This document shows positions 1-39,051 of a stretch of 39,051 nt of DNA, piece by piece. The position numbers and the translations under genes were made by a program. The stretch's first letter is position 1. Every line of letters starts with the position of its first letter. The DNA is from Candidatus Onthousia faecipullorum. GTDB lineage: Bacteria > Bacillota_I > Bacilli_A > RF39 > UBA660. The notes under the pieces are model-generated. The model did not search any database. It saw only the letters and a list, made by a program, of their open reading frames with translations, and was not told the origin of the DNA. The stretch is taken from assembly GCA_018715925.1 (NCBI GenBank), contig DVKQ01000059.1:1-39051 (forward strand), given 5' to 3'.

Positions 1-1
1 T

Positions 2-1726
2 ATAAGAGCAGGTACTTTAGATTTAGTACTTGGAGAAGGTAATGAATTAACTTTAGAAAAACAAATACCTATAGAAGATGAAGAAGGTATGAGTTTAGAT
101 GGCTTTACTTTTTCTTTAACAAATAATGGTAATATAGAAAGTGATTATACTATCTATTTAGATGATATAGCGTTAGATGAAGGAGAAAGTAGAATACCTG
201 ATTCTAGTATAAGATATAGTTTAACTAGAAATGAAGAAGTATTTATGACTAGAAATATGACAACAATGGGAAGTAATCCAAATAGAAGAGTAGACTTTGG
301 TACTATTGGAGTAGATGAAACGATTAACTATACTTTAAGAATATGGATAGATTATGATGCAACTAAAGAAGAGGCAAGTGGTAAGACATTTAAAGGGAAG
401 TTAAGAGTAGTTGCAACTCAACCTGTAGGAGAAGAAGTATCAACAGTATTGTTAGATAATATTCCTAAAGAAAACCAATATGATGATGGAATAGATACAT
501 TTATAACAGGAGAAGATCCAAATAATTATATATGGTATAGTGGTAAGTTATGGAGAGCAGTATCTATAAATAATACAGAGAATACAGTTAAGTTAGTAAC
601 CCAGTGGAATATAAGTGCAATACCATATAATGCAAGTGGTAATCCAGCTTTTGAAGGAAGTTATATGGAATCATGGTTAAATGATACCACAGTAGATGGT
701 TTCTTAGGTAATTTGAGAGATTATGAGAACTTTATTGTGATAGATAGTGTATGGAATGCAACAATGGATTCCAATGATTTAGGGAATATAGAAAGACCAA
801 ATGGAACGACAACAGTAACAACACCTGTAGGGTTACTTAATATATATGAATATCAATCTAGTAATAATGGAGGAGTATATGGTTATTTAAATAATGGGCT
901 TGATTGGTGGTGTATTACACCTTATAACTCAACTAATGTCCGTTCCATAACATTTATTGGTGCTGTGAATAATGGTGCACCATCAGCAGCTTTTGGTATT
1001 AGACCATCAATAAATTTAAAATCTAACGTAAAAATCGTAGATGGTGATGGAACAGTAGATAATCCATATAGATTAAGTGGTGACAATGATACCGACCTTT
1101 CAGGAACGCTACTTAATACAAGATATAGTGGAGAATATATAACTTTTGGAAATGATGAAAATAATCTGTATAGGATAGTAAGCCGTGAAACAGAAGGTTT
1201 AACTAAGATAACAAGTGCCGAACCATTAAAGAGTTCTGGAGCATTTAAAACTATGGAATTTGATAGCAATAATAATGCAAATTATTCGAGTACAAATACT
1301 ATAGGTGCGTTTCTAAATGGAGAATATCTAGTAAGTTATGTGGATAGTGGATATAGGAATATGATAGAAGATAACACTATATGGTATTTAGGAACTGTAA
1401 GAGGTTATGCAAGTTATAAACTAGCAAAATATACGGATGAAACAGGTAATACCTTAACTTCAAATATAACATCCGCAACAATAGGGTTACTTAGAATGGG
1501 TGAGTTAATGGCAGGTCAATTTGATAAATATAATAACAATACATTTTATTGGACACTAACACTATATGATTTTTATGTACGTAGTGTTAATACCAATGGT
1601 GCTTCTACAGGTACTTCACCAGTTTTAGCCGGTGTAAAGCCATCCATAAATCTAAAATCTAATGTAGTAATTACTGGAGGAGACGGTACTAAAGAGAATC
1701 CTTTCACTTTGGAACTTGCTGATTAA
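2..1726 (+). CDS. Large secreted/surface protein with TasA/camelysin-like N-part and duplicated C-terminal domain (5' end missing)
   Basis: The frame is open from base 2, so the start and any signal peptide lie outside the window; 574 residues are visible. The first ~140 residues have an all-beta TasA/camelysin-like look (GTLDLVLGEGNE near the start, then an RIWIDYD strand). They resemble the small membrane-anchored protein at 27315. Two homologous ~200-residue blocks follow. Each starts with a Y-R-(A/I)-V-S type strand and ends with the same signature: PSINLKSNV, then GDGT, then NP(Y/F). These blocks resemble an uncharacterised domain of gut Firmicutes surface proteins; I do not know its function. 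Asn, Thr and Ser are abundant and I see no cysteine-rich or enzymatic motif. A terminator follows at 1751. The call of surface-protein type is an inference from composition and domain style. Confidence 0.65.
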   Translation: MRAGTLDLVLGEGNELTLEKQIPIEDEEGMSLDGFTFSLTNNGNIESDYTIYLDDIALDEGESRIPDSSIRYSLTRNEEVFMTRNMTTMGSNPNRRVDFGTIGVDETINYTLRIWIDYDATKEEASGKTFKGKLRVVATQPVGEEVSTVLLDNIPKENQYDDGIDTFITGEDPNNYIWYSGKLWRAVSINNTENTVKLVTQWNISAIPYNASGNPAFEGSYMESWLNDTTVDGFLGNLRDYENFIVIDSVWNATMDSNDLGNIERPNGTTTVTTPVGLLNIYEYQSSNNGGVYGYLNNGLDWWCITPYNSTNVRSITFIGAVNNGAPSAAFGIRPSINLKSNVKIVDGDGTVDNPYRLSGDNDTDLSGTLLNTRYSGEYITFGNDENNLYRIVSRETEGLTKITSAEPLKSSGAFKTMEFDSNNNANYSSTNTIGAFLNGEYLVSYVDSGYRNMIEDNTIWYLGTVRGYASYKLAKYTDETGNTLTSNITSATIGLLRMGELMAGQFDKYNNNTFYWTLTLYDFYVRSVNTNGASTGTSPVLAGVKPSINLKSNVVITGGDGTKENPFTLELAD

Positions 1727-1750
1727 ATAATTTGATTGTTTATTGCAAAA

Positions 1751-1780
1751 GTTCATATTAATTTATGGGCTTTTTCTTTT
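1751..1780 (+). terminator. Rho-independent terminator after the surface protein
   Basis: GTTCATA (1751-1757) pairs with TATGGGC (1764-1770), using two G-U pairs, around a TTAATT loop. It is followed directly by TTTTTCTTTT. Confidence 0.6.
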
Positions 1781-1842
1781 GCAAAAAACTCTATATTTTT
1801 CTTCTTTTAAATAGTATAATGTAATTATAGAAGGTGATGCTT

Positions 1843-2544
1843 GTGTCTTATATTAGTGTTAAAAATTTAACTAAAATTTATAAAATGGGAGAAGTTACTA
1901 TTAAAGCCTTGGATAATGTTTCTTTTGATATTGATGAAGGTGAACTTACTGTTGTCTTAGGTCCATCTGGAGCAGGAAAAACAACTATATTAAATATACT
2001 TGGAGGGATGGATTCTGCAACTAGTGGTAGTGTTGTTATTGATAATAATGATATCGCTAAATATAATAATAAAAAACTAACAGACTATAGACGTTATGAT
2101 ATTGGTTTTGTTTTTCAGTTTTATAACCTTATAGGTAACTTAACTGCCTTAGAAAATGTTTCCCTTGCTAGTCAAATATGTAAACATCCTATGGACTCTA
2201 GTGAAGCTTTAAAAAGAGTAGGACTCTTAGATAGAAGAAATCACTTTCCCGCACAGTTAAGTGGTGGAGAACAACAACGTGTCTCTATCGCTCGTGCTAT
2301 CGCTAAAAATCCTAAAATATTACTATGTGATGAACCTACTGGTGCCCTAGATTCTAAAACTGGTAAAAAGATAATCGAATTACTACAAGATACTTGTCAT
2401 AAAACTAAAACAACAACTATTATTATTACCCATAATGCTGTTATCGCTGATATTGCCGATAAAGTTATTAAAGTTAAAAATGGTAAAATAGAAAGTATTA
2501 CTGTTAATAAGCATCCTAAACTAGTTAAGGAGATTGATTGGTAA
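1843..2544 (+). CDS. ABC transporter ATP-binding protein (MacB/LolD type)
   Basis: ATPase subunit of a MacB/YknY-type ABC transporter, energising the permease encoded by the next gene. Walker A is GPSGAGKT, the ABC signature is LSGGEQQR, Walker B is [11 protein letters not shown], and the H-loop is IITHN. Length (233 residues) is normal for the family. I chose the GTG at 1843 because AAGGTG (1831-1836) lies 6 bases upstream; the in-frame ATG at 1837 touches that Shine-Dalgarno. A TATAAT at 1815-1820 may be the -10 of the operon promoter, though no good -35 is present. Its stop overlaps the permease start (TAATG), so the two are translationally coupled. The substrate is unknown; the family handles peptides, lipoproteins or mechanical signalling rather than small-molecule import. 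Confidence 0.9.
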
Positions 2545-5500
2545 TGTTAATCTTTAAGAATAGTTTTAGAAAAATATGGAAGTCTAAGGGAAGATTCTTA
2601 TCCTTAATCCTTATTGTTATCCTTGGTACCTCTTTCTTTGCAGGTGTTAGAGAAACTGCAACTGATATGATTAGAACACTAGATAATTACTATGATGAAA
2701 CTAATCTTTATGACTTTAAGATTGTTAGTACCATGGGATTAACTTTAGATGATATTTCATCACTTAAAGATATTAAAGGTATAAAAGAAGTTTTAGGAAG
2801 TTATTCTTTTGACACTCTAATAGACGGGAATGCTGTTAAAGTAAGTGCTTTATCAGATATTAGTAAAGTAACCTTAATTGATGGAAAAATGCCTGAAAAT
2901 AATACTGAGTGTCTTTCTTTAGAAGGATACTTTGAAATAGGAGATACTATTACTATAGATGATGATACCTATCTTAATAATAATACTTGTAAAATAGTAG
3001 GAACGGTTAATAGTAGTAGTTATATTTATGAAAATAAAGGAATCTCTACTGTAGGTGATGGTAAACTTGATAGTTTAATTTATGTAGTTAAAGATAACTT
3101 TAAACTAGATTACTATACAGAAATATACTTAATAGCAGAGAATACTAAAGAAGAATTATCTTATAGTGAAGAGTTTGATGAAATAATAGAGAAAGTTAAT
3201 AAAGAATTACAAGAGTTAAAGCCTTTAAGAGAAACTGCAAGATATGAAGAGATACTTAAAGAGGCTATGGATAAGATTATAGAGGCAGAGGATGAACTTA
3301 ATCGTGTCAAAAGTGAAAATGAAACTAAGTTTAATAATGCCCTAATAGAGTTAAATTCTAATAAAATTACTCTTGATGAAGGATTAGAAGAGTATAATAG
3401 TGGACTAGAAAGTTTAAATAAAACTAAAGAATCTACAGAGGAAGAACTTAATAATGGTTTTAATGCTTTAGAAAGTGCTAAAGTAGAGTTTAATAATGCT
3501 TTAAGTAGTATAGGACTTACTGTTGATAAGTTGCAACCTACACTTGATACTATTAATACAAATATAGAACAACTTGAACAACAATTAAATAATATAGATC
3601 CTAGTGATAGTCTCTATGAAACATTAACTGCAAGACTTAATGAATTAAAGATTAATAAGACTAATATAGAAACATTAATTAATACTAATAATACCTTAAT
3701 AGAACAAGAGACTACTTTAAATAATTCTCTTAATACTTGGAATAGAGAATATAATAACGCCTTAAATGAGTTTAATAATGCTAAGAAAGATATAGATAGT
3801 GGTTATCGGGAATTAAATAAAGGCTATGAAGAGTATAATACTAACTATAATTTATATCTTGAAGAAATAAGAGAATATGAAAAAGAGATAAATGATGCCA
3901 AAGTTGAAGTAAATAATATTGAAAAACCTGTTTGGTACTTATTAACTAGAGAAGATTTAACAGGCTATACTTCCTTTTATGAAAGTGCTACTAAAGTAGA
4001 TTCTATCGCAGCCGTATTTCCTATATTCTTTATCTTAATAGCATTTCTAATGGCTTTTAATACTATGAATAGAATGATTGAAGAAGAACGAAGTGAGATA
4101 GGAGCCTTTATATCTTTAGGTATTAAAAAATCTACTATTACTTTTAGTTACCTTTTATATGTATTTATCGCTTGTATCCTAGGACTTGTTATAGGTCTTA
4201 GTATCGGTTATAGTCTAATACCAAGAATCCTTTATACAGTATACTCTGCATCATTTACAATTCCAGAACTATCTACTTATGCAAATCCATATGCTTGTCT
4301 AATAATAGTTTTAACAACCTTTATTTTAATGAGTCTTGTTGTCTTAATAACTCTTATTAAAGACTTTAAACTTGCTCCTGCTACTATATTAAGACCAGCT
4401 TCTCCTAAATCAGGTAAAAAAATATTATTAGAACATATTAAACCTTTCTGGAAGAGATTATCTTTTTCATGGAAGATAACACTACGTAATTTATTTAGAT
4501 ATAAAAAAAGAATCTTTATGACTGTTTTAGGAATATCAGGATGCACTGCCTTACTTCTAACAGGTTTTGGTATTAAAGATAGTTTAAGTGATTTCCTTGA
4601 TATTCAGTTTAATGATATAACTCATTATGATGCTACTTTAGTCTTAAATGATGATGTTAATAAAGATGATGTTACTAAGTCTTTGATTGATAATAATCTA
4701 ACTAATTATATAAATACTAACATATCTAGTTTTACTTTTAAAGCTAATAATAAGAACTTAGACTTTACTTTAATTGCCTTTATGGATGATGATAGTGTGA
4801 ATGATTTTGTTACCTTAAAGTCTATTGATGGAGAAGATTTAACCTTAAGCGATGATGGAGTTATTATTACTGAGAAAATGGCTTCTTTATTAAATGCAGA
4901 AGTAGGAAAAAATATTAGTATCAGAAATAGTGATAATCGCCTATTTGTTGTTAAAGTATTAGGTATTTGTGAAAACTATATAAGTAATTATCTTTATATG
5001 AATAGTACTTATTATGAAGAGATATTTGAAGATAATAACTATAATAGCTTTCTTGTTAACTTAGATGAATCGACTGATAAAGAAGAATTATCTAATAATC
5101 TCTTAGATACGGGATACTTTGGAGCGATTCAATATACAGAAGATAGTATGACAATGTTTAATGACATAATTAGAGGTATGAATAATATAGTCTATCTTAT
5201 AATAGCATTTTCAAGCTTTCTTGCTATCACAGTCCTATATAACTTAACTATTATTAATATAAATGAAAGAAAAAGAGAAATAGCAACTCTAAAAGTATTA
5301 GGTTTTAGAGATAGGGAAGTATCTAGTTATGTCTATAGAGAGACTATAATATTAACAATAGTAGGTATAATTGTTGGTATATTCTTAGGCTTTTCTCTAA
5401 ACACTTTTGTCTTAATGATAGCAGAAACAGATGAGCTTCTATTTATAAAGATAATTAAACCTCTAAGTTATGTCTTATCTTTCATTATTATTATAATATT

Positions 5501-5579
5501 TAGTATAATAGTTCAAGTAATAACTTTCTTTATTTTAAAGAGAGTAGATATGATAGATTCTTTAAAATCAGTAGAATAA
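2544..5579 (+). CDS. FtsX-like ABC permease with long extracellular coiled coil
   Basis: Large MacB/FtsX-superfamily permease (1011 residues), partner of the preceding ATPase. There is a membrane segment near residues 17-37, then a long extracytoplasmic stretch. Roughly residues 230-470 are Glu/Asn/Leu-rich heptad-like coiled coil. Three FtsX-type membrane segments follow (about 485-620), then a second TM (~660), a second external domain (about 690-870) and three final TMs. The FtsX core TILRPASPKSGKK and the terminal VDMIDSLKSVE are typical. The start is the ATG overlapping the upstream TAA, with AAGGAG at 2527-2532. Coiled-coil versions of this permease occur across low-GC Gram-positives, with roles in peptide export or envelope control. 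No adjacent two-component system identifies a substrate here. A strong terminator follows. Confidence 0.85.
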   Translation: MLIFKNSFRKIWKSKGRFLSLILIVILGTSFFAGVRETATDMIRTLDNYYDETNLYDFKIVSTMGLTLDDISSLKDIKGIKEVLGSYSFDTLIDGNAVKVSALSDISKVTLIDGKMPENNTECLSLEGYFEIGDTITIDDDTYLNNNTCKIVGTVNSSSYIYENKGISTVGDGKLDSLIYVVKDNFKLDYYTEIYLIAENTKEELSYSEEFDEIIEKVNKELQELKPLRETARYEEILKEAMDKIIEAEDELNRVKSENETKFNNALIELNSNKITLDEGLEEYNSGLESLNKTKESTEEELNNGFNALESAKVEFNNALSSIGLTVDKLQPTLDTINTNIEQLEQQLNNIDPSDSLYETLTARLNELKINKTNIETLINTNNTLIEQETTLNNSLNTWNREYNNALNEFNNAKKDIDSGYRELNKGYEEYNTNYNLYLEEIREYEKEINDAKVEVNNIEKPVWYLLTREDLTGYTSFYESATKVDSIAAVFPIFFILIAFLMAFNTMNRMIEEERSEIGAFISLGIKKSTITFSYLLYVFIACILGLVIGLSIGYSLIPRILYTVYSASFTIPELSTYANPYACLIIVLTTFILMSLVVLITLIKDFKLAPATILRPASPKSGKKILLEHIKPFWKRLSFSWKITLRNLFRYKKRIFMTVLGISGCTALLLTGFGIKDSLSDFLDIQFNDITHYDATLVLNDDVNKDDVTKSLIDNNLTNYINTNISSFTFKANNKNLDFTLIAFMDDDSVNDFVTLKSIDGEDLTLSDDGVIITEKMASLLNAEVGKNISIRNSDNRLFVVKVLGICENYISNYLYMNSTYYEEIFEDNNYNSFLVNLDESTDKEELSNNLLDTGYFGAIQYTEDSMTMFNDIIRGMNNIVYLIIAFSSFLAITVLYNLTIININERKREIATLKVLGFRDREVSSYVYRETIILTIVGIIVGIFLGFSLNTFVLMIAETDELLFIKIIKPLSYVLSFIIIIIFSIIVQVITFFILKRVDMIDSLKSVE

Positions 5580-5603
5580 TTTAATAATAGTTAATACCTA
5601 ACA

Positions 5604-5631
5604 AAACTGTAATAAAACTTACAGTTTTTTT
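5604..5631 (+). terminator. Rho-independent terminator after the ABC permease
   Basis: AAACTGTAA (5604-5612) pairs perfectly with TTACAGTTT (5619-5627); the T-run continues to 5631. Confidence 0.85.
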
Positions 5632-5677
5632 GTCTATAAGGAAAAGCTGTGAAAAAGATAATTTTGAAGTAATTCTA

Positions 5678-5706
5678 TTTACAAAGTTATATTTATTTGA
5701 TATATT
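5678..5706 (+). promoter_or_regulatory. Probable promoter of the helD-gre operon
   Basis: TTTACA (5678-5683), a 17-base spacer and TATATT (5701-5706). This predicts a start near 5713 and a leader of about 100 bases before helD, which contains the hairpins at 5740-5780. Confidence 0.5.
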
Positions 5707-5739
5707 CTTATTGACGTTTATGCTTAAAACTTAACTTTT

Positions 5740-5780
5740 TATGTAACTACATATTAATTTATGTAGGTTTTCTTCGTTTT
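5740..5780 (+). promoter_or_regulatory. Candidate attenuator in the helD leader
   Basis: CTACATA (5747-5753) pairs with TATGTAG (5760-5766) around TTAATT and is followed by GTTTTCTTCGTTTTC, a weak terminator-like element ~50 bases before the helD ATG. The same TACATA (5748-5753) can instead pair with TATGTA (5740-5745) just upstream. The two hairpins are therefore mutually exclusive, the arrangement expected of terminator/antiterminator control. Stems are short and A/T-rich, so this is a structural suggestion only. Confidence 0.4.
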
Positions 5781-5816
5781 CAAGGGACTTTACTAATAAT
5801 TATAAGGAGGGATAAT

Positions 5817-7817
5817 ATGTCTATTAGTAAAGAAGAAATAGTAAAAGAAAAGAAGAAGTTACAAGATGTTTTAGAAAGACTAGATAAAGAAATTGATGAG
5901 TCTAGTAGTGATTTGTTCTTAAAGGAAGAAGAACTTATTAATTTTAGAAAGCTTAATTATGAAGATAAGTCATCTTTTGATAAAGCTGAATTTAATCAAG
6001 TAATGACTAGTGATAGTTTAGAAGCTTTAAGAGTACTTAGTAAAAGAAAATATTATAAATCTTTAATTAATATTAAAGATAAACCCTATTTTGCATCTTT
6101 TCTCTATAAAGATAATGAAGGTAATACTTATGATATTTATATGGCTTTAACTTATTTAAAAGATGAGAATTATGATAATATTTTATATGACTGGCGAAGT
6201 CCTATTTGTAGCTTGTTTTATGATTATGAAGTAGGACCTTGTAAATATAAAGTAGATGAATTTACTCATGAAGGAAATCTTTTATCTAAAAGACAATATA
6301 TAATTGAGAAGAGAGAACTAATAAGTGTTTTTGATAATTCTTTGAATATAGATGATGAATTATTACAAAAAGTAATCGCTACTACTGATAATGAAAAGAT
6401 GAAAAATATTGTTAATACTATTCAAGCAGAACAAAATAAGATAATTCGTAACTTAGATGATCATAATCTAATAGTACAAGGTATTGCAGGAAGTGGGAAA
6501 ACATCTGTGGCCTTACATCGTATTGCATTTCTTCTATATAGAATTAATAATTTAAGTTCTAATAATGTTTTAATCTTTTCTCCTAATAAGATTTTTTCAG
6601 AATATATTTCTAATGTCTTACCAGAGTTAGGAGAAGCGAATACACTTGAGACAACCTTTAGTGATTACTTAAGTTACTTCTTAAAAGAATATAAAAATAT
6701 AGAGAGTTTTCCATCATTTATTAGTAAATATTATAAAGGTAATAAAGAAGATTATGATATTATTAGATATAAACAAAGTAAAGAGATTATTAAAGACTTA
6801 GATAATTATATTAGTGATTTAATAAAGAGCTTTAAAGTTACTAATGATATAGAACTAGATAAGATTAATGAAGTTAGTAAAGAAGAACTAAATTACTTAC
6901 TTAAAGATAAATATAGTAGATTTCCTTTAGTAGAAAGAATTGATGAAGCTTCTAAATATTTATCATTAAAATATTATGGAACACCAGGTAAAAGAAAGGC
7001 ACAGATTAGAAAGTTAATTAAAGATAATATTAATGTCACTTTAAATATAAAAGATATTTATAAAGACTTCTTTAAAAGTAATTATGCTAAGTATAAGTTA
7101 GATATCAAAAATACTAAAGTAATAGGTTATGATGATGCTTTACTAGTATCATATTTAAAAGGTAAGTTATTTGGCTTTCCTTATAATAATTATATTAAAC
7201 AAGTAGTTATAGATGAAGCCCAGGACTATAATTACTTACAGTATGTAATTATTAAAGAGATGTTTAAGAAAGCTGACTTTACAATACTAGGTGATGTTAA
7301 TCAGAATATTAATCCTTATTATAAATATGATTCTTTAGAAGAATTAAAAGAGATATTTAATGATAGTAATTATTTAGAGTTATTAAAGACTTATAGATCT
7401 ACTAAAGAGATAATAGAATATACTAATAAGATATTAAATTTAGATTATGTTAATGCCATTAAGAAGAGTAATAATAAAGATGTAATAATTAGAAATCCTA
7501 AAGACATTAAAGAGTTATTACTTACTGATATAAGCACTCTTACTAATACATATAAATCTCTTGCTATCATCACTAAAGAAGATAGAGAGGCAGAAGTTAT
7601 TTTTGATTTGTTAAAAGATGATTTAGGTATTAGTTTATTAACAGAAGAGTCTAAAGCTTTTATTAAAGATTTAGTAGTAGTACCAAGTTATATTGCAAAA
7701 GGGTTAGAGTTTGATAGTGTTATCATAGTAGATAGTGATGAGTCTTTTAAGAAGAATAAATATCTATATTATGTCGCTTGTACGAGAGCAAGAGAGGAGC
7801 TTATTATCTATGAGTAA
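5817..7817 (+). CDS. helD: HelD-type superfamily 1 helicase (RNA polymerase recycling factor)
   Basis: HelD-family ATPase, which in Gram-positive bacteria binds RNA polymerase and strips it from nucleic acid. The N-terminal ~60 residues are a charged coiled coil, matching the arm that enters the secondary channel. Superfamily 1 motifs follow: GIAGSGKT (Walker A) in a VQGIAGSGKTSVALHRIA context characteristic of HelD, VVIDEAQD (Walker B), LLKTYRST, KGLEFDSVIIVDS, and VACTRAREEL near the C-terminus. At 666 residues it is somewhat shorter than the ~770-residue Bacillus protein. AAGGAGGG lies just upstream of the ATG. Its last 8 bases overlap the Gre-factor gene, so the two are translationally coupled. 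A plain UvrD-like helicase is the alternative, but the Walker A context and coiled-coil N-terminus favour HelD. Confidence 0.85.
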   Translation: MSISKEEIVKEKKKLQDVLERLDKEIDESSSDLFLKEEELINFRKLNYEDKSSFDKAEFNQVMTSDSLEALRVLSKRKYYKSLINIKDKPYFASFLYKDNEGNTYDIYMALTYLKDENYDNILYDWRSPICSLFYDYEVGPCKYKVDEFTHEGNLLSKRQYIIEKRELISVFDNSLNIDDELLQKVIATTDNEKMKNIVNTIQAEQNKIIRNLDDHNLIVQGIAGSGKTSVALHRIAFLLYRINNLSSNNVLIFSPNKIFSEYISNVLPELGEANTLETTFSDYLSYFLKEYKNIESFPSFISKYYKGNKEDYDIIRYKQSKEIIKDLDNYISDLIKSFKVTNDIELDKINEVSKEELNYLLKDKYSRFPLVERIDEASKYLSLKYYGTPGKRKAQIRKLIKDNINVTLNIKDIYKDFFKSNYAKYKLDIKNTKVIGYDDALLVSYLKGKLFGFPYNNYIKQVVIDEAQDYNYLQYVIIKEMFKKADFTILGDVNQNINPYYKYDSLEELKEIFNDSNYLELLKTYRSTKEIIEYTNKILNLDYVNAIKKSNNKDVIIRNPKDIKELLLTDISTLTNTYKSLAIITKEDREAEVIFDLLKDDLGISLLTEESKAFIKDLVVVPSYIAKGLEFDSVIIVDSDESFKKNKYLYYVACTRAREELIIYE

Positions 7818-8286
7818 AATATATTTAGACAAAGTAGGGTATGAAAACTACTTAAAGAGTCTTGAAGATATTAAAAAAGAAATAGATGAGAATGCTAAAC
7901 TTATGAGTATTTATGCTAGTGATGATGCTTATGGAGATGGATGGCACGATAATTTTGCTTATGAAGAGACTATGCATAAAGAAGCAGAACTATTTCAAAA
8001 GTATAATAAAAAGAAAAGTATGTTAAAAGATATAGTTATTGTAGATAAAGAATCTAATGGAACAGTTAGTATTAATACAAAAGTAGAGTTATTATTTATT
8101 GATGATGAGATAGTAGAAGAATATATAATAACAGGTGATATTAATAGTAATATAGATGATAATAGTATTACAATAAACAGTCCTTTAGGTTCTGCAATTT
8201 ATGGTAAAAAAGTAGGAGATAAAGTAAGTTATAAAGTAGGAGATAATACTTATAATGTAGAAATATTAGGGATAATTGTTAGATGA
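7810..8286 (+). CDS. GreA/GreB-family transcript elongation factor-like protein
   Basis: Gre-type secondary-channel factor of 158 residues. An N-terminal antiparallel coiled coil spans about residues 1-75, with its tip in the segment GDGWHDNFAYEE. This aligns with the GDLKENAEYHAA tip of GreA, where two acidic residues activate transcript cleavage. Here the acidic pair is kept as Asp...Asp with one extra residue between. The C-terminal FKBP-like domain is clear (SPLGSAIYGKKVGDKVSYKVG). I chose the ATG at 7810 because GAGAGGAG lies upstream and the family begins here; upstream in-frame codons lie inside helD. The changed tip means it may be a cleavage factor or a Gfh1-like inhibitor. It ends in TGA and a hairpin terminator follows. 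Confidence 0.8.
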   Translation: MSKIYLDKVGYENYLKSLEDIKKEIDENAKLMSIYASDDAYGDGWHDNFAYEETMHKEAELFQKYNKKKSMLKDIVIVDKESNGTVSINTKVELLFIDDEIVEEYIITGDINSNIDDNSITINSPLGSAIYGKKVGDKVSYKVGDNTYNVEILGIIVR

Positions 8287-8308
8287 AAAGTAATGTTAAA
8301 TAAAATGA

Positions 8309-8359
8309 CCAGGGGCTTCTAAAGTTTCCCTGGCACTACTGGTATTAATATACCATTTT
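8309..8359 (+). terminator. Paired hairpins ending the helD-gre unit
   Basis: CCAGGG (8309-8314) pairs with CCCTGG (8328-8333), unusually GC-rich for this window. A second hairpin follows: TGGTAT (8340-8345)/ATACCA (8350-8355), then TTTT. The second looks like the terminator; the first may stabilise the mRNA end. Confidence 0.5.
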
Positions 8360-8426
8360 AATTATAGTCTGTCAAAACAAATTTGGTAAGTCATAAATAA
8401 TTAAATAGCCAATTAGTAAAAACTTC

Positions 8427-8454
8427 AAAGATACTTTAATATAGGTATCTTTTT
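8427..8454 (+). terminator. Rho-independent terminator upstream of the BECR-like gene
   Basis: AAAGATAC (8427-8434) pairs with GTATCTTT (8445-8452) around a 10-base loop, then TT-AATTTTT. With no gene between this and the previous terminator, it may end a short untranslated or non-coding transcript, or act as a leader element for the gene at 8510. Confidence 0.5.
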
Positions 8455-8509
8455 AATTTTTGGAGCAAAAAAATGTTTCTCGTTAATTATATATATGAGG
8501 AGAACATTT

Positions 8510-9040
8510 ATGAGCATGAAAAAAGTTGGCTCGATAGAAGTATATGAGCTTGATGAAAATTTAGACAAATATACTAGGAAAGAAAGGGAAGAGTATATAA
8601 ATGAACTCTTTAAACAAGAGTATCAGGGTAAAGAAATATCTTATCTTCTGAATGGGGAAGAGATAAAGGCTTTGATTAACCAAAAAACTAGAAGGAATTT
8701 TAGGGCATATCAGCATTCAGGAAAATATGAAACAAAAAAGTCATATAATGCTAGACAAAATATTGCTTTTAGTGATAATTATATTGATATGATATCGAAT
8801 ACGTCTTATAATTATTCAAAAGCTGAGAGCAAAGAACATCAAAAAAGACATCATAAAAATACTAGATGGCATTATTTTAACAAAATTATTAAATGTAATA
8901 ATTGTTTTTATTCTGTTAATATTGATGTGCTTGAAAAAGATAATAATTATTTTATATATAATACAAAATTAAAAGAAGTGGATGCTCCAGCATTAAACCG
9001 AAGTATGATATCCACCTCTTCTGTTATTAATATATCATAA
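8510..9040 (+). CDS. Phage-type BECR/LPD-like domain protein, possible RNase toxin domain
   Basis: Protein of 176 residues. The ATG at 8510 is preceded by GAGGAG seven bases upstream; the earlier in-frame ATG at 8495 has no such site. The second half reads as the pattern seen at the C-terminus of phage MuF-type and large-polyvalent proteins (PBECR/LPD3-like). That pattern is a basic segment KEHQKRHHKNTRWHYF, then a strand-turn-strand (CFYSVNIDVLEKDNNYFIY), an LKE ending and a short Ser/Asn-rich tail. Several such domains are BECR-fold RNases. The family call is by eye and tentative, and no catalytic set can be named. The last ~70 bases form hairpin A1 of the repeat array that follows. The gene stands alone with its own Shine-Dalgarno and no partner ORF, so any antitoxin would have to be RNA or encoded elsewhere. 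Confidence 0.45.
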   Translation: MSMKKVGSIEVYELDENLDKYTRKEREEYINELFKQEYQGKEISYLLNGEEIKALINQKTRRNFRAYQHSGKYETKKSYNARQNIAFSDNYIDMISNTSYNYSKAESKEHQKRHHKNTRWHYFNKIIKCNNCFYSVNIDVLEKDNNYFIYNTKLKEVDAPALNRSMISTSSVINIS

Positions 9041-9332
9041 GTACTAAATGATACGCAAGTAAAATTTAAAAAAATTAAAGAGGTGTTAATCCCGTTACAA
9101 GAAGTAACAGAATAAAATAACCACCTCTTCTATTGACAATATATCATCATTTGCAGATTATATGCAAGGAAAAATTAAAAGAAGTGGATGCCCCAGTATT
9201 ATACCGAGGTGTGATATCCACTTCTCTTGCTGCTAATATATCATAAGCACTAAATAATATGTAAGAGAAATTTGAAAAATAAAGAGGCGACGTTCCCGTT
9301 ACAAATGTAACAGAATGAAATTATCGCCTCTT
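8974..9332 (+). repeat. Tandem two-hairpin repeat array (A1-B1-A2-B2, period ~205 bp)
   Basis: Four hairpins alternate. A1 pairs GTGGAT (8978-8983) with ATCCAC (9010-9015). B1 pairs AAGAGGTG (9078-9085) with CACCTCTT (9122-9129). A2 pairs AGAAGTGGAT (9180-9189) with ATCCACTTCT (9216-9225). B2 pairs AAGAGGCGA (9282-9290) with TCGCCTCTT (9324-9332). A1 to A2 is 206 bases and B1 to B2 is 204. Both B elements enclose a second stem GTTAC/GTAAC. The outer B stem changes from GGTG/CACC to GGCG/CGCC, a compensated change. A1 is the 3' end of the preceding gene; A2 re-encodes almost the same peptide ending (KLKEVDAP...ISTS...NIS, stop). AATATATCAT follows A1, B1 and A2. This stretch (9041-9423) holds no other gene I can support. 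Confidence 0.75.
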
Positions 9333-9423
9333 CTACAAATAACATACATTAATATTGGTTAATAATCAAGAATTTTAATGCATAAAGTTATTTTTTTTGA
9401 TATTCTATTATTGGGTGAAATTT

Positions 9424-10089
9424 ATGGAAAAAATATTAATTGTAGAAGATGATGAAACTTTAAGAGATGAGCTATCTAATTTATTATCTAATTCAGGTTA
9501 TGAAGTATTAGTGTTAACAGACTTTAAAAATAGTAAAGAAGAGATTATTAAACTTAATCCAGATTTAATCCTTTTAGATATTAATATTCCCTATCTAAAT
9601 GGAGAAACATTACTTAAAAGTCTTCGTGATGATAAAATAAATACTCCAGTTATTATGCTTACTAGTAGTAATAAAACAATTGATGAAGTATTATCTATTA
9701 GTTATGGAGCAGATGATTATATTACTAAACCATATAACCCTACTATTCTTTTACTTAGAATTAATAATATATTTAAAAGGATGAAGAAAAGCTTTGATTA
9801 CTTAGAATATGATGATTTAAAGATATATCCTAATAAAGGAATTATTGTTAAAGATGGGGAAGAGTTTTATTTAACTAAAAATGAAATGTTAATATTTACT
9901 TATCTTTTAAATAATAGGGGTAGTATTGTAAATCGTGATGATCTAATGAGTTATTTATGGAATAGTGATCTTTATATAAATGATAATGCTTTAACAGTTA
10001 ATATTAGTAGATTAAGAGGAAAACTTTATGAGATGGGATACGATGACGTTATTGTTACAAGAAAGGGAGAAGGTTATTTATTAAAATGA
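9424..10089 (+). CDS. bceR: OmpR/PhoB-family response regulator, BceR type
   Basis: Response regulator of 221 residues. A receiver domain spans 1-115, with acidic residues ED-D at 8-10, phospho-acceptor Asp52 in LLDINIP, and the Lys of TKPYNP near 104. It is followed by an OmpR-type winged helix (about 125-221; RDDLMSYLWN, VNISRLRGKL, TRKGEGYLL). I chose the ATG at 9424 with GGGTG upstream rather than the TTG at 9397. Its last bases overlap the kinase start (ATGA). Being directly followed by an intramembrane-type kinase, an ABC ATPase and a BceB-like permease makes it the regulator of a Bce antimicrobial-peptide detoxification module. Its target promoter is expected upstream of the transporter genes (11094-11163). 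Confidence 0.85.
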   Translation: MEKILIVEDDETLRDELSNLLSNSGYEVLVLTDFKNSKEEIIKLNPDLILLDINIPYLNGETLLKSLRDDKINTPVIMLTSSNKTIDEVLSISYGADDYITKPYNPTILLLRINNIFKRMKKSFDYLEYDDLKIYPNKGIIVKDGEEFYLTKNEMLIFTYLLNNRGSIVNRDDLMSYLWNSDLYINDNALTVNISRLRGKLYEMGYDDVIVTRKGEGYLLK

Positions 10090-11093
10090 AACTAAGTACT
10101 TATTTAAAAGATAAACTATATGCCTTTATAATCTTTATTAGTTATATAATTATTTTAATATTATTCTTAATCGCTTTAAAATTATCTAGTAGTATCATTA
10201 TCTTTATGGCTGTTTTTACTATTGTAATCTTTTTTGTTATTTTATTTTTTGATTACTTTAGGAAAAGAAATTTCTATAATGAATTACTTGATAAATTAAA
10301 TACATTAGATAAAAAATATCTTTTGATAGAGATGTTACTTGAACCAAACTTTTTAGAAGGTAGGATACTTTATGATGTTTTAGATGAAGTTAATAAAAAT
10401 GAACATGATTTGATTAGTAATTTAAAAAATAAACAAGAAGACTTTAAAGAATATATAGAGTTATGGATACACGAAGTTAAACTTCCTCTTGCAAGTCTTA
10501 CCTTAATTAATAGAAAAGATAAAAATACTTTAAGAGAGTTAAAGAGAATAGAAGATGATGTAGAACAAATTCTTTATTATGTAAGATGTGAAAATGCTAA
10601 TAATGATTATTTAATTAAAGAGTGGAATCTTGATACTATTATTAAAAATGTAGCATTAAGAAATAAAGATGATTTACTTGCCTTAGGTATAGACTTTAAA
10701 GTAGATAATTGTAATTTAAGAGTATTAACAGATTCTAAATGGTTAGAGTTTATTATTAATCAGATTGTTAGTAATAGTATTAAATATAAAAAAGATAAAG
10801 ATTCTTCTTTAGAAATAAATGGTGAAGATTTTGATAATTATGTTACTATTACAATCTATGATAATGGTAAAGGTATTAGTAAAAGTGATTTACCAAGAGT
10901 TTTTAATAAGACTTTTACAGGTAATAATGGAAGAAGTACTAGTTCTAAATCTACAGGTATGGGGCTTTATTTATGTAAAGAGTTATGTGAAAAATTAGGA
11001 CATAAAATAGAGATTGATTCTAAAGTGGATGAATATACTAAAGTTACTATTACAATTTATAAAAAGGATTTTTATAATGTTACAAAAAAGTAA
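10086..11093 (+). CDS. bceS: BceS-type intramembrane-sensing histidine kinase
   Basis: Sensor kinase of 335 residues with two closely spaced N-terminal membrane helices (about 12-30 and 36-56) and almost no extracellular loop, the hallmark of intramembrane-sensing kinases. His129 sits in LWIHEVKLPLASL, the typical BceS H-box. The N-box is around IVSNSIKYK, the G1 box is YDNGKGIS and the G2 box is STGMGLYLCKEL. Such kinases do not bind peptide themselves. In characterised systems they read the transport activity of their cognate BceAB transporter, encoded just downstream here. The gene starts inside the last codon of bceR (ATGA), so the pair is coupled. Confidence 0.85.
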   Translation: MKLSTYLKDKLYAFIIFISYIIILILFLIALKLSSSIIIFMAVFTIVIFFVILFFDYFRKRNFYNELLDKLNTLDKKYLLIEMLLEPNFLEGRILYDVLDEVNKNEHDLISNLKNKQEDFKEYIELWIHEVKLPLASLTLINRKDKNTLRELKRIEDDVEQILYYVRCENANNDYLIKEWNLDTIIKNVALRNKDDLLALGIDFKVDNCNLRVLTDSKWLEFIINQIVSNSIKYKKDKDSSLEINGEDFDNYVTITIYDNGKGISKSDLPRVFNKTFTGNNGRSTSSKSTGMGLYLCKELCEKLGHKIEIDSKVDEYTKVTITIYKKDFYNVTKK

Positions 11094-11163
11094 GATTCTG
11101 TAAGGTTAAACAGACGACAAAAGACATAAATAGTAGTATATTTCTATTCGAGGAGGAGAAATT

Positions 11164-11931
11164 ATGTCAAATTTATTAAAGATTGATAATATTGAGAAGT
11201 ATTATGGATCAAAAAGTGGTTTAACTAAAGCGATTAATAATATTTCTTTTGAAGTAAGTAAAGGTGAATTTGTCGCTATTATGGGATCATCTGGTAGTGG
11301 TAAAACAACTTTACTTAATTGTATTTCTACTATTGATAGAGTAACTTCAGGTCATATTTATATGAATGGTGTTGATATTACTAAATTAAAGGGAAATGAT
11401 TTAAATAAGTTTAGAAGGGAAGAGTTAGGTTTTATCTTTCAAGATTTTAATCTATTAGATACCTTAACTGCTTATGAAAATATTGCTTTAGCTCTTTCTA
11501 TTCAAGATAAAGGATATCAAGAAATAGATAAACTTATTAAAGATACTGCTAAAAAATTAGGAATAACTCATATTTTAAACAAATATCCATATCAAATGAG
11601 TGGTGGTGAGAAGCAAAGAGTTGCTAGTGCACGTGCTATTATTACAGAGCCTAAATTAATACTTGCAGATGAACCTACTGGTGCTTTAGATTCTAAATCC
11701 AGTAAAATGTTACTCGATAGTTTTAATTACTTAAATGATGAGTTAAATGCTACTATTTTAATGGTTACTCACGATGCTTTTACAGCTAGTTATGCTAAAA
11801 GAGTAATATTTATTAAAGATGGAGAGATTTTCAATGAAATTATAAGGGGAGATAAGAGTCGAAAAGAGTTCTTTGATGAGATTATTGATGTAGTTACCCT
11901 TTTAGGAGGGGATTTAAATGATGCTCTTTAA
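11164..11931 (+). CDS. bceA: BceA-type ABC transporter ATP-binding protein
   Basis: ATPase subunit, 255 residues. It shows Walker A GSSGSGKT, signature MSGGEKQRVASARA, Walker [16 protein letters not shown] and the H-loop MVTHD. The ATG follows CGAGGAGGAG. A 70-base gap separates it from bceS, where the BceR-controlled promoter is expected; a weak TATATT lies there, but I cannot point to a convincing inverted-repeat operator. Its 3' end overlaps the permease gene by 14 bases. In this family, BceAB recognises cell-wall-active peptides such as bacitracin bound to lipid carriers and frees the target; the specific peptide here is unknown. Confidence 0.88.
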   Translation: MSNLLKIDNIEKYYGSKSGLTKAINNISFEVSKGEFVAIMGSSGSGKTTLLNCISTIDRVTSGHIYMNGVDITKLKGNDLNKFRREELGFIFQDFNLLDTLTAYENIALALSIQDKGYQEIDKLIKDTAKKLGITHILNKYPYQMSGGEKQRVASARAIITEPKLILADEPTGALDSKSSKMLLDSFNYLNDELNATILMVTHDAFTASYAKRVIFIKDGEIFNEIIRGDKSRKEFFDEIIDVVTLLGGDLNDAL

Positions 11932-13978
11932 ATTAGCTTTTAAAAATATTAAGAAGAGTGTTAGTGACTATGCTATTTACTTTTTTACTTTAGTACTTGG
12001 TGTTGCGATATTCTATGTTTTTAATGCAATAGACTCACAGACAGCGATGATGAGGGTATCAGAGAGTACTAGAGATATAATAGACTTAATGTTAAATATG
12101 TTAAGTGGAGTATCAGTCTTTGTTTCTTTTGTTTTAGGTTTCCTTATAATTTATGCTTCAAGATTTTTAATGAAACGAAGGAATAAAGAGTTTGGTATTT
12201 ATATGACTCTTGGGATGAGTAAAGGTAAAATTTCTAAAATACTAGTAGTAGAAACATTCTTAATTGGTTTATTATCACTTGTAGTAGGACTAGTACTTGG
12301 TTGTGCTTTATCTCAAGTTATGAGTGTTATTGTTGCTAATATGTTTGAAGCAGACCTTACCGAGTTTACCTTTGTTATAAGTACTAATGCTATTATTAAG
12401 ACGATAATTTACTTTAGTATAATGTACTTACTTGTTATGATATTTAATACTATTAGTGTATCACGTTGTAAGTTAATAGATTTAATAAATGCTAATAAGA
12501 AGACGGAAACTGTTAAGTTAAAAAATCCTTATCTATGTATAGTTATCTTTGTGATAGCAGTTGTTATGTTAGGATATGCGTATTATCAAGTAACAGGTAA
12601 TGTAGAAAACTTAAGAGAAACTTGGCAAGTGTTTTTACCAATAGGTCTTGGTGCTGTAGGTACATTTTTACTATTTTTCTCACTATCAGGACTTGTCTTA
12701 AGAGTATTACAACACTTTAAGAAATTCTATTATAAAGGCTTAAATAGTTTTACGATAAAACAGTTTAGTAGTAAGATTAATACAACAGTATTTTCTATGA
12801 CTGTTATATGTTTAATGTTATTTGTAACAATCTGTGTCTTTTCTAGTTGCATGTCTATGAAAAATGCTATGACATCTAACTTACAAGAACTAGCACCTAT
12901 TGATATCCAGTTTTTAAAAACTAAAAATATACCAAAAGAGTATATGGAAGAGTTTGGATATAGTGAACAGCAGGTAAATAATTCTTATATAAGTATAGAA
13001 GAGGATTTAAATAGTGTAGGATTTAATATAAATGATTATTATAAAGATATAGTAAATATTAATACTTATACAACACCTAATCTTACTTTAAAAGATACTC
13101 TAGGTAGTACTTATAGTTATATGAAAGAAAAATATCCATTTATGACTTATGATGCAATAGAAGAGATTGTTACTGTTAGTGACTATAATAAAGTTGCCAA
13201 ACTACTAGGACTTGATACTTATACTTTAGACTCTGATGAATATCTAGTAATTGCAGATTATGATAATATGGTAAGTGTTAGAAATGCTGCCTTAGGATTA
13301 AATACTCCTATTATTATTGATGGTAAGACTTATTATCCTAAGTATGATAAATGTAAAGATGGTTTTTTAGTAATATCTAATAGTCATATTAATGCTGGTG
13401 TCTTTATTGTACCAGATGATGCTGTTAGTAATTTAACAGTAGAAGAAGAGTATATGTATGCTAATTATAAAGCAGATACAGAAGAGGAAAAACAAGAAAT
13501 AGAAGACCTTTTGATTAGTAAAAGTGATGCTCTTACAAATATTGGTTCAACAATAAGTGCTGGTACAAGACTTTCTATATATGAAGGTAGTGTAGGTCTT
13601 GGTGCTTTAGTAACTTTTATTGGTCTATATCTTGGTGTAATCTTTTTAATAAGTAGTGCAGCGATACTTGCTTTAAAAGAGTTAAGTGAAGCGACAGAAA
13701 ATAAAGAAAGATTTAAGATGTTAAGAAAAATTGGGGCCGATGAAAAACTTATTAATAAAGCTTTATTTAGACAAATAGCCATATTCTTCTTAGCACCTCT
13801 TGTAATTGCTATCATCCATTCTATCTTTGGTATTATGTTTTGTAATTATATCTTAGAAACATTTGGTAATGAAAGTCTGTTGCTTGCAATAGTCTTAACA
13901 GCATTACTTCTTGTAATAATATATGGAGGATACTTGCTAATTACATATTATTGTAGTAAGAGAATAATTAAAGAATAG
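11918..13978 (+). CDS. bceB: BceB-type ABC permease with large extracellular sensory domain
   Basis: Permease of 686 residues. There are about seven N-terminal membrane helices (first near 16-36, last near 285-305), a ~220-residue extracellular domain (about 310-545) and three C-terminal helices. This is the ten-TM BceB topology. FtsX-like signatures appear in each half (MKRRNKEFGIYMTLGMSKGKISK and ENKERFKMLRKIGADEK). The first of the two adjacent ATGs (11918) is used, with TTAGGAGGGG seven bases upstream. The extracellular domain is the part that binds peptide-lipid complexes and signals to BceS in known systems. This gene ends the four-gene module; a strong terminator follows. Confidence 0.88.
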   Translation: MMLFKLAFKNIKKSVSDYAIYFFTLVLGVAIFYVFNAIDSQTAMMRVSESTRDIIDLMLNMLSGVSVFVSFVLGFLIIYASRFLMKRRNKEFGIYMTLGMSKGKISKILVVETFLIGLLSLVVGLVLGCALSQVMSVIVANMFEADLTEFTFVISTNAIIKTIIYFSIMYLLVMIFNTISVSRCKLIDLINANKKTETVKLKNPYLCIVIFVIAVVMLGYAYYQVTGNVENLRETWQVFLPIGLGAVGTFLLFFSLSGLVLRVLQHFKKFYYKGLNSFTIKQFSSKINTTVFSMTVICLMLFVTICVFSSCMSMKNAMTSNLQELAPIDIQFLKTKNIPKEYMEEFGYSEQQVNNSYISIEEDLNSVGFNINDYYKDIVNINTYTTPNLTLKDTLGSTYSYMKEKYPFMTYDAIEEIVTVSDYNKVAKLLGLDTYTLDSDEYLVIADYDNMVSVRNAALGLNTPIIIDGKTYYPKYDKCKDGFLVISNSHINAGVFIVPDDAVSNLTVEEEYMYANYKADTEEEKQEIEDLLISKSDALTNIGSTISAGTRLSIYEGSVGLGALVTFIGLYLGVIFLISSAAILALKELSEATENKERFKMLRKIGADEKLINKALFRQIAIFFLAPLVIAIIHSIFGIMFCNYILETFGNESLLLAIVLTALLLVIIYGGYLLITYYCSKRIIKE

Positions 13979-13988
13979 TACAACTTTA

Positions 13989-14012
13989 AAAGGAGTCGAT
14001 TTCGACTCCTTT
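13989..14012 (+). terminator. Hairpin terminator after bceB
   Basis: AAAGGAGTCGA (13989-13999) pairs with TCGACTCCTTT (14002-14012), an almost uninterrupted 10-11 bp stem. The T-run is short, so it relies on stem strength and the closing TTT. Confidence 0.7.
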
Positions 14013-14185
14013 GGTGTTTATATAAGTTTTTTAGTTTCATTAATTTTTGTTAATAATTTATATTTTTTTAATGACACAGGCTTAGTTAAAAATAAATGTA
14101 TATTAAAGCATTGAAAATAGTATAATTAGACATATAAGTTTGGCATCTCATGAAAAAATTTATTTTCTTTTTAATATTTTAATTG

Positions 14186-14221
14186 TAGTCTATTGACTAC
14201 TGCGTTACATTGCTATATACT
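14186..14221 (+). promoter_or_regulatory. Promoter and possible operator of the XRE/KilA-N operon
   Basis: TTGACT (14193-14198), a 17-base spacer and TATACT (14216-14221) make a strong promoter only ~18 bases before the ATG. TAGTC (14186-14190) and GACTA (14195-14199) form an inverted repeat over the -35, a natural site for self-repression by the XRE protein encoded first. Confidence 0.6.
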
Positions 14222-14238
14222 CGTTTTAGGTGATAAGT

Positions 14239-14493
14239 ATGAATAAAATAAAAGATGAAAAAAGAATAATGGAATTAGAATACAAATTAATATGTGATTT
14301 TATAAAACTAAGGGGTGAATTAGGTCTTAGTCAACAAAAAATGGCTGATGAAGTTGGAGTAGTAAGAGAAATGATAGCAGTTATTGAGAATAGAAAAAAA
14401 CATCCACAGATAAATACTTTAATTAAAATTTTGGAACCTTTTGGTTACACTTTATCAATAACAAAAATAAAGGAGGAAGATAATGAAAAATAA
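14239..14493 (+). CDS. XRE-family helix-turn-helix regulator
   Basis: Small Cro/CI-like DNA-binding protein of 84 residues. The helix-turn-helix lies at about residues 26-60: LGLSQQKMADEVGV, then REMIAVIENRKKHPQI and LIKILEPFGYTL, matching the usual XRE fold. I chose the ATG at 14239 with TTAGGTG upstream, rather than the GTG at 14230 that overlaps this ribosome site. Its 3' end overlaps the KilA-N gene by 11 bases. An inverted repeat over the -35 of its promoter suggests autoregulation. Such pairs occur in phage lysogeny switches and in toxin-antitoxin-like chromosomal loci. Confidence 0.85.
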   Translation: MNKIKDEKRIMELEYKLICDFIKLRGELGLSQQKMADEVGVVREMIAVIENRKKHPQINTLIKILEPFGYTLSITKIKEEDNEK

Positions 14494-15313
14494 TGTTATA
14501 ACAGTAAAAGATATTAAAATTTCGATTGTTAATGATAATAATGAAGATTACATTTGTATTTCCGATATTGCAAAGGGTAAGAGTGATAATTCACGTGCTG
14601 CAGATGTTATCAGAAATTGGTTGAGGAATAGATATACATTAGAATTTTTATCTACTTGGGAACAATTAAATAATCCTAATTTTAAAGTGTTCGAATCTGA
14701 ACACTTTATAGAACAGGTTGGATTATTAACTTTTACGCCAAGTGTTACAGAGTGGACTGAAAGGACTAATGCTATAGGTTTGTATGTTAAAAGAGGAAAA
14801 TATGGAGGAACTTATGCTCATAAAGATATTGCTTTTGAATTTGCTTCGGCAATAAGCCCTGTATTTAAACTATATTTAATAAAAGAATTTCAACGATTAA
14901 AAGCAGAGGAAAGCAAAAACAAAGATTGGAATGCTAAGAGGCTACTTAGTAAAAATAATTATTTAATTCATACAGATGCTATTAAAAATTATATATTGCC
15001 TAATACTGATTATTATAAAGATAAGAGCTGGTTAAAATATGCAGAAGAAGCAGATATTTTAAATGTTATTCTGTTTAAGACAACTGCTAAAGAATGGAGA
15101 AAATTAAATAAAGAACTTGCTAAGACTTCTAATATGCGTGATTATGCTACTATAAATGAATTAACAGTTTTATCTAATTTAGAGAGTCATAATGCTGAAC
15201 TAATTAAAGAAGGAAAGACTAAAGAAGAAAGATTTAATATATTATCTTCAATTGCTAGTTATCAACTTAATGTCTTAAATAAAGCAAGTGAGATAAAGAA
15301 AATAGAATCATAA
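14483..15313 (+). CDS. KilA-N domain protein
   Basis: Protein of 276 residues belonging to the KilA-N family of phage and chromosomal DNA-binding proteins. Family-typical segments are ADVIRNWLRNRYTLEFL, NPNFKVFE, a Trp-Thr-Glu-Arg-Thr-Asn-Ala motif, GKYGGTYAHKDIAFEFASAI, and FKLYLIKEFQRLK (to about residue 145). The C-terminal half is helical and uncharacterised (WNAKRLLSKNNYLIHTDAI onward). AAGGAGGA lies seven bases upstream of the ATG. It is coupled to the XRE regulator. KilA-N proteins of this exact style are scattered through gut bacteria outside prophages; no other phage gene is nearby, so it may be a residual or domesticated locus. Function is unknown. Confidence 0.8.
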   Translation: MKNNVITVKDIKISIVNDNNEDYICISDIAKGKSDNSRAADVIRNWLRNRYTLEFLSTWEQLNNPNFKVFESEHFIEQVGLLTFTPSVTEWTERTNAIGLYVKRGKYGGTYAHKDIAFEFASAISPVFKLYLIKEFQRLKAEESKNKDWNAKRLLSKNNYLIHTDAIKNYILPNTDYYKDKSWLKYAEEADILNVILFKTTAKEWRKLNKELAKTSNMRDYATINELTVLSNLESHNAELIKEGKTKEERFNILSSIASYQLNVLNKASEIKKIES

Positions 15314-15353
15314 CATTTGTAAGAAATAGTATAAATTATTATTATCTTTTTAC

Positions 15354-15382
15354 TTGTCTCTAAATTTCAATGCTAGTATAAT
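15354..15382 (+). promoter_or_regulatory. Promoter of the HAD gene unit
   Basis: TTGTCT (15354-15359), 17-base spacer, TATAAT (15377-15382), about 30 bases ahead of the ATG at 15414. Confidence 0.7.
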
Positions 15383-15413
15383 AAGCATATAATTTACTTA
15401 TGGGGGATTTATA

Positions 15414-16292
15414 ATGAAAAAAGTATTATTTACTGATTTAGTTGATACCTTAATTAATAGTAATAATGAGTGGACTAAAGAAGTAGAAATGGTATCTAGA
15501 TATTTAAATGAGTTTTTAAGTAAAGGAAATTATGTAGCGGTAGTTACTTCTCCTAATGGTCATGGTAGTATTGGTTATATATTTAATGATATGTTAATAC
15601 CTTTACATCAATCTGTTGATAAATCTTTCAGAGATAGACTTGTATATTATTTACAAGGTAATGGCAGGATTTATGATGATGATAATGTTATTAAGAAAAA
15701 TACTCATGGTAAAATATATTATTTAGGTAATAATGGAGTTTATGGTATAGGTGTTTCTAAGAAAGAAGAAGCGATAGATGATTTTTTACAAGTTCAAAAA
15801 GAGCCTTTTAGTATGTATGCAATAGGGGATAGTGATAGAGATATACCAATGCTTTTAAGAGTTCAAGAGTTAGGTGGTTTCTCTTCTTTTATAGGTAATA
15901 GTATTGATGAAGAAGTTAGTATTAAAGATATTATTGATGAACAGTTATTTGTAGAGTTTCACTTTTCATTACAACATGTAGCAAATAAAAAAAAAGGTAT
16001 TGAAGATTATAAGAAATTAACAGAAGAAGAGATGACTATATTTTTAAAAAGGGAAGAGCGTAGAAAAGAGTTATATCAACTTTTTAATGAAGGTAAATTA
16101 GATATAGATAAAATAAAGAAAGACTATTATAAAATCTATGAACTAAGTAATTATCAAAACTTTAGTTGTAAATTATGGCCTAATGATTATTATGAGAACT
16201 ATCCTTTTAATAAAGATATGATAGATAAAATTCTTTCTATGGGATGTTTTAACTCTTTTGAAGATTATTATGTTAAAGTGTTAAAAAGATAG
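15414..16292 (+). CDS. HAD-superfamily hydrolase-like protein
   Basis: 292-residue protein. HAD motif I is FTDLVDTLI at residues 6-14, with the nucleophile Asp8 and the second acid Asp11 one residue further along than the classical DxD. Motif II is probably VVTSPNG. Motif IV is IGDSDRDIPML around 145, as in Cof-type phosphatases. The ~100 C-terminal residues are highly charged and look like an added helical region of no known family. GGGGG lies upstream of the ATG and a clear promoter at 15354. Substrate unknown; phosphatase activity is inferred from the motifs. The DxxD spacing in motif I is an oddity that might alter or abolish catalysis. Confidence 0.65.
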   Translation: MKKVLFTDLVDTLINSNNEWTKEVEMVSRYLNEFLSKGNYVAVVTSPNGHGSIGYIFNDMLIPLHQSVDKSFRDRLVYYLQGNGRIYDDDNVIKKNTHGKIYYLGNNGVYGIGVSKKEEAIDDFLQVQKEPFSMYAIGDSDRDIPMLLRVQELGGFSSFIGNSIDEEVSIKDIIDEQLFVEFHFSLQHVANKKKGIEDYKKLTEEEMTIFLKREERRKELYQLFNEGKLDIDKIKKDYYKIYELSNYQNFSCKLWPNDYYENYPFNKDMIDKILSMGCFNSFEDYYVKVLKR

Positions 16293-16320
16293 TATAATAG
16301 GATAAAGGAGTAAGATACTT

Positions 16321-17355
16321 ATGAAAAACTTATTAAAAAGTCCTTTGTTTTATGGAGTAATCTATGTAATATTATATTTTATTGGTTACATAGTACTTGC
16401 TTACTATAATTATACTTATTTTGGTATTATTAAACTTATCTCTATTATAATAATTTTAATAACTATAATTTTGGGAATTATAAGTATATATAAAACAAAG
16501 AAAGAGGCTAAATTTAAGCTTTTTACCTCATATCTATTTATTGAAATAGTTACTGTTATATTATTATTCTTGATTTTAGGTTATTTTTTAGGAGATAGAG
16601 AAAGTATTGTTACTCTATATAATAAAAAGATGGTGGAATCAAGGAGTAGGTTTTTAGCAAGTGATACAGTTTCTTATTATGACTATATTAATCCTTTTGT
16701 TAGAGGAAATACTTTAAGGAAGAAAATGCATTATGATAAAGAGATTAGTAAAGAAAATTATTCAATGACAGAGTTTTTTGATGATGAGGGAGATTTAATT
16801 AACTATACATATAGTCAAAATATTGAAGAAGAAATAGAAAAAATAGATGTTAAAAATGGTAGTTATGGTTCTACGACAATAGAGAGTTTTTTAGGAAATA
16901 TTTTATATGAAAGTAGATTTAATAAAACTGATATAATTAGAGTAAGAGTTATTGATTCTGCTTTAGCAGGTAAAGATATAATTATTGTAGAAAAATCTAC
17001 TGATAATGGCTTAAGTTTTAAAAATATCTTAGAAAATGATGATAAATATTTAATTGTAAATAGAGATACTTATGTTACTTTTGTTAATGAGAATATTGGC
17101 TTTATCTTTGATTTAGGATTATTAGGCCGTGATGATAGATATAAAAAGTTTTTAGTTACTACTGATGGAGGTGAGTCTTTTAGTGATGTTTCTATTACTA
17201 TAAATGGTTATGGAGATTTAGACTACTATTATATTAATAATACACCTTATCTTAAAAAAGATAAGTTAGTTTTAGATGTATCAGTTCCAGTAGAAAATGA
17301 TTTAAAAGATATAGAGTTAGTTAGTAATGATAATGGTTTAACATTTAGTAATTAA
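16321..17355 (+). CDS. Membrane protein with extracellular Asp-box segments
   Basis: 344 residues. Three N-terminal hydrophobic segments (about 7-28, 35-55 and 67-90) are followed by a ~250-residue presumably extracellular part. The external part has three BNR/Asp-box-like turns: KSTDNGLSFKN, TTDGGESFSDV and SNDNGLTFSN at the very C-terminus. Asp-boxes mark beta-propeller folds such as sialidases and photosystem assembly factors, but three are too few to define an enzyme and no catalytic residues are recognisable. GGAGTAAG sits upstream of the ATG, 28 bases after the HAD gene, so the two may be co-transcribed. Function unknown. Confidence 0.6.
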   Translation: MKNLLKSPLFYGVIYVILYFIGYIVLAYYNYTYFGIIKLISIIIILITIILGIISIYKTKKEAKFKLFTSYLFIEIVTVILLFLILGYFLGDRESIVTLYNKKMVESRSRFLASDTVSYYDYINPFVRGNTLRKKMHYDKEISKENYSMTEFFDDEGDLINYTYSQNIEEEIEKIDVKNGSYGSTTIESFLGNILYESRFNKTDIIRVRVIDSALAGKDIIIVEKSTDNGLSFKNILENDDKYLIVNRDTYVTFVNENIGFIFDLGLLGRDDRYKKFLVTTDGGESFSDVSITINGYGDLDYYYINNTPYLKKDKLVLDVSVPVENDLKDIELVSNDNGLTFSN

Positions 17356-17418
17356 AGGAAGTGTTAATGATATAAATATTGATTAGTATATTGAAAGTAG
17401 AAATAAGGAGGAGTTTTT

Positions 17419-17933
17419 ATGTCATTAAAAAGAGGAATAGTTGAATTAGTTGATTATGATGAAAATTGGCAAGAAAGGCCTATGAAGTAGTAGGTAGACC
17501 TGTTTTTGTAGCAGATACAGGTTTTTATATTGAAGATTATCCTAATAATCCAAATTATCCAGGAGCTTTTGTTAAAAGAAGTGGAGTTAGTTCTAATATA
17601 GATAATCTGCTTGAGGTTATGAAAAATGTTACTAATAGAGCATGTAAATTTGTTGATTGTTTAACCTTTTATGATGGAAATGATTTTTATACTTTTTATG
17701 GAGAAAGTAAAGGTACTTTATCACTATCAATACGTGGTAATATAGAAAGAAAAGCAATGTCTAATTTATGGAGTGTTTTTATTCCTTTGAATCATGATAA
17801 GACTTTGGCAGAAATGACTGATTATGAAAGAGACCATCGTCATGATGGTCATACATCTGCAACAGATGAATTTATTAATTGGTATGAAAATATATATTTC
17901 AAAAAGAATAATAAAATATTAAAACTTAATTAG
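17419..17933 (+). pseudogene. Chimeric remnant: GrpB-like N-terminus joined out of frame to a HAM1/RdgB NTP pyrophosphatase
   Basis: The ATG at 17419 has an excellent GGAGGAG. It reads MSLKRGIVELVDYDENWQ, the conserved N-terminus of GrpB/UPF0157 proteins, then stops after 23 codons. From about 17466, in another frame, comes ARKAYEVVGRPVFVADTGF and the rest of a HAM1/RdgB-type XTP/dITP pyrophosphatase through NPNYPGAFVKR, CKFVDCLTF and HDGHTSATDEF. The first ~55-60 residues of HAM1, including the substrate-binding N-terminal Thr/Asn-x-Lys motif, are absent. This looks like an internal deletion fusing the 5' end of one gene to the 3' part of another. The HAM1 frame opens only with a TTG lacking a ribosome site, so a functional product is unlikely. 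Confidence 0.75.
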
Positions 17934-17945
17934 GAGATGATACTT

Positions 17946-18509
17946 ATGGAATTAGTTGATATTTATAATGACAAACATGAGAAATTAAATTATACTAAAG
18001 ATAGAAAAGAGTTAACAGAAGGAGAATTTAGACTATCTTGCTTTGTATGGATTATTAATGATAATGATGAACTCTTGATACAGCAGAGAGCTTCTACATC
18101 TAAAAAATATCCTAATAAGTGGGAAACAGCATCTGGTGGCACTCTTTTAGGTGAGGATGCAATTACAGGGGCAATTAGAGAGTTAGATGAAGAATTAGGA
18201 ATACAAGTAAATAAGGAAGATTTAAAATTTATTGGTTCATATACTCGAATAAATGATTTTGTTGAAGTGTTTTTATTAAAATCTAATATTGATATAAAAG
18301 ATTTAAAATTACAAGAGGATGAAGTACAAGATGTTAAATGGGTTTCTATAAAAGAATTTGAAAGTATTATAGAAAGTGGTAATGGTATTGATACAGTATA
18401 TTTAATCTTTAAAGAATACTATGAAAAGTATTATAATAGATATGTAGCATTTGAAGATGGTAAGCCAGTTTATAAGAATAACAGGAGTAATTGTAATAAA
18501 GAAAGTTGA
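17946..18509 (+). CDS. Nudix hydrolase (IDI/YfcD-like)
   Basis: 187-residue Nudix protein. The Nudix box GGTLLGE-x7-RELDEELGI is complete (about residues 62-84), giving the Mg-binding Glu residues. The N-terminal VDIYNDKHEKLNYTKDR and FRLSCFVWIIN segments resemble the YfcD/isopentenyl-diphosphate-isomerase-like branch. The ATG at 17946 is used because AGGAG (17933-17937) is eight bases upstream; the ATG at 17937 overlaps that site. It begins 12 bases after the HAM1 remnant and looks co-transcribed. The C-terminal ~15 residues are Asn/Lys-rich and unlike the family; an overlapping frame suggests the gene end was rewritten (see findings). Likely hydrolyses a nucleoside or isoprenoid diphosphate; the substrate cannot be told. 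Confidence 0.8.
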   Translation: MELVDIYNDKHEKLNYTKDRKELTEGEFRLSCFVWIINDNDELLIQQRASTSKKYPNKWETASGGTLLGEDAITGAIRELDEELGIQVNKEDLKFIGSYTRINDFVEVFLLKSNIDIKDLKLQEDEVQDVKWVSIKEFESIIESGNGIDTVYLIFKEYYEKYYNRYVAFEDGKPVYKNNRSNCNKES

Positions 18510-18568
18510 TGTTAAAAAAATTATAGATAATCATCTAAATATTGTTATAGAGTAAGGAATGAGATGAA

Positions 18569-19063
18569 ATGACTCAAGAAAAAATGGAATTAGGCAAGAA
18601 AATGGATGTGGCTTTGCATTATGTCGCTTATAATTTAAGAAAAACAGGTCATAATACAAAACCAGTATTGTTTCATAGTTTTAAAGTAGCATATATGCTT
18701 TATCAATATAATTATAACGAAGATATAGTAATAGCAGGAGCTCTTCATGATTTAATTGAAGATACAAGTGTTACAAAAGAAGATATAAAAAATGACTTTG
18801 AAGAATCTATTGCTAATATAGTTAGTACAGTTAGTTTTGATTCTAATATTAAAGATGAACCAGAACAAGCTAGAGTAATGTTTCAAAACTGTATAGCTTA
18901 TGGAATAGATACTACAAATGAAACTATAAGATTATCATATGAACATACTAAGATGGAATGGTTATCTTATGAAGACGCTAAAGCTAGATTAAAATGAGAT
19001 AGTAATAGAAATGCTTTGTGGGAATTAAATTGGAAATTATTAAATAATAAAACAGATTTATAG
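18569..19063 (+). pseudogene. Chimera: HD-domain protein N-part fused to a Nudix hydrolase C-terminus, interrupted by TGA
   Basis: The frame from 18569 to the TGA at 18995-18997 encodes 142 residues. The first ~105 are an HD hydrolase like the short (p)ppGpp-hydrolase family: LFHSFKVA supplies one His, HDLIEDT the HD pair, and EDIKNDFEESIANIVSTVSFD is typical. From about residue 110 the text becomes a Nudix C-terminus: IRLSYEH, then MEWLSYEDAKARLK. Reading past the TGA in the same frame continues DSNRNALWELN...LL to a TAG at 19061-19063, exactly the expected Nudix ending. The catalytic Nudix box is missing. So two unrelated genes have been joined and the tail later gained a stop. The HD part keeps its metal ligands but lacks the final helices. 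Confidence 0.7.
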
Positions 19064-19317
19064 ATTATATAATTATGTTAAGGTTATAATAGGATGTTAG
19101 AAAAAGTAGTATTAATAATAATGGTTTATTAACTATTCCTTTAAAGGAAAATAGAGACTAAATTAAGTTTTCTCTCTATATATAATTCTATTTTTATATA
19201 TAGAATTGTTTCACATCTATTGTATAACTACAAAAATAGAGCTGTTGAAAGGTAAAGGTTATTTATGTCTTTATAGTTTTCTGTTAATATAATGAACAAA
19301 TTAGGAGGTAATAATTT

Positions 19318-19713
19318 ATGAAAAGAAATATAGTATTAACTGGAATATTGAAAGATAATGATTTGTTTTTAGTAGTTAAAAGAAATGATAATGACATATT
19401 ATTTCCAGGTGCTTGGGAATTTCCTGGTGGACATTTAGAAGATGGTGAAACAATAAAACAAGGTCTAGCAAGGGAACTTAAAGAAGAAATAGGGTTTAGT
19501 GATGATTTTAATCCAATAATTACACATTATACTGACGAAATAAAACAAAAAAACGGAGAATTAGTTCATAATATAGAAATAGATTTTATTGTAGATGTTA
19601 ATTCAGATGATTTAATAATAAAATTAAGCGAAGAACATAGTGACTATAAATGGGTGGAAAAAGATTCTCTCTTATTAGATAGTTATATAAGAGAAAAAAT
19701 ATCTAAAATATAG
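19318..19713 (+). CDS. Nudix hydrolase (MutT-like)
   Basis: 131-residue stand-alone Nudix protein. It begins KRNIVLTGILKDNDLFLVVKR and carries the complete box GGHLEDGE-x7-RELKEEIGF (about residues 40-62). This is the size and layout of MutT/8-oxo-dGTPase and CTP pyrophosphohydrolase-like enzymes, which remove damaged or surplus nucleotides; the substrate is not identifiable. TTAGGAGGT precedes the ATG and a TATAAT at 19288-19293 suggests its own promoter, with a poor -35. The 250 bases before it (19064-19317) contain no gene; they hold an A/T hairpin, AATTCTAT (19184-19191)/ATAGAATT (19200-19207), with no T-run. Confidence 0.82.
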   Translation: MKRNIVLTGILKDNDLFLVVKRNDNDILFPGAWEFPGGHLEDGETIKQGLARELKEEIGFSDDFNPIITHYTDEIKQKNGELVHNIEIDFIVDVNSDDLIIKLSEEHSDYKWVEKDSLLLDSYIREKISKI

Positions 19714-19847
19714 TAATAGAAAGTTAAATATAGCTATAAAATGATTTGTTTCACATAAAATGTAATTATATTAGGAAACAATTCAAAAAAACTATATGAT
19801 AGTATGTATAGTTCTATATTATATATTGGAGAAATAAATATTTCCAC

Positions 19848-19883
19848 AAAAAAGCTAGAATACAATCCGTGTTCTATCTTTTT
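19848..19883. terminator. Bidirectional terminator between converging genes
   Basis: TAGAATAC (19856-19863) pairs with GTGTTCTA (19869-19876), with one G-U pair. It is flanked by AAAAAAG on the left and CTTTTT on the right. It serves the plus-strand Nudix gene and the minus-strand deacylase gene. Confidence 0.75.
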
Positions 19884-20358
19884 ATATATCTAAATAAATA
19901 ATTTTATTACCATGTTCTTCTATTAATTTAACTAGAGTCTTAAATCTTATAAAAATAGTATAATCATTTCTATTAGGATGAACTCCTATAGTCTTATTAA
20001 TTAAATCTTTATCAAAGACAAAGATAACTTCGGAGTTTTCATCATAAATAAAACCTAGTGGTGAGACAGAGCCTTTTTCTACATTTAGATATTTCTTTAA
20101 TCTTTCGGGACTTCCAAAAGAAAGACGTGTACTATCTAAGTCTTTAGCAAGCTTTTTAATATCTACCTTTTTGTCAGGATAACAAGTAACTAAATAATGG
20201 ATTTTACCATTAGCATTTCTTAAAAAGATGTTCTTAGGAATAAGACCTTCATTATCTAGATTAATATCTTTAATCTCTTCTATAGTATAGACTCTTTTAT
20301 GTTTAATCATTTTATATTCAATATTTTTATTATCTAGTAGTACTAATATATCTTCCAT
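19882..20358 (-). CDS. YbaK/ProX-family aminoacyl-tRNA deacylase
   Basis: 158-residue free-standing trans-editing protein of the YbaK/ProX (INS-like) superfamily, which hydrolyses amino acids wrongly attached to tRNA (e.g. Ala on tRNA-Pro, Cys on tRNA-Pro). Typical elements are IKHKRVYTIEE, GLIPKNIFLRN with the conserved catalytic-region Lys, VDIKKLAKDLDSTRLSFGSPE, GSVSPLGFIYDE and GVHPNRNDYTIFI. I chose the ATG at 20358 because AGGTGG lies just upstream; an in-frame TTG at 20370 is less likely. Transcription diverges from the small gene at 20473. A second, larger paralogue occurs at 37939, so the genome keeps at least two family members. Substrate specificity is not readable from sequence. 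Confidence 0.85.
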   Translation of the reverse strand: MEDILVLLDNKNIEYKMIKHKRVYTIEEIKDINLDNEGLIPKNIFLRNANGKIHYLVTCYPDKKVDIKKLAKDLDSTRLSFGSPERLKKYLNVEKGSVSPLGFIYDENSEVIFVFDKDLINKTIGVHPNRNDYTIFIRFKTLVKLIEEHGNKIIYLDI

Positions 20359-20415
20359 AATCCACCTCAATTTACTTAAATATTAGCATAAACTTAATAA
20401 AATATATAGTAATAA

Positions 20416-20445
20416 TTGACAAATTAAATATATTTTTTCTATAAT
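20416..20445 (+). promoter_or_regulatory. Promoter of the small protein/acyl-adenylase unit
   Basis: TTGACA (20416-20421), an 18-base spacer and TATAAT (20440-20445), about 28 bases before the ATG at 20473. Confidence 0.75.
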
Positions 20446-20472
20446 AAGGTTGGAAAGGAAAAATGTAGAAAT

Positions 20473-20661
20473 ATGGGTTTGATAGTAAAGAATACAAGCT
20501 TTGATGAAGTTGATGACGATATAGAGATTGGCAGCGAGGTAGTTATTAAAGATACTGGAATAACAGGGGTTGTTGTTATGAAAATAGGCTCTATTTATCA
20601 AGTTAAAATAGGTAATGCAGTATCTTCCTATACTTATGATGAAATAGAAATAAAAAAGTAA
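20473..20661 (+). CDS. Small hypothetical protein (62 aa), KOW/SH3-like
   Basis: Acidic 62-residue protein. Residues about 19-60 read IEIGSEVVIKDTGITGVVV, then IYQVKIGN and YTYDEIEI. The rhythm of short strands with a 'G-x-V-V-I-K-D-T-G-x-x-G-V-V' turn resembles SH3/KOW-type small barrels, but I do not recognise a named family. GGAAAGGAAAA upstream is a loosely spaced ribosome site. It is expressed from a strong promoter and followed after 12 bases by the acyl-adenylating enzyme gene, so the two probably form one transcript. It is too short and basic in design to be a carrier protein (no DSL phosphopantetheine motif). Confidence 0.65.
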   Translation: MGLIVKNTSFDEVDDDIEIGSEVVIKDTGITGVVVMKIGSIYQVKIGNAVSSYTYDEIEIKK

Positions 20662-20673
20662 AGGAGAATTTGT

Positions 20674-22566
20674 ATGAAGAATAATGATCTAAAATACAGT
20701 GAATATACTGATATTGATTATTACAATAATGATGCTAAGGATGCTTTAATCCCTGAAGAAGTAAATCCTTATGAGTTCCAATTAAAAGAAAATGAAAAAT
20801 ATATGAATAATGTTGCTCTTGTAACAGAACAAGGTGAAAAAATTACTTATGAGGAGTTTCACACTAGAGTAGATGAATATGCTAAAGCTTTAAAAGAAAA
20901 AGGTGTTAGAGAAGGAGATAGAATTGCTTTTGCTGCTGGTAATGTTCCATCCGCTTTATATTTAAAAAGAGCTCTTTATAAGTTAGGGGCTACTGTTTGT
21001 GCTATCAATCCAATTGAAACTGAAGCTGCTATGAAAAGTGATATTGAACTTGTTAATCCTAAGATGTTTATTGGCATTAATATGTTTTCTAAGAAGTTTT
21101 CTACTGTTAGTAAAAAATATGGAGTTGATAGTCTTTATTTCTCCCCATTTGATAGTGTAAAGACTTCTATGAAAGAAAAAACCTTATTAAATCTATTTAT
21201 GCTATATTCTAAAAACTTTGTTTTTGATAAAGAAGAAAGATTGTCTACTTATTTAAAGAAAACAAAGAATAATAACAACAATATTTCTATTGCCAACGAT
21301 ATGAACACTTATATTAGTGATATAACGTTTACAGGTGGTAGTAGTGGTACACATAAAGGGGTTATGTTAAATGGTAATGGATTAAGTACAGTTACTAAAG
21401 GTGCTAATTATGTTTTGCCTTTAAATCCAGGTGATAAGTTCTTAGGTAATTTACCAGAATTTATGGCTTTTGGAGCTTTTGCCATGCAATATGCTTTAAA
21501 TAGAAGTTTGGAAATACATTTAACTTCTAAAGCTATGCCACAAGACTTTGCAGAATTACTTTATAAAGAACAACCTAATGGTGTTTTTGGTGGACCTATT
21601 CAGTGGAATGCTTATATTGATTATGTTTTAAAGAATGCTGATAAAAATATATATGAAAAATATAAGAATTTAAGTAAAATGGGTGAAAAGGACCAAAAAG
21701 AGTTCTATAAAATAGTAAGAAATACTTTAGAAAATTTAGACTCAACTGTTAAGAATAGGCTTGATATGAGTTTCTTAAAAGCTGGAGTTTCAGGTGGTGA
21801 ACAATTAACTTCTAAAACAGAGAACTTAACTAATATTATTTTTGATGTATTTGATGCTGAAGACAGTTTATATAACGGTTTAGGTATGACTGAAATGTGG
21901 GCTCCTGTATGTGTAAAACGTGGTAATCTAAATTCCGATGGTACAATTGGTCATATGTTACCATTTGTAGGTGCTAAAGTAGTTGATCCTGTAACTTTTG
22001 AAGAGGTAGAGAAGGGTAAACCAGGTGTTTTATTTGTAACAGGTCGTGGTATGATGGAAGGCTATTATAATAATCCTTTAGAGACTAGCAAAGTTATTGT
22101 GACAGATGAAAATGGTACACGCTGGTTAAATTCTGGCGATGTTGCTATTATTGATCCTGTTACAAATGAAAAGAAATTTATAGATAGAGTAAAGAGAAAT
22201 TTTGTTTGTGGTGTAGAAAATGTTTATCCTCAACAGATAGAGAATTTATTAAGTACTATACCAGAAATCAAAGAAAGTATAGTTACTAAAATACCTAGTG
22301 ACGATTTACAATTCGTATGTAAATATCATATTAGTTTAGAAAACTCTGATATTGATATAGAAAGCTTAGAGAATAAAATAAATACTTTAATTTATGGGAT
22401 TTTAGGAGAAGCAAAACTCCCACATTATATTGAATATCATGAAACACTTCCCAAAAGTGCTAATGGTAAGCTTGCTTGGAATGTTTTACAAGATGCTGAT
22501 AATGAAAAATATAAGAATGAAACTCTAGAAAAAGAAAAAAATATTAATGTTAAAGTATTAAAATAA
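20674..22566 (+). CDS. Acyl-adenylate-forming enzyme (AMP-binding, long-chain acyl-CoA ligase-like)
   Basis: Class I adenylate-forming enzyme of 630 residues. The phosphate loop is TFTGGSSGTHKG (A3), the aromatic/adenine motif is YNGLGMTE (A5), NSGDVAII is A7, DRVKRNFVCGVENVYPQQIE is A8, and the catalytic A10 Lys is in PKSANGKLAW. It would activate a carboxylic acid as acyl-AMP and pass it to CoA or a carrier. An N-terminal ~45-residue extension (KYSEYTDIDYYNND) is unusual. The gene is preceded by AAAGGAGAA and ends at a strong terminator, so besides the 62-residue protein there is no pathway partner beside it. The acid cannot be predicted; fatty acid is the default for the family. Confidence 0.85.
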   Translation: MKNNDLKYSEYTDIDYYNNDAKDALIPEEVNPYEFQLKENEKYMNNVALVTEQGEKITYEEFHTRVDEYAKALKEKGVREGDRIAFAAGNVPSALYLKRALYKLGATVCAINPIETEAAMKSDIELVNPKMFIGINMFSKKFSTVSKKYGVDSLYFSPFDSVKTSMKEKTLLNLFMLYSKNFVFDKEERLSTYLKKTKNNNNNISIANDMNTYISDITFTGGSSGTHKGVMLNGNGLSTVTKGANYVLPLNPGDKFLGNLPEFMAFGAFAMQYALNRSLEIHLTSKAMPQDFAELLYKEQPNGVFGGPIQWNAYIDYVLKNADKNIYEKYKNLSKMGEKDQKEFYKIVRNTLENLDSTVKNRLDMSFLKAGVSGGEQLTSKTENLTNIIFDVFDAEDSLYNGLGMTEMWAPVCVKRGNLNSDGTIGHMLPFVGAKVVDPVTFEEVEKGKPGVLFVTGRGMMEGYYNNPLETSKVIVTDENGTRWLNSGDVAIIDPVTNEKKFIDRVKRNFVCGVENVYPQQIENLLSTIPEIKESIVTKIPSDDLQFVCKYHISLENSDIDIESLENKINTLIYGILGEAKLPHYIEYHETLPKSANGKLAWNVLQDADNEKYKNETLEKEKNINVKVLK

Positions 22567-22589
22567 CTCGGAAAAATTCGAGTTTTTTT
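22565..22589 (+). terminator. Rho-independent terminator after the acyl-adenylase gene
   Basis: AACTCG (22565-22570) pairs with CGAGTT (22579-22584), followed by a T-run to 22589. The last bases of the run overlap the next promoter's -35. Confidence 0.8.
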
Positions 22590-22616
22590 GCACTTCTCTT
22601 CTTTTTGTGATATATT
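22588..22616 (+). promoter_or_regulatory. Promoter of the hybrid kinase operon
   Basis: TTGCAC (22588-22593), 17-base spacer, TATATT (22611-22616). It starts inside the preceding terminator's T-run. Confidence 0.65.
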
Positions 22617-22642
22617 ACTATTGAAGATAGGAGTGGAAAATA

Positions 22643-24484
22643 ATGGGAGCATATTTTACTATATGTAGTTTAGTATATATTTTATTATTTGCATTTTTCT
22701 TTTTTAGTAAAGGTAGCGTAGTTAATACTGAAACTAAAATATATAAATTTTTAATTATTACTACGACGATAGGTCTAATATTTGATATACTAGGATATTT
22801 TCTATATGTAGGTGGTTATCCTGTTGATAGCTTTTTATACTTTTTTGCTGTTAAAACAGAGTTACTATATTTTGTGGCCTGGATATTTGCCTTTACTTTT
22901 TATATTTATGTTATTTCTTATAATAGGAAAATAAATGAAGAAAAAGTTAAACATTTTAGAAAAATATTTCATTATCTATTAGGAATATTTATAGTTCTTA
23001 CTTTTATAATTTATATCTTGCCAGTTAGTTTTACATTTACTAATAATGTTGTATTTCCTCAAGGTTCATCAGTTGCTATTGTTTATATAATCGCTGCTAT
23101 TTGTATATTAATATCTATTTTCTTTGCATTAAAAAACAGAAAAAATATTATTTTATATAAATACACTCCTTTGTTTATGATGATTATTTCGATAGTTTTA
23201 ATAATAGTAATTCAAAGATTATTTCCAGACTTATTTTTAATTAATTTCTTTTTATCAATTATAGTTGCAATTTTGTATTTTACTATAGAAAATCCAGATT
23301 TGAAAATGATAGAAGAATTAAATCTTGCGAGAATACAGGCAGAAAAAGCTAATAATGCTAAGACGGATTTCTTATCAAATATGTCGCATGAAATTAGAAC
23401 ACCTCTTAATGCTATTACTGGTTTTGCCGAAGCATTGAAAGAAGAACCTGATTTACCTGATAGAGTTAGGGAAGATGTTAATGATATTTTGATGGCTAGT
23501 GATAGTTTACTTGAAATTGTTAATGGTGTTCTAGATATTTCTAAAATAGAAGCGAATAAATTAGAGATTATTAATAATAACTATAATCCTTATAAGATGT
23601 TTAATGATTTAACTACTTTAACTAAAGTTAGAATAGGTGAAAAGCCAATAGAACTTATTGTTAAAATAGATGAGACTATTCCTAAAGTACTATATGGTGA
23701 TCATACTAGAGTAAAACAAGTAATACTTAATATTTTGACAAATGCTGCAAAATATACTAAAGAAGGGCATATTATATTTAAAGTTGATTCTTTAATTAAA
23801 GGTGATATTTGTCGTTTAATAGTTTCTGTTGAAGATACTGGTATTGGTATTAAACGTGATAAGATTGATAAATTATTTGATAAGTTTGAACGTCTTGATG
23901 AAGATAGAAATACAACTATCGAAGGAACTGGCCTTGGTCTTGCAATAACTAAAAGATTAATACAACTTATGCATGGGGAATTAGTTGTTCAAAGTATATA
24001 TGGTAAAGGTAGTAAATTTACAGTATCAATTGATCAAAAAATCGCTCCAAGCGACGTAAAACTTGAAGATACAATAGAAGTAAGTAGAGAAGAACTTACT
24101 AAAGATAAAGATGTAGTTGGTAAGAGTGTTCTAGTTGTTGATGATAATAAACTTAATATTAAAGTTGCTACTAGACTATTAGAAGACTATGGTATAACAG
24201 TTGATAGTTGTATGAGTGGTGCGGAATGTTTAGAAAAAGTTAAATATATTAAATATGATTTAATCTTTATGGATGATATGATGCCTAGAATGAGTGGTAC
24301 AGAAACATTTCATAAACTAAAAGAAGATTCTAACTTTAATACTCCTGTAGTAGTTTTAACCGCTAATGCAATTGCTGGTATGGAAGAGAAATATCTTAGT
24401 GAAGGGTTTAATAGTTATTTACCTAAACCTATTGAACGTAAAGCTCTTGACAATATTATAAATAAGTATTTGAATAATCAGTAA
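22643..24484 (+). CDS. Hybrid sensor histidine kinase with seven-TM-type input and C-terminal receiver
   Basis: 613 residues. Six to seven hydrophobic helices fill residues 5-215, resembling 7TM-type histidine kinase inputs, with no sizeable extracellular domain. A short linker leads to the HisKA domain with His249 in FLSNMSHEIRTPLNAI. The HATPase follows (N-box VILNILTNAAKYT, G1 VEDTGIGI, G2 GTGLGLAITKRL). A receiver occupies about 495-610 (VLVVDDNKLNIKVA, phospho-Asp in LIFMDDMMPRMSG, Lys in SYLPKPIE). Such hybrids pass phosphate through an HPt domain, and an HPt-REC protein is encoded 35 bases downstream. GGAGTGG precedes the ATG. The stimulus is unknown and there is no DNA-binding output in the operon. 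Confidence 0.87.
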   Translation: MGAYFTICSLVYILLFAFFFFSKGSVVNTETKIYKFLIITTTIGLIFDILGYFLYVGGYPVDSFLYFFAVKTELLYFVAWIFAFTFYIYVISYNRKINEEKVKHFRKIFHYLLGIFIVLTFIIYILPVSFTFTNNVVFPQGSSVAIVYIIAAICILISIFFALKNRKNIILYKYTPLFMMIISIVLIIVIQRLFPDLFLINFFLSIIVAILYFTIENPDLKMIEELNLARIQAEKANNAKTDFLSNMSHEIRTPLNAITGFAEALKEEPDLPDRVREDVNDILMASDSLLEIVNGVLDISKIEANKLEIINNNYNPYKMFNDLTTLTKVRIGEKPIELIVKIDETIPKVLYGDHTRVKQVILNILTNAAKYTKEGHIIFKVDSLIKGDICRLIVSVEDTGIGIKRDKIDKLFDKFERLDEDRNTTIEGTGLGLAITKRLIQLMHGELVVQSIYGKGSKFTVSIDQKIAPSDVKLEDTIEVSREELTKDKDVVGKSVLVVDDNKLNIKVATRLLEDYGITVDSCMSGAECLEKVKYIKYDLIFMDDMMPRMSGTETFHKLKEDSNFNTPVVVLTANAIAGMEEKYLSEGFNSYLPKPIERKALDNIINKYLNNQ

Positions 24485-24519
24485 TTTATGCTATACTTTA
24501 TAGTATGGAGGGTATTATT

Positions 24520-25296
24520 ATGAGAGATGTAAATTTACTTATTAATAATGGTGTTAGTGTTAAGAAAAGTTTAGAGTTGTTTGGAGATATGTCGACTTAT
24601 GATGATACGTTGGGCGACTTCCTTCAAGATATTAATGAAAAGGAAATGAAAATTAAACAGACTAAAGAAAAAGGCGATATGGCTAATTATGCTATTTTGG
24701 TTCATGGTCTAAAAAGTGATGCTAAGTACTTTGGGTTTGATACTTTGGCTAATCTTGCTTTTAACCACGAAATGGCTAGTAAAGAAAATAATATGTATTA
24801 TGTAACTCTACATTTTGATGAATTGATAACTGAGCTCGATCGAATTGTCCACTTAGTTAAGCAGTATTTAGGTATGGAAGAAATTGGTACTGCTACTACT
24901 TTTGTGGCCCCTAAAAAAGATCGAGCTCTTATTGTAGTTGATGATTCTGCAGTTATAAAGAATTTTGTAAGTAAGATATTTAATAACAGGTTCGAAGTAT
25001 TACAAGCGAATGATGGAACTGAAGCTTTAAGAATAATATCTAATAATAATGAAATTAAGATAGTAGGAATGTTACTTGATCTTAATATGCCTAACTTTAA
25101 TGGTTTTCAAGTATTAGAATATTTTAGAAATAATAATTTATTTGATAGAATACCAGTTTCTATTATTACAGGAGTAGGTAATGATGAGTTAGTTGCTAAA
25201 GCTTTTAATTATCCAATAGTTGATGTCTTAAGGAAACCATTTAATGAAAGAGATATAAAAGAAGTAGTAGAAAAAACAGTACAGTATGCTCATTAA
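24520..25296 (+). CDS. HPt-receiver phosphorelay protein
   Basis: 258 residues. The N-terminal HPt domain (about 1-115) carries the phospho-His62 in VHGLKSDAKYFG, and a receiver domain (about 135-258) carries Asp187 in MLLDLNMPNFNGF and the conserved Lys in VLRKPFN. No DNA-binding or enzymatic output domain follows. The ATG at 24520 is used because GGAGGG lies just upstream; an ATG at 24505 overlaps that site. With the preceding hybrid kinase it gives a full His-Asp-His-Asp relay in two proteins. The end target must be encoded elsewhere or be a protein bound by the receiver. Confidence 0.85.
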   Translation: MRDVNLLINNGVSVKKSLELFGDMSTYDDTLGDFLQDINEKEMKIKQTKEKGDMANYAILVHGLKSDAKYFGFDTLANLAFNHEMASKENNMYYVTLHFDELITELDRIVHLVKQYLGMEEIGTATTFVAPKKDRALIVVDDSAVIKNFVSKIFNNRFEVLQANDGTEALRIISNNNEIKIVGMLLDLNMPNFNGFQVLEYFRNNNLFDRIPVSIITGVGNDELVAKAFNYPIVDVLRKPFNERDIKEVVEKTVQYAH

Positions 25297-25325
25297 TTTG
25301 AGGATACTTTCTTTTTGGAGGACGC

Positions 25326-26213
25326 ATGAGAAAGATAGATAATAATACTTATGAAATAGAAATTAGTGATCTAAAATTTTTATTAAAAGAAAGAAATATA
25401 GATTCTAATAAAGGTGACTTTGGTAAAGCAGGGATATATGGTGGTAGTGTAGAGTATTCTGGTGCCTTAAAACTTTCATATTTATCATTAACTGCTCTTA
25501 GAAGTGGTTGTGGTATTAGTAGAGTTTTAGTTAAAAAAGAAGTATTACCTTTACTTGGTCCTAATATCTTAGAACAAACTTTGTGTATATTACCTGATTA
25601 TGACGATAATTTCTATGATAAATTAGAAGAATCTATTAAAGACTTAGATTCACTTTCTTTTGGTATGGGGTTAGGAAGTGATGATTATTTAGAAGAAATA
25701 TTAAAGTTTCTTATTAGAAATTATAGAGGTAACTTGATAATAGATGCAGATGGATTAAACACATTATCTAGAATGGATTTAAATATATTAAAGAATAGAA
25801 AGTGTAATATATTATTAACTCCTCATTTAAAAGAGTTTTCTAGACTTTGTAAAAAAGATATAAAAGAGATAAAAAGAGATTCTTTATACTTGGTTAAAGA
25901 ATTTGCTACTACTTATAACATAACTATTATTTTAAAAGGACATACTACTATTATAACTGCTGGTAATACTACTTATCTAGTTAAAACAGGATGTGCTGGA
26001 ATGTCTTCAGCAGGTAGTGGAGATGTTTTATCAGGGATACTTGCTGGACTTCTTGCTTATTTAAATTTCAGTTTATTAACAATATCTCTAGGTGTATTAA
26101 TAAATGGTATAGCAGGATGCTTAGCAGAAGAAGATAATACTGATATATCAATGATAGCAAGTGATACTATTAATAATATAGGCAATGCTATTAAAGTAAT
26201 TAGAGAAAGTTAA
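25326..26213 (+). CDS. nnrD: ADP-dependent NAD(P)H-hydrate dehydratase
   Basis: 295-residue ribokinase-like fold enzyme that repairs hydrated NADH and NADPH. Family signatures are KGDFGKAGIYGGS near residue 32, DSLSFGMGLGSDD, NLIIDADGLNTL, LTPHLKEFSRL, IILKGHTTII and the C-terminal AGSGDVLSGILAGL anion-hole motif with the catalytic Asp. It lacks the NnrE epimerase domain that is fused in E. coli; an independent nnrE would be needed. GGAGGAC lies directly before the ATG, which is 29 bases after the HPt-REC gene, so it may share that transcript though the functions are unrelated. It converges with the minus-strand gene at 26214 with no space between stop codons. Confidence 0.87.
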   Translation: MRKIDNNTYEIEISDLKFLLKERNIDSNKGDFGKAGIYGGSVEYSGALKLSYLSLTALRSGCGISRVLVKKEVLPLLGPNILEQTLCILPDYDDNFYDKLEESIKDLDSLSFGMGLGSDDYLEEILKFLIRNYRGNLIIDADGLNTLSRMDLNILKNRKCNILLTPHLKEFSRLCKKDIKEIKRDSLYLVKEFATTYNITIILKGHTTIITAGNTTYLVKTGCAGMSSAGSGDVLSGILAGLLAYLNFSLLTISLGVLINGIAGCLAEEDNTDISMIASDTINNIGNAIKVIRES

Positions 26214-27041
26214 TTACTTCTTTATAAAGATTCTTGGCACTCCTTTTCTATCTGTTGTTAAAGTATATTTCTTGATAAAATCTTCTAATTCATCTTTAAA
26301 ATACCTATTATCTTCGTTAGAGTTATAAAGTAACTCTAATTTTTTTCTTAACTCAGTATTTGGAAAATTTACATAGTCTAAGAAATCCTTAAAGTCATCA
26401 ATATTTTTTAATCTATAACTAATGGGATCTAGTTTTGTTGTAAGAAATAGAAACTCTATTCCCATCATATAAATATCCATATTATAATTTATTAATCCTT
26501 CATCAATATATTTTTCGTTTCTAAATAAGAAACGATTATTACCATTAAAAACAAATTCATTAAATTCTCTTGAAGTTATACCTTTAATTTGCATACCATC
26601 ATAGTCTATGGCGTAAATATTTTCATTTTCATCAATAAAGAAATTATTATAAGAACCATCTGGAAAGTTAATATCTTCTTTATTTGCATCCATAATAATA
26701 TCATGCTTTTTAATATAAAAACTGCCAACATCTTCAAGAGTTATTTGTTCATTTCTTTTTCTTTTAGCTCTTAAATAATTAGCATAAGATGTGCCAGTTA
26801 TTTTCTTTTCTATAGAACCATTTATTTTACCATTTTCTTCATATAGAAATTCTGGACTAATTAAGTTTTTAATACTTATATCTTTGGCTAGTATTAATTT
26901 TTTTCTATATATATTTAATATTCTTTCATTTACATTTATATATTTTTTTAAAATATATCCATTTTCTAAGTCATATATCTCTTTACTTTCTGTTGTTTCT
27001 AATAACTTTAGATTACTTACATCTATATTTAGTACTTTCAT
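26214..27041 (-). CDS. Protein-kinase-fold protein (lipopolysaccharide-kinase/APH-like)
   Basis: 275 residues. The layout fits a kinase-like fold: a glycine-poor N-lobe with IYDLENGYILKKY (candidate ATP-binding Lys), LEDVGSFYIKKHD, then a catalytic-loop-like SYNNFFIDENENIYAIDYDGMQ. There, Asn-Asn-Phe and Asp-Tyr-Asp stand where kinases have HxDxxxxN and DFD/DYG. The usual catalytic Asp is not obvious (DGSYNN instead of HGDxHxxN), so it may be a weak or pseudo-kinase, or an aminoglycoside-phosphotransferase relative. A GGGGG ribosome site precedes the ATG. The tRNA-Arg gene and its terminator lie just upstream on the same strand. The role is unknown and the family call is by motif pattern only. 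Confidence 0.5.
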   Translation of the reverse strand: MKVLNIDVSNLKLLETTESKEIYDLENGYILKKYINVNERILNIYRKKLILAKDISIKNLISPEFLYEENGKINGSIEKKITGTSYANYLRAKRKRNEQITLEDVGSFYIKKHDIIMDANKEDINFPDGSYNNFFIDENENIYAIDYDGMQIKGITSREFNEFVFNGNNRFLFRNEKYIDEGLINYNMDIYMMGIEFLFLTTKLDPISYRLKNIDDFKDFLDYVNFPNTELRKKLELLYNSNEDNRYFKDELEDFIKKYTLTTDRKGVPRIFIKK

Positions 27042-27062
27042 AATTCCCCCTAAAGATAAAGA

Positions 27063-27083
27063 AAACAGTCATATGACTGTTTA
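27063..27083 (-). terminator. Terminator after tRNA-Arg
   Basis: On the minus strand AACAGTCATATGACTGTT forms a near-perfect palindromic hairpin followed by TTC-TTT, about 10 bases beyond the tRNA CCA end. It lies in the leader of the kinase-like gene, so it may separate or attenuate it. Confidence 0.65.
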
Positions 27084-27093
27084 ATTTTATAAA

Positions 27094-27170
27094 TGGTGTC
27101 CACGACGTGATTCGAACACGTGACCGATCGCTTAGAAGGCGATTGCTCTATCCAGCTGAGCTACGCGGAC
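27094..27170 (-). tRNA. tRNA-Arg (anticodon UCU)
   Basis: Reading the minus strand gives a complete 77-base cloverleaf. The acceptor GTCCGCG pairs with CGTGGAC (one G-U). The D-arm is GCTC-AGCTGGATA-GAGC. The anticodon stem ATCGC/GCGAT encloses CTTCTAA (anticodon TCT). The T-arm is ACGTG-TTCGAAT-CACGT. The discriminator is A and the CCA is encoded. It decodes AGA, the dominant arginine codon in this AT-rich genome. Confidence 0.97.
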
Positions 27171-27185
27171 AAATAAGACATTATT

Positions 27186-27214
27186 AATATATAACAAACT
27201 ATTAGGTTTTTCAA
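27186..27214 (-). promoter_or_regulatory. Promoter of tRNA-Arg
   Basis: On the minus strand TTGAAA (27214-27209), a 17-base spacer and TATATT (27191-27186), about 16 bases before the tRNA 5' end. Confidence 0.65.
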
Positions 27215-27263
27215 GAGTTTTTTTAAAAATTTACACTATATTTTGTAAAAAATTAACTTTACA

Positions 27264-27293
27264 TTGACTAAATTTATAGAAAAGCTTTACAAT
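27264..27293 (+). promoter_or_regulatory. Promoter of the small surface/pilin-like pair
   Basis: TTGACT (27264-27269), 18-base spacer, TACAAT (27288-27293), then AAAAAGAGGTG as ribosome site. Confidence 0.6.
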
Positions 27294-27314
27294 AATTAAA
27301 AAGAGGTGTTTTCT

Positions 27315-27872
27315 ATGTATCAAAAATATTATCGTAGACATATGATTAAAAGTGCTATAATTATAATCTTTCTATTCGTTTTTGCTATAGTTTCTACATA
27401 TTTAATATATAATAATTTTTCTAGTGAAAGAGAACAAGATATAGATACAGGAGAGATGGAAGTAGTATTTCATAATAAAGATGGTAATAAAATTAATTTA
27501 ACAAGATTTACTCCTGTAAGTGATGCAGTTGGTCTTAGTTCTACTGAATATAGTTTTACTGTTAAAAATAGTACTGATAGAAGTGTTAGTTATAAAATAG
27601 TAATAGAACCTAATATTAATAAAATAAATAATGATAATTGTTCTTCTAAAACAATACCATCTGAGTTATTAAAACTAAGTTTAAGAGTTGATCATCAAAC
27701 ACCTGAGGCTAAAATACTTAATGAATATTCTGATAATATTTTATATGAAGATACATTAGATGCTAATAGTGAAGAAGATTACTCTATTAGACTTTGGGCT
27801 ATTAATAGTGATTTTGTAATAGATAGAGATAGTCATTATCATGGTATTATAAAAGTAATAGAAGAGGGATAA
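27315..27872 (+). CDS. Membrane-anchored TasA/camelysin-like extracellular protein
   Basis: 185 residues. A basic N-terminus (MYQKYYRRHM) leads into one hydrophobic helix (about 12-32), then a beta-rich external domain beginning DIDTGEMEVVFH and ending YSIRLWAINSDF...YHGIIKV. This matches the order of strands in the N-part of the large protein at 2-1726 (GTLDLVLG, YTLRIWIDYD, FKGKLRVV), so the two are probably homologous TasA/camelysin-type modules. I chose the ATG at 27315 because AGAGGTG lies upstream; the in-frame GTG at 27306 is part of that site. It is followed one base later by a pilin-like gene. It may be a fibre or pilus-like surface subunit, which is inference. Confidence 0.6.
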   Translation: MYQKYYRRHMIKSAIIIIFLFVFAIVSTYLIYNNFSSEREQDIDTGEMEVVFHNKDGNKINLTRFTPVSDAVGLSSTEYSFTVKNSTDRSVSYKIVIEPNINKINNDNCSSKTIPSELLKLSLRVDHQTPEAKILNEYSDNILYEDTLDANSEEDYSIRLWAINSDFVIDRDSHYHGIIKVIEEG

Positions 27873-27873
27873 T

Positions 27874-28047
27874 ATGAAATTAAACAATAAGGGGTTTGCT
27901 ATTTCTACTGTTTTATATAGTTTATTAATTATGGCAACATTAATTTTGTTTTTATTGTTAGGAAACTTAAGTTTTGAGAGAAGAACTACTAGTGATTTTG
28001 TTGATAATGTTAAGACTGAGTTAAATGCTTTTGCAGATTCTCATTAA
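27874..28047 (+). CDS. Type IV prepilin-like small protein (57 aa)
   Basis: The ATG at 27874 follows the previous stop (TAATATG) and GAGGG is just upstream, so it is translationally linked. The N-terminus MKLNNKGFAISTVLYSLLIM has the charged leader, Gly-Phe cleavage point and hydrophobic helix of type IV prepilins. The Glu at +5 that most pilins need is replaced (Phe-Ala-Ile-Ser-Thr). After the helix comes a short charged tail (FERRTTSDFVDNVKTELN). It is far shorter than a major pilin, more like a minor or pseudopilin remnant. No prepilin peptidase or assembly ATPase is in the window. It is a real small gene on coding pattern and placement; the pilin assignment is moderate. Confidence 0.6.
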   Translation: MKLNNKGFAISTVLYSLLIMATLILFLLLGNLSFERRTTSDFVDNVKTELNAFADSH

Positions 28048-28058
28048 TTAGAAAAAAG

Positions 28059-28100
28059 TTAGCAAAAAGAGTTGACAAGTGCTAACCTTTTGCATATAAT
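28059..28100 (+). promoter_or_regulatory. CIRCE-like operator over the heat-shock promoter
   Basis: TTAGCAAAA (28059-28067), nine bases, AAGTGCTAA (28077-28085). The right half matches CIRCE (GAGTGCTAA) in all but one base and the left half has decayed from TTAGCACTC. The promoter TTGACA (28072-28077), 17-base spacer, TATAAT (28095-28100) is inside and beside it, so HrcA binding would block it. Confidence 0.85.
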
Positions 28101-28169
28101 GATATTGGCAATGGAAAGTTTAGAATGCTAAAAACATTTGAATTATTAAACAATGCCTAGGAGGTAGTT

Positions 28170-29156
28170 ATGCTTAGTGATAGACAAAAGAAAATATTAA
28201 AATTAATTGTTGAGTCTTATATTAGACAAGCTAAGCCTGTTAGTAGTAATCAACTATGCAAAAAATTAAAATGTTCCAGTGCTACTGTTAGAAGTGAAAT
28301 GGCTAGCCTTGAAGAACTTGGCTACTTAGAGAAAACTCATACTTCTAGTGGTAGGGTTCCAAGTGAAGAAGGATATCGTTACTATGTAGATAACTTAATG
28401 GAAGCTAAGAAGATGAATGGAGAAGAAATGCTAAAATTACAAATTATTTTCCATAATCAATCATTAGAATTAAGTGATTGTATCAATAAAAGCTTACAAG
28501 TTATTTCTGATATGACTTCTTATACAGCGGTGGTGTTAGGTAAGGCAAGTCATGAGAACTTACTTAAAGAAATTAGAGTTGTACCACTTGATACTAACCA
28601 TTTAATAGTAATAGTTGTAACTGATAAAGGTAAAGTTGAACATAAAAATATTACTTTAGATAATGTTAGTATGGAAGATATTAAAAAAACTGTAGAGTTG
28701 ATTAATAACTTAATAGTAGGAACACCAATTGATGAAGTAAGTACTAAGTTAGAGTTTGAGATTAAGCCTATTATCTCTAAATATGTAGATCAGCATCAAC
28801 AACTATATAATGCTATTTATAATGTCTTTACTGATATTACAAATACCGATATTAATGTAGTTGGTAGAACTAAGTTCTTAGAACAGCCTGAGTTTGATAA
28901 TGTTGATAAGATTAGGGATTTGTTTAAAAAACTTGATGATAAAGAAATACTTCAGGAGATTAAAAGAGATGAGTCTAATAATATAGAAGTTTATATTGGT
29001 AGTGAGAATAAACTTGATGATGATGTTACTATTATTAAGACTAACTTTAAGACTGATAGTGAAGAGGGAACTCTTGCAATAATTGGTCCTAAGCGAATGG
29101 AATATGATAGAGTTGTTAGTATTCTAGAGTATTTAAAAGAAAATATAGAAAGGTAG
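28170..29156 (+). CDS. hrcA: Heat-inducible transcription repressor HrcA
   Basis: 328-residue repressor that binds CIRCE and needs GroEL to stay active. It has an N-terminal winged helix (residues 1-75; MLSDRQKKILKLIVESYI, SSATVRSEMASLEELGYL, HTSSGRVPSEEGYRYYVD), a central GAF-like domain and a C-terminal dimerisation region (ILQEIKRDESNNIEVYIGSE, TLAIIGPKRMEYDRV). TAGGAGG lies eight bases before the ATG. It is first in the hrcA-grpE-dnaK operon and sits directly behind a CIRCE-like site, so it represses itself and the chaperones; heat would relieve this. Confidence 0.97.
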   Translation: MLSDRQKKILKLIVESYIRQAKPVSSNQLCKKLKCSSATVRSEMASLEELGYLEKTHTSSGRVPSEEGYRYYVDNLMEAKKMNGEEMLKLQIIFHNQSLELSDCINKSLQVISDMTSYTAVVLGKASHENLLKEIRVVPLDTNHLIVIVVTDKGKVEHKNITLDNVSMEDIKKTVELINNLIVGTPIDEVSTKLEFEIKPIISKYVDQHQQLYNAIYNVFTDITNTDINVVGRTKFLEQPEFDNVDKIRDLFKKLDDKEILQEIKRDESNNIEVYIGSENKLDDDVTIIKTNFKTDSEEGTLAIIGPKRMEYDRVVSILEYLKENIER

Positions 29157-29163
29157 TGACTTG

Positions 29164-31621
<2,458 letters not shown>

Positions 31622-31640
31622 AAGAATAGAAAGGAAAACT

Positions 31641-31672
31641 AAGAAGTAGTGCTATATTTAGGACTACTTCTT
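31641..31672 (+). other. Intercistronic hairpin between dnaK and the peptidase gene
   Basis: AAGAAGTAGT (31641-31650) and ACTACTTCTT (31663-31672) pair over 10 bp around a 12-base loop. GTTAATAAAAATT follows rather than a T-run, so it is more likely an mRNA-stabilising, processing or weak attenuating element than a full terminator. It lies just ahead of the peptidase start. Confidence 0.6.
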
Positions 31673-31685
31673 GTTAATAAAAATT

Positions 31686-33482
31686 ATGGATAAACTATTA
31701 AAAAGAGAAGAAGTAAAAGTTACTGATAAATGGGATATAGAAAGTGTCTATAAGAACTTAGATGACTATAATAAAGATTATAATGTGGTTAAAGATAATA
31801 TTGATAAATTAAGAAATATACAAAATACATTTTTAAATAATAGTACATCTTTTAAGGAGTTCTTACTAATAGACAGTAAGACATCTAGATTAATTGAAAA
31901 GTTATATACTTATGCAGCACGTAAATATGATGAAGATACAGGTAATTCTATTTATCAAGAACTTTATTTCAAGATTAATAATTTATATCAAACTTATAGT
32001 GAAGCGACATCTTTTGTGGTTCCTATGATTTTAGAGCAAGATAAAGATACTATTATAGGATATTTAGATAAAGAACAAGAACTTAGCTCTTTTAGACATC
32101 AAATATTGGATGTTTTAAGACATAAAGAACATACTTTATCTAAAGAAGAAGAACACATTATAACAGCTTTTTCTAAAGTATTAGATAGTAGTAGTGATAC
32201 AGCAGACTTTTTAATGGATACTGATATGAAATTTGGTACTATTAAAGATGAAGAAGGTATGGAAGTAGAACTTACTTCTAGTAATTATAGTACTTTCTTA
32301 AGCTCTAAAAATAGAGATGTTAGAAAAGAAGCATTTATTAACTATCATAAAGTATATGGTAATTTTAAAAATACTTTAACATCAACATTAGCATCTACAT
32401 GTGAAGCATTATCAGTATCTAGTAAACTAAAAAAATATAATTCAAGTATAGAAGCTAGTTTATTTAATGATTTTATACCTACTAAGCTTTATAATAATTT
32501 AATTAAAGTAGTGCATGATAATTTACCAAGTCTTTATAAGTATTTTGATATTAAGAAGAAAATACTTGGTATAGATGAATTTCATTTATATGATGGTTAT
32601 GTTAGTACAGTTAAAAACATCTCAAAAAAATATAGTTTTGAAGAAGGAGAGAAACTAGTAAAAGATGCTTTAAGTGTTTTAGGAGAAGAATATGGTAGAG
32701 AACTTAATAAAGCATTTAAGGAAGGTTATATTGACAAATATCCTAATTTAAATAAAAGAAGTGGTGCCTATTCTAGTGGTAGTTATGATACAAAACCATT
32801 TGTCTTACTTAATTATGTAGGTGAATATAATGATGTATCAACACTTGCTCACGAATTAGGACACTCTATGCATACATATTTTTCTAATCATTATAATGAT
32901 TATGAAAAATCAAGTTATCCAATATTTCTTGCTGAAATAGCATCAACTGTAAATGAATTATTACTTTCATATTATATGGAAGATAATGCTAATACTAATG
33001 ATGAGAAACTATTTATCTTAAATGAAAGACTTGATCTATTTAAAGCGACTATCTTTAGACAAACTATGTTTGCAGAGTTTGAAAAATATATTCATGAATT
33101 AACTGATAAAGGGGAAGTATTAACAAGTGATGGTATTTGTAACTATTATTATGAATTAAATAAATTATATTTTGGTCCTAATGTAATAGTTGATGATGAA
33201 GTTAGATATGAGTGTTTAAGAATACCACATTTCTATACACCATTTTATGTATATAAATATGCAACTGGTTTATCTATAGCAAGTTATATTGTTAAAAATA
33301 TTTTAAATAATACTCCTAACTTTAAAGAAAAATATTTAGAATTTTTAAAGAGTGGAGGCAGAGATTATCCATTAGAAGTATTAAAAATTATAGATATAGA
33401 TTTAACTGATACTAAAGTATTTGATGAAGCGATGGAAATGTTTAAAGAAACTTTAGATAAATTTATATCTTTAAATAATTAA
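31686..33482 (+). CDS. pepF: Oligoendopeptidase F (M3B zinc metallopeptidase)
   Basis: 598 residues, normal for PepF, which degrades short peptides in the cytosol. The N-terminus KREEVKVTDKWDIESVYKN is family-typical. The zinc site is HELGHSMH (about residue 390), with the distal Glu in FLAEIASTVNELLL. The C-terminal YYYELNKLYFGP and YVYKYATGLSIASYI are characteristic. I prefer the ATG at 31686; a TTG at 31671 with AGGA seven bases upstream is an alternative, but it falls inside a hairpin stem. The gene lies between dnaK and dnaJ, which normally adjoin, suggesting co-transcription with the heat-shock genes. Confidence 0.92.
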   Translation: MDKLLKREEVKVTDKWDIESVYKNLDDYNKDYNVVKDNIDKLRNIQNTFLNNSTSFKEFLLIDSKTSRLIEKLYTYAARKYDEDTGNSIYQELYFKINNLYQTYSEATSFVVPMILEQDKDTIIGYLDKEQELSSFRHQILDVLRHKEHTLSKEEEHIITAFSKVLDSSSDTADFLMDTDMKFGTIKDEEGMEVELTSSNYSTFLSSKNRDVRKEAFINYHKVYGNFKNTLTSTLASTCEALSVSSKLKKYNSSIEASLFNDFIPTKLYNNLIKVVHDNLPSLYKYFDIKKKILGIDEFHLYDGYVSTVKNISKKYSFEEGEKLVKDALSVLGEEYGRELNKAFKEGYIDKYPNLNKRSGAYSSGSYDTKPFVLLNYVGEYNDVSTLAHELGHSMHTYFSNHYNDYEKSSYPIFLAEIASTVNELLLSYYMEDNANTNDEKLFILNERLDLFKATIFRQTMFAEFEKYIHELTDKGEVLTSDGICNYYYELNKLYFGPNVIVDDEVRYECLRIPHFYTPFYVYKYATGLSIASYIVKNILNNTPNFKEKYLEFLKSGGRDYPLEVLKIIDIDLTDTKVFDEAMEMFKETLDKFISLNN

Positions 33483-33513
33483 CGAAGTCTATATTAGAAG
33501 GAAGGTGTAGTAT

Positions 33514-34653
33514 ATGGCAACTAAAAGAGACTATTATGAAGTGTTAGGTGTATCTAAAACTGCTAGTAAAGATGAGATAAAAAGTGCTTTTAGAAAACTT
33601 GCTAAGAAATATCATCCTGATATAAGTAAAGAAGAAAATGCGGAAGAGAAGTTTAAAGAAGTCCAAGAAGCATATTCTGTTCTTTCTGATGATAATAAGC
33701 GTCGTCAATATGATCAGTTTGGTCATGCTGGTGTTGGAGGAGCAGGAGCTGGTTCTGGCTTTGGAGGATTTAATGGTGCAGGCTTTGGTTTTGATGCAAG
33801 TGACTTAGGCGATATCTTTGATGACTTGTTCGGTGGAGGCTTCGGTTTTGGAGGCTCTAGTAGAAGTCGTGGGGGTAGTAGGGCAAGACGTGGATCTGAT
33901 ATCTTAATGCAAGTAGAACTTTCTTTTGAAGAAGCTATTTATGGTTGTGAGAAAGATTTTGACTTAGATGTAGTTAGTGAATGTGATAAATGTGACGGTA
34001 AAGGTGGCTTTGGTGAAGAGACATGTTCTAGATGTCATGGTAGTGGAACTATTACTAGTGAACAAAGAACAATACTAGGTTCATTTATGACTAAGACAAC
34101 TTGTCCAGAATGTAATGGTAAAGGTAAGACTTATAAAGAAGTATGTAGTAAGTGTCGTGGAAAAGGACAAGTTAAATCTCATAAGACTATTACTGTAAGT
34201 GTTCCTAGTGGTATTGATAATGGTGAAAGACTAAGAGTACCAGGTAGAGGACATGCTGGAGAAAATGGTGGAGCATCAGGTGATTTATACTTAGAATTTC
34301 ATATTAAAGAACATAAATACTATGAGCGAGATGGCCTTGATATTTATCTAGAAGTACCTATTAATATGGCTGAAGCAGTACTTGGTTGTAAAAAAGAAAT
34401 ACCTACAATCTATGGTAATGTTAAATTAACTATACCAGGAGGTACTGATAGTGGAGATAAACAAAGACTTAAAGGTAAAGGTATTAAAGACTCTACTAGT
34501 AGAAGAGTTGGAGATATGTATGTTGTCTTTAAAGTAGTTACTCCTAAGAAGTTAGCTCGTGATCAAAAGAAATTATTTGAATCTCTTGCTAAAACTCCTT
34601 TAGATGATAGCGAGATAGATAGATTTACAAGATTTACTAAAAACAATGATTAA
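33514..34653 (+). CDS. dnaJ: Co-chaperone DnaJ (type I Hsp40)
   Basis: 379 residues with all type I parts. A J domain (5-70) has the HPD motif in [11 protein letters not shown] Gly/Phe-rich linker follows (about 75-120). Four zinc repeats are [24 protein letters not shown] and CSKCRGKG (about 155-225). The C-terminal substrate domains end in ...RFTKNND-like text. It delivers substrates to DnaK and stimulates its ATPase. GAAGGAAGGTG precedes the ATG. The last 98 bases are present again 477 bases downstream in diverged form (35033-35130). A terminator begins at the stop codon. Confidence 0.98.
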
Positions 34654-34678
34654 GTTACGAAAACTCGTAACTTTTTTA
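34652..34678 (+). terminator. Terminator of the heat-shock operon
   Basis: AAGTTACGA (34652-34660) pairs with TCGTAACTT (34665-34673) around AAAC, then a T-run. An identical copy lies at 35151-35177. Confidence 0.9.
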
Positions 34679-34691
34679 TTACATTTTTTTA

Positions 34692-34720
34692 TTAATATCT
34701 AGAAATTAATATGATACTAT
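34692..34720 (+). promoter_or_regulatory. Promoter of peptide locus 1
   Basis: TTAATA (34692-34697), 17-base spacer, TACTAT (34715-34720); predicted start near GGGAC at 34728. The layout is conserved in copy 2. Confidence 0.65.
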
Positions 34721-34771
34721 AGTTATAGGGACATTTAATAGTTGGGTGAGACCTCAGAAAGGAGGCTTATA

Positions 34772-34864
34772 ATGAACAAGAAAGATTCTTTAATTTTTTC
34801 TCTAGTAATTATGTTGTTTCTTCAAGATATCTTGTTGTTACTCGCAATACTTTCTCTAAGATGA
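34772..34864 (+). CDS. Hydrophobic 30-residue peptide, candidate type I toxin (copy 1)
   Basis: The ATG at 34772 has AAAGGAGG six bases upstream. The peptide starts MNKKDSLIFS, continues as an uninterrupted hydrophobic helix (LVIMLFLQDILLLLAILS), and ends in Arg. Lys-rich N-terminus, a single membrane helix and a C-terminal basic residue are the build of Gram-positive type I toxins (TxpA/Fst/holin-like). An antisense promoter with 17-base spacing faces it from 35011, and the mRNA ends can pair with each other (see findings). Relation to a named toxin family cannot be settled by eye. Nothing else occupies this intergenic space. Confidence 0.65.
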   Translation: MNKKDSLIFSLVIMLFLQDILLLLAILSLR

Positions 34865-34870
34865 TAGAAA

Positions 34871-34976
34871 CCACCTAACTTAGCTATGGTTTAGGTGGCT
34901 CTTACTAAAAAATAGGGGCACACTCAACAAGCGAATATTAAGTGTTCCTTTTATATTGTATGAAAATTTTTCTTAC
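34871..34976 (-). ncRNA. Putative antisense RNA of peptide locus 1
   Basis: On the minus strand TTGCCT (35011-35006), 17-base spacer, TAAGAT (34988-34983) predicts transcription from near 34976 towards the peptide gene. The hairpin CCACCTAA (34871-34878)/TTAGGTGG (34891-34898), read on the minus strand, is followed by TTTC-T, a plausible terminator. The RNA would be about 105 bases and overlap the 3' end of the peptide mRNA, as in convergent type I systems. The 3' end is predicted only. Confidence 0.5.
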
Positions 34977-35005
34977 ATATACATCTTATCATATAAGTAT
35001 CTTTT

Positions 35006-35011
35006 AGGCAA
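35006..35011 (-). promoter_or_regulatory. -35 of antisense promoter 1 (with -10 at 34983-34988)
   Basis: TTGCCT on the minus strand, 17 bases before TAAGAT. The 51 bases 34954-35004 around this promoter are identical at 35465-35515, the best conserved part of the two loci. Confidence 0.6.
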
Positions 35012-35032
35012 GTGATTTTTGTATATAATTTC

Positions 35033-35130
35033 CTCGTGACCAAAAGAAATTATTTGAATCTCTTGCTAAAACAGATTTAGATGATAGTGAAATAGATAGA
35101 TTTAATAAATTTACTAAGAACAATGATTAA
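35033..35130 (+). pseudogene. Duplicated 3' end of dnaJ
   Basis: CTCGTGACCAAAAGAAATT onward matches dnaJ from 34556 to its stop with a constant offset of 477 bases. About a dozen substitutions keep the frame open; the C-terminal Lys-Thr-Pro-Leu of dnaJ reads Lys-Thr-Asp-Leu here. It has no start and cannot be expressed alone. The dnaJ terminator is also duplicated after it (35151-35177), so the copied unit is dnaJ end + terminator + peptide locus. Confidence 0.9.
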
Positions 35131-35150
35131 TTGTTTATAAATATGAAGAA

Positions 35151-35177
35151 AAGTTACGAAAACTCGTAACTTTTTTA
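35151..35177 (+). terminator. Second copy of the dnaJ terminator
   Basis: AAGTTACGA (35151-35159)/TCGTAACTT (35164-35172) and T-run, the same as 34652-34678. Confidence 0.85.
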
Positions 35178-35189
35178 TTACATTTTTCC

Positions 35190-35218
35190 TTGATATCTGG
35201 AAATCAATATGATACTAT
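35190..35218 (+). promoter_or_regulatory. Promoter of peptide locus 2
   Basis: TTGATA (35190-35195), 17-base spacer, TACTAT (35213-35218); predicted start near GGGAATAC at 35226. Confidence 0.7.
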
Positions 35219-35278
35219 ATTTACAGGGAATACTTAACAATTGAGTACTTGCCTACTCTAAATAAGGAGGGGCTTGAT

Positions 35279-35359
35279 ATTATTAGAAAAATAGACTTTT
35301 TAGTTACTGCTTTAATCATAATTATCTTCTTATTAATCGCCTTGCTTTTCGTAAAGTAA
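35279..35359 (+). CDS. Hydrophobic peptide, candidate type I toxin (copy 2), with ATT in the start position
   Basis: AAGGAGG (35264-35270) is followed eight bases later by an open frame starting ATT-ATT-AGA. It encodes a basic start (IRKIDF), a hydrophobic helix (LVTALIIIIFLLIALLF) and a C-terminal Lys, about 26 residues. Aligned with copy 1, the ATG of copy 1 falls on ATT here. Either the toxin starts at a rare AUU codon, giving very low translation, or the copy has lost its start. The promoter, antisense promoter and paired mRNA ends are all intact. Confidence 0.5.
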   Translation: MIRKIDFLVTALIIIIFLLIALLFVK

Positions 35360-35373
35360 ACACCAAATAAGAA

Positions 35374-35487
35374 AAGTACTTAATCGCAAGATTAAGTACT
35401 TAAACCTAAAAAAATAATAGGGGCAAGACTCAATTCTGGCAAATTAAGTATTTCCCTCATTTTTTATTGTATGAAAATTTTTCTTAC
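35374..35487 (-). ncRNA. Putative antisense RNA of peptide locus 2
   Basis: On the minus strand TTGCAC (35522-35517), 17-base spacer, TAAGAT (35499-35494), predicted start near 35487. A perfect 12-bp hairpin, AAGTACTTAATC (35374-35385)/GATTAAGTACTT (35390-35401) with GCAA loop, is followed on the minus strand by TTCTTATTT, a good terminator. Predicted length about 115 bases, same layout as copy 1. Confidence 0.55.
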
Positions 35488-35531
35488 ATATACATCTTAT
35501 CATATAAGTATCTTTCGTGCAAGAGTTTTTC

Positions 35532-35560
35532 TTTACTTTTGATCTAAAATATGGTAAAAT
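35532..35560 (+). promoter_or_regulatory. Promoter of dinG
   Basis: TTTACT (35532-35537), 17-base spacer, TAAAAT (35555-35560), 30 bases before the ATG at 35590. Confidence 0.6.
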
Positions 35561-35589
35561 AAACACTACTTAAGAGGGGTGGTTTGGTT

Positions 35590-37587
35590 ATGAGTATTTG
35601 GAAAGAAAAACTTAGCTTTGATCCTAAATTATATGAAGAAGTAGATTCATTTTTTGAAAATTTACATGATAATGAAACCTTAGAATATCGTACTGTTCAA
35701 CATACTATGGCTTTAGATATAGTGGATGCTATTAAAAATAAAGAAATATTATTAATGGAAGCAGGAGTAGGTAGTGGTAAATCTTGGGGATATTTAGTAC
35801 CTTTGTTATATGCAAGTAAAGATAAAGAACACTTTAAAGGATTTTTAATCTCCACTTCTTCTATCGCTCTACAAGAACAATTAAAAACTGAAATAGAGAA
35901 ACTATCTAAAATGTTAAATGTAGATATTCCTATTACTATCGCTAAAGGGCGTAATAACTTTATTTGTAAAAAGCGTCTTGATGATTATATTAAACATCAT
36001 GATGAAGATAAAAATTTAAAAGAATTAGAGAAAAAAGTTAATGGTGGACATATTGATAAAGAAGAGTATCAAGATATCCCTATTCATGTTTGGAAGAAAA
36101 TAAATATTAATTACGTTAATTGTAGTAGTTGTATATATAAAAATACTTGTGAATATATTTTAAAACGTGAAAAATGGAAAGAATCTAAATATGTTATATG
36201 TAATCATGATTTATTAATAGAAGCATTAAAAAGAGATAATAATGATTTAATTTTACAAGATCCCTCTATATTAGTTGTAGATGAAGCTCATAACTTAGAA
36301 GAAAAAATTAGAAATTCATATAAGAATAGTATATCTAAAAGTAAATTAGAAGCTTTAATATTAAAAATTAACTTTATGATAAGTGATGATGAGAGTCTTG
36401 ATGGTTATGAAAATAATCCTATTATTGAATCTTTGAATAAAGTATTTAGAATGATTAGTACAAAGGCTAAATATAAATATCGTAAAAATGCTAAAGAAAA
36501 TATAGAAGTTTTTGATGAAGAGACTAGTGGTTTTGATATATCTTCTTCTTTAAAAGAAGAAATAGTTAATTTAATTAATAGATTAGAGAATCTTATTAAG
36601 GAATCTAGTAATTATAAATATTTAGATAAAAGACTAATTAGTACTATTAATATATTAAAAGACTATATTAAAGTATTTAAAGACTTAATTAGTGATAATA
36701 GTGAAAATATATATTGGGCATCGTTTCTTCCTAATACTAAAAGTCATATAACCTTAGAATATGTTAAAAAAGATATTTATAAACAGGCTGCTAGACTTTT
36801 AAGTAATAATAATTATGCTAAAGTATTTACTTCTGCTACTATGACAACTGGTGATGGAGATTATAATTATTTTGCTAATAACTTAGGGCTTAATAGAATA
36901 AATGGAGTACCTATAATAAGAGAATATCCTGGTAAGTCACCCTTTGATTATGATAATGATGCACTTTTATATTTAAGTAAAGACTGTATATCTCCTAAGA
37001 GCTCAGATAGAGAACTATATCTAGATTCTATTGCAACTAAAGTAGATGAGTTAATTAATATTACTGAAGGTAGAAGTTTGGTACTATTTACATCTAAAGA
37101 AGATATGAAAAGAGTGTATAGTAAAGTTACTATGAATAATCATGACTTTAATATTATGTTACAGACTGATGATGTTAGTGCTGATACCTTAAAGATAAGA
37201 TTTAAAGAAGATGAGAGTTCTGTATTATTTGCAACAGGTTCTTTCTTTGAAGGGATAGATGTAAAGGGTGAGGCCTTAGAAAATGTTATTATTACTAAGT
37301 TACCTTTTCCAGTAGTTAATCCTATTATAGAAGAAAAAGCTAGTCATTTTAGAGATGGATTTAGAGAAGTATATTTGCCAGAGATGATTATTAAACTAAA
37401 ACAAGGAGCAGGAAGACTTATCAGAAGTTCTACTGATAAAGGTATTGTTTCAATACTTGATTCTAGATATAAAGAGTATCAAGATGTAATACTAGAGTCT
37501 TTACCATTTGGTAACTGTACTACTGATATTGAAGAAGTAAAGGCCTTTGCTACTAATAAATTAGGTATTACTAAAATAAAAAAATAG
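35590..37587 (+). CDS. dinG: DinG/XPD-type iron-sulfur DNA helicase
   Basis: 665-residue superfamily 2 helicase. It has Walker A EAGVGSGKS (about 57-65), DEAH box VVDEAHNLEE, motif SATM, and the C-terminal GAGRLIRS motif. Four cysteines, Cys126 then Cys178-x2-Cys181-x5-Cys187, sit between motifs I and II, the site of the 4Fe-4S cluster of DinG/XPD proteins. It unwinds DNA 5' to 3', including R-loops and repair structures. It lacks the N-terminal exonuclease domain of the Bacillus-type DinG (about 930 residues), so it is the E. coli-like or YoaA-like form. I use the ATG at 35590 with GAGGGGTGG upstream. Own promoter at 35532. Confidence 0.87.
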   Translation: MSIWKEKLSFDPKLYEEVDSFFENLHDNETLEYRTVQHTMALDIVDAIKNKEILLMEAGVGSGKSWGYLVPLLYASKDKEHFKGFLISTSSIALQEQLKTEIEKLSKMLNVDIPITIAKGRNNFICKKRLDDYIKHHDEDKNLKELEKKVNGGHIDKEEYQDIPIHVWKKININYVNCSSCIYKNTCEYILKREKWKESKYVICNHDLLIEALKRDNNDLILQDPSILVVDEAHNLEEKIRNSYKNSISKSKLEALILKINFMISDDESLDGYENNPIIESLNKVFRMISTKAKYKYRKNAKENIEVFDEETSGFDISSSLKEEIVNLINRLENLIKESSNYKYLDKRLISTINILKDYIKVFKDLISDNSENIYWASFLPNTKSHITLEYVKKDIYKQAARLLSNNNYAKVFTSATMTTGDGDYNYFANNLGLNRINGVPIIREYPGKSPFDYDNDALLYLSKDCISPKSSDRELYLDSIATKVDELINITEGRSLVLFTSKEDMKRVYSKVTMNNHDFNIMLQTDDVSADTLKIRFKEDESSVLFATGSFFEGIDVKGEALENVIITKLPFPVVNPIIEEKASHFRDGFREVYLPEMIIKLKQGAGRLIRSSTDKGIVSILDSRYKEYQDVILESLPFGNCTTDIEEVKAFATNKLGITKIKK

Positions 37588-37597
37588 AATAAAATAT

Positions 37598-37626
37598 TTG
37601 ACAAGTGTGTAAAATAATAGTATATT
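37598..37626 (+). promoter_or_regulatory. Promoter of the T-box leader
   Basis: TTGACA (37598-37603), 17-base spacer, TATATT (37621-37626); start predicted near 37633. Confidence 0.8.
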
Positions 37627-37632
37627 AATAAC

Positions 37633-37912
37633 ATCAAAAACATTGATGAAAAGAAGTAACTATTTCTAATCTTTAAAAGAGAGCTTGTGGTTGGTGGAAA
37701 CAAGTAAAGTGTGGATAGTGAATAACATTTCGGAGTGCTTAAAGAAATTAAGTAGACTAAGCCGGGTGCAGACCGTTACATTTGCTAGATTTGATAGAAT
37801 CGAAAAAGTGATTATAAAGTTAATAATTCCTTTATAATAAATTGGGTGGCACCGCGGAAGACTAGTTTCGTCCCATAGTACTATAAGTATTATGGTATAA
37901 GACTAGTCTTTT
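37633..37912 (+). ncRNA. T-box riboswitch, asparagine type (specifier AAC)
   Basis: Stem I begins around GATGAAAAGAAGTA (37645-37658) and continues with AGAGAGC-TTGTGGTTGGTGG. GAA-T-AAC-ATTTCGGAG (37730-37743) aligns base for base with the specifier region of the well-known glyQS leader (GAA-A-GGC-A...), making AAC (Asn) the specifier, followed by the required purine. The T-box GGGTGGCACCGCGG is at 37844-37857; its TGGC pairs with a tRNA ending GCCA, i.e. discriminator G, as in tRNA-Asn. The terminator stem is AAGACTAGT (37858-37866)/ACTAGTCTT (37902-37910) plus TTATT; the antiterminator partner CGTCCC is at 37870-37875. Uncharged tRNA-Asn should switch the downstream gene on. Confidence 0.85.
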
Positions 37913-37938
37913 ATTATTTATTAGAAAGGATGATTTTT

Positions 37939-38553
37939 ATGTATGAATTAGGAATGATTGATAAGTTATCTAAAAGTTTTAGATTATCAAAAGAAGAATC
38001 TCATCGTATTGAGATGACTAAAGAAGCTTTTCAATTTTGTAAAAAATTAGAGAAAAGGGGAATCCATTTTGATCGCTGTATAAGACATGAAGAAACGACT
38101 GGATGTGTTGATTATAGTAGGTGGAGTTATTGCTTAGGTGATGATTATGCTGTAGGTAAACACTTATTAGTTCAAGAAAGAAAAGGAGATAAGAATAAAT
38201 ATCTAGTTATAACTGATAGTTCTAAACAAGTAGATTTAAAAGCTTTAAAAGAAGAATTATCTTGCCGTAAACTAGAGTTTGTTAGTCCTAGTGATATGGA
38301 GAGTTTAATTAATGCGACACCTGGTAATGTTTCTATATTTAACATGATATATGATGAAAATAAAGAAATTAATTTAATTATAGATGAAGATCTATTAGAG
38401 GCAAGTGAAGTAGCTTTTCATCCCTTATATAATGGTATGAGTATATTTATGCCACTATCTGAATGCTTTAATTTTCTTGAAACTATAGGTAGAAGTGCTG
38501 AAGTTATGGCAATTCCTGCAAAGAAAGAAGAAAAAGTTTTAATAAAACAATAA
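37939..38553 (+). CDS. YbaK/ProX-superfamily aminoacyl-tRNA deacylase-like protein under T-box control
   Basis: 204 residues. The C-terminal ~150 match the YbaK/ProX fold: GDDYAVGKHLLVQ (Lys at the catalytic-region position), KQVDLKALKEELSCRKLEFVSP, TPGNVSIFNMIYDE, LIIDEDLL, and a GFHP-like AFHPLYNGMSIFM. An N-terminal helical extension of ~45 residues (LSKSFRLSKEESHRIEMTKEA) and a Cys/His-bearing segment (FDRCIRHEETTGCVDY) are not in the paralogue at 19882. I chose the ATG at 37939 with GAAAGGA nine bases upstream. It sits 27 bases behind a T-box terminator reading AAC, so it should be induced when Asn-tRNA is scarce. Known family members edit Pro, Ala, Ser or Thr tRNAs; an Asn link is not described to my knowledge. 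Confidence 0.75.
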   Translation: MYELGMIDKLSKSFRLSKEESHRIEMTKEAFQFCKKLEKRGIHFDRCIRHEETTGCVDYSRWSYCLGDDYAVGKHLLVQERKGDKNKYLVITDSSKQVDLKALKEELSCRKLEFVSPSDMESLINATPGNVSIFNMIYDENKEINLIIDEDLLEASEVAFHPLYNGMSIFMPLSECFNFLETIGRSAEVMAIPAKKEEKVLIKQ

Positions 38554-38657
38554 TAATGATATACTGATGCTTATGAAATTGATCAATATATGAAAAAAAA
38601 TCTAAAGGACTAAATATAGACGAAATAATAAATAAATAGATAGTGAGATGATTAATA

Positions 38658-39051
38658 ATGAATAAAAATGCTGAAGAAGTTTTATTAAAATTAGGATATA
38701 GTAAAGAGGATGCAGAAAATATTCTAAATAATGAATCATTAGTAAGTTTTAAGGGAGATACTTTAGTTGTTCGTATAAAAATAAATTTTGAATGTTTAAT
38801 AGCGTTAGGCTATAGTAAAGAAGATGTCTTAAAAATGACAAAACAATTTCCTTCTTTATATGGATTAAGTATAGAAAATATAAAAAAGAAAATAGGAGAT
38901 TTGATGTCACTAGGATATAGTAAAGAAGATGTCCTAAAGATGACAAAACTTCTTCCATCTTTATATAATTTAAGTATAGAAAATATAAAAAAGAAAATAG
39001 AAGATTTAATATTATTAGGTTATACTAAAGAAGATGTCCTAAAGATGACAA
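38658..39051 (+). CDS. mTERF-like helical repeat protein (3' end outside window)
   Basis: 131 residues are visible and the frame is open at the window end. After a degenerate first unit (LLKLGYSKEDAENIL), 35-residue units follow at residues 47-81, 82-116 and 117 onward. Each reads L-x-x-LGYSKEDVLKMTK-xx-PSLY-x-LSIENIKKKI-x-D. This is the mTERF pattern: two helices, the conserved Pro of the 'xxFPxLL' turn, then LS-x-E-N and a third helix. mTERF proteins bind nucleic acid in mitochondria and chloroplasts. The ribosome site is weak (GTGAGATG). It lies 104 bases after the T-box-controlled gene with no terminator between, so it could be in the same transcript. Other superhelical repeat families (TALE-like) share this unit length; mTERF fits the motif better. 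Confidence 0.65.
   Translation, partial: MNKNAEEVLLKLGYSKEDAENILNNESLVSFKGDTLVVRIKINFECLIALGYSKEDVLKMTKQFPSLYGLSIENIKKKIGDLMSLGYSKEDVLKMTKLLPSLYNLSIENIKKKIEDLILLGYTKEDVLKMT
38796..39051 (+). repeat. Near-identical 105-bp coding repeats in the mTERF-like gene
   Basis: Units at 38796-38900 and 38901-39005 and a partial unit from 39006 align without gaps. Long identical stretches (e.g. AGTATAGAAAATATAAAAAA and TATAGTAAAGAAGATGTC) show recent duplication. Differences cluster at repeat positions 2-3, 17-18 and 23. Confidence 0.9.

Follow-up and report, generated by a model that had tools for sequence, protein, structure and literature searches.

A pTERF-like array of mTERF repeats, with an acidic companion gene, in an asparagine T-box operon of Candidatus Onthousia faecipullorum

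The window, that is the whole stretch of DNA analysed here, is an entire contig of 39,051 b (G000:C33) from the 1.41-Mb, 101-contig genome of Candidatus Onthousia faecipullorum. Towards its end, a T-box leader, a gene with an aminoacyl-tRNA editing domain, the remnant of a small gene and the beginning of a tandem-repeat gene follow each other on the forward strand:

37634..37878, + strand: T-box leader with specifier GAAU-AAC-A (Asn) and GGGTGGCACC (fits discriminator G73); RF00230, 138.8 bits
37930..38553, + strand: aminoacyl-tRNA editing-domain gene; PF04073, 66.5 bits, and synteny
38561..38664, + strand: 3'-end remnant of a companion gene, with frameshifts; local DNA alignment with the companion 3' end on contig C54, with gaps of 4 nt and 1 nt
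38658..39051, + strand: mTERF-like (pTERF-like) repeat gene, truncated at the contig end; PF02536, 55.7 bits, open frame, full-length paralogue P0001 on contig C54
38658..38804, + strand: degenerate N-terminal unit (N-cap) of about 49 residues, kept in relatives; unit parsing and alignment
38805..38909, + strand: unit 1 of the array, with Q14, F15, S17, G20 and L21 at the variable positions
38910..39014, + strand: unit 2 of the array, with L14, L15, S17, N20 and L21 at the variable positions
39015..39051, + strand: repeat unit 3, start only, truncated by the contig end

The reading frame of the repeat gene (38658..39050, + strand) starts with ATG at 38658 and stays open as far as the contig end. 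Its regular part consists of 2.35 in-frame units of 105 bp (35 amino acids) with about 86% DNA identity (85.7% between units 1 and 2). Tandem Repeats Finder detects the array at 38795-39051 (period 105 bp, 2.4 copies, 85% matches, no indels) with a score of 374, by far the highest in the window. The tandem repeats described in an earlier sequence-only reading of this DNA are thus real, and the motifs it had listed (LGYSKEDVLKM, PSLY and LSIENIKKKI) are all present in the ORF; its picture of near-identical 35-residue units holds for the 2.35 regular units, but not for the first ~49 residues (38658-38804), which form a degenerate N-terminal unit. The contig very likely stops inside the array because short-read assembly breaks down in such repeats; a search of the rest of the assembly did not find the remaining part of the gene. 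The same genome has a complete paralogue, P0001, on contig C54, with 4 units and a PF02536 score of 92.6 bits.

The best Pfam match of the window fragment is PF02536 (mTERF), with 55.7 bits versus a cut-off of 23.1, and the same family is matched by 20 of 20 relatives; no NCBIfam model matches over its cut-off. A profile of the 20 relatives, searched against the PDB, finds MTERF1 along the entire repeat region (E 4.5e-15) and also a designed 35-residue toroid (9.5e-12). The toroid match, like matches to UBA and RuvA_C, indicates that repeat-profile scores are inflated, so that the evidence from the fold weighs more. The AlphaFold2 model of the closest relative (L004, 7 units; mean pLDDT 94.1) is a solenoid of regular units, helix(10)-short helix(5)-helix(13). 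It shows the architecture characteristic of mTERF proteins, a superhelix whose units each comprise two helices plus a short 3-10-like one. When this model was submitted to Foldseek, PDB ranks 1-17 were all mTERF, led by DNA-bound MTERF1 (TM-scores of 0.59-0.68 for the full-length chains of MTERF1-DNA complexes) and including MTERF3, MTERF4 and a Tetrahymena mitoribosome subunit; a TALE followed at rank 18 (E 7.8e-4, TM about 0.3), and the TM-scores of the designed toroid were 0.23-0.33. The mTERF pattern of P8 and hydrophobic residues at 11, 18 and 25, equivalent to positions 16, 19, 26 and 33 of the units as counted here, is kept in 180, 192, 195 and 195 of 195 units, respectively (at least 92%). 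The first part of the C-terminal domain is one further degenerate unit in the L004 model; searched alone, this domain has no match in PDB or Pfam, and thus provides no independent proof of homology.

The mTERF assignment of the sequence-only reading is therefore supported by the Pfam score, the model and the Foldseek ranking; a solenoid is predicted and the best profile is mTERF, while the two outcomes named beforehand as contrary (no superhelical solenoid; a best profile from an unrelated family) did not occur. By computation, repeat sequence and modelled fold together identify the predicted product of the window gene as an mTERF-fold solenoid of the pTERF kind. RuvA_C, UBA_9 and UBA also exceed their curated cut-offs in the window ORF, via stretches of 16-19 residues; these and other Pfam matches near or above cut-off were rejected, as scores of short stretches are added up over the repeats, a tandem-repeat scoring artefact that could make automatic annotation mislabel such genes.

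Positions within the units were counted from LGY (with Pro at 16), and within-array variation was analysed over 42 arrays. Variation is highest at positions 14, 17, 15, 20 and 21; pairs with nonsynonymous and synonymous differences stand at 331:17 for position 14 and 302:16 for position 17. The sequence-only reading had named positions 2-3, 17-18 and 23 as variable, corresponding to 34-35, 14-15 and 20 in our count: 14, 15 and 20 are among the top five, while 34-35 differ mainly between proteins. The base-reading arginines of human MTERF1 are R162, R202, R350 and R251 (PMC4705650). Mapped to the units, R162 corresponds to position 14, R202 and R350 to position 17 and R251 to position 25; F243 and F322, both mutated in DNA-complex structures, correspond to positions 17 and 20. 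Three of the four positions of this contact set (14, 17, 20, 25) are among the four most variable ones (P = 0.0024). The most variable positions largely coincide with those by which MTERF1 reads or stacks on bases, and this overlap independently supports a putative base-reading surface, short of proving a code. Repeat motif, solenoid fold and base-contact positions are common to MTERF1 (PDB 3MVA) and the bacterial proteins, but the repeats of the mitochondrial protein are degenerate, whereas the bacterial units are near-identical, regular and variable in number. TALE and TALE-like proteins also have units of 33-35 residues, few variable residues in each and recombining arrays, but TALEs vary at the 12/13 pair and the units described here at 14/17/20/21 around a conserved proline, and the fold match is weak. 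A TALE-like reading was rejected on the fold rank (18, after 17 mTERF) and on hypervariability at 14, 17, 15, 20 and 21 rather than 12/13.

Comparison across related genomes, a check proposed together with the sequence-only reading, gave arrays of 2-9 parsed units with the variable positions listed above; the spacing of units is 35 residues in 214 of 224 adjacent pairs. At the Phe locus, the unit number of the first pTERF is 3, 5 or 7 depending on the species, and in the array of locus L037 the units are 100% identical in a two-unit register. Both observations are as recombination would give, and they support the proposal that the array is modular and grows or shrinks. Strong matches are present in 3 of 35 genomes of the genus, and matches in 24 of 291 sampled genomes of the family and in 40 of 385 of the order; none of the 391 other genomes of a phylum-wide sample has one. 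Gut Clostridia MAGs outside this sample carry pTERF-like genes, and searches of phages, plasmids and viral contigs found no relatives. The modules are patchy and chromosomal.

Proteins of this kind have been described by Hu et al. 2024, in the accessible part of their article: pTERF1, encoded in a Clostridia MAG from ruminant gut and made of tandem repeats, binds dsDNA sequence-specifically (ACTNNNAGTC, Kd 1.87 nM), pTERF2 binds a different motif, and about 46 homologues with 3-11 units are catalogued (PMC11417379). Tandem near-identical mTERF units, an origin in gut MAGs mostly of Bacillota and three-helix units in AlphaFold models are common to the proteins of that text and ours; the differences are the unit number (3-11 published versus 2-9 parsed here) and the P8/L11/L18/L25 pattern, which pTERF1 is reported to lack and which the units analysed here keep (PMC11417379). 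The window gene fits the pTERF description, and its assignment to the published family is by description only. The family and its measured DNA binding have been known since 2024; the same part of the article makes no mention of a companion gene, of a T-box/synthetase context or of a match with the MTERF1 contact residues (PMC11417379). Our literature search found no paper connecting mTERF with T-boxes or synthetase operons.

Most pTERF genes adjoin a small gene for a protein of 126-133 amino acids (the companion), often overlapping or adjacent. The companion matches PF02536 at 28-38 bits; its model (pLDDT 93) has three units of the mTERF type, and PDB ranks 1-18 for this model are all mTERF, every one with an E above 0.001. 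It has little internal repetition, and a net charge of -10 to -23, while pTERF arrays are about neutral. On C54, an intact companion 3' end lies at or overlaps the start of P0001 (E 2.6e-9 for this tail versus the companion profile); in the window, the companion survives only as the remnant with two frameshifts. At seven Clostridia-titled loci (L006, L008, L010, L011, L012, L014 and L021), a third gene of 115-165 amino acids (..IAYSEVLEILKHI..) usually adjoins the pTERF gene; it has no Pfam match.

The T-box leader of the window is nearly identical to a leader in genome G017, where the gene order is T-box-asnB-companion-pTERF-asnS. On C54, asnS comes after P0001 and, given the gene order of G017, C33 and C54 very probably hold one single Asn operon with the module inside; the copies on C33 and C54 are either neighbouring genes in tandem or versions of a single gene from different strains. 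Members of the genus that have no pTERF have the Asn T-box directly before asnS or before the editing gene and asnS, or have asnB before asnS: orthologues of the editing gene precede asnS directly in several genomes of the genus without the module, and in several such members the helicase or dnaJ of the window is likewise found upstream of the Asn operon. The window copy is behind the Asn T-box, at the place held by asnS in relatives. This synteny shows the pTERF gene and its acidic companion to be an accessory module that has been inserted into a T-box (Asn) operon, at the position of asnS in relatives. The operon setting, with T-box and asparagine-tRNA synthetase, and the small acidic mTERF-fold partner appear to be new functional clues. 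A separate observation is that the protein encoded at 37930-38553 is a free-standing editing-domain protein (PF04073) under an Asn-type T-box.

Sister modules are found at synthetase loci for Phe, Asp/His, Gly, Ala, Pro, Tyr and Glu. A T-box precedes the module at pheST and hisS-aspS and lies between module and synthetase at glyS and alaS; at the Ala and Gly loci the T-box is thus 3' of the pTERF gene and these pTERFs are outside its control. Modules are also present at proS, tyrS and gltX. Among 34 locus types, an aaRS lies no more than two genes away in 9, where 2.4 would be expected (P = 5e-4), and 5 have a T-box at a distance of at most 1.5 kb, with 0.9 expected (P = 0.002); both P values are approximate, since they are based on a hand-made list of locus types, on gene names assigned by eye from the N-terminal sequence and on a rough gene count (~24 aaRS in 1,350 genes). 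About 25 of the 34 types lack a synthetase this near, and most of the remaining loci adjoin nusB-xse, rnhC, tex, recO and similar genes, or show no clear theme.

At two further loci, a gene flanked by rbgA (ylqF)-like and rnhB-like genes encodes a protein of 200 aa that has the C-terminal domain of pTERF (L075, 5462-6058, - strand; L076, 5216-5812, - strand). In mitochondria, MTERF4 and the RbgA homologue GTPBP7/MTG1 act together in assembling the ribosome and, by analogy, the rbgA-adjacent protein may be a parallel to this pair. Locus L052 (1-1716, - strand; G188:C25) encodes a protein with a different repeat of about 28 amino acids (AHAKLEEIQKIIQSPEFKEHPELFTSETL); this protein ends in a pTERF-type C-terminal domain (E 1.4e-7).

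We consider it probable that the window gene encodes a sequence-specific DNA-binding regulator of the pTERF kind, which is made with its operon and acts locally, the acidic companion being its partner or antagonist. By analogy to the published pTERF1 and pTERF2, the protein would bind dsDNA sequence-specifically, each unit would present residues 14, 17 and 20/21 to the DNA, and gain, loss or shuffling of units would alter the target. If made together with its operon, the protein would appear here when Asn-tRNA is uncharged. Bound to DNA at one or a few chromosomal sites, it could act as a regulator or roadblock, which the companion would assist or antagonise. Against DNA binding speaks the net charge of the array, which is about neutral, unlike that of many DNA-binding proteins. 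The Ala and Gly loci, with the T-box behind the pTERF gene, and the roughly 25 locus types that lack a nearby synthetase also count against this reading.

It is rather unlikely that the protein is instead an RNA-binding factor (for tRNA, rRNA or the T-box leader) that, at its operon, promotes the charging of tRNA, the assembly of ribosomes or read-through of the leader. RNA is bound by MTERF4 and by several mTERFs of plants. Structures of MTERF4 are among the fold matches, synthetase, T-box, nusB, RNase and other RNA genes recur among the neighbours, and the 200-aa protein between rbgA and rnhB has the same C-terminal domain. However, the array differs at each locus, a pattern easier to reconcile with distinct DNA sites than with a single conserved RNA, the hypervariable positions agree with the base contacts of MTERF1 in DNA, and the published relatives, in the accessible part of the report, bind dsDNA at nM (PMC11417379).

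A module for genetic conflict, be it a toxin-antitoxin pair, a defence system or a selfish element, in which the repeat protein and a small acidic antagonist are parked in essential operons, is improbable. Such a module would agree with the patchy occurrence within genus (3/35 genomes with strong matches) and family, with tandem duplicates, with an acidic companion that often overlaps or adjoins and with insertion in conserved operons that have empty sites in relatives; but PADLOC gave no convincing match, phages, plasmids and viral contigs yielded no relatives, and the companion in the window has decayed while the adjoining pTERF frame is still open, which speaks against an obligatory antidote.

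We give hardly any credence to a protein-binding helical-repeat scaffold that resembles mTERF by convergence of a 35-residue helical repeat: profile matches to the designed toroid (9.5e-12), UBA and RuvA_C, with their inflated scores, and the C-terminal domain, alone without PDB or Pfam match, could be read this way, but the toroid fold fits far more poorly (TM 0.23-0.33, compared with 0.59-0.68 for full-length chains of MTERF1), the units retain the canonical mTERF pattern, variability falls at base-contact positions and the companion, with its little internal repetition, also matches mTERF folds only.

The DNA-binding regulator thus remains our preferred reading. A broader proposal, possible but speculative, is that pTERF and its acidic mTERF-fold companion are an unrecognised two-gene regulatory module in T-box/synthetase operons, a reprogrammable DNA (or RNA) reader that would be made on amino-acid starvation and tuned by the companion. 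The pTERFs may bear on the origin of organellar mTERFs, and are a candidate second reprogrammable DNA-reading repeat besides TALEs. The operon context suggests a first testable role (at a defined operon, under amino-acid or tRNA stress), the companion is a likely partner, and the variable positions that match MTERF1 provide a concrete hypothesis for a recognition code.
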